A stretch of 39,141 nucleotides of DNA from a virus. Shown in pieces: positions 1 to 39,141 of the stretch (within the stretch, counting starts at the first letter, position 1; each line of letters opens with the position of its first letter). The stretch spans positions 1 through 39,141 of the IMG/VR virus record IMGVR_UViG_3300043395_002618. One strand, 5' to 3'. A program made the translations under genes and the position numbers. Below the pieces are notes generated by a model. The model had not been told where the DNA came from and made no database searches. It saw only the letters and a program-made list of their open reading frames with translations.

Positions 1-403
1 GGGGCTTGACGCGGTCTATCAGCTGGAGATAGGTCGGCGCGATTGCCAGATGGCATTCGTCGATGATGATCAGATCCGCTGGCGGGAGGTCGCCGCGGAG
101 AGCAGCAGACCAGACCGACACCACCTGGACCCGATGCTGATACTCCCGATCGCAACCGGGCTGGATCCGTCCGAACGGAATGCCGGCCGCTTCCAGCCGG
201 CCCGCGGTGTCGCCCAGGATTTCCTCCAGATGGGCGAGGAACCAGACGGAGCGGCCCCGCGCCAGTGCAAGACGGACGATCTCAACGGCCGTGGCGGTTT
301 TGCCGAATCCAGTCGGAGCCACCAGAACGGGCCCCCTGGCGCCGGCGCCATAGGCCTGCTGTAGGTCTGCGATGGCCTGGGTTTGACGGGGGCGGAGTTG
401 CAT
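1..403 (-). CDS. SF2 DEAD/DEAH-type helicase, N-terminal part (runs off left edge)
   Basis: The first 134 residues of a superfamily 2 helicase are present and the rest lies beyond position 1. Walker A is APTGFGKT (residues 29-36) and the DExH box is IIIDECHLA (113-121). The N-terminus, MQLRPRQTQAI, is the usual Q-motif-like entry of phage SF2 helicases, which supports the ATG at 403. The frame stays open upstream of this ATG, so a longer form is possible. No Shine-Dalgarno is visible. ATP-driven DNA unwinding in replication or recombination is the expected role. The gene is divergent from the replication block and co-oriented with the leftward operon at the right end of the window. Confidence 0.9.
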   Translation of the reverse strand, partial: MQLRPRQTQAIADLQQAYGAGARGPVLVAPTGFGKTATAVEIVRLALARGRSVWFLAHLEEILGDTAGRLEAAGIPFGRIQPGCDREYQHRVQVVSVWSAALRGDLPPADLIIIDECHLAIAPTYLQLIDRVKP

Positions 404-570
404 CGCTGTTGCTGATTGGTTGGAGCCCACCTGCTTGCACGGGCAGCAATGCACCGAACCCCCGTGTCCACTACGGACCCTGATCAGCCATCCACGCGGT
501 CGGCCCACCGCTTGGCCGGAGCAGTGGCACGCATCAGGCAGGGAGCAGGCGATGGCCCCGGTCGCACCCT

Positions 571-592
571 AGCGCATCGCTAGCGGTTCGCT
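571..592. promoter_or_regulatory. Tandem 11-bp inverted repeats, candidate operator
   Basis: Two perfect inverted repeats abut head to tail: AGCG-cat-CGCT (571-581) and AGCG-gtt-CGCT (582-592). They lie just upstream of a ribbon-helix-helix gene, and proteins of that fold commonly bind tandem short palindromes as dimers of dimers. Autoregulation is therefore plausible. The rest of the divergent gap (404-570) shows nothing I can name. Confidence 0.5.
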
Positions 593-625
593 GGTATGGT
601 GCGATCATCACGACAACGGAGCCAG

Positions 626-799
626 ATGCCCAGGCCGGACCAAGTGCCGGAAGACCAGCAGGTGGTCACCTTTCAGGCGCCACGCGTGCTCGTGGCGGAT
701 TTCGACGCGAGGGCCCGCGCCAGGGCACTCAGCCGGGCTGGCCTGCTGCGTCAGCTGATGCTCAGCGCCACCGACCGTCACAACGACCCAGCGGCCTAA
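626..799 (+). CDS. Small ribbon-helix-helix-like DNA-binding protein
   Basis: A 57-residue protein has a short beta-like segment (VVTFQAPRVLVADF) followed by two predicted helices containing RARARALSRAGLLRQLM. This is the size and pattern of CopG/Arc-type repressors. I chose the ATG at 626 because GGAG lies just upstream at 618-621 and because the alternative ATG at 596 starts only three bases after the candidate operator. The longer form would have 67 residues. It ends five bases before the primase-helicase start, so the two are probably co-transcribed. It may control its own operon or the early P-modules. The fold is inferred from pattern only. Confidence 0.65.
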   Translation: MPRPDQVPEDQQVVTFQAPRVLVADFDARARARALSRAGLLRQLMLSATDRHNDPAA

Positions 800-803
800 C
801 CCA

Positions 804-3512
804 GTGGGCTATCTCGAACGGGTCACGGCCGGACGATGGCCGGAGATCCTCAGCGCTCTGGCGGGGCTGCCGTCTGATGTGTTCAATGGCCGCGCCCAAG
901 GCTGCCCTGCCTGCGTACGCAACGGCATCGCCCTTGGCTCTGGCCGGAATCGCGACCGCTTCCGCTGGGATGTCAGCGACGGCATGGGCGAGTGGTTTTG
1001 CAATCAGTGCGGCGGCAAGCATGGCCGCGGCGGCGGCGGCAACGGCCCCGATCTGCTGATGCGCATGCTGGGGTGCGATTTCCCCACGGCAGCCGCCAAG
1101 GCCGAGACCTACTGCGGGTTGGTCACCGCGGCGCGGCCAGTGACGCCGGGCCCCACCACTTCGGCACCCTCGAGGCGGACACGCAAACCGGCCCGGATCC
1201 CCGCGGCGCCACCGGTTGGCACGCCCCCGCCAGCGCTGGGTGGGGCTGAGGAGCAATACCCCTATGGGGCTGATGAGGCCCAGCCCGACTTCTGGATCCA
1301 GAGGATCCCCCAGCCGCCGAAGGTGCCAGGCGGCAAGCCAGACAAGATCTTCGTCCACCGCACCTGGCTGGACGGCCGCTGGCATCGGCCCAGCAAACGG
1401 GACGCCTTTACCAGCGAGTGGCCCGCGCCGCGGCCCATCTACCGGCTGCCGCAGCTACTGGCCGCGCCTGACGCGCCGGTGTTGGTGGTCGAGGGGGAGA
1501 GGACCGCGAACCGGGCGGCCCTGCTGTTCCCGGATCATGCGGTGGTGGCCTGGTGCCACGGCAAGGAGGGAGCCAAGCACACCGACTGGGCACCCATGGC
1601 GGGCAGGACCGTCACGCTCTGGCCGGATAACGACCGCGACGGCCGCGCGGTGATGGCCTGGCTGGCAGACCACCTGCAGGGGTTGGGATGCACCGTGGCG
1701 ATGGTGGCCTCACAGGAGACCGAGCAGCCGGCGAAGTGGGACCTGGGCGACGCCTGGCAGGAGGGCTGGACTCCCGAGCATGCCGCCGCAGAGCTCCAGC
1801 GCTTGGCGCAATCCGTGCTCACCGGTGGAGCGCCAGAACCCCCCGCACCCCCCACTGGTGAGCCAGAGCGGCCCCGGTTTCCGTTCGATCTGCTGGGGTT
1901 CGATAACGGGCTGTTCTTCTATCAGCCTCACGCGACGGGGCAGGTGATCCGGCTCACAGCAGCGAGCCACAACGCCGCGCACCTGAACATGCTGGCCCCT
2001 CTGCAGTGGTGGGAGGCAGCGTTCCCTGGCGGGCGCGGGGGACCCAACTACGTGGAGGCCAGTTCCCGGCTCTACGAGCTCCAGCACAAGGTCGGCATTT
2101 TCGACCCCGCACGGATCCGCGGGCGCGGCGCCTGGTGGGACGACGGCAGGTCGGTTCTACACTTAGGTGATCGGCTTTTGGTTGATGGTGTGGAGCAACC
2201 GCTCCAACTACCGGGATCGCGGTTCAAATATCAGCGGCTGGCGGCGATCGAGCTGCCGCAGGACGTGCAGCCGCTGACGGCAGAGCAGGGCGCCGAGATC
2301 ATCACCATCGCCGGTGGGTTCCTCTGGGACGTGCCGGCCAGCGGCCTGCTCCTGGCCGGCTGGGCGGCCCTGGCGCCGATCGGTGGGGCGCTGCGGTGGC
2401 GGCCCCACATCTGGCTCACCGCTGGCAAGGGCTCGGGCAAATCCACCTTGCTGGATCGCTTCCTCGGCACCCTGCTGAGGGATCTGGCGCTCTGGCCTGA
2501 GGGCAGCAGCACAGAAGCCAGCTTGCGGCAGAAGCTCCGTTGTGATGCCCTCCCCGTGGTGATGGATGAGGCCGAGAGCAACGAAAAGAGCGACCGGATC
2601 CGCATGCAATCGATCCTTGCGCTAGCCCGCGTGAGCTCCAGCTCAAGCCGTGGGTTCATCGGCCGCGGCGGCGCCGATGGCATCGCCCAACAGTTCATGG
2701 TGCGGTCCATGTTCCTGCTTTGCTCCATCAACCCAGCGCTTAGGCACGGGGCCGACGAAAGCCGGTTCGCTCAGTTGACGATGCGGAACCCGGCCAGCCT
2801 GCCAGAGGCTCAGCGGCACGCCCACTGGCGGGACCTGGATCAGCGGCTGACCGCGGAGATCACCCCCGATACCGGCCATGCCCTGGCGGCCCGAATGGTG
2901 CGGCTCATTCCTGTGGTGCGCGATGCGGTGGCGGTGTTTCGCGCCGCGGCGGCCCAGAGGCTCGGTAGCCAGCGGCAGGGGGACCAGTATGGGACCCTGC
3001 TGGCGGGCGCCTGGTGCCTGATGCACGATCGCGTGCCGAGCGAGGCGGAAGCGCTGCGGCTGATCGACGAACAGGACTGGGAACCCTACCGGGAGGCAGC
3101 GGAGCAGTCCGACGAACAACGGTGCCTCCAGTTTCTCCTTCAGCATCAAGTCAGGGTCGAGCTTGAGCGCATCGTGGTTGACGGGCCGCGCGTCAGCGCC
3201 CGCAGCTCCGTGATCACTCGATCGGTCTGGGAGCTGGCAGAGGCGGCACGCAGCGGCACCGAGGGGGGTGACGTGCCGGTAGATGCTGCCGTGGCGCACC
3301 TGGGGCGGCTAGGGTTTCGCGTGGATGGGGATCGACTGCTGATCTCCAACACGGCCGAGGGCATCCGTCGCATCCTGCGCGAGACACCTTGGGGCGCCAG
3401 CTGGAGCACCGTGCTGGGTCGATTGGATGGAGCGGAGAGAGTGGGGCCAACCAGGTTCCCGGGGATCGCTGGAGTGAGCAGATCAGTCGCTATCAGGGTT
3501 TTCGGGGATTAG
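804..3512 (+). CDS. Bifunctional primase-helicase (Zn ribbon, Toprim, helicase)
   Basis: This 902-residue replication protein starts with GTG at 804. Residues 34, 37, 66 and 69 form a CxxC...CxxC zinc ribbon in a DRFRW/EWFCNQCGG context, typical of phage primase zinc domains. A Toprim-like core follows, with VLVVEGERT near residue 226 and LWPDNDRDGR near 272. A helicase core of DUF927 type comes next, with Walker A AGKGSGKST near 541-549 and Walker B VVMDEAE near 585-591. It would prime and unwind DNA at the fork, possibly at the GTTAC cluster four bases downstream. The last roughly 30 residues look poorly conserved, and repeat-rich DNA follows the stop immediately. Confidence 0.9.
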   Translation: MGYLERVTAGRWPEILSALAGLPSDVFNGRAQGCPACVRNGIALGSGRNRDRFRWDVSDGMGEWFCNQCGGKHGRGGGGNGPDLLMRMLGCDFPTAAAKAETYCGLVTAARPVTPGPTTSAPSRRTRKPARIPAAPPVGTPPPALGGAEEQYPYGADEAQPDFWIQRIPQPPKVPGGKPDKIFVHRTWLDGRWHRPSKRDAFTSEWPAPRPIYRLPQLLAAPDAPVLVVEGERTANRAALLFPDHAVVAWCHGKEGAKHTDWAPMAGRTVTLWPDNDRDGRAVMAWLADHLQGLGCTVAMVASQETEQPAKWDLGDAWQEGWTPEHAAAELQRLAQSVLTGGAPEPPAPPTGEPERPRFPFDLLGFDNGLFFYQPHATGQVIRLTAASHNAAHLNMLAPLQWWEAAFPGGRGGPNYVEASSRLYELQHKVGIFDPARIRGRGAWWDDGRSVLHLGDRLLVDGVEQPLQLPGSRFKYQRLAAIELPQDVQPLTAEQGAEIITIAGGFLWDVPASGLLLAGWAALAPIGGALRWRPHIWLTAGKGSGKSTLLDRFLGTLLRDLALWPEGSSTEASLRQKLRCDALPVVMDEAESNEKSDRIRMQSILALARVSSSSSRGFIGRGGADGIAQQFMVRSMFLLCSINPALRHGADESRFAQLTMRNPASLPEAQRHAHWRDLDQRLTAEITPDTGHALAARMVRLIPVVRDAVAVFRAAAAQRLGSQRQGDQYGTLLAGAWCLMHDRVPSEAEALRLIDEQDWEPYREAAEQSDEQRCLQFLLQHQVRVELERIVVDGPRVSARSSVITRSVWELAEAARSGTEGGDVPVDAAVAHLGRLGFRVDGDRLLISNTAEGIRRILRETPWGASWSTVLGRLDGAERVGPTRFPGIAGVSRSVAIRVFGD

Positions 3513-3515
3513 GGC

Positions 3516-3770
3516 GTTACGGTTTTTGTTACAGCGTAACCAGGCGTAACAACGCAGATCCCTTGCGGGGACTGGGTTGTTACGCCTTTTGTTACGGGAG
3601 CACTTTTAGAGACCCATACGCGTGTGCGCGCGTAGTTACGCTTTGCCCCTTCCCCCTATAAATATATTTTTATCTGTATAGATGTAACAACGTAACAAGG
3701 GGCTGAGAGTCGCTGCGGCGCAAGGGATCCGGGCGTTACGCTTTTTGTTACGCCCTGTTACCGCTGTAAC
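3516..3770. repeat. Cluster of 13 GTTAC/GTAAC boxes with AT-rich tract, candidate origin
   Basis: This covers most of a 344-base gene-free stretch. GTTAC starts at 3516, 3528, 3579, 3591, 3635, 3735, 3747 and 3757. GTAAC starts at 3536, 3546, 3684, 3692 and 3766. Three pairs share one 17-base form, GTTACGSYTTTTGTTAC (3516, 3579, 3735), with a constant 12-base step. Perfect dyads occur at 3528-3540 and 3755-3772 (CTGTTAC-cgct-GTAACAG). An AT-rich tract at about 3656-3683 could unwind. Iterons plus an AT-rich element directly after a primase-helicase fit a replication origin. A regulator-binding region is the alternative. No protein-coding frame spans it. Confidence 0.6.
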
Positions 3771-3785
3771 AGGCTGCCTAGGGGC

Positions 3786-3838
3786 TTGCCAGGTGTGACC
3801 CTATGCGCTATTGTGTGGAGACAGGCGGGAGGCCCGCC
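3786..3838 (+). promoter_or_regulatory. P-module 1: promoter plus leader hairpin
   Basis: TTGCCA (3786-3791), a 17-base spacer and TATTGT (3809-3814) make a sigma70-like promoter. The spacer holds the conserved GTGACCCTATGCGC block shared with P2 to P4. A perfect hairpin, GGCGGG-agg-CCCGCC (3824-3838), follows about 10 bases after the -10. It drives the gene at 3857. Confidence 0.65.
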
Positions 3839-3856
3839 GCACACTCACCACCAGCA

Positions 3857-4057
3857 ATGAACACTGCTCCAGCCTTGGAAATCCGCAAGGTCGGCCGCTC
3901 CTATGCCGTCTGCGCCGGGAAATCAGTCTTCTGCCGCTTCCGCACCGAAGCTGAGGCAATCGCCGAGCTACAGGCCAACCGCGCCTTGTGGACCTACTGG
4001 GCCGGCTCTGTTGGCGTCTCAGTCGAAAACGCCGAATGGGTCACCATCTGGGCTTGA
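3857..4057 (+). CDS. Hypothetical small early protein (66 aa)
   Basis: This is the first gene of the early array. I placed the start at the ATG at 3857, after the P1 hairpin and a C/A-rich leader without a Shine-Dalgarno, because the longer frame from 3803 would overlap the promoter. The protein (MNTAPALEIRKVGRSY...) has a mixed alpha/beta look with no motif I recognise and ends in WVTIWA. It is soluble by inspection. R-hairpin 1 follows the stop by four bases. Function unknown. Confidence 0.6.
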   Translation: MNTAPALEIRKVGRSYAVCAGKSVFCRFRTEAEAIAELQANRALWTYWAGSVGVSVENAEWVTIWA

Positions 4058-4061
4058 CCCC

Positions 4062-4087
4062 ACGGCCCGCCGGAGCCTGTCCGGCAG
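4062..4087 (+). repeat. R-hairpin 1
   Basis: Intergenic hairpin GCCGGA-gcctg-TCCGGC (4069-4085) inside the repeated context ACGGCCC...CAGC. It sits four bases after a stop codon and 18 bases before the next ATG. Confidence 0.8.
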
Positions 4088-4105
4088 CATCCCGCCACTT
4101 CCCCT

Positions 4106-4276
4106 ATGGACATTTCCAACCGCGACGTTGCCACAGCACTTAGGTGCATGGCATGGGAACGCGCAAAAGGCGAACTACGGTCTATGTTGCACCCATTAGA
4201 TAATGGTTACAAAGAAATGGAAATGGAAGAAGATATCGAAAAGTTTATTAAACATTTTGAGGGGAATTATCTGTGA
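4106..4276 (+). CDS. Small early protein, deleted copy of the 4817 gene (56 aa)
   Basis: This is a 56-residue protein starting MDISNRDVATALRCMAWERA. It is nearly identical to the 64-residue product at 4817-5011, including flanking DNA. Relative to that copy it lacks ten residues net around FWREYENGKPV and carries a two-residue (ME) insertion. Both differences are multiples of three, so the frame is kept through to the shared ending IEKFIKHFEGNYL. That suggests a still-functional gene rather than decay. It is a predicted small helical, acidic protein. Function unknown. Confidence 0.7.
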   Translation: MDISNRDVATALRCMAWERAKGELRSMLHPLDNGYKEMEMEEDIEKFIKHFEGNYL

Positions 4277-4281
4277 TTCCC

Positions 4282-4307
4282 CCGGCCCGCCGGAGCCTAT
4301 CCGGCAA
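4282..4307 (+). repeat. R-hairpin 2
   Basis: Hairpin GCCGGA-gccta-TCCGGC (4289-4305), five bases after the stop at 4276. It is followed by a G-poor leader rich in CACC up to the ATG at 4336. Confidence 0.8.
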
Positions 4308-4335
4308 TCCACCTTCACCCCACCGCACCCCAGCA

Positions 4336-4764
4336 ATGACCAACGATTTCCCTGGCCACGTCCCCGGCCATCCCTATTTGCTCAACCGTGAGCAGTTCGC
4401 CGCATTCGCGGCCATCAAAATAAAGCCAGACGATGATGGCTCTGCAGTTGCCAGTTTTTGGGCAGACATCGCCGCTTTTGAGGCGCGACGAGCCTTTGAT
4501 CCAGGATCAAACTGCTGTCATAGCAGCCTAAAGATGAGCACAGATTGCGGTTCCCCTATGCGGTGGGAATACACCACCACATCGGGAACGGTGCTGTACG
4601 CTTATGAATCTCGGCAATTTGAGGTCTGGTTCACAGAAGAGTATCCATACGAAGACTATCGCACACCCGACCCAATTTTTCAGGTAACGATCCCAGCGGA
4701 CCGGGATCAGCCCGGCCGGTATCACTGGGAGCAGTTGCGCAACGGCGGCGCCTACTGCAGCTGA
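4336..4764 (+). CDS. Hypothetical early protein (142 aa)
   Basis: The start at 4336 is chosen because the longer frame from 4273 would run through R-hairpin 2. The product begins MTNDFPGHVPGHPYLLN and has acidic, aromatic-rich stretches such as VWFTEEYPYEDYRTPDP. Cysteines occur as CC and singly, without a clear zinc pattern. No transmembrane segment or known domain is visible. It lies between the two copies of the duplicated cassette (4106 and 4817), so the duplication spans or flanks it. Function unknown. Confidence 0.65.
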   Translation: MTNDFPGHVPGHPYLLNREQFAAFAAIKIKPDDDGSAVASFWADIAAFEARRAFDPGSNCCHSSLKMSTDCGSPMRWEYTTTSGTVLYAYESRQFEVWFTEEYPYEDYRTPDPIFQVTIPADRDQPGRYHWEQLRNGGAYCS

Positions 4765-4771
4765 CCCCCCC

Positions 4772-4798
4772 CACGGCCCGCCGGAGCCTGTCCGGCAG
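4772..4798 (+). repeat. R-hairpin 3
   Basis: Hairpin GCCGGA-gcctg-TCCGGC (4780-4796). The surrounding DNA matches R-hairpin 1 and is part of the duplicated cassette. Confidence 0.8.
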
Positions 4799-4816
4799 CA
4801 TCCCGCCACTTCCCCT

Positions 4817-5011
4817 ATGGACATTTCCAACCGCGACGTTGCCACAGCACTTAGGTGCATGGCATGGGAACGCGCAAAAGGCGAACTACGGTCTATGTTG
4901 CACCCATTTTGGAGGGAATACGAAAACGGAAAGCCTGTAGATAATGGTTACAAAGAAATGGAAGAAGATATCGAAAAGTTTATTAAACATTTTGAGGGGA
5001 ATTATCTGTGA
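4817..5011 (+). CDS. Small early protein, full-length copy (64 aa)
   Basis: This 64-residue protein is the longer member of the duplicated pair. Its shared opening is MDISNRDVATALRCMAWERA and its shared ending IEKFIKHFEGNYL, with the segment FWREYENGKPVDNGYKEM between, part of which is missing from the 4106 copy. Upstream and downstream R-hairpins are also duplicated. It is predicted to be mostly helical, with a charged C-terminal half. Small phage early proteins of this kind are often host-takeover factors, but nothing in the sequence identifies a target. Confidence 0.7.
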   Translation: MDISNRDVATALRCMAWERAKGELRSMLHPFWREYENGKPVDNGYKEMEEDIEKFIKHFEGNYL

Positions 5012-5016
5012 TTCCC

Positions 5017-5042
5017 CCGGCCTGCCGGAGCCTGTCCGGCAG
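5017..5042 (+). repeat. R-hairpin 4
   Basis: Hairpin GCCGGA-gcctg-TCCGGC (5024-5040). It is the right border of the second cassette copy and differs from R2 by two bases. Confidence 0.8.
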
Positions 5043-5063
5043 CATCACACCGCTTCCAATTTC

Positions 5064-5351
5064 ATGAAAACCCTTCGCGACCGCCTTGGCAAAAGGCTTC
5101 GCATTCATGGGCCAGCAGCGTCCCACCATCTGATTCAGGCGACTACGGCAGCTAATTGGTGGCAGACCGCACCTCGCCGCCTCCGTCGCCGTGGAGCTCG
5201 CCATTGGTGGCGATGCGTTTATCGCATCGGCGAATTTTGGCCAGAGCACTGGCGCGTCACCAACGCTGCTGGCGGTGTTATTCACGTGCGCCAACTCAGC
5301 CGCTACAGCCACACCCATGACCATCACCGTCAGGAGAAACCCGATGCCTAA
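5064..5351 (+). CDS. Basic WWxTAPRR-family protein (95 aa)
   Basis: A strongly basic 95-residue protein with the signature WWQTAPRRLRRRGARHWW and, later, WPEHWRVTNAAGGV. The product at 6468-6656 carries the same pattern (WWPTAPRRYRRSAARWWW, WPEQWRVINAAAGV), so the two are paralogues. The start at 5064 (MKTLRDRLGKRLR) follows R-hairpin 4; the frame is open further upstream but would read through the hairpin and the previous gene. Charge and composition suggest nucleic-acid binding. The C-terminal tail is histidine-rich (YSHTHDHHRQ). No known family is assigned. Confidence 0.65.
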   Translation: MKTLRDRLGKRLRIHGPAASHHLIQATTAANWWQTAPRRLRRRGARHWWRCVYRIGEFWPEHWRVTNAAGGVIHVRQLSRYSHTHDHHRQEKPDA

Positions 5352-5371
5352 CCCCACTCCCACCGATTGGT

Positions 5372-5389
5372 GCCAGGTTCCTTCCTGGC
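5372..5389 (+). repeat. Hairpin before the 5399 gene
   Basis: Perfect GCCAGG-ttcctt-CCTGGC inverted repeat, nine bases before an ATG. It occupies the same position as the R-hairpins but has unrelated sequence, so the structure may matter more than the bases. Confidence 0.5.
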
Positions 5390-5398
5390 GGGGGGCCC

Positions 5399-5644
5399 AT
5401 GCCTGACAGCGGAGCCGTCAAAACCCAGCGCTGGCGGGATCGCAAGGCCCGCCGCCTGCCGCCCCTGCAATGGCCGATCTGCATCGGTTGCGGGCGCGAA
5501 CATCGCGGGGCACGGGGGGAGCACTGCTCCCGCTGCTGGGAGAAGCTCACCCCTGAGGGACGAGCATTCAAGGCTCGGCGAGTCCGGGATGCCAGGGCCA
5601 GGGCCAAGGCTAGGGCACTGGAGCGGCAGGGTGACGATATGTGA
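5399..5644 (+). CDS. Small zinc-finger-like basic protein (81 aa)
   Basis: This 81-residue protein has two CxxC pairs, CIGC and CSRC, about 13 residues apart (CxxC-x13-CxxC), fitting one structural zinc site. The arginine-rich C-terminal half (FKARRVRDARARAKARALERQ) is a probable nucleic-acid-binding helix. The start at 5399 follows the 5372 hairpin closely. A similar zinc-plus-basic layout is common among phage early proteins that touch host transcription or DNA, but no specific family is recognised. Confidence 0.65.
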   Translation: MPDSGAVKTQRWRDRKARRLPPLQWPICIGCGREHRGARGEHCSRCWEKLTPEGRAFKARRVRDARARAKARALERQGDDM

Positions 5645-5647
5645 AGC

Positions 5648-5670
5648 GTCCTGCTGCTGAGTGGCAGGAC
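5648..5670 (+). repeat. Inverted repeat overlapping P-module 2
   Basis: GTCCTGC-N9-GCAGGAC is a perfect 7-bp inverted repeat just after the stop at 5644. Its right arm overlaps the presumed -35 of P2. It could be the 3' hairpin of the preceding transcript (no T-run) or an operator. Confidence 0.4.
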
Positions 5671-5716
5671 GTGACCGTATGCGCTACTATTAGGTCATCG
5701 GGAGGCAACCGCCTCC
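5662..5716 (+). promoter_or_regulatory. P-module 2: promoter plus leader hairpin
   Basis: TGGCAG (5662-5667), a 17-base spacer containing GTGACCGTATGCGC, and TACTAT (5685-5690). The leader hairpin is GGAGGC-aacc-GCCTCC (5701-5716). Same architecture as P1, P3 and P4, here with a weaker -35. Confidence 0.6.
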
Positions 5717-5731
5717 TCCGGGGCACTGACC

Positions 5732-5757
5732 CCTGGCCCGCGGGGAGCCTGCCCAGC
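5732..5757 (+). repeat. R-hairpin 5, degenerate
   Basis: This stretch (TGGCCCGCGGGGAGCCTGCC and onward) aligns with the R-hairpin consensus, keeping GGCCCG and GAGCCTG, but its arms no longer pair perfectly. It follows the P2 leader hairpin and precedes the 5798 gene. Confidence 0.5.
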
Positions 5758-5797
5758 AGTCGGCAATCCCCGCAACCCACCCACCGCATTCCCACCC

Positions 5798-6001
5798 ATG
5801 GCCACCATCAGCATCCGCACCTACGCCGACACCGCTGCCAGCCTCGATCTGTGGCGCGAATACGTCGACCCTCACATGGCTTTCTCCGACGAACAGTTTG
5901 AGGCCATGTCAATCGACGAGCGCATCGCGTACCAGGTCGAAACATTCGGCCCCGAGCCAACTGATGCAGAGATCAACGAAGACATCGGTTTCGACGCATA
6001 A
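5798..6001 (+). CDS. Hypothetical acidic early protein (67 aa)
   Basis: A 67-residue, strongly acidic protein (MATISIRTYADTAASLDLW...). Its C-terminal part (SIDERIAYQVETFGPEPTDAEINEDIGFDA) looks helical and negatively charged. It is the first gene of the P2 unit, with a C-rich leader and no Shine-Dalgarno. Acidic small phage proteins can be DNA mimics or anti-defence factors. Nothing here goes beyond composition, so function is unknown. Confidence 0.65.
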   Translation: MATISIRTYADTAASLDLWREYVDPHMAFSDEQFEAMSIDERIAYQVETFGPEPTDAEINEDIGFDA

Positions 6002-6008
6002 TCCGCAC

Positions 6009-6035
6009 CCACGGCCCGCCGGAGCCTATCCGGCA
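6009..6035 (+). repeat. R-hairpin 6
   Basis: Hairpin GCCGGA-gccta-TCCGGC (6018-6034) in the standard context, followed by an almost G-free 35-base leader to the ATG at 6070. Confidence 0.8.
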
Positions 6036-6069
6036 ACCATCCCACACCCCACCACCTCGCCACCATCCC

Positions 6070-6426
6070 ATGGACACCAATTTGAATGCGCTTCTTGAAG
6101 AGCGCGGCAAACGCTACGGGGAGTTCACTGGTCACGCCGAAATCACGATTAAGCTAAAAAGCGAAATCGGCCGTGCAATCGCTAAAAAAGGCCGCAGCTT
6201 GCAACCAGATCAACTGGAAGCTTTGCACATGATCGCCCACAACATCGGCCGGATCCTCAACGGCGACCCCAACTATGCCGACAGCTGGCGGGACATCGCT
6301 GGCTATGCACAGCTGGTTGCTGATCGCCTCGATCGTGAACAACTCCGCACATCAGCTCCCGAAACCGAAACCGGATCCGAAACTTCGCTGAGCAAGTTCG
6401 GCCCTTGCGAGATGCCGCTGGGCTGA
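6070..6426 (+). CDS. DUF6378-like phage protein (118 aa)
   Basis: The pattern LLEERGKRYGEFTGHAEIT, then LEALHMIAHNIGRILNGDP, then NYADSWRDIAGYAQLVADRL matches the DUF6378 family as I recall it, found in many phages and sometimes near nucleotide-metabolism genes. The core occupies residues 8-95. The roughly 25-residue C-terminal tail is low in conservation and rich in Ser, Thr and Glu. Helical throughout, no membrane segment. The biochemical role of the family is not established. It is the second gene of the P2 unit. Confidence 0.8.
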   Translation: MDTNLNALLEERGKRYGEFTGHAEITIKLKSEIGRAIAKKGRSLQPDQLEALHMIAHNIGRILNGDPNYADSWRDIAGYAQLVADRLDREQLRTSAPETETGSETSLSKFGPCEMPLG

Positions 6427-6467
6427 TCGTTGACCCACCACACCCCACCACCACACTCACTGCACGC

Positions 6468-6656
6468 ATGCTTCCCGTATCCGCCCGCGCCAGCCGCAAG
6501 GCCGCTCAAGTCGTTGCCTGGTGGCCAACTGCACCCCGCCGCTACCGACGCTCCGCCGCTCGCTGGTGGTGGTCGTCCTGCGATCGCACCAGCGGTACCT
6601 GGCCAGAGCAGTGGCGTGTAATCAACGCCGCCGCTGGCGTTGTCGAGACCGCCTGA
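6468..6656 (+). CDS. Basic WWxTAPRR-family protein, second copy (62 aa)
   Basis: Paralogue of the 5064 gene: the tryptophan/arginine core WWPTAPRRYRRSAARWWW and the ending WPEQWRVINAAAGVVETA align without gaps except a short central stretch. It lacks the histidine-rich C-terminal tail of the first copy and has a shorter N-terminus. The ATG at 6468 follows a leader made almost only of C, A and T. The longer frame from 6405 overlaps the previous gene and is less likely. Confidence 0.6.
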   Translation: MLPVSARASRKAAQVVAWWPTAPRRYRRSAARWWWSSCDRTSGTWPEQWRVINAAAGVVETA

Positions 6657-6690
6657 CCCGGCAACCCCAGGGCTTCTTCATCCCTGCCCC

Positions 6691-6741
6691 TTGCCGAGTG
6701 TGACGCTGTGCGCTACAATAGGCAAGCCGGGGAGGCCCGGC
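6691..6741 (+). promoter_or_regulatory. P-module 3: promoter plus leader hairpin
   Basis: TTGCCG (6691-6696), exact 17-base spacer, TACAAT (6714-6719): the best sigma70 match in the set. The spacer contains GTGACGCTGTGCGC. The leader hairpin is GCCGGG-gagg-CCCGGC (6726-6741). Confidence 0.7.
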
Positions 6742-6761
6742 GACCCACCGCACCTCGAAAC

Positions 6762-7001
6762 ATGAATCGCACCGCACAGGCCCTGATGGCAATCAGGCTT
6801 CTGCAGTCCCTCCCAAGCTGGGAGCGGATCAGCGTTGTTTACGGCGACATCGACGAGCATCTCGAAGATCTCGCCGGTGACTTGGAGAACAACGAGTGGG
6901 ATGACCTTCTGGTCACTGATGAAGAGCTCGCAGCCCTGCGAGCCGATCAGCAGTGGGTCAGTCAGGTCATCACTGAAGCCGCCGCCGCTGCAGCCGCTTG
7001 A
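6762..7001 (+). CDS. Hypothetical acidic early protein (79 aa)
   Basis: The sole gene of the P3 unit, bounded by the promoter at 6691 and a strong intrinsic terminator at 7009. The 79-residue product (MNRTAQALMAIRLLQSLPSW...) is helical and acidic (DIDEHLEDLAGDLENNEWDD) and ends in a run of alanines. The start at 6762 is preferred over 6708, which would put the leader hairpin inside the coding region. Possible small adaptor or DNA-mimic; no family recognised. Confidence 0.65.
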   Translation: MNRTAQALMAIRLLQSLPSWERISVVYGDIDEHLEDLAGDLENNEWDDLLVTDEELAALRADQQWVSQVITEAAAAAAA

Positions 7002-7008
7002 GCACCAG

Positions 7009-7033
7009 CCCCCGGTAACCCCGGGGGTTTTTT
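7009..7033 (+). terminator. Rho-independent terminator
   Basis: CCCCCGG-taacc-CCGGGGG (7-bp stem, 5-base loop) followed by six T. It ends the P3 unit eight bases after the stop codon and insulates it from P4. It is the clearest intrinsic terminator in the window. Confidence 0.9.
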
Positions 7034-7063
7034 ATGACAATCTGTGAACTGGCCAGGCGACGC

Positions 7064-7117
7064 GCGTCAACCGTGACCCTATGCGCTACAATATGTTCAT
7101 CGGGAGGGAGGCCTCCC
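7064..7117 (+). promoter_or_regulatory. P-module 4: promoter plus leader hairpin
   Basis: TACAAT (7087-7092) preceded by GTGACCCTATGCGC, identical to P1 over that block. The -35 position (7064-7069, GCGTCA) is weak. The leader hairpin is GGGAGG-gagg-CCTCCC (7102-7117). Confidence 0.6.
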
Positions 7118-7135
7118 ACAACCCCACCACCAGCA

Positions 7136-7507
7136 ATGAAAGCCCTCTACATCACCGACGAAGTCACCACCTGCGAATGCTGCGGTCGCTCTGAGCTCAA
7201 GGCCACGGTTGCCATGCAACTCAGTGACGGCGGCATCTTGTTCTACGGTCGCACTTGTGCCGCACGCAATAGCGGCAAGACCAGCAAGCAAATTCGCCAG
7301 GAAGTCTTTGCTGAGGAAGCGCGTCAGCAGAGGCGCCAGGAAAAGATGGCCGCTAATGCAAAAGCACTCGCCGCCTGGCAGGCCAACAATCTCAACTGTC
7401 CTGTTCTGGAGGTTCAACGTCGCAACTACCACCAAACCGGTGGATTCAGCGTTCATGGCAGCTTTCCGCAATGGCTGCAGAATCGCGCCCTTGGGCTGAC
7501 CATCTGA
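7136..7507 (+). CDS. Treble-clef zinc-finger-like phage protein (123 aa)
   Basis: The product begins MKALYITDEVTTCECCGRSELK, followed by FYGRTCAARN. CxxC plus a later single cysteine in a YGxxCA context resembles a common phage family of small treble-clef zinc proteins. The middle (FAEEARQQRRQEKMAANAKALAAW) is a basic helix. The start at 7136 follows the P4 hairpin and leader; the frame from 7034 would start inside the upstream terminator. A nucleic-acid-binding role is likely, with the exact function unknown. Confidence 0.7.
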   Translation: MKALYITDEVTTCECCGRSELKATVAMQLSDGGILFYGRTCAARNSGKTSKQIRQEVFAEEARQQRRQEKMAANAKALAAWQANNLNCPVLEVQRRNYHQTGGFSVHGSFPQWLQNRALGLTI

Positions 7508-7518
7508 CCCCACCCTCG

Positions 7519-7542
7519 CCCCGGCTCACCACCGGGGGCTTT
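7519..7542 (+). terminator. Weak hairpin after the 7136 gene
   Basis: CCCCGG-ctcacca-CCGGGG followed by GCTTT. The T-run is short, so it may instead be a leader hairpin of the next gene at 7556. Confidence 0.35.
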
Positions 7543-7555
7543 GCCACGCTCCACC

Positions 7556-7816
7556 ATGCAAATCACCTACGTCACCAGGGAGTTAAATCAGCCCCCCGCA
7601 AGGCAGGCTGTCCTTAGCATTCGAGCCTTGCTGGTCTCTGGAGGCTCCATTGACCGCCCAGGCATCATTCGTCGCTTCATTGAAGTTGGCATCAGCGAGC
7701 CCCAGGCATCTCGTTTTGCCGATCATCTGATCTGGGCCAACACCGATGTTTTGGCCCGCTTTCGGTGGGGAGTCCGGGGTTCCAAAGGTCGCGAGGTCTA
7801 TAGGCACCCTCGCTGA
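7556..7816 (+). CDS. Hypothetical small protein, possible winged-helix (86 aa)
   Basis: An 86-residue protein (MQITYVTRELNQPPARQAVL...). The segment RALLVSGGSIDRPGIIRRFIEVGISEPQASRFADHLI reads like a helix-turn-helix or small winged-helix unit, and the following strand-rich WGVRGSKGREVYRH could be the wing. I chose the ATG at 7556 over 7541 because the leader up to 7555 resembles the other CACC leaders. It is the last gene of the early array, before the packaging block. Confidence 0.5.
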   Translation: MQITYVTRELNQPPARQAVLSIRALLVSGGSIDRPGIIRRFIEVGISEPQASRFADHLIWANTDVLARFRWGVRGSKGREVYRHPR

Positions 7817-7832
7817 CCAGGGGCTGTACAAT
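7814..7832 (+). promoter_or_regulatory. P5: candidate promoter before terminase, diverged P-module
   Basis: TGACC-N8-TACAAT (7814-7832) has exactly the spacing seen in P4 (7074-7092). The GCGC block is not conserved and no good -35 is visible. It lies in the 174-base gap 7817-7990, which otherwise holds GC-rich inverted repeats without a clear role. Confidence 0.35.
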
Positions 7833-7990
7833 GCCCTTACTGAGTCGGCCCTGACCGTGAGGGGGGCGCCCTGGTCTGTTCGGTGGGGCACGCCAGCGGT
7901 ACCGAAGGCTCAGTCCCATTCACCCCCTGGCGGGTTCCCCTGGGGCCCGCAGAGCGGCTATGCTGGCCCTGTTGCGCTTCGTGTTGCTCT

Positions 7991-8449
7991 GTGCCCGTCG
8001 GACGCCCGACATCCCTGACCCCAGAGATGATCCCCATCGCTGCGGAAGTGGCTCGGGACTGCCCCACCATGGCAGCCATTGGTAGAACTCTTGGGGTGCG
8101 TCGTCACACCGTTAGCGATTGGATCCGCAAGGGCGAGGAACCGGATGCACCGGAACCCTTTGCATCGTTTGCGACCGCCATTCATGCAGCCATAGCAGAG
8201 TCGGAAATTACGCTTACTCGAAAGCTGCAAAATGGAGACGGCAGAGACGCAGCCTGGATCCTCACTCACAGTCCCTTCTTCCGCGATGAGTGGTCCGACG
8301 CGGCATCCGAGCGCCGCGCCGTTCAGCGGGCCATGGCTGGCGTTGTGAACGCGATCGACGGGGCAGGGCTCACCGACGACCAGCGCATGCGGCTACTGCT
8401 GGGGATCAAGGCGCAAGGCATTGGCGTGTCTATGGAGGGGGAGGGGTGA
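7991..8449 (+). CDS. terS: Terminase small subunit
   Basis: I start this at GTG 7991 (MPVGRPTSLTPEMIPIAAEV), which gives 152 residues and the typical GRPT/S opening of phage small terminases. The helix-turn-helix CPTMAAIGRTLGVRRHTVSDWI lies near residues 22-43. The rest is helical and suits oligomerisation. The protein recognises the packaging start site on the concatemer and hands DNA to the large subunit at 9741. The longer frame from 7883 adds an unlikely cysteine-rich leader. Three small genes separate it from terL. Confidence 0.8.
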   Translation: MPVGRPTSLTPEMIPIAAEVARDCPTMAAIGRTLGVRRHTVSDWIRKGEEPDAPEPFASFATAIHAAIAESEITLTRKLQNGDGRDAAWILTHSPFFRDEWSDAASERRAVQRAMAGVVNAIDGAGLTDDQRMRLLLGIKAQGIGVSMEGEG

Positions 8450-8511
8450 TCTGCAGTCTTGAGCCGCACCCCATCCCTTCCCTTGATGGGGCTGATCAGC
8501 AGGGCTGAGCC

Positions 8512-9141
8512 ATGCGACCCGATCGCCCGCCTTGGACGGCCGCAGAGGAGGACCAGCTTCACGCCCTGGCAGGTGATATGCCATTGGGTATCCTTGTCCA
8601 ACAGTTTCACGTATGGGCCAAAGAAAACGGCGGATTCATACGCACAGCTAGCGCGATTGAGCGACGATTGCAGAAGCTGAAGTTATCGGGCCTTGTTAGA
8701 ACTGGCGAATGGGTTACAACCGGAGGAGCCGCAGAGATTCTCGGTTGTCCGATAGGCAGAGTCGAGGGTTGGGTACAGTCTAAAACTATTTCCGCAGTCC
8801 TCGAACCACAGTGGTACAGCGGACGCTACTACATTTCCCGATCATCTTGGCGTCGCTTGGCGCGAAAGATGCCGCGAATTTTGGGTGGTTTCCCTGCTGA
8901 CAGATTGTTTCAGTTATTGGAAGATCGCAAACTTGCCGATTCTGTGGCCATTCGTTATCCGTACAGTTTTAGCGACTGGCGCGTTAGGTGTGTTGAAACT
9001 GGCAAGGTCTGGCCAAATGCTCCCGCTGCTGCTGCAGAGTTGCACGTGACACGATCGGCCATCACCGAATCAATCAGGAAGCGCCGTTCCCTGCCAGCGC
9101 TAGGGCTGCGGTTCGAGGCGTTGCGCGAGGCGGCAGGATGA
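8512..9141 (+). CDS. Putative DNA-binding protein with Myb/SANT-like and NUMOD-like parts (209 aa)
   Basis: The N-terminus, PPWTAAEEDQLHALAGDMPL, resembles a Myb/SANT helix. A middle segment (WVTTGGAAEILGCPIGRVEGWV) resembles an excisionase-type helix-turn-helix. The end, VRCVETGKVWPNAPAAAAEL then HVTRSAITESIRKRR, looks like the NUMOD-type DNA-binding module of homing endonucleases. No HNH or GIY-YIG catalytic motif is present, so it is probably a DNA-binding protein or an endonuclease remnant. It is overlapped by ATGA with the next gene. Confidence 0.55.
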   Translation: MRPDRPPWTAAEEDQLHALAGDMPLGILVQQFHVWAKENGGFIRTASAIERRLQKLKLSGLVRTGEWVTTGGAAEILGCPIGRVEGWVQSKTISAVLEPQWYSGRYYISRSSWRRLARKMPRILGGFPADRLFQLLEDRKLADSVAIRYPYSFSDWRVRCVETGKVWPNAPAAAAELHVTRSAITESIRKRRSLPALGLRFEALREAAG

Positions 9142-9326
9142 CCCACCCCACCCCCTGCGCAGACTGCGGGGCTCCCGCCAATGGCCCACCGGGGCCCCCG
9201 ACGGGCTGGGAGCTGGAGGATGGCCGCATCGTCTGCCATGAGTGCTGCGTTGTCGACTTTCGGGCTACCGTGAGGGCTGCGCAGTTCAGTCGGACGCTGC
9301 GCCACTTTCGCGACACCAACCCATGA
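9138..9326 (+). CDS. Small zinc-ribbon-like protein (62 aa)
   Basis: Two cysteine pairs, CADC (near residue 7) and CHEC (near 33), frame a short proline-rich loop, so a single zinc site is likely. The C-terminal helix is basic (RATVRAAQFSRTLRHF). The start overlaps the previous stop (ATGA), and its own stop overlaps the next ATG, so it belongs to a coupled operon leading into terL. Small CxxC proteins beside terminases are common in phages, some of them HNH-related, but no HNH residues are seen here. Confidence 0.6.
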   Translation: MTHPTPCADCGAPANGPPGPPTGWELEDGRIVCHECCVVDFRATVRAAQFSRTLRHFRDTNP

Positions 9327-9760
9327 TCGACCCTGCATTGATTGCCGCCGCCGTGGCGGAAGTTGAGGCTGAGCAGCAGTCTCAGCAAAAACCACTCTCA
9401 AGCCGCGAATACCTGCCGCGCCTGAGCCTACAGAGCGTGATGCACCTGGAGCAGGCCTTGCAGGAAGCAAGGCGCGAGGGTCGGTCGTGGCAAGAAAGCA
9501 GGATCCTTCACCAGCTGCGTGTTCTCGGCTACCGCGCCGTGGCGGAAGTTGAGGCTGTGCAGCCTTGGCAAGAGCCCAGCTCCACCATCGAATACCTGGA
9601 ACAGGCACTGCAACGGGCCAAGGACGATGGTCAAACGGGGGACGAGGCGTGGATTCTGGACCAGCTGCGTCTTTTCAGGGGTGACTGGGACCAACAGGAG
9701 TGGGGTTACATCGACCTGCAAGAGTTGAGAAAGTCCTGGGATGCTGTCCGCCACTGCTGA
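9323..9760 (+). CDS. Hypothetical protein with internal duplication (145 aa)
   Basis: The protein contains two copies of a roughly 58-residue unit. Each starts with AVAEVEA, continues through an EYL segment and LEQALQ with a charged helix, and ends in ILHQLR or ILDQLR. The DNA of the unit starts is almost identical (ccgtggcggaagttgaggct in both). It is an all-helical repeat protein. It overlaps its upstream neighbour by ATGA, and its last 20 bases contain the terL start. Function unknown; a packaging accessory is possible from position alone. Confidence 0.6.
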   Translation: MIDPALIAAAVAEVEAEQQSQQKPLSSREYLPRLSLQSVMHLEQALQEARREGRSWQESRILHQLRVLGYRAVAEVEAVQPWQEPSSTIEYLEQALQRAKDDGQTGDEAWILDQLRLFRGDWDQQEWGYIDLQELRKSWDAVRHC

Positions 9761-11105
9761 CCCCATCTCCGCGGCCCTGGCGAGGGAGCGGCTGCGGGGC
9801 ATCGGCGGCAGGTTCTACAGGGGCTCCCTGGATGACCTGATGGCCACCATGCGCAGCCAGCTGCATGGCCGGCAGGTGGATCTTTTCGACGACGTTACGT
9901 CCGCCGAGATCGGGGTAGTGGCCGGCTACGGCAGCGGGAAGACGATCGCAGACTGTTACAAAGCCATTCAGCTCAGCATCCTGAACCCAGGGTTCACCGG
10001 AGCTGTGCTGGAGCCGACCTATGGCATGGTGGAAGAAATATGGATGCCGAAGTTTGAAGAAGTGCTAGATAGGCTAGAGATACCTTATACGTTCAGGCGC
10101 AAAGAGAAACTTCCCGAACACGTATTGCACTTTAAGGGCTTTAGTAGCACCGTAGTAGGAAGAAGCTTTGAGAACTATAAGCGCATCGTTGGCCCTGACT
10201 GGGCATGGTGCATTGGCGACGAAGTGGATACGGTGAAGGCGTCAATCTGCCGCAAGGCCTATAAGAAAATCGTCGGCCGGGTTCGAGTCGGCAAGGTAAA
10301 TCAGAAAATTAACTCATCAACGCCGGAGGGTTTCCAATGGCACTATGAGATGTACGGATCAGAGAAGGGCCAGGCTGTTGAAGGTCGGAGGCTCATCAGG
10401 ATGTCAAGCGACGACAACCCCCATCTGTCGCCTGGCTTCTTTGAAGAGATGGAGAAGAACTATACGCAGGAAGAGCTAATCGCCTACCGGCATGGGCAAT
10501 ACGTCAACCTTGCAACCGGCAGGGTATGGTATAAGTTCACTAGAGAAAGAAACGTCAGGCCAGTTGAATACAAGGAAGGTGAAACCATAATCCTGGGGGT
10601 TGACTTCAACGTCGGCAACACCAACGCCATTGCCATGGTTCGGCGCGGCAGGGAGGCGCACGTGTTTGCCGAGATCAAGGCTTATGACACCGCGAAGCTT
10701 GGGCAGGAGGTCAGGCGCCGCTGGCCTGAGGCCAGGATCCAGGGCTACCCTGACTCCAGCGGTGGGAACCACTCAACCAACAGCACTAGGACCGATATAG
10801 CAATCCTGCAAGACTTCGGAATCAGCAATATGTCGCCAGCGGCCAACCCTCCGGTAAGGGACCGTATCAACACGACTAACGCGATGTTCTGTAATGCCAA
10901 GGACGAAGTACGGCTGTTCGTTGATCCCAGTTGCAAGGGTCTAATCGACGATCTGGAGCAGCACAGCTACAACGAAAAAGGCGACCCGGACAAAGAAGGC
11001 GGCAACGATCACCGAACGGATGCTTTGAGCTACCCAATCCACAGGATTTTCGAGATCGGCCGCGCCACGACTGGCAAGGCTGTCCGGGGGATTAGGCTGT
11101 ACTGA
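9741..11105 (+). CDS. terL: Terminase large subunit
   Basis: A 454-residue packaging motor. The ATPase has Walker A AGYGSGKT (61-68) and Walker B WCIGDE with the acidic pair at 160-161. The C-terminal RNase H-like nuclease shows GVDFNVGNT (Asp288), YPDSSGG (Asp338) and HRTDALSYPI (Asp427), the usual three-acid metal site. The length is normal. It cuts and pumps DNA into the procapsid through the portal at 13157. The start at 9741 lies inside the end of the previous gene, suggesting translational coupling. The middle part is somewhat more AT-rich than its surroundings. Confidence 0.95.
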   Translation: MLSATADPISAALARERLRGIGGRFYRGSLDDLMATMRSQLHGRQVDLFDDVTSAEIGVVAGYGSGKTIADCYKAIQLSILNPGFTGAVLEPTYGMVEEIWMPKFEEVLDRLEIPYTFRRKEKLPEHVLHFKGFSSTVVGRSFENYKRIVGPDWAWCIGDEVDTVKASICRKAYKKIVGRVRVGKVNQKINSSTPEGFQWHYEMYGSEKGQAVEGRRLIRMSSDDNPHLSPGFFEEMEKNYTQEELIAYRHGQYVNLATGRVWYKFTRERNVRPVEYKEGETIILGVDFNVGNTNAIAMVRRGREAHVFAEIKAYDTAKLGQEVRRRWPEARIQGYPDSSGGNHSTNSTRTDIAILQDFGISNMSPAANPPVRDRINTTNAMFCNAKDEVRLFVDPSCKGLIDDLEQHSYNEKGDPDKEGGNDHRTDALSYPIHRIFEIGRATTGKAVRGIRLY

Positions 11106-11119
11106 GCCGCTACATCGCT

Positions 11120-11395
11120 ATGTCGATCGTCTACAGGGGTGAAACATTCGACGGCTACAACAAGCCGAAAAGGACACCAAATCATCCCAAAAAGTCTCAC
11201 GTCGTGCTAGCCAAAGAAGGCAGCACGGTGAAGCTGATCCGGTTCGGCCAGCAAGGCGTCAGCGGGAGCCCCGCCAGGAAGGGCGAGAGCGAGAGTGACC
11301 GCAAGCGCCGCGCCAGCTTCAAGGCCAGGCATGCGGCGAACATCGCCCGCGGCAAGCTCTCGGCTGCCTATTGGGCTGATCGGGTCAAGTGGTGA
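11120..11395 (+). CDS. Conserved hypothetical phage protein (91 aa)
   Basis: A basic 91-residue protein whose core (PKRTPNHPKKSHVVLAKEG, then KLIRFGQQGVSGSP) and ending (FKARHAANIARGKLSAAYWA) resemble a family I recall from many cyanophages, usually near structural genes. Function is not established. Its stop codon directly abuts the stop of the convergent minus-strand gene, forming TGATCA across both, so no terminator fits between them. Confidence 0.75.
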   Translation: MSIVYRGETFDGYNKPKRTPNHPKKSHVVLAKEGSTVKLIRFGQQGVSGSPARKGESESDRKRRASFKARHAANIARGKLSAAYWADRVKW

Positions 11396-11839
11396 TCAGC
11401 GCTTGGGCTTGCGGGGCTTGCGAGCCTTCGGCTTTGGCGGCGGCGGCCCCTTGGTGTTCCTGGGACCTGGTACCAGGTTGTTGCGGCCTGTCCCTCGCCC
11501 CCTGGGGGTGACGGGCGCCAGCTGCCGGTCGTAGATGCTCAGCGCCCTTGCAGCGGGCTTGCTGCCCCGTGCGGCGGCGGCTGCGGCTCGCTGGGCGCGG
11601 CCCTGGATCATGGCTCGGCCAGCCTCCCTGGCAGCCGGCCCCTGGGCCTTCAGGATGTCGCGGGCGGCCTTGGCCTTGGCGCCCTTGCCCCTCGACTGGG
11701 CGATGTTGCGGGCGGCCTCGAAAGCGAACCAGCGGTTGGCCTCCCGCATGATCTGCCGCTCTTGCGCGAGGCGTGCACGCGGGAACGGTCGGACGACACT
11801 GCGGGCACCCTTGACCCGATCAGCGGCGGTCTTGGTCAC
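11396..11839 (-). CDS. Basic alanine/arginine-rich protein, possible frameshift extension of the histone-like gene
   Basis: The frame encodes a strongly basic protein with a long Ala/Arg helix (REANRWFAFEAARNIAQSRG, later GRAMIQGRAQRAAAAAARG) and a Pro/Lys tail (PPPPKPKARKPRKPKR). No ATG exists after the upstream stop. The best independent start is GTG at 11839 (147 residues). The frame stays open across the end of the histone-like gene, so a +1 or -2 shift at its terminal A-run would make one long fusion. Probably DNA-condensing. The start is uncertain. Confidence 0.5.
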   Translation of the reverse strand: MTKTAADRVKGARSVVRPFPRARLAQERQIMREANRWFAFEAARNIAQSRGKGAKAKAARDILKAQGPAAREAGRAMIQGRAQRAAAAAARGSKPAARALSIYDRQLAPVTPRGRGTGRNNLVPGPRNTKGPPPPKPKARKPRKPKR

Positions 11840-11912
11840 CTTCTGGGCATTGGCTTCTTCCTGCGCCAGGAATCGGCGCGGGCTGAGGCCGGCCCTGCTG
11901 CTGCCGCCGGCC

Positions 11913-12893
11913 CTACCGCTTTTTTGCGGACTTGCGGGGCTTCTTCGGTGCTGCTGGCTTAGCCGCTGGCGTAGCCCTGCTGACAGGCACAATCGCCCCG
12001 CCAGGGGATCGCACAATGGCCCCGCCGCGGCTGGTGGCTGGAGCGACTGCCTTCTTCGGCTTGGCCGCAGCCGTCGCGGTCTTCGCGGGCTTAGCCGCTG
12101 GCTTCTTCCTGCTGCTTGTTCCTCGCGATTCCTCCAGATTGCGCACCTTGCGGGCGGCACCCTGGTAGGCCTGTACGACAGCCCGGATGTTCCTGGCGCC
12201 TGAGTCCGTGCGCCCCCTCAGATCTCTGATGGATGTTCGCCCTGCGGCTCGCATGCCTATCTCACGCATCTCTGCCCGCGCTTTGCGATATTTTCTCTCA
12301 GCCGCGCTTACCTGCTTCTTTGAGGTCTTCGCTGGTTTCGCTGCAGCTGGTTTCGCTGCAGCTGGTTTCGCTGCGGCTGGAGTGGCTTGCCTCGCAGGCT
12401 TGGCCTTGGAGACAGGCACAATCGCCCCGCCAGGGGATCGCACAATGGCCCCGCCGCGGCTGGTGGCTGGAGTGGCAGCCTTTTTCGCCTTGGGCTTCCG
12501 TGCGGGCTTCTCTGCCGCTGGCTTTGCCGCATCAGCCGCCTTACCGGCCCGCGTCGGACTGCGCTTGGTTCCGGTTCCTGTCACCGCGTAGCGACTGCGA
12601 GCACGATCCAGCGTTGCAGCCGATCGCGCAGTCTTCGCGCTGACGGTTCCGGTCGCCTTGCGCTCCGCCGCCACCTGCCGTTGCAGTTCCCGTTGCCGCG
12701 TCAGCGCTCTGCCCCGCGCTGTAGTGGTCTTCGGCCCTGCTACCGCCTTGGCGGGCCCTGCAGCCGCTGCGCTGGCCTTGGTGGCCTTGGTCGGCTTGGT
12801 GGTCTTGGTGGCAGCTGTCTCCGGCCGCTTGTTGCGGACCGTGCCCGATGAGGCAAACCGCCCCCGCGCGTCGCGTTTCAGTTGCCTAGCCAT
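11913..12893 (-). CDS. Histone H1-like Lys/Ala/Pro-rich protein (326 aa)
   Basis: The 326-residue product is dominated by K, A, P, R and T, with repeats of AAKPA and KPAKTA type, as in bacterial histone H1-like nucleoid proteins. Two identical segments, SRGGAIVRSPGGAIVPVS, come from a 62-bp direct repeat. A less repetitive helical part (AERKYRKARAEMREIGMRAAGRT) separates them. The N-terminus MARQLKRDARGRFASSG resembles phage DNA-associated proteins. It probably coats or condenses DNA in the head or in the infected cell. It is antisense to the head operon and has its own L-box upstream. It ends with A AAA AAG CGG TAG. Confidence 0.7.
   Translation of the reverse strand: MARQLKRDARGRFASSGTVRNKRPETAATKTTKPTKATKASAAAAGPAKAVAGPKTTTARGRALTRQRELQRQVAAERKATGTVSAKTARSAATLDRARSRYAVTGTGTKRSPTRAGKAADAAKPAAEKPARKPKAKKAATPATSRGGAIVRSPGGAIVPVSKAKPARQATPAAAKPAAAKPAAAKPAKTSKKQVSAAERKYRKARAEMREIGMRAAGRTSIRDLRGRTDSGARNIRAVVQAYQGAARKVRNLEESRGTSSRKKPAAKPAKTATAAAKPKKAVAPATSRGGAIVRSPGGAIVPVSRATPAAKPAAPKKPRKSAKKR
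11919..11925 (-). other. Candidate frameshift heptamer A AAA AAG
   Basis: On the minus strand the in-frame heptamer A AAA AAG lies one codon before the TAG stop of the histone-like gene. A -1 shift would add only about 27 residues, while +1 or -2 enters the long downstream frame. One missing A in the six-A run would also fuse the two, so sequencing error is possible. Confidence 0.35.
11982..12043. repeat. 62-bp direct repeat, copy A
   Basis: Identical over 62 bases to 12411-12472. It begins with gacaggcacaatcgccccgc and ends with ggtggctggag. On the minus strand it encodes the GGAIV-containing segment. Confidence 0.9.
12343..12387. repeat. 15-bp tandem repeat, three copies
   Basis: GCTGGTTTCGCTGCA-type units in a row encode consecutive AAKPA pentapeptides in the histone-like protein. 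This is the usual way such tails expand and contract. Confidence 0.75.
12411..12472. repeat. 62-bp direct repeat, copy B
   Basis: Second copy of the repeat at 11982-12043, 368 bases away inside the same gene. Recombination between the copies would delete an internal segment. Confidence 0.9.
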
Positions 12894-12913
12894 CTCGACC
12901 CCAGGAATACTTT

Positions 12914-12928
12914 TCTAGTTTGCCTAGC
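12914..12928 (-). promoter_or_regulatory. L-box upstream of the histone-like gene
   Basis: On the minus strand: CTAGGCAAACTAGAA, about 20 bases before the ATG at 12893. It overlaps the stop of the DUF6496 gene and points the same way as the gene it precedes. Confidence 0.6.
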
Positions 12929-13097
12929 GCTTCTTGCGCTTCTTGCCGGCCCTGCGCCCTTCGCTTAACGCAATGGCGATGGCCTGCTTGCGGCTGGTGA
13001 CCTTCGGCCCTTTGGCGCTGCCGCTGTGGAGCGTGCCGGCCTTGAACTCGTGCATTACCTTCGCGGTCTTAGCCTGGGCCTTGGTTTTCTTCTTCAT
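12924..13097 (-). CDS. DUF6496-family small basic protein (57 aa)
   Basis: The core MHEFKAGTLHSGSAKGPKVT followed by SRKQAIAIALSEGRRAG is the hallmark of DUF6496 as I recall it, a family of short basic proteins in bacteria and phages. The lysine-rich N-terminus and the KKRKKR end suggest nucleic-acid binding. The frame can start at 13127 (67 residues), but that ATG is part of a minus-strand L-box copy, so the ATG at 13097 (MKKKTK) is preferred. It is the first gene of the minus-strand island and precedes the histone-like gene. Confidence 0.85.
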   Translation of the reverse strand: MKKKTKAQAKTAKVMHEFKAGTLHSGSAKGPKVTSRKQAIAIALSEGRRAGKKRKKR

Positions 13098-13114
13098 CGC
13101 GCTGGAGTCGGTTG

Positions 13115-13127
13115 CTTTAGTTTGCAT
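13115..13127 (-). promoter_or_regulatory. L-box variant for the DUF6496 gene
   Basis: Minus strand CATGCAAACTAAAG. With the plus-strand copy at 13127 it forms an inverted pair (TAGTTTGC-atggg-GCAAACTA), placed between divergent genes. Confidence 0.5.
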
Positions 13128-13142
13128 GGGGCAAACTAGGGG
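13127..13142 (+). promoter_or_regulatory. L-box upstream of portal gene
   Basis: GGGGCAAACTAGGGGA, 14 bases before the portal ATG. GCAAACTAG is exact. Confidence 0.65.
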
Positions 13143-13156
13143 AAAGCGTCGATGTA

Positions 13157-14668
13157 ATGCCTCCCACGCCTGATGTCACCCTGATTGATCGCGGGCCCGG
13201 CAACGAACCGTTCAGGGCCAGATTTCAACCCCTGGCGGGTGCTCTGGGCGGTAGTGGCAGCAGCTTCCGAGAGCTGAAGGTCTATGAACCTGGCATCTCG
13301 TGGACGAAGCAGGAGCCTCGCTGGCGCCTGATTGAGCAGTTGGTGCAAGGCACCATGGGGATGCAAGCAGCGGGTACAACCTATCTACCGCAAATGCCAG
13401 ATGAGGCCGACGATTCTTACAGGATTCGCCTGGCTAACTCTGTCTGCCCTCCGTACTACCTACGGCTTGAGCAGATGCTGGCCGGCATGTTGACGCGCAA
13501 GCCGGTAAGGCTTAACAACGTGCCTGAAGCTATGCAAGAACACTTTCTCGATATAGACATGATGGGGCACGGTCTTGACGTGTTCTTACAAAACATCGCG
13601 CGGAGGTGTCTGCGCTACGGCCACATTGGGGTCTTGGTTGATTTTCCGCGTGGCGATGAAGGCGACGACACACCGGTAACCGACTTTCGGCGCCCCTACT
13701 GGGTTCCCTACAGCCCTCGCGATATTCTGGGATGGAAAACTGATGTAGTCGATGGAAGCCTAAAATTGACCGAAGTTCGCCTGTACGAAGAGCTGACCGT
13801 GCCTTATGGCACATACGGGGAGGAACAAGTTGCACAGGTGAGAGTGCTAAGACCAGGATCCTTTGAGCTGTTCAGATACCAGCCCAGTAAGTCGCGTGAC
13901 TGGGAGTTGATCAGCGAAGGTGCAACCAATATCGACGAAATACCTTTCGGCATAGCATACTCTAATCAAATTGCAATACTCGAATCAAGCCCGCCGCTTG
14001 AGGAGATTGCCTGGCTCAACCTTCAGGCTTACCGCTGCGAGTCTGACCAGAACAACATTCTTCACGTGGCAGCCGTGCCGCGCTACAACCTCTTTGGCGT
14101 GCCCGCTGAGGTTGAGAAGGTGACATCAGGCCCTGCCACGGCTACGGCTTTCCCCGTTGATGCTCGGGCTGAGTTTGCCGAGCCAACAGGCACCAGCTAC
14201 GACGCGCGATTCAACCAGCTTGACCGCATCAAGGCTCAGATTGCAGAGCTTGGCATGGCTGCCGTTCTTGGTCAGAACATGACAAACCAGGCCGCAGAGG
14301 CCAAGGCCATCGACCGCAGTCAGGGAGATGCGGCGTTGCAAGCGGTCGCCATCGGCCTGCAGGATCTACTGGATACATGCATGGGGTTTCATGCGCGGTT
14401 CATGGGACTTGCTGACGGTGGCAGCTCAGCCGTTAACCGCGATTTCGTGTCGTCGCGTCTGGATCCGGCCGAAGTTGCTCAGTTGATTCAGCTACGCATT
14501 AACAACGACATCAGCCAGGAACTGCTTTTAACGCGCCTTGCGGAAGGCGAATGGCTGGGCGGTGACTTCGATGTTGAGCTTGAGATTGAGAAGACCGCAC
14601 AAGAGAAGGCTCGAGCCCTTGCTGAGCAGCAGGCACAGCTTGACGCCGGCCTCAGCGGGCTACCATGA
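13157..14668 (+). CDS. Portal protein (DUF4055 family)
   Basis: The 503-residue product fits the DUF4055 family used as portal proteins in many siphoviruses: YLPQMPDEADDSYRIRLAN, the LEQMLAGMLTRKP segment, a long helical stretch around SQGDAALQAVAIGLQDLLD, and an acidic/Gln-rich C-terminus. As a dodecameric ring at one vertex it would conduct DNA and nucleate procapsid assembly. It sits after terminase and before scaffold and capsid, the canonical order apart from the inserted minus-strand island. ATGTAATG at the start means a two-codon start-stop ORF (13152-13157) touches the true ATG. Confidence 0.85.
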   Translation: MPPTPDVTLIDRGPGNEPFRARFQPLAGALGGSGSSFRELKVYEPGISWTKQEPRWRLIEQLVQGTMGMQAAGTTYLPQMPDEADDSYRIRLANSVCPPYYLRLEQMLAGMLTRKPVRLNNVPEAMQEHFLDIDMMGHGLDVFLQNIARRCLRYGHIGVLVDFPRGDEGDDTPVTDFRRPYWVPYSPRDILGWKTDVVDGSLKLTEVRLYEELTVPYGTYGEEQVAQVRVLRPGSFELFRYQPSKSRDWELISEGATNIDEIPFGIAYSNQIAILESSPPLEEIAWLNLQAYRCESDQNNILHVAAVPRYNLFGVPAEVEKVTSGPATATAFPVDARAEFAEPTGTSYDARFNQLDRIKAQIAELGMAAVLGQNMTNQAAEAKAIDRSQGDAALQAVAIGLQDLLDTCMGFHARFMGLADGGSSAVNRDFVSSRLDPAEVAQLIQLRINNDISQELLLTRLAEGEWLGGDFDVELEIEKTAQEKARALAEQQAQLDAGLSGLP

Positions 14669-14862
14669 GGCGGTCACGCGCAACCCCACCCATGGATGAG
14701 TCACAGGCCTTTGACGCGATTCACGATGCCGTTTTCGATGTTGCGGAGCAGGCCGACTGCTCGGTGCAAACCCTGATTGGCATCCTCGAAATCGTCAAAA
14801 CTGAACTGATGTCTACAGTTATGGAGGATGTCACCGAGGATAATGAGGCTGACGAGGGCTAA
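14665..14862 (+). CDS. Hypothetical acidic protein (65 aa)
   Basis: A small acidic helical protein (AFDAIHDAVFDVAEQADCSV...) that overlaps the portal stop by ATGA and is therefore probably made by coupled translation. The first nine residues are basic and may not be present if translation starts at the internal ATG at 14692 (MDESQ). Small proteins between portal and scaffold occur in many phages. No specific role can be assigned. Confidence 0.55.
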   Translation: MRRSRATPPMDESQAFDAIHDAVFDVAEQADCSVQTLIGILEIVKTELMSTVMEDVTEDNEADEG

Positions 14863-14888
14863 ACTCATCGCAAACTGACAGCCCGCCT

Positions 14889-15614
14889 GTGTCCACCGAG
14901 ACCACCCCCGACGCCACTCCTCAAGCAACCCCGCCCAATCCGCCAGTCACTGCAGATCCTGCAGCACTGGCGGCCGAGGTGGCACGGTTGCGTGCCAAGA
15001 ATGAGGAACTACTGGGCGAAAAGCGTAGGCTGGCGACCCGGCTAGCCGACCTGCCGGAGGATGTGGACCCCCGCCAGCTGTGGGCGGATCGGCAGGCTGC
15101 GGAGACGCAGCGGCTGGAGGCTGAGGGGAACTACACCCAAGCCCGCCAGCAACTGGAGCAGCAGTTTCGGGACAGCGAGGCGAAGCTGAAGGCGCGCATC
15201 ACCGAGCTCGAAGATGAGGTTCGCCAGCTCAAGGTATTGGGGCCCGCCGCTACAGCCCTGTCCGAGCACGTGCACGGCGCTGATGAGGTTCTGAAGCTGC
15301 ACCTTCAAGCCGATCAGCTGGCAACCGAGGCAGATGGCACGGTCGTGGTTGTGGACGGCTACAACCGCACACCGCTTGCTGAGTGGGCACGCGCCACCCT
15401 GCCCACGTGGCGCCTAAAGGCTCCCAAACCGGCCGGCACAGGGGCGCCCCCTGGTGGCTCCTCTGCCGCTGGTGGTGATGGCGCCTTGCCGCCTGGATCC
15501 AATCCGTGGCTGGAAGGCAACCTTACCCAGCAAGTCGAGCTGGCTAACCGTGATCCAGAGCTAGCGATGAGGCTTGCTCAGGCCGCTGGTAAAAAGCTCG
15601 TAATTCGGGGTTAA
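14889..15614 (+). CDS. Scaffolding protein
   Basis: GTG start at 14889. The 241-residue protein has a disordered Pro/Thr N-terminus, a long coiled coil (residues about 25-120, for example LRAKNEELLGEKRRLATRLA and LKARITELEDEVRQL), a linker, a Gly/Ser-rich stretch and a compact end with LANRDPELAMRLAQAAGKK. This layout and its place just before the major capsid gene are typical of phage scaffolds (Gp20-like), which guide shell assembly and leave before DNA entry. No protease motif is seen. Confidence 0.8.
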   Translation: MSTETTPDATPQATPPNPPVTADPAALAAEVARLRAKNEELLGEKRRLATRLADLPEDVDPRQLWADRQAAETQRLEAEGNYTQARQQLEQQFRDSEAKLKARITELEDEVRQLKVLGPAATALSEHVHGADEVLKLHLQADQLATEADGTVVVVDGYNRTPLAEWARATLPTWRLKAPKPAGTGAPPGGSSAAGGDGALPPGSNPWLEGNLTQQVELANRDPELAMRLAQAAGKKLVIRG

Positions 15615-15622
15615 TAACGCTT

Positions 15623-15638
15623 GAGGCAAACTAGGGGA
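15623..15638 (+). promoter_or_regulatory. L-box upstream of major capsid gene
   Basis: GAGGCAAACTAGGGGA, 59 bases before the capsid ATG, the longest L-box leader. The leader contains an imperfect hairpin around GCTGTGCC...GGCCGACAGC. Confidence 0.65.
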
Positions 15639-15697
15639 CGGGAAAGCTGTGCCGACCCGGGGCCTGTGGCCGACAGCCAACTAACCCCTAGCCTCAA

Positions 15698-16783
15698 ATG
15701 GCATTTCTCTACAGACCGGATACGAAGATTTACGATCCGTTCTCAAACTACATTGACGAACAGAGCACCCTTCGCTCTAAGTTCGTCGCAAGCGGGATCG
15801 TAAGCAACAATCCCATCATCGCCCAAAACGTCACCAAGGGTGATGCTTTCAAAATCCCGAACTGGCAACCCAACTTGCAAGGGGATGTTCAAATCCCCAA
15901 GGAAAGCGTGCCGCTGAGCGTCAACAAGCTTGGCAGCAACGAACAGAAAGGCGTAGTCTTTCACCGCGCCAATGTTTGGGGCTCCAGCGATCTGGCTAAA
16001 ATGGCCGTAGGCGCTGAGAACGACCCGATGGGAGCAATTGCTCGCAGGATTTCAGATTGGGTGCTCTGGGCCGATCAGCTCGACATCCTGGCGACGCTCT
16101 CCGGCGTGTTTGGCGCCCTTGGCACCAGCAATGCCAGCGCCGCGTTCGCTGATATGTGCGTTGACGCCAGCGGCAGCGGCGAAACTGATTTCAGCGTGGG
16201 TCACGTCGTTCGCGCTGATGGCATCCTTGGTGAAGATGCCGACACTTTCGGGGCCATGGTTGTACATCCCGCGATCTACAGTTATCTGAGGATTCGCGAG
16301 ATGATCAACTACGTCAACGCCAAAGAGTTACCTGGCATCACCGCAAGCACCGCAGCGGCCGGAAGTATCACCAGCAGCAATGCTGTGGATGGTGATTTCT
16401 CCAATGCCTTTAGCTCCAATGGGCTGGTGCCGATGTTCGGCAGCAAAGCCGTGATCGTGTCCGACAATGCCCCGCGTACGGGATCCTCTGGTTCCTACAA
16501 ATATGGGGTGTATATTTTCAAGCCAGGGGCTCTTGGCCAGGCCTTCCAGAATCCCCTGCGGACGGAAGGTGATCGGGACATCCTCACTGGCGGCGGCGAG
16601 GACATCGTCAAGGTCCAATGGGACAAGTGTATTCATCCGCTGGGTGCCAGCTGGGTGGGCTCCATTCCCGAAGGTGGCCCCAGCGCCGCCGATCTGGCAA
16701 CCGCCAGCAACTGGGCTAAGGTATTCGACAAGAAAAACATTGGCGTAGCCCGCATTACCTGTACCTGCCCCATTGAGCTGTAA
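15698..16783 (+). CDS. Major capsid protein
   Basis: The 361-residue protein begins MAFLYRPDTKIYDPFSNYID and shows the pattern of phage coat proteins: early segments NVTKGDAFKIPNWQ and an ANVWGSSDLAKMAVGAENDP helix region, then VVHPAIYSYLRIREMI and a late YKYGVYIFKPGALGQAF. A final strand contains HPLGASWVG. The order after scaffold, the size and the strong L-box leader support the call. It forms the icosahedral shell, probably of HK97 fold, by family inference. The nearest family is the phage coat protein type seen in many cyanobacterial prophages. Confidence 0.85.
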   Translation: MAFLYRPDTKIYDPFSNYIDEQSTLRSKFVASGIVSNNPIIAQNVTKGDAFKIPNWQPNLQGDVQIPKESVPLSVNKLGSNEQKGVVFHRANVWGSSDLAKMAVGAENDPMGAIARRISDWVLWADQLDILATLSGVFGALGTSNASAAFADMCVDASGSGETDFSVGHVVRADGILGEDADTFGAMVVHPAIYSYLRIREMINYVNAKELPGITASTAAAGSITSSNAVDGDFSNAFSSNGLVPMFGSKAVIVSDNAPRTGSSGSYKYGVYIFKPGALGQAFQNPLRTEGDRDILTGGGEDIVKVQWDKCIHPLGASWVGSIPEGGPSAADLATASNWAKVFDKKNIGVARITCTCPIEL

Positions 16784-16785
16784 TC

Positions 16786-17193
16786 ATGAAGTTTCACCTT
16801 GATAAACCCGTCTTTACAGGCGTGGTCTCCCAGTTCAGGCCAATCACCAGCCCTGTCGGCACGGCTAACGCCACCCTGACGGCAGAGCAGACAGTGGAGT
16901 GCTTAGTGGTGATGACCCCAACGGCGGCCCGCACCCTCACCACCGCCACGGCTACCGCGATCGTGGCCGCCATCGGTGTTCCCGTTCAGATCGGGACCGT
17001 GTTCGAGCTGACCGTAGTCAACGCCGCTGCCAGCTCCCACAACATCACCCTCACCGCTCCCACTTCTGGCGGGATCACCCTGGGCGGCGATTCGGCGATG
17101 GCCACGATCAGCCCAGCCACGTCAGCTACCTACATCGGCCGGGTCACGGGCGTCTCTACGCCTGCGGTCACGTTCTATCGCAAGTCCGGCTAA
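16786..17193 (+). CDS. Putative capsid decoration protein (135 aa)
   Basis: This starts two bases after the capsid stop. The 135-residue product is rich in Thr, Ala, Val and Gly with predicted beta strands (FELTVVNAAASSHNITLTAP, later GGITLGGDSAMATISP) and no charged clusters. Its position and beta-rich nature fit a head decoration or cement protein, although a fibre-like domain on the capsid is equally possible. Its stop overlaps the next ATG by one base. Confidence 0.6.
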   Translation: MKFHLDKPVFTGVVSQFRPITSPVGTANATLTAEQTVECLVVMTPTAARTLTTATATAIVAAIGVPVQIGTVFELTVVNAAASSHNITLTAPTSGGITLGGDSAMATISPATSATYIGRVTGVSTPAVTFYRKSG

Positions 17194-17333
17194 TGGGCTT
17201 TGCCAGGCGCTGGCAGGCACTGCGTGAGGCTGCTGCTGCACAAGCGGCGGCCTCCGCTTCCCCTGAGCCAGAACAACCGCCCACCAAAGCGGTGAAACCA
17301 CAACGGGCAGTCGCCAATGGGCTTCGTTCCTGA
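17193..17333 (+). CDS. Small hypothetical protein (46 aa)
   Basis: The ORF starts at TAATG, one base overlapping the previous stop, and encodes MGFARRWQALREAAAAQAAA followed by a Pro/Lys tail. The overlap, an A-rich helix start and a 17-base overlap with the next gene suggest a real coupled gene in the head operon. No function can be inferred. Confidence 0.45.
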   Translation: MGFARRWQALREAAAAQAAASASPEPEQPPTKAVKPQRAVANGLRS

Positions 17334-17562
17334 GTTCTCAAACTTCCGCTACATCGCGGACACAACTGCCGTCACTCCCGGCGGGGGGCGTCGGTTCGTT
17401 GCCCTGCTGGCCCTGGAAGCTACCGTGCTTCACGCTGACACGGTCTGCAAAAGCTGCCCTGACAGCCTCAGCAGCATGCCAATCCCTGCGGGGACACTGG
17501 TGACGGGCATGTTCGAGACCGTTAAACTCAGCTCCGGCAAGGTCTTGGCCTACCTGAGCTGA
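17317..17562 (+). CDS. Hypothetical head-region protein (81 aa)
   Basis: An 81-residue protein (MGFVPEFSNFRYIADTTAVT...) with predicted beta strands, a GGGRRF turn and two cysteines in VCKSC. It lies between the decoration protein and the Mu F-like gene, where small head-completion proteins are usual. The cysteine pair is too isolated to claim a zinc site. Its stop is one base before the TTG of the next gene. Confidence 0.55.
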   Translation: MGFVPEFSNFRYIADTTAVTPGGGRRFVALLALEATVLHADTVCKSCPDSLSSMPIPAGTLVTGMFETVKLSSGKVLAYLS

Positions 17563-17563
17563 G

Positions 17564-18583
17564 TTGGCCAACCTCTCCGCCCAGATCGAGGCCTTCCTCA
17601 GGAACGCCCTACGCCAGAAGCGCTTGGAGGATCAACGGGTCCGCCAGGCGCTTCGTGATCTGCGGCGTGTGCTCGCAGCTGTGGAGCGGGTCGTGGGTGA
17701 GAGCGGCGTGGCTGCCCCCCAGCCGGGGCGGAATGAGGCCATCGCCATGCTCACCGCAGCCATCGCCCGCAGTGTGCGGGAGTCGTTCGGAGTGCCTCAG
17801 CTGGCGACCCTCAGCGCGGCCCTGGTGCCCTATCTGGAGAGCCAGCTGAAGTTTGCCCGCCAGATGGTGGAGATGGCTGGAGGGGACCTTGCAGCGCCCA
17901 CCGTTCAGATGACCGCCACGCAGGCGGCCCGGATCGTCCGCGGGATTCAGGTGGCAGGGACCACCCTTGAAAATCAGCTCCTATCCCGGCTTCCGGCCAT
18001 GGTGGCCGATCGGGTTGAGCGGTTCATCAGGCTTGGGCTTCAGGACGTGGCCGGCGGCGAAGTCTTCGCCACCTACGAGAATGCGGTGGTGCGCACCGTG
18101 GGCAACGCGGTTGAGGCGACGATCCGCACGGGCGTCCACGAAGCAGGGAGCTTCGCCCAGCAGATGATTTACCAGTACGAAACGGATCCCGCCTGGCTGG
18201 GGCCCGACGGCCTGGTGTGGACCGCGATCCTCGACTCTCGGGTCTGCCCCGTGTGCCTGAAGCTGGACGGCACCCGGTACCAGCTGGGCGTACCGGCCCC
18301 CTACTTCGACGGCGAGAACAAAACCAGCCCCCATCCTCAGTGCCGCTGCTACCTGCTGCCCTGGAAGTGGCGCAACGACACAGAGGACGGCAAGCCGGTG
18401 AACAGGGAGGCGACCGGGGACAAAGGGGCCGAGGCGTTGTCGTTCCGTGCTGCCGCGTCGCAGTGGGTTCGCGACAACCCAGAGACAGCACGGGCCATTT
18501 TTGGTAAGGCGCTGGGGCAGCGGCTGGTTGATGGCGAGATCGGTTTCGATGAAGCCGTTAAGCTCTGGTCAGACAAGGGCTAG
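17564..18583 (+). CDS. Phage Mu F-like minor head protein (SPP1 gp7 type)
   Basis: A TTG start at 17564 gives 339 residues. The helical N-terminal half is followed by the conserved ETDPAWLGPDGLVWTAILDS segment and the metal-binding-like signature CPVCLKLDG (Cys228, Cys231) and SPHPQCRC (His257, Cys260, Cys262), typical of the phage Mu F/SPP1 gp7 family. In those phages the protein binds the portal and helps DNA ejection or head maturation. It lies downstream of the capsid gene here rather than directly after the portal, which is a small order change. Confidence 0.85.
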   Translation: MANLSAQIEAFLRNALRQKRLEDQRVRQALRDLRRVLAAVERVVGESGVAAPQPGRNEAIAMLTAAIARSVRESFGVPQLATLSAALVPYLESQLKFARQMVEMAGGDLAAPTVQMTATQAARIVRGIQVAGTTLENQLLSRLPAMVADRVERFIRLGLQDVAGGEVFATYENAVVRTVGNAVEATIRTGVHEAGSFAQQMIYQYETDPAWLGPDGLVWTAILDSRVCPVCLKLDGTRYQLGVPAPYFDGENKTSPHPQCRCYLLPWKWRNDTEDGKPVNREATGDKGAEALSFRAAASQWVRDNPETARAIFGKALGQRLVDGEIGFDEAVKLWSDKG

Positions 18584-18587
18584 CGCC

Positions 18588-19145
18588 ATGACCGTCACCG
18601 TTGTTGCCACCGCTGGCGCCGCCAATGCCAACAGCTACCTCACCGTGGCTGCAGCCGATGATCTGGCTGACAACTACCTCGGGACGCTGGCCTGGTCCAC
18701 AGCGACGACGGACAACAAGGGCAGGGCCTTGATCATGGCCGCCATGTACCTCGACCAACTGGAGTCGATCGGAACACGTGCCACCACCACTCAGGCCCGC
18801 GCCTGGCCCCGTATTGGCGCTGCATGCGGGGAGTGGTCGTTTGCGGCTGGCGAAATCCCGTTGCCTGTCAAGCGGGCAAATTTCGAACTCGCAGAAGCCT
18901 TGCTGGCCAATCCCACCCTGCTCAGGGGCCATGGGGCTGGCAATGCTGAGCTGATTCCTGGGATCCCTAACGCCAGCCTGAAAACCGCCAGCGTGGATGT
19001 GATCTCCGTTGAGTTCAGGGATGGCGCTGTGCCGAACAACCAGAACGCGCTGAACGTGCTGCCGGGGTTACGGCAGACCCTGGGGTGCCTGTGCCTTAGC
19101 ACACCTATCGGCGGGTCGCGTAGCATCCGCGTAGTTCGATCGTGA
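18588..19145 (+). CDS. DnaT-like/head-tail connector family protein (185 aa)
   Basis: The protein (MTVTVVATAGAANANSYLTV, then DDLADNYLGTLAWS) matches a family often annotated as DnaT-like ssDNA-binding domain proteins in phage structural operons. There it more likely acts as a head-completion or connector adaptor. Helical stretches surround ALIMAAMYLDQLES and RANFELAEALLANP. The start at 18588 follows the Mu F-like stop by four bases. The name reflects database habit; primosome function is unlikely here. Confidence 0.7.
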   Translation: MTVTVVATAGAANANSYLTVAAADDLADNYLGTLAWSTATTDNKGRALIMAAMYLDQLESIGTRATTTQARAWPRIGAACGEWSFAAGEIPLPVKRANFELAEALLANPTLLRGHGAGNAELIPGIPNASLKTASVDVISVEFRDGAVPNNQNALNVLPGLRQTLGCLCLSTPIGGSRSIRVVRS

Positions 19146-19148
19146 ATC

Positions 19149-19715
19149 GTGCCAGCCGTGGCCGAACAGCAACTCAATCTGTTCGGCCCGGCTGATGACA
19201 AGCCGGTTGTCAGAAATCATCTGGCAACGCCTCTGACGCGGGAAGAATCGCGAAAGATTGGCAAGATGTACGCGGAGAACATCAGGCTAGTAGGGAAGTT
19301 TCAGGCCAAGATGCGAGAAAAATATGGGCGCTGTCTACCGTCTGAAGATATAAACAGTGCCGTTGATATTGCATTCATTAAGGCAGCTAGGACCTGGAAC
19401 CCGGAGCGGGGAACATTCAGCACAATTTTCGGGCACTTCGCCGCTGGTGAGGTTCGCCACGCGATCAAGGCAGCCGGTAACTGGGGAGTCTCCGCCACGC
19501 AGCGGGCACGCCTGGCGGGGATGCAAGCCCGGCGGATGCTGGAAGCCGGCATGACGGCGGCGGAAGTGTGCCAGGAGATGGCGATCACGCAGGTTGATCT
19601 ACTGGACGTGCTGCGGGCCACCACGGGCCTAGCGCATGATGTCCAGGGGTTCGGGTTACACGTGTGCGACCGTCCAACCCCCTGGGAGCTGCTGGAGGAC
19701 GGCGAGGCAAACTAG
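19149..19715 (+). CDS. Sigma-factor-like protein with N-terminal clamp-binding-like motif
   Basis: GTG start, 188 residues. Residues 64-108 (PSEDINSAVDIAFIKAARTW, NPERGTFSTIFGHFAAGEVR) follow the sigma region 2 pattern: acidic entry, IKAARTWNPERG, FST-F, and a helix before HAIK. Residues 118-158 contain MLEAGMTAAEVCQEM-AITQVDLLDVL, a helix-turn-helix-like unit that could act as region 4. The extreme N-terminus is AEQQLNLFGP; QLNLF matches the bacterial beta-clamp-binding pentapeptide QLxLF. The expected role is late-gene transcription with host RNA polymerase. An L-box overlaps its stop. Sigma-like assignment good, clamp binding inferred. Confidence 0.7.
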   Translation: MPAVAEQQLNLFGPADDKPVVRNHLATPLTREESRKIGKMYAENIRLVGKFQAKMREKYGRCLPSEDINSAVDIAFIKAARTWNPERGTFSTIFGHFAAGEVRHAIKAAGNWGVSATQRARLAGMQARRMLEAGMTAAEVCQEMAITQVDLLDVLRATTGLAHDVQGFGLHVCDRPTPWELLEDGEAN

Positions 19716-19720
19716 AGGAA
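19704..19720 (+). promoter_or_regulatory. L-box upstream of tail tube gene
   Basis: GAGGCAAACTAGAGGAA, overlapping the stop of the sigma-like gene and ending 14 bases before the tail tube ATG. Confidence 0.65.
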
Positions 19721-19734
19721 ACGCATCATTCGCC

Positions 19735-20484
19735 ATGGCTACCGGGGTTTACAAGGCAGCGCTCAACATTCGGTTGTTCATGAAGCTGGGAACCACCGCA
19801 AGCAGCGTCCCAACCAGCTCCATTGGGATGACTGAGATTCTCAGCCTGTCGGATGCGAGCATTTCCACCCAGCCAGAGAAACAATCAGCATCCGACTATC
19901 AAACGCCTAATGGGTATAGCCAGCAACTAATAACCAAGAAAACCGCGTCCATGCCGATACAGCTAAACCTCGACGTAACCAGCGCAGGATATGCGCTGCT
20001 CAAACGCGCCGAAAATGGGGCGCCTAGTGGCGTTACCGTGCAAATGTGGAGAGAGCTGCCATTGTTTGGTAGCACCAACACGGATCCACAGGCTGAGGCA
20101 GCTGTTGGATTTATTGAAAACTATAACGAGGCTTTCGCCAATGGCGGCATTATGACGATAACATTCAATTTCATTAATTACAGTTCTGTGTACACCTATC
20201 AACAAGGCGATGGCCTGGCCACCCTGACGCTCACCAACCCTGGCGCGGGTCTGACTGCCGGCACCGGTATCCCCCTGGTTCCCGTAACGCCAGCAGCCGG
20301 GGATATGTCCGGCCTGGGCGGCACGGCGACTATCACCGTGAACGGAAGCGGCGTCATCCAAACCGCAACGATCGTGGATGCTGGCCGAAACTTCCGGGTG
20401 GGCGACACGCTGACCATGACCGATCCTGCCGTGGTCGGAGTGGGCGACACGGCGCCGTTGTTCACGGTGGCGACGGTCTCCTAA
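19735..20484 (+). CDS. Major tail (tube) protein
   Basis: 249 residues from the ATG at 19735. The N-terminal two-thirds (VYKAALNIRLFMKLGTTASS, NLDVTSAGYALLKRAENGAP, QAEAAVGFIENYNEAFANGG, MTITFNFINYSSVYTY) fit a siphovirus tail tube protein. The last 80 residues form a separate Gly/Thr-rich domain (AGLTAGTGIPL, VDAGRNFRVGDTLTM) resembling surface-exposed domains found on tail tubes. The protein polymerises around the tape measure. Its stop TAA overlaps the stop of the convergent minus-strand gene (CTAA). Confidence 0.8.
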   Translation: MATGVYKAALNIRLFMKLGTTASSVPTSSIGMTEILSLSDASISTQPEKQSASDYQTPNGYSQQLITKKTASMPIQLNLDVTSAGYALLKRAENGAPSGVTVQMWRELPLFGSTNTDPQAEAAVGFIENYNEAFANGGIMTITFNFINYSSVYTYQQGDGLATLTLTNPGAGLTAGTGIPLVPVTPAAGDMSGLGGTATITVNGSGVIQTATIVDAGRNFRVGDTLTMTDPAVVGVGDTAPLFTVATVS

Positions 20485-20996
20485 AGCCCCCCGGCCTGGC
20501 TCAGCCGCTGCCATTGCTCGGCGAAGAACTGGGCCAACGGGTGCTTGTCGAGCGCTGGCTTGATCCAGTTCCGGCCGGGCAGCGCTCGGCCGCTGGCGGT
20601 GATGCGATCTTCAAGGATCGACCTGGCGTAATGGAACCCGTCCTCGCTGGCTGGATCCCAGGTGAAGGTGATCGTGGCCCCGCGTGGGTTGTCCTGACGC
20701 CGCTGCGAGTTGAGGAAGTCACCGGAGTCCACGATGTTGCGCGGGCTGGAGGCGATGGTGTAGGGCAGGCCGCCTTGGGCTTTCAGGACCTTGTTGCGCT
20801 GGCGGGGTGTTTTCGCTTTGTTGAACTTGCCGTAGCGGTAAGTTATCCCTGGCCAGGGATACTGAACCGCCTTGATTTCTTCTTTTAACTGCGGGCCAAG
20901 CACGTCACCATATTTGGCCATGATCAATGGCACACGCAGCAGTAGCTTGCTGGATGTAAACCCAGTCAGCCTTACTTCAACGTTAATCCTAGCCAT
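20481..20996 (-). CDS. HK97 gp10-like head-tail joining or tail completion candidate (171 aa)
   Basis: This 171-residue minus-strand protein begins MARINVEVRLTGFTSSKLLL and has an aromatic- and basic-rich middle (VQYPWPGITYRYGKFNKAKT, RNIVDSGDFLNSQ). Its GFHYARSILEDR plus PGRNWIKPAL end is typical of gp10-like neck proteins that complete the head-tail interface. In most siphoviruses this gene is plus-strand just before the tail tube; here it is inverted and read convergently toward it. It overlaps the upstream minus-strand gene by eight bases. Confidence 0.6.
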   Translation of the reverse strand: MARINVEVRLTGFTSSKLLLRVPLIMAKYGDVLGPQLKEEIKAVQYPWPGITYRYGKFNKAKTPRQRNKVLKAQGGLPYTIASSPRNIVDSGDFLNSQRRQDNPRGATITFTWDPASEDGFHYARSILEDRITASGRALPGRNWIKPALDKHPLAQFFAEQWQRLSQAGGL

Positions 20997-21384
20997 CGAC
21001 GTAAACCGCTAGCCGGATGCGGTCGCCAATCACCCGCTGCACTGTGCCGCCGATCAGCCCCGTTGAGCCGTAGGGATAGCGCTCCTGCAACACCTCGCAC
21101 CTGGCGGGCGGCTTGCCGCTGAACGTCAGCAGTCCCTTGACGCCGGCCTGAATCCTGGCGTCTAAGGCCTGGGGATCAACCGCGTAGCCGTCATAAGTCA
21201 GCCGATCGGTATCGACCCCAGGCAACCCAGACCCATTGCGGCCACCCTCCCGCAGGAACAGCGACACGGTGACCTGCTCGGTGTTTGGGATGATGTTCCC
21301 GGTGATCGGATCCTCAACGGTGCCAACATCCACGACATCAAAGGTCGCGGTGGCATTGGCTAGGCCCAGAAGTGCACTGCTCAT
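20989..21384 (-). CDS. Head-tail joining candidate (131 aa)
   Basis: Minus-strand product starting MSSALLGLANATATFDVVDV. It is beta-rich, with FLREGGRNGSGLPGVDTDRL, then YAVDPQALDARIQAGVKGLL and a final VQRVIGDRIRLAVYV strand. Size, fold impression and pairing with a gp10-like gene suggest a head-tail joining (gp8/gp9-type) protein. The ATG at 21384 lies two bases after the minus-oriented L-box, so translation would start from a very short leader if that box is the promoter start region. Confidence 0.5.
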   Translation of the reverse strand: MSSALLGLANATATFDVVDVGTVEDPITGNIIPNTEQVTVSLFLREGGRNGSGLPGVDTDRLTYDGYAVDPQALDARIQAGVKGLLTFSGKPPARCEVLQERYPYGSTGLIGGTVQRVIGDRIRLAVYVDG

Positions 21385-21385
21385 G

Positions 21386-21400
21386 CCCTAGTTTGCCGCC
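21386..21400 (-). promoter_or_regulatory. L-box for the minus-strand neck genes
   Basis: Minus strand GGCGGCAAACTAGGG, directly before the ATG at 21384. With 21402-21416 it forms a divergent pair separated by one base. Confidence 0.6.
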
Positions 21401-21401
21401 T

Positions 21402-21416
21402 GAGGCAAGCTAGAAG
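21402..21416 (+). promoter_or_regulatory. L-box variant upstream of tape measure
   Basis: GAGGCAAGCTAGAAG, one base different from GCAAACTAG, 14 bases before the tape measure ATG. An AGAAGGCGGAGG stretch follows and could serve as Shine-Dalgarno. Confidence 0.55.
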
Positions 21417-21430
21417 AAGGCGGAGGCTGC

Positions 21431-24400
21431 ATGTCGGAGAATCTGGGCGATGCGGTCCTGGTCGTCAGGGCTGACACGACGCAACTTGAAGCCGGCTTCA
21501 GGCATGCCGAGGAACGAGCTCGCCAGGCGGGGGCGTCGGCACGGGAGGCCTTCCAGGCTCCTGCCAACAGCATCGCGGGGTTGCAGGCGAAGCTTGCGGA
21601 TCTACAGCAGTCGTTCCGGTTGGTCGAGATCGGATCGGCCGAGTTCAACAAGCTCAGGAATCAGATCCTGGGAGTTGAGGCAGCGCTGAAAACGGCAGGA
21701 GCAGCAGGGAATAGCCTATCAGCGCTCAACGCCAAGTTACAGGGACTGCAGCAAGCATTACAAGCTGTTGATTTCAATACTCCAGCATTTGGCAATATTG
21801 AAGCGGAGATAAAGAGCATTCAACGTCAACTGGCGACAGTAGGTGCATCCAGTAACAGTATTGCGGTGCTGAGCGCTAGGCTGCAAGACCTACAACAATC
21901 ACTCCAAAAAGTTGATGCCGCTAGTCCTGCATTTCGGAAACTGCGATCAGAAATCAAAGGCGTTGAACTTCAACTTGCAACAGCCGGAGCCGCTTCTAAC
22001 AGCATAACAGGGCTGAATGCCAAGCTCGCGGATCTACAGCAGTCGTTTCGAGCTGTGGGGATTGGTTCTAGTGATTTCCGTAAACTCCAGCGTGAAATTC
22101 AACGAACAGAGCAAGCCCTAGCAACTGTTGGTGTTTCTAGTAACAGCATCACGGCCCTTAACGTAAAATTACAAGGGCTACAAAAATCATTGCAAGGAGT
22201 TGATACGGCTAGTCCTACATTCCGTAGACTGCAATCAGAGATTAGAGGTGTTGAGCTAAGTCTTGCAACAGCCGGAGCCGCTGCTAACAGCATAACAGGG
22301 CTGAATGCCAAGCTGGCCGGCCTGCAGCAGTCGTTTCGGTCAGTCGAAATCGGAACACGAGATTTTCGTGAACTTCAGCGCGAAATCCAACGCACCGAAC
22401 GGGAGCTGGCCCGCGTGGATCAGACCCTGGCGGGCAGGCTGGCCAGGGGTGCCCGTGGGTTCGGCTCTGAGGCGCTCTTGGCGCTCGGGGCGGGCGGCGC
22501 TGCCGCTGGGGCAGGGTTCGCCGTTGGCGGGTTCCTGAAGGGCTCAATCGATCAGGCTGTTGAGCTTGAGAACGTCACCCGGAAGCTCACGGTGACCCTG
22601 GGCCCACAGGGCGCGGCTGGGGCGATCAACTTCACACGCGGGATTTCGCGGGAGCTGGGGTTGAGCTTCAATACGCTGGTTGATACCTACAGCAACTTCA
22701 CCGCAGCCGCTACGGCAGCAAATATCCCAATCGAGCAACAGCGTCAACTGTTCACCTCGGTCAGCCGCGCGGCGCAGGCCTACGGGCTGAGCAATGAACA
22801 GGTAGGGGGGACATTCCTGGCGCTGCAGCAGATCGCGAGTAAGGGCACCGTCAGCATGGAAGAGTTGAGATTGCAGTTGGCGGAGCGCTTGCCCGTGGCG
22901 TTGTCGGCTACCGCCAAGGGGCTGGGAATCACCCAGCGCGACCTGATCAAGTTGGTTGAATCTGGGAGGCTCACCGCAGGCCAGTTTTTCCCGGCGCTGT
23001 CCAAGGGGCTTAACGAGCTGACCAAGGGTGCGGCGGGGCTGGAGACATCAGCGCAGAAATTTCAGCGGTTTGGAAATGCCTGGCAGGAACTACAGCAGAG
23101 TATCGGGACTAATTTACTGCCTAGCATAACCGCGTCTGTTGTAGATCTCACGCTAGCGCTAGAGGGACTTCTGGTTCAACAAGAAGCAAGAGGCTTGCGT
23201 GAGATTTTTGGCCTTTCAACAGATCAGGCGGAGCAGGCTGTTGGCGCTTTGCGACGCATACGCGAAGAATACAACCTTACCGAGCAACAAGCGAAAAACA
23301 TTGCAAGTCAAGCTGTTGCCGCTAGCAGCAAGCAAACAAACATCTTTGGCGGCCCCATCGCTGGCGTCGGTGGTAATCGCGATATTTTTGGCGAATTAAA
23401 TCTAACCAACGATGAGTTTTTGAACTTTATTGAACAACTCAACATTAAAGCGGCCGAGTTCAGAAAAAACAACCGCGATACAACAGGCGAAACAAACAAG
23501 CAATCAGCCGCACTTTCCACAACCAACGATCAAATCCGTGATCGCAACCAGCAAACCCAGAAATCCCTAGACCTAGAACTACAGCGCTCCAAACTGCTGC
23601 AACAGCAGGCCAACGCATCCGCCCGCCTGGCGGGTGCACGGCAGACACCAGGCCTTGATGAGGCAGGCCGCGCCAACCTCGAAGCTGAGCTGACCATCGG
23701 CGAGAAGCTGCGGGCGCTCCAAATCTCCCGGCTGGAGCTAGCCAGGGAACAGGCCAAGCTCCCTGGCACTGGTGACGGCAAGGAGAACACGCAATCCCTC
23801 GCCAAGTTGGCGGAGCTTCAATCCCAGATCCGCACTGGTGAGATCGATGTAGCAGCGGCACGACTGGAAGGATCCAAAGCCGTCGCAGAAGCGGTCCGCA
23901 GCCAGCAGGAGCGGACCCGTCAACAGCGGCTAGAGACTCAGGGCGCCGCCGATCGGCTGGCGATCACCCGTCAGCAGACCGTGCTGGAGGCTGCCGCCGC
24001 CGCATCTCAGGGGCAGGTCTCCGCTACGGCCCTGCTCCAGCTCCAGCAGCGCGCCACCCTCGCGGAGAAGCTGCGGGCGCTCGATGCTGCCCGCGGCGCC
24101 CAGGCCACCGAGCTCGCCAGAGGGCCAGAGGCTGATCGGGTGGTCCTCCGAGACATCACCGAACGCATCGCCCGCGCCAATGCCGACGTGCGCCAGGCCT
24201 ACGCCGATGCTGGGCTGTCGCTGACCACCAATGCCCGCAACGCGGCAGAAGCCCTGCGGGGGGCCCAGCAGAACGTCCAGGGGATCCTGCGGGGCGGATT
24301 CGAGTTTCTGACGCCAGAACTCCAGCGACAGCAGATCGAGCAAGCCCGCGCGGCGATCGAGCCACTCGTCAGCCGGGGGGTGATCCGGCAGGGGATTGAC

Positions 24401-24589
24401 ATCAGCACGCCAGAAAGGCTGTTCGCCGTGGCCGGGTTCGCTGAACAACTGGTCCCAGCACAGAAGGCGCTTGAAAATGCAATCAACGAAAATGCCGCCG
24501 CCACGCAGGCATTGGCCCAGAAGGACTGGAACGTCTACGTTCAAGTGCCAGGATCCACATCTGCGCCCATGCCCCTCCCCCGAACATGA
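21431..24589 (+). CDS. Tail tape measure protein (1052 aa)
   Basis: Long helical protein that sets tail length. Residues 46-333 are six tandem 48-residue repeats, each starting NSI or NSL and containing LQ-KLQ-SLQ-type heptads, so a rod-like coiled coil is expected. A hydrophobic Gly/Ala segment (LLALGAGGAAAGAGFAVGGFL, residues about 348-368) is the usual membrane-active part used in ejection. Residues about 395-560 (SFNTLVDTYSNFTAAATAAN, LALQQIASKGTVSMEELRLQ) form the conserved tape measure N-domain. The C-terminal third is Gln/Ala-rich coiled coil. Its ATGA overlaps the next gene. Confidence 0.9.
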   Translation: MSENLGDAVLVVRADTTQLEAGFRHAEERARQAGASAREAFQAPANSIAGLQAKLADLQQSFRLVEIGSAEFNKLRNQILGVEAALKTAGAAGNSLSALNAKLQGLQQALQAVDFNTPAFGNIEAEIKSIQRQLATVGASSNSIAVLSARLQDLQQSLQKVDAASPAFRKLRSEIKGVELQLATAGAASNSITGLNAKLADLQQSFRAVGIGSSDFRKLQREIQRTEQALATVGVSSNSITALNVKLQGLQKSLQGVDTASPTFRRLQSEIRGVELSLATAGAAANSITGLNAKLAGLQQSFRSVEIGTRDFRELQREIQRTERELARVDQTLAGRLARGARGFGSEALLALGAGGAAAGAGFAVGGFLKGSIDQAVELENVTRKLTVTLGPQGAAGAINFTRGISRELGLSFNTLVDTYSNFTAAATAANIPIEQQRQLFTSVSRAAQAYGLSNEQVGGTFLALQQIASKGTVSMEELRLQLAERLPVALSATAKGLGITQRDLIKLVESGRLTAGQFFPALSKGLNELTKGAAGLETSAQKFQRFGNAWQELQQSIGTNLLPSITASVVDLTLALEGLLVQQEARGLREIFGLSTDQAEQAVGALRRIREEYNLTEQQAKNIASQAVAASSKQTNIFGGPIAGVGGNRDIFGELNLTNDEFLNFIEQLNIKAAEFRKNNRDTTGETNKQSAALSTTNDQIRDRNQQTQKSLDLELQRSKLLQQQANASARLAGARQTPGLDEAGRANLEAELTIGEKLRALQISRLELAREQAKLPGTGDGKENTQSLAKLAELQSQIRTGEIDVAAARLEGSKAVAEAVRSQQERTRQQRLETQGAADRLAITRQQTVLEAAAAASQGQVSATALLQLQQRATLAEKLRALDAARGAQATELARGPEADRVVLRDITERIARANADVRQAYADAGLSLTTNARNAAEALRGAQQNVQGILRGGFEFLTPELQRQQIEQARAAIEPLVSRGVIRQGIDISTPERLFAVAGFAEQLVPAQKALENAINENAAATQALAQKDWNVYVQVPGSTSAPMPLPRT
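21566..22429 (+). repeat. Six tandem 144-bp repeats in the tape measure gene
   Basis: Each unit encodes 48 residues. Units 3 and 5, and units 4 and 6, are closest to each other, so a 288-bp two-unit block was duplicated. DNA around 21997-22050 and 22267-22320 is nearly identical. Confidence 0.85.
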
Positions 24590-25332
24590 TCACCATTAAC
24601 GGCTTGACGTTTACCCCCCTCACCGCCCAACCATTCGGCTATGAGGGTGAGGCACGGACCGGCTTGACGGCTCGAACGTTTCGCTGCGCAGGCCTATTGA
24701 CGCCGGCGCAATGGGCAACCCTGGTGGGGATCTACAACACTTGGCGCGGCAACCGGATCGCCGATCCCGACACGCTCAGCTCTGGCGCCGTCGGGAGCAC
24801 CGTGGCACTCACGACGGGGAACATCAACGGGCTCAGCGTCACCGGGCTGGCGTGCTGGTTCACCGATGCCCCAACGGGTGAGCAAGCCGGGGGTTACGTC
24901 TCCGCATCGTGCACCCTGGTGGATGCTGCGCAGGCGCTTGCCGTGCTGCTGCGGGGCGAGGAGAAGGCCCGCCAGTCGAGCGAAGCGAAGCTGCCGAACC
25001 TGGGCACAGTCACCCTGGGCAGCGCCGTAGTGACGCTCACCAGGCCGATGGAGACGCGGCGCGATGGGCCCACGGTGGCTCTGTCGGCTGGCGGGACCAG
25101 CATCATCAGCGGGGCGCTCACGGCGCACAAGGTGCGGCAGGTTGAAGGCTACATCTCATCGGGCACCTTTGCCGATCTGCTCAGCTGGTATGACACTACA
25201 ATCGCCAACAGCCCAGCTACCGGATCCTGGTTCCCCGTGAGTGAACCCACGGCTACAGCTGAAGTTATCATCTCTGGCGGGGCCAAGGCGACCCGCTACA
25301 ACGTCTCCTTGACCCTGCTGCAGATCATCTGA
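24586..25332 (+). CDS. Minor tail protein (248 aa)
   Basis: This gene overlaps the tape measure by ATGA. The 248-residue product begins MITINGLTFTPLTAQPFGYE and contains strand-rich segments, for example YVSASCTLVDAAQALAVLLR and VTLTRPMETRRDGPTVALS. Directly after the tape measure the usual product is a distal tail (Dit-like) or minor tail protein linking the tube to the tip. Fold details cannot be confirmed by eye. Its stop shares one base with the next start (TGATG). Confidence 0.65.
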   Translation: MITINGLTFTPLTAQPFGYEGEARTGLTARTFRCAGLLTPAQWATLVGIYNTWRGNRIADPDTLSSGAVGSTVALTTGNINGLSVTGLACWFTDAPTGEQAGGYVSASCTLVDAAQALAVLLRGEEKARQSSEAKLPNLGTVTLGSAVVTLTRPMETRRDGPTVALSAGGTSIISGALTAHKVRQVEGYISSGTFADLLSWYDTTIANSPATGSWFPVSEPTATAEVIISGGAKATRYNVSLTLLQII

Positions 25333-28211
25333 TGCCCAACGACATTCGCGCCATATCAACATGCTCCCTGGGAGTGATCATCGGTAATGCTGAGATCAAC
25401 GATGAGTACATCAATGGCGGCGCGGGGTTGGTCAAGACAACGGGCTCGGTGACGATTAATGGCCTGATTACGCCAGCTGTTGGCACGCCGGTCACGTTCA
25501 GCTACACCAAGAGCGGCACAACGCGGCAAGTTCCTCGGGCTCTGCGGGTGCTGTCCAGTCAAGCGGATCCGGCTACTCGCAGAACGGCGGTGGAACTTGG
25601 CTGTAAGCTGACATACCTGAATGATTTGCGGGAACGCATCAACTGGCGGGCTGCAGACGATCCAACCAACACGCTGACAACTGACGATGCAAAGATAATC
25701 ACTATTCCGATCTTTGCTCAAGGTATCGCTCAAAAATGCCTAACCGAGCTTGGCTTGACGGCCGCAAGTTTCACACTAACCAATGCTTTCAGTATTGCAA
25801 AGTTTGATCTGTCGCCTGGCTATGTTCAGATATTAAGCGACTTATTAGTATCCGAATCTTTGGTCGGCTACCTAAACACGTCCGAAGTTTTACAAGTGGT
25901 CTCTTTGCAGCAAGATGGCGGTACTGGTCCTGTATTTGATATTGAGCAATTAAAGAGCTCAAGAAAAATCGGGTCGGGTCGGTTGCCAGCTGAAACAGTA
26001 ATTGCTAGATACAGTAGCTTAAAGCTTAGACAGCCGCAACAAACCCAGCCGCTAGGATGGCAAGAACAAAGCAATTCTGTTACGTATAGAATACAAATAC
26101 CTTATACATTATCGGAGACGGGGGCCGGGCAGATTGCTTCATATAACATTCTAGAGTCAACAAAAATCGAGACTGAATACAAAGACATAAAGATTAAAGA
26201 TGATAATACCTTGCGACTTCCGGCTCGACGTATAACTACATTCACAAGCGGAGCCGCAGCGCATGCAGGAAATGTATTCAGCGAATATCTTTCAAATAGT
26301 ATCGGCGTCGGCAATTCGCAAGTTAGCAAAATCACCACAGAGGTTTACGAGTATGATAATGAAGGAAACGAAAAGCGCTATGATCGGAGTGTCATTGGCT
26401 CATTGGTGTTTGCACTTGGTTCTATCTCTGTCCCGATTGTGTTCGATAGCGGATATGTTGGGCTTGATTTTAATAAATCCTTAGCACTTGAGCGCGAAGT
26501 ACGAGAAACCACAACAATAGACAATACTCAGCAGGTAACAACTCAAACCTATGTACCATGGTTTTTAACTATTGCTGGTCAACAAGCAATATCGGCCGGC
26601 AGAGAAGGCCTCGATTCTCCTGCGGCTGTGGTTGCATATCTTGATGGAATTATTGCAGCAGGATTACGGTTGAACGATTACAGAATTGAAACTATCGAAA
26701 CACCTAGGCCAAGAGGTGTCCCATCATTGGCGGATCAGAATAAAGCAGCAGCCGCGAAAAATGGTGATCCCAATAACGGCTGGCAAACCGCAGCAGAGGC
26801 AAAGATCCTGCTAGCCATGGGTTCGGCAACAGCGCAACGACGGATAGAGTTTACGCCTCCCTATGTTCCAGATGATCGATTCTCAAAAACAGTAGGAGGC
26901 TATATCTCAATTCCAAGCGATGCAGATAGCAAGGCATTAACTTATGCCAGGGTTCAGAACCGCTTGGATCATGCCAACCGTAACGGAATGAATATTCAGG
27001 TATTACCTGAACTGTTGCCGGATAATCCGTTCAGCCCGATCATCCTCCGATCTGGCGGGGTGTCAGCTCTCTATCGTACCAATGGCACAGCATGGACAAT
27101 CAGCCAAGATGGGGTTGTGGTGTCCACTGATGCCCTGTTTTGGGGAGCTGTAGGCGGTTCTGGGCCACGGTGGTTTCCGGTTGCCCCTGGCATCACAACG
27201 CTGCCGACGGCCCCGCCAGTAGTGGGAGGACAGATGACGGTTGGCCAAGTGGTGCCTGTTGCCAATGAAACGCTGGAACTGGTATCGAGAACGCGGATCA
27301 GTATCAGCGTACAGGCATTCGACTATCTGCCGAGTGAAACCATCACGCTACCGCCCTTTATGGTTCGGCCGCGGCTAGCGATATCTGAGGTGGTGCCGGA
27401 TTCGGTGACGCTGCGGGTTCGTTCACTGTTGAGCGCTGCCGAAGTGATTCCGGAATCAGTAAATCTACCGGTTCGGTCATTGTTGAGTGTCACTGAGATC
27501 ATACCAGAATCTATACTTCTTAAAATCAGAACTAGAATTATTGCAGCAGTTAGTAATCCGATCGCTGATCTTTCGCCGCTATTTCTTTACGATTTTAATG
27601 AGTTATCAACCGTTACCACTTCCGGCAGCGAAATTACCGGAATCAGCGATCAAGGATCATTGGGCTGGAATTTGACCAAAATTGGCACGGGTCCCACGCT
27701 GGCAAATTGGGGTAATGGCAACAACTGCGCAGACTGGGGAAGCCAGGGCCATGGAAATGCACTGCGATATGTTTATTCGGGTTCATCACGAAATATAGCG
27801 CAGATCTTTATTGTTCTTGATGCTAATTTTGGATCAACTTTCCCAAATTACAATGGCTTGATTTCTAGCACAACAGACGATAGCTTAGATTTTGCCGTAA
27901 CGGGAATTTTGGGAAATTCATCGTTCGCAGGTGAACCCAACTGGTTTAATTTTGCATCATTAAATGGAAATTCAACTAATCAGATAAACTCTATTTTGCC
28001 TGGAATAAATAGCCGATGCGTGCTAATGATGAAAAATACAGATAACAGTACTTCACTGCTAGATGACGGAATCCAAATCGGCAACGATCGTAGCAACTTG
28101 TCTAGAGGATGGGGCGGATTGATTGGCTTGGTTGTTGGGTTTAGCTCAGTTCTCAACTCAACAGATGAAGCCAACCTTATTGACTATTTGATGACACGTT
28201 GGAATGTTTAA
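25332..28211 (+). CDS. Tail tip/hub protein with C-terminal LamG-like domain (959 aa)
   Basis: A large protein after the distal tail gene. The N-terminal 600 residues contain hub-like sections (ISTCSLGVIIGNAEINDEYI, RALRVLSSQADPATRRTAVE). Near residues 677-735 three short repeats of LL-EVIPESV-L-VRS type act as a linker. From about residue 749 (LFLYDFNELSTVTTSGSEIT, GISDQGSLGWNL) the sequence looks like a LamG/concanavalin-like lectin domain, suggesting receptor binding. The gene is distinctly more AT-rich than the head genes, fitting a region exchanged with other phages. Confidence 0.75.
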   Translation: MPNDIRAISTCSLGVIIGNAEINDEYINGGAGLVKTTGSVTINGLITPAVGTPVTFSYTKSGTTRQVPRALRVLSSQADPATRRTAVELGCKLTYLNDLRERINWRAADDPTNTLTTDDAKIITIPIFAQGIAQKCLTELGLTAASFTLTNAFSIAKFDLSPGYVQILSDLLVSESLVGYLNTSEVLQVVSLQQDGGTGPVFDIEQLKSSRKIGSGRLPAETVIARYSSLKLRQPQQTQPLGWQEQSNSVTYRIQIPYTLSETGAGQIASYNILESTKIETEYKDIKIKDDNTLRLPARRITTFTSGAAAHAGNVFSEYLSNSIGVGNSQVSKITTEVYEYDNEGNEKRYDRSVIGSLVFALGSISVPIVFDSGYVGLDFNKSLALEREVRETTTIDNTQQVTTQTYVPWFLTIAGQQAISAGREGLDSPAAVVAYLDGIIAAGLRLNDYRIETIETPRPRGVPSLADQNKAAAAKNGDPNNGWQTAAEAKILLAMGSATAQRRIEFTPPYVPDDRFSKTVGGYISIPSDADSKALTYARVQNRLDHANRNGMNIQVLPELLPDNPFSPIILRSGGVSALYRTNGTAWTISQDGVVVSTDALFWGAVGGSGPRWFPVAPGITTLPTAPPVVGGQMTVGQVVPVANETLELVSRTRISISVQAFDYLPSETITLPPFMVRPRLAISEVVPDSVTLRVRSLLSAAEVIPESVNLPVRSLLSVTEIIPESILLKIRTRIIAAVSNPIADLSPLFLYDFNELSTVTTSGSEITGISDQGSLGWNLTKIGTGPTLANWGNGNNCADWGSQGHGNALRYVYSGSSRNIAQIFIVLDANFGSTFPNYNGLISSTTDDSLDFAVTGILGNSSFAGEPNWFNFASLNGNSTNQINSILPGINSRCVLMMKNTDNSTSLLDDGIQIGNDRSNLSRGWGGLIGLVVGFSSVLNSTDEANLIDYLMTRWNV

Positions 28212-28215
28212 CCGT

Positions 28216-28230
28216 GAGGCAAACTAGGGA
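28216..28230 (+). promoter_or_regulatory. L-box upstream of 28246
   Basis: GAGGCAAACTAGGGA, four bases after a stop and 15 bases before the next ATG. Confidence 0.65.
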
Positions 28231-28245
28231 ACAGCTAAAACAGCC

Positions 28246-28650
28246 ATGGCTTTAACAGTCCAACAATCAACCAAAGAGCTTGCGCGAATCGCCAATCTTG
28301 CCTATGAAGGCAAAACTATCAAGGTGGCACTCTGCAGTGTGGGATCTACGGGTTACACTGCTGAAAGCACGGTTTCTAACTGGCTGACAACCGAACAATC
28401 CGGTAATGGCTATGTTCGCTATTCGTTGGTGCTGAGTACAGGCGCCTATGACTCAACCGATGCAAGGTATGAAGTTCCATTCTTTGACGCCACCTTCACG
28501 GCTTCCGGATCTGGGTTTACCTATGACAGGATCGTTGTTTATGTTGATGGTGCCACTTATCCTCATAGCGTAATCACAGAAAGTCCGAATATCGCGCTAG
28601 TTTCCGGTCAGAGCAAAGTCTACAGGATCTTGCTTGCTGTTGACGACTGA
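28246..28650 (+). CDS. Tail-associated protein (134 aa)
   Basis: A beta-rich 134-residue protein (MALTVQQSTKELARIANLAY, then YEGKTIKVALCSVGSTGYT) resembling the small fibre or tip-attached proteins that many cyanobacterial phages carry after the hub gene. It starts its own L-box unit, and its stop overlaps the following ATG by one base. No enzymatic motif is seen. Confidence 0.55.
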   Translation: MALTVQQSTKELARIANLAYEGKTIKVALCSVGSTGYTAESTVSNWLTTEQSGNGYVRYSLVLSTGAYDSTDARYEVPFFDATFTASGSGFTYDRIVVYVDGATYPHSVITESPNIALVSGQSKVYRILLAVDD

Positions 28651-29516
28651 TGGCAACATACATAAATATCGACTATGCAGAATCTCAACTGTTGGAACAG
28701 AACAGGCGGCAGGTTGACGCCAACCGCCTCAATTCGCTGGAGGAAAGGGAACAACGGGACCTAGTGAACAAGATCCAGGTTGCTCGCCAGGGGCAAGAAC
28801 GCATCACGCGCGGCAGGCTTAGGCGCGGCAACCGAGAGCAGTTGGCAGCGGTTAGGGTGATTAGGTCGGCGACTGAGAATTATGTAAACGAGGTGTTTCA
28901 GCACAAAAGTGGAGAACCAGAATGGCGCGATTATCTTTATAGAGATAACGTCACGGGCTACTATACGGTAAACCCGCTGTTAACCTATGAACAGCTTCAG
29001 CTATTATTGTACTGGAAAAGTATACCAATTTTATATGAAGGAATGACGCCAGAAGAACAAGATCAAGCCTACACAGAAAGAAGACAGTTACTAATCAGTA
29101 TAGGCGGGGGTAGTTCGTATGAGTCAAGGATTCGCTGGATAGTACTGAACACACGTCAACCGCCATATAATACTAGTTACTACCAAGAAACAGCTACAGG
29201 AGCGCTTGCAGCGCAAATATCCGCCAAAAAGAACATAATCACTGTCACTGGTCTAACAACTACGTCATCAGAATACCCAAGCGTACCAAGTGTGGGACAA
29301 AGGCTAAAAATGGCAGGTAGCGAGTACTTAATAGCTAACGCATCCTTAACTGGTGTCAATAGCTATAAGATCACACTAGACCATGGCTTACAATCGTCGG
29401 CGTCAGCGGGTTCCCTTGTTCAGATCGGCTATACTGTAATTGTGCAGTATTTTAACACCGAATATGCTTGGTATAACATTATTACAAACCAAATAGAAGG
29501 CCTATTTGAGCCATGA
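28650..29516 (+). CDS. Hypothetical tail-region protein (288 aa)
   Basis: The first 70 residues are a charged coiled coil (QLLEQNRRQVDANRLNSLEE, RQGQERITRGRLRRG). A globular, tyrosine-rich middle follows (WRDYLYRDNVTGYYTVNPLL, RWIVLNTRQPPYNTSYYQE), then a strand-rich end with repeated Val/Ile/Tyr. The DNA is AT-rich like the hub gene. A tail tip, needle or fibre-anchor role is possible from position; the family is not recognised. Coupled to neighbours by TGATG and ATGA overlaps. Confidence 0.5.
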   Translation: MATYINIDYAESQLLEQNRRQVDANRLNSLEEREQRDLVNKIQVARQGQERITRGRLRRGNREQLAAVRVIRSATENYVNEVFQHKSGEPEWRDYLYRDNVTGYYTVNPLLTYEQLQLLLYWKSIPILYEGMTPEEQDQAYTERRQLLISIGGGSSYESRIRWIVLNTRQPPYNTSYYQETATGALAAQISAKKNIITVTGLTTTSSEYPSVPSVGQRLKMAGSEYLIANASLTGVNSYKITLDHGLQSSASAGSLVQIGYTVIVQYFNTEYAWYNIITNQIEGLFEP

Positions 29517-29638
29517 AGCACCAACCCAACCCTGCCGCCCTGCTCCAGCAGTCCGAGCAGCAAGCCAACGCCAATCGGTATCTTCATCTTAAGCAGCAGC
29601 AATACGCTAAGATCCTGAAACAAGCCACCAACAAATGA
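29513..29638 (+). CDS. Very small protein (41 aa)
   Basis: An ORF of 41 residues (MKHQPNPAALLQQSEQQANA...) linked by ATGA overlaps on both sides, which strongly suggests it is translated. It is Gln/Ala/Lys-rich and helical. It may merely couple translation of the chaperone gene or be an accessory tail assembly peptide. Confidence 0.55.
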   Translation: MKHQPNPAALLQQSEQQANANRYLHLKQQQYAKILKQATNK

Positions 29639-30273
29639 CCGGACTACCCTACATTCAACCTCCGCAGACATTCCCGCCGCGTCGGATCGGAAACAAAGCC
29701 TCGGGCATCCTGGAAGTTCCCATCCTTGGCGGGCTGACCGTTGAGGAGGCCGACACGATGGCCGAACTGCTGGCCGGCGAAGCATCGCCGTTTGTGGCAG
29801 AGGCAGAGGCAGCGGAAGCCATGGCGGCTGCGGAGGAGTGCTCAATCATGGAGGCTTACCAGGTTGTCCGCGATGGCATGGCGGGCGAGCCCCTCACCGA
29901 TCCGCCAGCCGAGGCGATGCGCCTACGGCACGCCGGGCGAATCGACGCGGTGGCCAGCCTCTACCAAGCGGCCGGCCGGCGGAACATGAGGGCGGCCGCA
30001 ACGGCGATCATCCGCCATCGGCTGAACCGGCCAGAGTGGACTATGGCCGAAACCCTCAAGTTGCCGCGACTGCTGCGTGAGGGTATCTGGCAGCTGGTCC
30101 GGGACGAGCAAGACGCCGAATCCCTGCCGGTCGAGCCCGTCACCGAGGACGACCTAAAAAAGCCGCCAGCGGACGATGGCGACCCGAGCGAACCGACTGG
30201 GCCGCAGTCTTCTGGCGCTTGTCCCATGCCTTCCCCGACCAGTTCCACCGGGAAACGTTCGGCCGGGAACTGA
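29635..30273 (+). CDS. Tail assembly chaperone, short form (G-like, 212 aa)
   Basis: The short, zero-frame product. It starts MTGLPYIQPPQTFPPRRIGN and contains a VPILGGLTVEEADTMAELLA segment and a helical core (RRNMRAAATAIIRHRLNRPE, LPRLLREGIWQLVRDEQ). The last 36 residues after the slip site are low complexity. Phage tail assembly chaperones are usually made in two forms by frameshift; the slippery heptamer at 30156 supports this. They normally lie upstream of the tape measure, whereas this one lies about 5 kb downstream. Confidence 0.7.
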   Translation: MTGLPYIQPPQTFPPRRIGNKASGILEVPILGGLTVEEADTMAELLAGEASPFVAEAEAAEAMAAAEECSIMEAYQVVRDGMAGEPLTDPPAEAMRLRHAGRIDAVASLYQAAGRRNMRAAATAIIRHRLNRPEWTMAETLKLPRLLREGIWQLVRDEQDAESLPVEPVTEDDLKKPPADDGDPSEPTGPQSSGACPMPSPTSSTGKRSAGN

Positions 30274-30815
30274 GGGCAACGATTCTTCGCGCCTGGCGGG
30301 AGCTTCAGGCGATCGAGCGGGAGCAGGCTGCCAGGGCTGAGCTCCCGATCGCCCAGGTTTCGGCGATGCTGGCCAACATCAACCGCGACACGGCCAAACA
30401 GCCGCAACCGTGGCCGGTTCAGGACTTCTGTTTCTACCGCGATCAGGAACGCACCAGCCGCGGCGGGATCTCGCCAGAGGCTGCAGCCGTGGCCCTGAGC
30501 CTGCGGCATGAGAACCGCTGTCCAGAGATCCTGATCGTCGCCTGGCCGTCGATCCTGGATGCCGCCGACGACACCACCAAGCCCCCGCCAGTGAGGGCGC
30601 TGCACAGCGACGACGACGCGGTCTGGATCTTGGCGCCGCAGATGACCCAGGGCGGCTGCCGCGGCGGGCTGGTGGCCGTGCGGGGCACCATGTCGGGACC
30701 CGTGCTGCTGCGGGAGCTGGATCGGCCCCTTCTCACACATCGGCTGGTGTTGCCCAAACGACCCAACTACGGCTGGCTGGAGGCTGATCTGTTCCTGGTG
30801 GGCGGGGCAAACTAG
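29635..30815 (+). CDS. Tail assembly chaperone, long form made by -1 frameshift (GT-like, about 393 aa)
   Basis: Translating zero frame to 30162 (176 codons) and then slipping back one base gives 217 more codons without a stop, ending at TAG 30813-30815. The added part contains WAAVFWRLSHAFPDQFHRET and FGRELRATILRAWRELQAIE, then a globular end with WLEADLFLVGGAN. No good start codon serves the second frame alone; its first possible start is TTG at 30219, deep inside the overlap. The arrangement is that of lambda G-GT: the short form in excess, the long form binding tail components. Confidence 0.7.
30156..30162 (+). promoter_or_regulatory. Programmed -1 frameshift heptamer A AAA AAG
   Basis: The zero-frame codons are CTA AAA AAG, so A AAA AAG obeys the X XXY YYZ rule. 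GC-rich DNA follows that could form a stimulatory stem. Both flanking frames are long and open. Confidence 0.75.
30804..30815 (+). promoter_or_regulatory. L-box upstream of 30819
   Basis: GGGGCAAACTAG, including the stop of the long chaperone form, three bases before the next ATG. This is too close for an ordinary leader unless transcription starts upstream of the box. Confidence 0.55.
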
Positions 30816-30818
30816 ACC

Positions 30819-31292
30819 ATGGACATTCGCACGCTACGAACATCGCTTGAGGCAACCCTGGCTAGCCAGCTGGGGGCATACACATATGGGAACGGCTCGA
30901 CCACTCCAGCAATCGCGGCGCGGGCATGGGGTGAAGCGCTGCCGCCGCGAACCACGGTGACGGGGTTGGAATGCTTAATCATAAGGAACCCAGAGCTAGA
31001 TCCAGTTGTGAGGCAATATCGGGAAGAGGTTGCGTTTCAACGCTGGACTGTGTTCCTGGTTGATTGGGGCGGTTCTGTTGACTTGCACGATGCAGCCTCT
31101 CGGCTGCTTTGGGCTTACCCTGGCAGTCGGACATTGCCGCCTCAAGCTCAACAAGGCGTTGGCCCTAAAGCATTGATGCGGATTGAGTTAACGACTTCGC
31201 CAGACTTTACGTTTGAGACTGGCGGATTGCTGCTTGAAGATGGCGGCTATCTGCTGCTCGAAGACGGCGGCAAGCTGTTGCTGGAGGTGTAA
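30819..31292 (+). CDS. Tail completion-like protein with LLLEDGG repeats (157 aa)
   Basis: The 157-residue product (MDIRTLRTSLEATLASQLGA, later GLECLIIRNPELDP and QRWTVFLVDWGGSVDLHDAA) resembles small tail terminator or completion proteins. The end is a short tandem repeat, GGLLLEDGGYLLLEDGGKLL, of a type seen as a beta-strand stacking element at the ends of phage tail proteins. Function is inferred from position and pattern. Confidence 0.5.
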   Translation: MDIRTLRTSLEATLASQLGAYTYGNGSTTPAIAARAWGEALPPRTTVTGLECLIIRNPELDPVVRQYREEVAFQRWTVFLVDWGGSVDLHDAASRLLWAYPGSRTLPPQAQQGVGPKALMRIELTTSPDFTFETGGLLLEDGGYLLLEDGGKLLLEV

Positions 31293-31294
31293 AG

Positions 31295-32752
31295 ATGCCA
31301 GACCAGAAGCTTTCACAACGACCATCGGCCGCCAGCGTTAACGGCTCAGATCAGCTCTACATCGTTCAGAGTGGCCAATCCAAGCGCGCATCCGCCTCGC
31401 AGCTGCCGATCAGCACGGCGACAGCTACGGCTCTGGCGGGCAAGGAGGCAAGCGGCGCCGCAGCGGACGCCATTGCGGCTCACCTAGCGGCAGCCGACCC
31501 GCACCCCACCTATCTGACCCAGGCCGAAGCAGGCGCTCTCTACGCTCCCCTGGCATCGGCTCACGACGCGGTGACCCTTGGCGCCACCGTGGCCGACGTG
31601 CTGGGGCTGACTGGGCAGCAACTGACAGCCGACGACCCCGGAGCTGGCGCCGATCGGCTGCTGTTCTGGGACCACTCGGCGGGGCGGCTGCGTCACCTGG
31701 CGCTGGGCTCGGGCCTGACGATCACCGACACCACGATCGACGCAGCGGGTGGCGGCTATCCCGCGTTCTCGGCTCCGACCGGGTTCAGTGTCACCGGGTC
31801 GGGCACCAGCAGTATCACCCTGTTGTTTGCCAGCGGCTACAGCCTGCCAACCACAACAAGCCAGGCCAGTTGGGATACGGCGGCGGGGCTGGCGGCTACG
31901 GCGGTTCAGCCAGCGGCATTGAGCAGCTACGTTCAGACCAGCGACAGCCGGTTGACCGACCAGCGCGTGCCAACCGATGGCAGCGTTACCGATGCCAAGA
32001 TCACGACAGGAGGCCTGTCGGCCAGCTCCGTCAACTGGGTCGCAATTACGGCTTGGGCGGCCAATACTGCCTATGCCAAGGGTGACCTCGTGTCTTACCT
32101 GGGTATTGCCTATCGGCGCAGCTCGGCCGGCACCAGCGGGGCGACGTTCAATGCCACCAACTGGCAGCAGATCACTCCGAGCGATCCACCGACGCACACA
32201 CAAACGGCTAGCACCATCAGCGACTCGACCGCAACCGGCCGAGCCATCCTGACCGCTGCCGATGCCGCCGCAGCGCGTTCGGCTATCGGCGCTGGTACTA
32301 GCTCGGTAATGATCAGCAGCAGCGTCGCCCAAGCGTTGGGTGCCACGGCAGCGGCCGGCAGTACAGGACAAGCGGCGGACGCCGGCCACATTCATCCTCT
32401 GCCTGCCGTCGTCAGCACCACTGCAGCGGGCCTGGCGCCGGCTACGTCGTTCGCCGCGCTGACCTATGCGGCGACCACGGATCTCGACATGTCGGCCCTC
32501 GATGGCCAGTACCGAACCATCACGCTTACTGGCGACCTGACGCTCACCACCAGCAACCGCGCGACGGGGCGCACGGCGGTAATCCGGCTGTTGCCGGGCG
32601 CAGCGCAGCGAACATTGACATTTCCGGTTGGTTGGGTATTCCTCGGGACCAAACCGGCGACCCTCGCGGCCAGTAAAACGGCGGTGCTGTCGCTGACGTT
32701 TTTTGGCACTGCTGACACCGATTGCGTAGCCGCCTACGCCGTTCAATCATGA
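31295..32752 (+). CDS. Tail fibre protein (485 aa)
   Basis: The product is Ala/Thr/Ser-rich with repeated short strands. It begins with an attachment segment (SVNGSDQLYIVQSGQSKRAS, typical of fibre N-termini). Around residues 245-290 a carbohydrate-binding-like module appears (AWAANTAYAKGDLVSYLGIA, YRRSSAGTSGATFNATNWQQ). The C-terminal TITLTGDLTLTTSNRATGRT and RLLPGAAQRTLTFPVGW strands resemble receptor-binding tips of siphophage fibres. The following gene is a likely fibre chaperone. The DNA is GC-rich, unlike the hub gene. Confidence 0.75.
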   Translation: MPDQKLSQRPSAASVNGSDQLYIVQSGQSKRASASQLPISTATATALAGKEASGAAADAIAAHLAAADPHPTYLTQAEAGALYAPLASAHDAVTLGATVADVLGLTGQQLTADDPGAGADRLLFWDHSAGRLRHLALGSGLTITDTTIDAAGGGYPAFSAPTGFSVTGSGTSSITLLFASGYSLPTTTSQASWDTAAGLAATAVQPAALSSYVQTSDSRLTDQRVPTDGSVTDAKITTGGLSASSVNWVAITAWAANTAYAKGDLVSYLGIAYRRSSAGTSGATFNATNWQQITPSDPPTHTQTASTISDSTATGRAILTAADAAAARSAIGAGTSSVMISSSVAQALGATAAAGSTGQAADAGHIHPLPAVVSTTAAGLAPATSFAALTYAATTDLDMSALDGQYRTITLTGDLTLTTSNRATGRTAVIRLLPGAAQRTLTFPVGWVFLGTKPATLAASKTAVLSLTFFGTADTDCVAAYAVQS

Positions 32753-33294
32753 CAAACTTCATTCGTCTCAACCCAACACGCTGGCCATATAGCCTGCGGC
32801 AACTGCGGGAAGATGAGCCCAGCCGTTCATTCTCCAATTCTCCAAAGGATTTGGAGTTGGCTATTTATGACGTGTATCGGATCGTGCCGCAAGATCAGCC
32901 GCCATTCGATCCGGCGACACATCGCATGCAAGAGGTTGAGCCTGTCCTGTCGGGTGGCCAATGGCTCCAGCAATGGCAGGAAATCGAGTTGACCCCAGCA
33001 GAGGCTGAGGCCTACTACCGGTCCACGCATCCGCCCCGCTGGTTGGAGTTTTCCGATGCCCTCCCGCCAGAAGTGGATGAGTTGCTCAATGCTGCTCGGG
33101 CCGCGTCGCCACGACTAGAGCTTGGGCTGGGAGTTGGTCTCGGCAGGGCAGCTGATGGCGATAGCCGGGCGTTCCTCAGTGCATGGCAAACCGCTCGTAC
33201 GGCGGGGTTGGTTTCCAACGAACTGGCGCAGGGGTTGCGGGCGCTGGCGGTGACGTATGACCTGCCGGCGGATTTCGTGGAGGGGCTGGTGTGA
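32749..33294 (+). CDS. Putative tail fibre assembly chaperone (181 aa)
   Basis: A protein starting MTNFIRLNPTRWPYSLRQLR with WLQQWQEIELTPAEAEAYY near residue 75. This layout (an N-terminal sequence about position or type of input, followed by W-x-x-W and ELTPAE) is familiar from phage tail fibre assembly proteins (Tfa/DUF4376-like). The C-terminal half is helical. It directly follows the fibre gene with an ATGA overlap, the usual position. Moderate confidence. Confidence 0.55.
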   Translation: MTNFIRLNPTRWPYSLRQLREDEPSRSFSNSPKDLELAIYDVYRIVPQDQPPFDPATHRMQEVEPVLSGGQWLQQWQEIELTPAEAEAYYRSTHPPRWLEFSDALPPEVDELLNAARAASPRLELGLGVGLGRAADGDSRAFLSAWQTARTAGLVSNELAQGLRALAVTYDLPADFVEGLV

Positions 33295-34115
33295 TGATGA
33301 CTTTAGGGCTGAGTGATCCGGCGTTTTTAGGGGCAATGGGTGCGGTTGGTTATGATACAGACGCTCAAACATATATTACTGCTGTTGAGGCTGCTGATGG
33401 GCAAACATTGGAAACAGCCGTTAAAGATGCCATTAATGCATTTGTAATTAATTGCAAGAGTGATGGGACATGGAATGCTATTAAAGCGTGCTGCATCATG
33501 GCAGGCGCCCGAACAATTCAGGGTTGCCTTGTGCCATTGGTTGGACCAACGCCAACCAGAAGTGGTTCGTCGGCAGGATGGAACTACGACCGAAAAACAG
33601 GACTAAAAGCTGATGGAAGTACTAATCTAATTGATAGTGGTTTGGCTGCGAGTTCAAACGCTCAAAATAATGTGAGCGGCGGGGTGTGGGTTTCGACTGC
33701 ACCTACAGCGATGACCTATGCAGCCTATATGGGAGCCGGTTCCGGTCAGACTGGATCTTTCAACTTATTTAATGATACTGGCAGAATTGCGACTAGATGC
33801 CATAATACAGCAGCTAATATCTTTGGCGCGGGAACATCTTCCGCAACTGGATTTATTGGCATGTCTAGGTCAAGCGCATCTATCTATAGCGTACGGTTTT
33901 CGTCTGCCAATAATACACTGACACAAGCGTCTGAAGCGCCTATCTCTAATAATATAAGCATTTTTAGGGTTACATCGCCAGTTCCCACCAATGATAACTC
34001 CACATATAGCAACGGCAGATACGCTTTCTATTACATTGGCCAATCATTAGATATGGCACTTCTGCAAACTAGGATTAGCGCCTTGATAACCGCCATTGCT
34101 GCTGCTATCCCATGA
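33291..34115 (+). CDS. Adhesin-like tail-associated protein (274 aa)
   Basis: The N-terminus has the pattern DAQTYITAVEAADGQTLETA, then VKDAINAFVINCKSDGTW and AIKACCIMAGARTIQGCLVP, which I recall from many cyanobacterial and phage proteins near fibres. The C-terminal two-thirds is Ser/Thr/Asn-rich and beta-like (FIGMSRSSASIYSVRFSSAN) and ends in a helix (DMALLQTRISALITAIAAAI). It is probably an additional receptor-binding or decoration protein. AT-rich compared with 31295-33294, so it may have been acquired separately. Confidence 0.6.
   Translation: MMMTLGLSDPAFLGAMGAVGYDTDAQTYITAVEAADGQTLETAVKDAINAFVINCKSDGTWNAIKACCIMAGARTIQGCLVPLVGPTPTRSGSSAGWNYDRKTGLKADGSTNLIDSGLAASSNAQNNVSGGVWVSTAPTAMTYAAYMGAGSGQTGSFNLFNDTGRIATRCHNTAANIFGAGTSSATGFIGMSRSSASIYSVRFSSANNTLTQASEAPISNNISIFRVTSPVPTNDNSTYSNGRYAFYYIGQSLDMALLQTRISALITAIAAAIP
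34064..34072 (+). promoter_or_regulatory. L-box inside the 3' end of the 33291 gene
   Basis: Exact GCAAACTAG on the plus strand, in coding sequence but 136 bases before the preferred start of the membrane-protein gene at 34208. It could be chance or a lysis-gene promoter. Confidence 0.35.
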
Positions 34116-34207
34116 CCCACCGCCGCACCCTCCTCCGCCGTGACTTACCTCATCAACACTAAGAAATGGATCCAACTAATTTTTTCAACAGTCAAGAGGA
34201 GAAGAAA

Positions 34208-34525
34208 ATGGAAATAGAAGACTTTAAAGCCGATCAAATACACATTGCTATCTTAACCACACTTACAAGGCTCCAGGCTGAATTAAGACATCTCGGAGAA
34301 ATGTTTGCCGAGCATCGTGAAGACAGATCAAAGCTTGGCGAACGTGTCGGCGAGCTTGAGAAAGCTATGCCAAACAAATTAGACGAACGGCTTGCTAGGT
34401 TAGAAATCATAGTTATAGGGAAGATGGCTGTCGTTGCAGCATTAATTTTGTGTTTAATTCCTATAGCCTGGCCCGAAATTAAAACCACGATTCAGAGATC
34501 TCCACCCACTCAGCAAACACCATGA
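34208..34525 (+). CDS. Coiled-coil membrane protein, XhlA/holin-like (105 aa)
   Basis: The ATG at 34208 is preferred because AGGAG (34196-34200) lies 7 bases upstream, a rare clear Shine-Dalgarno in this window. The longer frame starts at 34166. Residues 1-70 form a charged coiled coil (TRLQAELRHLGEMFAEHRED, RSKLGERVGELEKAM). A single membrane segment (EIIVIGKMAVVAALILCLIP) follows, with a short basic tail. That layout resembles XhlA-type or holin-accessory proteins. It overlaps the next gene by ATGA. No endolysin gene is adjacent. Confidence 0.55.
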   Translation: MEIEDFKADQIHIAILTTLTRLQAELRHLGEMFAEHREDRSKLGERVGELEKAMPNKLDERLARLEIIVIGKMAVVAALILCLIPIAWPEIKTTIQRSPPTQQTP

Positions 34526-34719
34526 ACCGCATCATCATTTCTGCATTGGTGGGCTGCGTGATCACCTCCGCCGTAGGCGGGTTCGGAGCTCCCCTGCTGT
34601 GCGCAGGCAGCGGGCCAGAATGCGGCGACAGATGGCGGCAAGCGGCAGGAGGTGCCCTGGCAGCTGCAACCAGCCTCGGCACCCTGCTCGCTCGCCTTCC
34701 TGGCGGGCCTAACCCGTAG
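34522..34719 (+). CDS. Small membrane protein, possible holin or spanin part (65 aa)
   Basis: A 65-residue protein with an N-terminal membrane or signal segment (IIISALVGCVITSAVGGFGA) and a second hydrophobic stretch (AAGGALAAATSLGTLLARLP). Two membrane passes and the position at the end of the late operon would fit a class II holin. The Cys-x6-Cys region between them might make a disulfide. It converges with the minus-strand operon and overlaps its last gene by 11 bases, with no terminator in between. Confidence 0.5.
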   Translation: MNRIIISALVGCVITSAVGGFGAPLLCAGSGPECGDRWRQAAGGALAAATSLGTLLARLPGGPNP

Positions 34720-34882
34720 GCCACTGCGGCGGCTCGATGCCACGAGAGCGGCAAAGAGCTTCGAAGTTGGCTTGCGCCTTGGGGATCGTGCTGGCAACCA
34801 CGCAGATCCCGCCAGCGCAGATCCGCCATGCAGCACCTCCGTCCTGACGGGTGATGACGTCGATGGTGGGTGGTTCAGTCAT
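34709..34882 (-). CDS. Hypothetical small protein (57 aa)
   Basis: A 57-residue product (MTEPPTIDVITRQDGGAAWR, then ICAGGICVVASTIPKAQANF) with two cysteines five residues apart and an amphipathic helix near the end. The start at 34882 overlaps the upstream zinc-protein gene by eight bases, as usual in this operon. It is the last gene of the leftward operon. Function unknown. Confidence 0.6.
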   Translation of the reverse strand: MTEPPTIDVITRQDGGAAWRICAGGICVVASTIPKAQANFEALCRSRGIEPPQWPTG

Positions 34883-35108
34883 CGGTCTGGTCCTCCAGTT
34901 CGGCGAAATCCCAGTCAAGAAAAACGGCGTGGCAGCAATCTTCTGCATCAGCGCTGATCTGGCCGGTGGCTCCGCACTCGGGATCAACGCAGCGCACCTT
35001 GTCGCCATCGGTGGCCCAACCGTCTTCGGGGTCATTGCTGAACACCTGAAGCGGCCCTCCGCATTCGGGGCAGTCTTCCGGCCAGTCTTTCCAGGCGTAG
35101 TCAGCCAT
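34875..35108 (-). CDS. Zinc-ribbon-like acidic protein (77 aa)
   Basis: Two cysteine pairs, CPECGG and CVDPEC, at about 25-residue spacing mark a zinc ribbon in an otherwise very acidic protein (DEDG-type and WDFAELEDQTDD). Acidic zinc proteins of this size are common in phage early operons, and some mimic DNA or bind RNA polymerase. No family name is assigned. Confidence 0.65.
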   Translation of the reverse strand: MADYAWKDWPEDCPECGGPLQVFSNDPEDGWATDGDKVRCVDPECGATGQISADAEDCCHAVFLDWDFAELEDQTDD

Positions 35109-35112
35109 CGTC

Positions 35113-35334
35113 TCAGCCCTCCAGTTCGGCAGCGATGGCGAGGATCTCTGCGCGGATCAGCGCAGCAGTACCAGGGGAGAGAAAGGTGCCTCCTTCCGGC
35201 ACCACCTGATCCGCCAGAGCGCGAATGGCAGCGGCCAGCGCATCGCCATGGTCCTCAAATGTACCGACACGCTCTGCCACGTCGTTAAAGGCCTCCCATG
35301 CGGCATCTGCAGCGGGGGAAAGGGAGCGGGTCAT
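35113..35334 (-). CDS. Hypothetical helical protein (73 aa)
   Basis: An Ala-rich helical protein (AWEAFNDVAERVGTFEDHGD, then ALAAAIRALADQVVPEGGTF). It lies between the zinc protein and the repeat-containing protein and shares a 4-base overlap with the latter. No membrane segment or motif. Confidence 0.6.
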   Translation of the reverse strand: MTRSLSPAADAAWEAFNDVAERVGTFEDHGDALAAAIRALADQVVPEGGTFLSPGTAALIRAEILAIAAELEG

Positions 35335-36164
35335 CGGTCAGCCTCCTCACGCATCATCTCGGCCCATTGGGTGCCGTTGGCGCTGGGGAGGACGACGCTT
35401 GCGGCGGGTGCTTGACAGCTGCAAACATCGTGACCGCTATCAATCTCCCCCCGCAGCACCTCGGCCCACTGAGAGCCGTTGGCGATGGTGTCGGAGCGCT
35501 GCTGGAGCCAGTCGGCTACGGCGCAGATGACGCCGCGGGCCACGTAGTCCTCGGGGTGATTGCCTGTGATGTGGCAGATCTCCTCTATCACGCTCTCCAC
35601 CAACCCGATAGCAGGCGCGGGCGGTGGGGTGGGTTGGGGGGTGGGTTCCTGCTCCTGGCGGGGCTGGGCGGCGTGCTGGCGGCCGAGGTTGTAGACAGAG
35701 CGAAGGGCATCAATAAACAATGACCCACCATCTCTCATCCGAATCCAGTATTCCTCCAGCTCCTCATCCGTAGCCACCATTTCCGGGGCGCCACGGGAAT
35801 GGTCAGGCGCGGGCGGTGGGGTGGCGGCGGCTTCTAGGGCGGCGAGGCGGTCGGCTATGGCGTTGATTGCCATCCAGATAGTTGGCTCTGGTTGTGGTAG
35901 CTCCGCATCCGTAGCCACCATTTCCGTGGCGCCGCGGAAATGGTCAGGGGTGGAACTCCCAATTTGGGAATCATTGGGGGCTGGCTGGGAGTTGGCGGCA
36001 GCTTCCAGGGCGGCGAGGCGTTGCTCAAAATCGCTGTCGGCTTTTAAAGCGGCGAAGTGGTCGACTACTTCAAGAAGGACGGATGGATACACAAAGCCTC
36101 CTGCTTTAGCCTGTTGCCTAATCAATGCCCACTGCTCCGGCGTCGCCTTATGTGGTGCGGTCAT
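35331..36164 (-). CDS. Repeat-containing early protein (277 aa)
   Basis: Contains an internal duplication: RLAALEAAA followed by a Pro-rich linker, a short DHxRGA motif and EMVATDxEL occurs twice (residues about 44-90 and 110-140). A second pair, NGSQWAEVLRGEID and NGTQWAEMMREEAD, closes the protein. Between them lies a helical region ending VADWLQQRSD. Such shuffled coiled-coil and linker units resemble phage early proteins assembled by recombination. It starts three bases after the dCTP deaminase stop. Confidence 0.6.
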   Translation of the reverse strand: MTAPHKATPEQWALIRQQAKAGGFVYPSVLLEVVDHFAALKADSDFEQRLAALEAAANSQPAPNDSQIGSSTPDHFRGATEMVATDAELPQPEPTIWMAINAIADRLAALEAAATPPPAPDHSRGAPEMVATDEELEEYWIRMRDGGSLFIDALRSVYNLGRQHAAQPRQEQEPTPQPTPPPAPAIGLVESVIEEICHITGNHPEDYVARGVICAVADWLQQRSDTIANGSQWAEVLRGEIDSGHDVCSCQAPAASVVLPSANGTQWAEMMREEADR

Positions 36165-36167
36165 TGA

Positions 36168-36791
36168 TCAAACCCTCGCTACAATTACTGACTCCGGCTG
36201 GCCCTGATACTTGCCAGCCCTGTCCTGATAGGTGGTCTCGCAGGGCTCGCCCTCGAAGAATAGCGCTTGAACGATGCCCTCATTGGCATAGATTCGGCAA
36301 TCGGCTCCGCTGCTGTTGCTGAGCTCCAGCGTCAGGTGACCCTTCCAGCCGGCTTCGCCTGGCGTCAGGTTCGCGATCACCCCCATGCGGGCATAGGTGC
36401 TTTTGCCAATAAAGAGACAGGTGGCGTTCCGAGGGATCGAGATGTATTCCAACGCCACACCAAGCCCGTAGGAGTGGCCCGGCAGGATGAAGTAGTCGCC
36501 GTCCTCATCGTGATGCAGCGTCGCCGGTTCCAGGTTGGCGGGGTTGAACCGCTTGGGGTTCATCACCGTGCCTGGCACATGGCGGAAGATCAGAAACTCC
36601 TTGGGGCTAAGGCGCAGGTCGTAGCCGTAGGAGCTGCAGCCGTAGGAGAGAACGGGGCGCTTCCCTGCTGCATCCATGCTCAGCGCATGGGCAAACGGGT
36701 TGGCGTCGACATGCCGCACCAGCTCTGGCTCAAACGGCGCGATCATGCCGGCGGCGGCTTGCTCGCGAATCCAGCGGTCGTTTTTGATCAT
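36168..36791 (-). CDS. dcd: dCTP deaminase
   Basis: 207 residues from the ATG at 36791, confirmed by the ATGA overlap with the upstream gene. Family signatures are LSYGCSSYGYDLRLSPKEF, GKSTYARMGVIANLTPGEAG and WKGHLTLELSNSSG, in which the Glu of LTLELSN fits the catalytic glutamate. The end has IVQALFFEGE and YQDRAGKYQGQ. The enzyme converts dCTP to dUTP, feeding dTTP synthesis or altering nucleotide pools during replication. No dUTPase or thymidylate synthase is seen nearby. A longer start at 36842 is less likely. Confidence 0.93.
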   Translation of the reverse strand: MIKNDRWIREQAAAGMIAPFEPELVRHVDANPFAHALSMDAAGKRPVLSYGCSSYGYDLRLSPKEFLIFRHVPGTVMNPKRFNPANLEPATLHHDEDGDYFILPGHSYGLGVALEYISIPRNATCLFIGKSTYARMGVIANLTPGEAGWKGHLTLELSNSSGADCRIYANEGIVQALFFEGEPCETTYQDRAGKYQGQPESVIVARV

Positions 36792-37018
36792 GGTTGTTGA
36801 GTGGGGGATTCGGGGATTGGTTGCCAGTGGGTGGGAGGACATCTCCTGGCGTCAGTTTTGGTTACGAAAAGCATATGGCAATACCAAAATGGCTGTCTTT
36901 TTCCATACATATCGTTGTCATATCTGCCAGGTGCTACACGCCACCAAGGGGGAGCGCTTGGACGATACAGCAGGATTTGTTTATCCTTTGGCGCGGTCTC
37001 AATAGGTTGCCAGCTCAT
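36788..37018 (-). CDS. DUF551-like small protein (76 aa)
   Basis: The pattern WQPIETAPKDKQILLY, an aromatic middle, and a closing CPPTHWQPIPESP matches the DUF551 type common in phages and prophages. The ATG at 37018 is supported by the overlap with the tiny membrane-protein gene. Function of the family is unknown. It forms part of the leftward early operon next to dCTP deaminase. Confidence 0.75.
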   Translation of the reverse strand: MSWQPIETAPKDKQILLYRPSAPPWWRVAPGRYDNDMYGKRQPFWYCHMLFVTKTDARRCPPTHWQPIPESPTQQP

Positions 37019-37122
37019 GGCCCAACCCTCGTGAGCACCACCAGCACCCCAGCACCGGCGGCGGCGCAAAGGCTGGTGGTGAAAATTATCGCCGCAGCGA
37101 GCAAGGTGCATGGATCAGTCAT
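37015..37122 (-). CDS. Tiny membrane protein (35 aa)
   Basis: A 35-codon ORF (MTDPCTLLAAAIIFTTSLCA, then an Ala/Gly/Val stretch GAGVLVVLTRVGP) with one membrane span. ATGA overlaps on both sides support it as real despite its length. It might be an inner-membrane toxin-like or superinfection-exclusion peptide; only membrane location is visible. Confidence 0.6.
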   Translation of the reverse strand: MTDPCTLLAAAIIFTTSLCAAAGAGVLVVLTRVGP

Positions 37123-37301
37123 TGGCCTTTTGCGGTGGTGGGAGGCGGAAGCTTGGTAAATGGGTAAATTGAAATAACGGCAGCCGAGGGGAACTGCTGT
37201 TTGAAGGATTCAAGAGCTTTGTCTGTTGTGTATCCTTCGGGACAAACCCATTCTGTTTCGTGTCTTTCATGGTTGGTAGTGTAAGCAACTAGATACATCA
37301 T
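37119..37301 (-). CDS. Hypothetical small protein (60 aa)
   Basis: A 60-residue protein (MMYLVAYTTNHERHETEWVC, later ALESFKQQFPSAAVISIYPF) with one cysteine. A phage family with an initial YLVxYTT strand and a KAxxxFxxxxP-A--I-I pattern is vaguely familiar, but no name is claimed. It is coupled to both neighbours. Confidence 0.6.
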   Translation of the reverse strand: MMYLVAYTTNHERHETEWVCPEGYTTDKALESFKQQFPSAAVISIYPFTKLPPPTTAKGQ

Positions 37302-37591
37302 AACCTTTCCGCCGCCACTTCACTACAGCGAGGCAGGCTGAAGCCCTGGGGGGCGGTGAGAGCGGCCCAGGTTTTGGCGTCGATCCGGGCGGCAGCAGCA
37401 CGCGCCTGAGCGGTCAGCTCAACCGCGTCGGCCACGCTTAGCCCCCCGTTGTCGGGGATGGCATCAGCGATGGCCGTAGCGGCCTGCAGCAGCAGGTCCA
37501 GCCGCCGCACCAGCGGGGCGTTGAGGCTGTCGCCGGGGCGGTTGGGGACAATCGCTTCCACTGCTTCGATCGCCTGGGAGATGGGGTCCAT
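37298..37591 (-). CDS. Hypothetical helical protein (97 aa)
   Basis: Ala-rich and helical, with an acidic start (MDPISQAIEAVEAIVPNRPG) and a central LRRLDLLLQAATAIADAIPD-like region. It shares one base (TGATG) with the Gp157-like gene upstream. It may be a cofactor of Gp157, but only position supports this. Confidence 0.6.
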   Translation of the reverse strand: MDPISQAIEAVEAIVPNRPGDSLNAPLVRRLDLLLQAATAIADAIPDNGGLSVADAVELTAQARAAAARIDAKTWAALTAPQGFSLPRCSEVAAERL

Positions 37592-38166
37592 CAGGCAATC
37601 CGCCAGGAACGGCGCTCGACAAGCTGGGCGCCAGTGATGGTTTCGCCGGCTTTGAGCTGTTGCGCTAACAGCTCTTTGTTAAAGCTCACAGTTGTTACTG
37701 TGCGTTGATACATTGCCGGAAGGTCTTCCGGCTCAAGTTCCGGGTCAATCTCAACCCTCGTGCTTTTGCGGCTCCGTAGAGCATGGGATTGGAAATCCCA
37801 CTTAGTTGAATCGGGGTCAATCTTGCCGAGTGCCGCCACAAGGCGACTCAACAGGACTTCGGCCTGGTGTTCATCGGCTTTGGCAAGCTCCTGCAACTGC
37901 TTGGCCTTGGCTTTCCTGGCCTCGGCCCTGGCTTGAAGATTGCTGATCACCCAGCACCAGGCGTCAGCCCTCTCGTTGAGGGCTTCGCGGTTGTCCGCTT
38001 CCGCCGTGATGAGCTCTTCAAGTTCTGCATGGATGGCGGCCGCATCGAATGCATCGGTCGCATCGGCTTCTGGGTCTAGACCCAGAAGGTCAGCGGCAAT
38101 CGTTTCGATGCGATCGGCTAGCGTCGCAGCGCGGCCGATAAGGCCGTATAGGGTTGATGCAGTCAT
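37591..38166 (-). CDS. Gp157-like siphovirus protein (191 aa)
   Basis: The N-terminal helices carry HAELEELITAEADNREALN, and the central region WCWVISNLQARAEARKAKAK is strongly helical. The core segment QSHALRSRKSTRVEIDPELE and DLPAMYQRTVTTVSFNKELL with a C-terminal LKAGETITGAQLVERRSWRI matches the siphovirus Gp157 family. Gp157 is reported in phages with resistance or replication-associated roles in lactic acid bacteria. It is the best-recognised early gene of the leftward operon. Confidence 0.8.
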   Translation of the reverse strand: MTASTLYGLIGRAATLADRIETIAADLLGLDPEADATDAFDAAAIHAELEELITAEADNREALNERADAWCWVISNLQARAEARKAKAKQLQELAKADEHQAEVLLSRLVAALGKIDPDSTKWDFQSHALRSRKSTRVEIDPELEPEDLPAMYQRTVTTVSFNKELLAQQLKAGETITGAQLVERRSWRIA

Positions 38167-38206
38167 CGGGATGGGTTAGGGATGGGTGGTCGTCGTCGTC
38201 TGGCAG

Positions 38207-38647
38207 CTAGTCATCCAGCGGCCCTCGGGATTCCGCGCACTTCTGGGCGGCGAGGGCCCGCGCCTCTGCGACGGCAATCCGAGCAGCGCGAAGAACGTGC
38301 CGAGCGTGGTAATACGCAGTCTCCGCCTTAGCCCAGGCCTTTGCCATGGCGGAGTAGTGGGGGGCAGCAGCCAAAGCAGCGCGACATTCAGCAATACCCC
38401 GGTCGAGCTCCTCAATCGTGGGCCATGGGGCTGGCGTGGCGCCAGGCAGGGTGATGGCGTTGCCATCCACCCAGATTTCATCTCCCTGGCGGGGTTCGGC
38501 GGAGAGGGTAAGGGTTGCCTCTTGAAACATCCCGGTGGCGGGGTTGACATGGTCGCCTTGGCCATACCAGGCTCGGCCGTCGGGGGTGGTGTGAATCGCT
38601 CCAGGCTGGCAACTCGCCAGCGGTAAAGCAATGGGGAGAGGGATCAT
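38207..38647 (-). CDS. Hypothetical protein (146 aa)
   Basis: The N-terminal half has a beta-like segment (TPDGRAWYGQGDHVNPATGM, then TLSAEPRQGDEIWVDGNAIT). The second half is a long Ala-rich helix (CRAALAAAPHYSAMAKAWAK, then ARHVLRAARIAVAEARALAA). The first residues could form a weak signal or membrane segment, but the call is uncertain. It lies 40 bases upstream of Gp157. Confidence 0.55.
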   Translation of the reverse strand: MIPLPIALPLASCQPGAIHTTPDGRAWYGQGDHVNPATGMFQEATLTLSAEPRQGDEIWVDGNAITLPGATPAPWPTIEELDRGIAECRAALAAAPHYSAMAKAWAKAETAYYHARHVLRAARIAVAEARALAAQKCAESRGPLDD

Positions 38648-38680
38648 GGTGAAGATGCGGTGAGACAGCGCTGAAAAGGG

Positions 38681-38995
38681 TTAGCCAAAAACTGCTCCTC
38701 TTGCGTCAAATGTAACTTTGATTTTATTCGTATCTGCAATGTGACGCGCTTCAATTAAGGCGTTTCTGACGTACATACCAGCATAACTTTTTAAGTTATC
38801 TGGCAAATCAAGAAACCGGGCCAACCCTTCACCAAAAAGGCGGAGAAGTTCTTTCGGTTTATTTCTGGATTTATCGGCCAGCTGCCATAGGCTGATCACT
38901 TGTTCCCATGTTTCTTTATCTTCTGCAGATTCAAATTGCACTAATCGTTGCGAAATTATTAGAGCGTTGAAGGCTGGGTTAATCCAGTTGGCCAT
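38681..38995 (-). CDS. Hypothetical AT-richer early protein (104 aa)
   Basis: A 104-residue, helical and basic protein (MANWINPAFNALIISQRLVQ, then KELLRLFGEGLARFLDLPDN) from DNA noticeably more AT-rich than its GC-rich neighbours, suggesting recent arrival. No family recognised. A GC-rich 33-base gap follows before the next minus-strand gene. Confidence 0.6.
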   Translation of the reverse strand: MANWINPAFNALIISQRLVQFESAEDKETWEQVISLWQLADKSRNKPKELLRLFGEGLARFLDLPDNLKSYAGMYVRNALIEARHIADTNKIKVTFDARGAVFG

Positions 38996-39036
38996 GGGTG
39001 GTGGGGATAGTGGGGATGCAGTGGGACAGTGCCAGC

Positions 39037-39141
39037 TCAGCCGGCCACGGCAGCCGGGTAGAACCGGGCAAGGAAGCGCTCCAACGCTTCCCGCAGGGCC
39101 GCCAGCGGGGCAAGGATCGGGGCCAGGGCCGGCAGGGGCAT
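39037..39141 (-). CDS. Small protein at right edge (34 aa, possibly truncated)
   Basis: A 34-residue frame (MPLPALAPILAPLAALREAL, then ERFLARFYPAAVAG) starts exactly at the window's last base, so it may be longer upstream. It is an amphipathic, Ala/Leu-rich helix. It is listed because it lies in line with the leftward operon, but it may be noise. Confidence 0.4.
   Translation of the reverse strand: MPLPALAPILAPLAALREALERFLARFYPAAVAG

Follow-up and report, generated by a model that had tools for sequence, protein, structure and literature searches.

In phage T4, late transcription involves gp55, gp33 and gp45 and is tied to replicating DNA (PMC7892883, PMC2988020), the contact between gp33 and the clamp being the essential one (PMC2988020). 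Among the cyanosiphoviruses, P-SS2 carries a group-3 sigma factor (ORF003) and S-CBS2 and S-CRES1 carry a SigF; these are related sigmas with regions 2 and 3 and no region 4, and their functions are annotated only. Neither the promoter box treated below nor a clamp-linked sigma outside the T4-like phages was found described earlier in the open-access literature, with most subscription papers not covered.

The DNA studied here, called the window, is a 39.1-kb virus contig from IMG/VR (39,141 nucleotides). It belongs to a virus of photosynthetic bacteria, a cyanosiphovirus, and its large terminase is closest to those of the cyanobacterial siphoviruses KBS-S-2A, S-H1 and MED4-184 (44–47% identity). 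The gene of interest (19149..19715, + strand) has a GTG start and encodes a protein of 188 amino acids. Its translation reads MPAVAEQQLNLFGPADD...IKAARTWNPERGTFST..., matching the description in a first-pass annotation, which had taken it for a sigma-like protein inside the structural operon. The gene does lie there, with the head-tail adaptor Ad1 on one side and a putative major tail (tube) protein on the other, the latter assigned from its position and a weak tail-tube match. We think it likely, while leaving considerable room for doubt, that the protein is the late sigma of a cyanosiphovirus, similar to T4 gp55 but of separate origin, and that it uses the host beta clamp; clamp binding and coupling to replication are both inferred.

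Sigma identity of the 188-residue protein

Taken by itself, the window protein matches the Pfam model Sigma70_r2 with 20.3 bits (E 4.8e-4), which is under the cut-off of 24 bits, and a PHROG sigma family at 6.9e-5. Its relatives in IMG/VR split into a clade A, which is 79–99% identical, and a clade B, which is 44–45% identical (L029, L022, L030 and L031). Three clade B members were scanned singly against Pfam, and all of them score above the cut-off for Sigma70_r2 (L029 26.2, L030 28.6 and L031 26.3 bits). A family profile searched against the PDB found SigB at 6e-5, in an alignment spanning residues 45–155. The AlphaFold model has a mean pLDDT of 68, with about 82–90 for most of residues 31–80 and values near 70 up to residue 110, and its fold matches sigma region 2 with a Z of 10.6 and an rmsd of 1.8 over 77 residues (sigma70 chain 7xya_F, besides many other sigma chains). 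A structure search without any sigma similarity would have refuted the original proposal, and this is not what was obtained. The region 2-like block claimed there is supported by sequence (Pfam, PHROG and clade B) as well as by the predicted fold; this domain, for recognition of the RNA polymerase coiled coil and the -10 element, covers residues 30–111 (19236..19481, +).

The helix-turn-helix-like end described in the same annotation holds only in part. An HTH-like segment is present at about residues 113–160 (19485..19628, +), but it resembles region 3, mainly by sequence, and no region 4, as is usual at the C-terminus, comes after it. By sequence profile, the segment after region 2 aligns with region 3 of SigB, SigF and SigG; the C-terminal half of the model resembles region 3 of SigF and SigB weakly (Z 5.2–5.3), at the same level as ParB-type HTHs. 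The absence of region 4 is seen in the alignment to TIGR02980 (SigBFG), which ends at profile position 146 of 227 and leaves some 20–25 residues as a short tail; L030 aligns to positions 8–146 of the same profile. Scores against TIGR02980 are far under the curated cut-offs. The case for sigma identity is strong, and the window protein is read as belonging to the sigma-70 family, with an affinity to SigB/F/G and with region 4 lost.

Used alone as a query, the window protein has no good match in cultured phages, and a profile search of the genome contigs with the family alignment found no relative. The link to the sigmas of the S-CRES phages and S-CBS2 was reached only through a clade B homologue and the family profile, the latter finding the SigF-like sigma of the cultured cyanosiphovirus S-CRES1. 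In the tree, the window clade is joined with the S-CRES/P-SS2 clade at only moderate support (84/85). S-CRES1 also encodes another sigma, besides a factor annotated as SPT5/NusG-like (gp7 and gp11, L070 4757-5533 and 6722-6985), suggesting that this phage may have a larger set of transcription regulators.

L-boxes in the window and in cultured phages

The window contains eight copies of a box with the consensus GGCAA[A/G]CTAG, here called the L-box, each located 3, 17–21 or 63 nt upstream of a late gene on the same strand. On the + strand, they are found at 13130..13139 (GGCAAACTAG, 17 nt before the portal gene at 13157), at 15625..15634 (63 nt before the major capsid gene at 15698), at 19706..19715 (overlapping the sigma gene at its end, and 19 nt upstream of the gene at 19735 for the putative major tail protein), at 21404..21413 (GGCAAGCTAG, 17 nt before the tape-measure gene at 21431), at 28218..28227 (18 nt before the gene 28246-28650) and at 30806..30815 (3 nt before the gene 30819-31292). 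On the - strand, there is one at 12915..12924, 21 nt before the gene 12893-11913, and one at 21388..21397, which is back to back with the tape-measure box and 3 nt before the gene 21384-20989. Leaderless mRNAs are predicted for both genes of the 3-nt class. The gene at 11913-12893 (-), with its own L-box at 12924, encodes a basic, Ala/Lys-rich, histone-H1-like protein; in clade B, a short protein similar to it is encoded upstream of the adaptor gene.

In a scan of the window with a position weight matrix (PWM), the eight sites score at least 20, while the next best site has 15.3 and is not near a gene start. Near-identical relatives of the window were part of the training set of the matrix, and these scores are therefore not independent. 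Of the 74 boxes in all fetched loci, 73 stand before an ORF on the same strand, compared with 26% of random positions. The fourth nucleotide after the box is an A in all eight window boxes, and where the box is 3 nt from the gene, this A is the first letter of the ATG. We infer that this A fits a transcription start and leaderless messages, with the caveat that the promoters are predicted and not mapped. Neither a -35 nor any other element was found upstream of the L-boxes. The early genes have a different promoter-like element, GTGACCNTATGCGCTAYWATA, with four copies at 3794, 5670, 6699 and 7072 (+), and it is found only in the early region of the window, from 3.8 to 7.1 kb. Other features of the window include a perfect 140-nt direct repeat (4058-4197 and 4769-4908), which duplicates the start of a small gene (MDISNRDVATALRCMAWERAKGELRSMLHP), and a predicted 60-nt leader of the capsid mRNA (15638-15697), which is similar in the clade A contigs seen and folds at -16.6 kcal/mol. 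An Rfam search of the window found nothing.

The earlier suggestion that L-boxes and sigma form one system gains independent support from S-CRES1, where the same box stands upstream of late genes and the sigma is a related one. A k-mer search of the upstream regions of S-CRES1 late genes, made with no L-box input and independent of the window-trained PWM, recovered GGAAGACTAG, GGAAAACTAG, GGCAAACTAG and their kin. The shared form of the box is GGNANNCTAG, which occurs in S-CRES1 and also in S-CRES3, S-CBS2 and P-SS2, mostly 17–23 nt before genes. In these phages, 51 copies are in forward and 6 in reverse orientation, and placement 13–23 nt before start codons is significant in each (P=3e-10 in S-CRES1, 3e-11 in S-CBS2, 1e-5 in S-CRES3 and 2e-5 in P-SS2). 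The 23–25 predicted promoters each of S-CRES1, S-CBS2 and S-CRES3 have no conserved -35 or upstream element. Only the 10-bp box is conserved, a feature of late promoters that consist of a -10 element alone, although these promoters, too, have been predicted and not mapped. In the S-CRES phages and S-CBS2, the boxes are placed directly after terminator-like T-runs. Placement of the box before genes was not seen in KBS-S-2A, S-H1, MED4-184, S-CBS1, S-CBS3 or S-LBS1, all of which are without this sigma; where L042/L043 and MED4-184 match GGCAAACTAG exactly, this looks like coincidence. The presence of the box follows the sigma clade and not the host, and the assignment of the L-box promoter family to the region-4-less sigma is strongly supported.

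Terminal clamp-type peptides and possible tethering to the host clamp

The string AEQQLNLFG, reported for the extreme N-terminus, is present as described. Within it, QLNLF (codons 8–12, 19170..19184, +) is a putative beta-clamp-binding peptide in a low-confidence tail with pLDDT values of 44–57, as expected for a disordered tail. The same QLNLF is the clamp-binding peptide of E. coli UmuC (residues 357–361), for which a crystal structure in complex with the beta clamp is available (PMC3716654). It is invariant in homologues of 82% identity and more. Codons 7–13 show no amino-acid change in 14 clade A sequences, while four of the seven codons vary synonymously; by this pattern of codon changes, the peptide is under purifying selection at the protein level. 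In clade B, this site is occupied by QLSLPG, QLALPG or QLAFPG, and the tail residues next to it diverge. Absence of QLNLF from close homologues had been named as a refutation of the proposal, and a clamp-type peptide is in fact kept, as QL[SA][LF]PG, even at 44–45% identity. The hexapeptide QLSLPL is a strong clamp binder (PMC4478557). The three clade B forms resemble it. Nevertheless, QLAFPG (L031), QLSLPG and QLALPG are without the final hydrophobic residue of the Hda-type hexapeptide, and this counts against the clamp reading. In the translated gene set of the window, QL[SDNAPT][LF][FP] has a single match in 11,963 residues, at residue 8 of the sigma. The large terminase (9741-11105) has a clamp-like string, QVDLFD, at residue 45, but it is internal. 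That the N-terminal peptide of the sigma binds the beta clamp is inferred, and there are no binding data.

Region 4 is also absent from the S-CRES/S-CBS2 sigma, the C-terminal end of which is QGSLF (QPSLF in one contig). Q[GP]SLF is found at the extreme C-terminus of seven homologues with otherwise variable C-terminal domains, and Q[G/P]SLF is, as far as the motif alone can tell, a second clamp-type peptide at the opposite terminus. In the case of S-CBS2, the deposited rpoS protein (L055 301-1036, NC_015463.1) is truncated compared with its relatives, and another frame of the same stretch ends in ...DGRLQGSLF, as they do. The region-4-less sigma of P-SS2 has no terminal clamp peptide, though the promoters are present; a lost C-terminus was considered as the explanation, but four relatives are without the peptide too, and the absence looks real. 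The proposed clamp tether is common but not universal in the group of region-4-less sigmas. In the ORF sets of ten phages and contigs, six of the terminal clamp-type matches are sigma genes. The corresponding enrichment statistic is not relied on, as it was calculated post hoc, with only a rough number for the other ORFs and with homologous sigmas included in the count. No terminal clamp peptide was found in the full-length cyanophage sigmas of S-CBS1, S-CBS3, S-LBS1, MaAM05 and S-N03, or in the other phage sigmas checked. The full-length sigma of KBS-S-2A (L023 7779-8708) ends in QLPLIP, a possible clamp hexapeptide, but the sister sigma of S-CBS1 is without it and nothing is drawn from this. 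DNA_pol3_beta has no match in the window gene set, nor in the clade B contigs, S-CRES1, S-CRES3, S-CBS2 or P-SS2. Synechococcus phage S-H1 has a DnaN-type beta clamp of its own (L048 18187-19236), shortly upstream of its terminase gene.

In the explanation we favour, the window protein together with the host core RNA polymerase would read the L-box as a -10-like element, and transcription would start at the A four nucleotides after it, making some mRNAs leaderless. Because there is no region 4 to grip a -35 element, the sigma would be held at the DNA by its QLNLF binding to a beta sliding clamp, most likely that of the host, since a search of the window for a beta-clamp gene was negative. Clamps loaded in the course of replication would then be a requirement for late transcription, and the virus-building genes would probably be switched on only where viral DNA is being copied. 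The sigma gene is itself downstream of the capsid L-box, for which reason the sigma probably amplifies its own synthesis, a positive feedback that read-through would set going at a low level. The position of the gene inside the late operon counts against the explanation, since late sigmas are usually produced earlier; so does the lack of a recognised gp33-like co-activator, given the essential role of the gp33–clamp contact in T4.

It is also possible, if unlikely, that the protein is an L-box late sigma that works without a clamp, with an incidental or otherwise used peptide and with timing set by sigma synthesis. P-SS2, where box-type promoters go with a sigma without the peptide, is a case in point, and disordered tails can acquire short linear motifs by chance. 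Such a reading has to contend with the purifying selection on the peptide, with the retention at 44% identity of a recognised alternative clamp-binding form and with the equivalent peptide at the opposite terminus of a related sigma lineage; in addition, a holoenzyme whose sigma has lost region 4 is, like that of T4, deprived of its -35 anchor. The peptide might instead occupy or poison the host clamp, so that host replication is shut down or the replisome redirected, and the sigma-like body would be a scaffold that binds DNA or RNA polymerase and not an initiation factor. QLNLF-type peptides compete for the clamp pocket, and the gene is in the structural operon and not among early regulators. 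We nevertheless regard poisoning as improbable, given a well-conserved region 2 that co-occurs with a dedicated promoter family, and a phage in which no clamp gene could be found and which would itself have to use the host clamp meanwhile.

Equally little credence is given to the L-box as a translational or mRNA-processing signal, with other targets for the sigma, even though the boxes are very near start codons (3–22 nt) and are followed by purine-rich sequence. The distances form discrete classes, one of which is the 63 nt in front of the capsid gene, and the A is at a fixed position whatever the distance to the ATG; box orientation, restriction to late genes and placement after terminator-like T-runs in the S-CRES phages and S-CBS2 all fit promoters, and the box goes with the sigma clade and not with the host. 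Lastly, the location of the gene between head-tail adaptor and putative tail-tube genes could mean that virions carry the sigma, or that it is synthesised only at the very end, for action early in the next infection. There is hardly any room for this idea, as the L-boxes precede structural genes and not early ones, which have their own promoter-like element, and in mass spectrometry of P-SS2 the group-3 sigma is listed with 0 peptides (PMC2784084). Extending the proposed clamp-tethered late sigma beyond the window, we consider it probable, with slightly less assurance than for the window protein itself, that coupling of late transcription to replication evolved separately a second time, in cyanosiphoviruses: a region-4-less SigF-type sigma would be tethered to the host beta clamp by a peptide at one of its ends (the N-terminus in one lineage, the C-terminus in another) and would read -10-only GGNANNCTAG promoters.

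Comparison with described systems

If this is true, the T4-like logic has arisen from a different sigma and probably with a host clamp, and so has evolved more than once; a suggested reason is that a sigma losing region 4 needs another hold at the promoter. The authors who described the P-SS2 group-3 sigma did not define its regulon (PMC2784084), for which the analysis also makes a proposal, and the promoter rule allows late genes to be predicted in the cultured marine cyanosiphoviruses S-CBS2, P-SS2 and S-CRES1. No gp55 chain is among the listed sequence and fold matches (Foldseek, VIA), and absence there is not proof. By analogy, we infer that the window protein works like gp55; it has not been shown to be a gp55.

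Like T4 gp55, the window protein is a diverged sigma-70 with region 2 and without region 4, it has a short terminal clamp-type peptide on a flexible tail, and its promoters have a -10-like element with no conserved -35; the dependence on clamps loaded in replication would be the logic of gp55 and gp45. The clamp peptide of gp55 is C-terminal, whereas that of the window protein is N-terminal, and the body of the window protein resembles SigB/F/G with a region-3-like HTH, unlike gp55. The T4 promoter is TATAAATA, compared with GGNANNCTAG in the window system. The T4 clamp is phage-encoded, in contrast to the host clamp that is the likely partner here, and no equivalent of the co-activator gp33 was recognised in the window phage. 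P-SS2, S-CBS2 and S-CRES1 share with the window the GGNANNCTAG box and its spacing before late genes. They differ in the clamp-type peptide, which is C-terminal in S-CRES/S-CBS2 and absent in P-SS2, and in gene location, as the sigma gene of S-CRES, S-CBS2 and P-SS2 is beside terminase and primase genes and that of the window is in the head-tail cluster. With the bacterial SigB, SigF and SigG (TIGR02980), regions 2–3 align by sequence, but the window family is without region 4 and has an added clamp peptide. E. coli UmuC (QLNLF) and the QLSLPL-type hexapeptide of Hda provide identical or near-identical peptides; these clamp partners are polymerases or replication regulators, whereas in the window the peptide is fused to a sigma.
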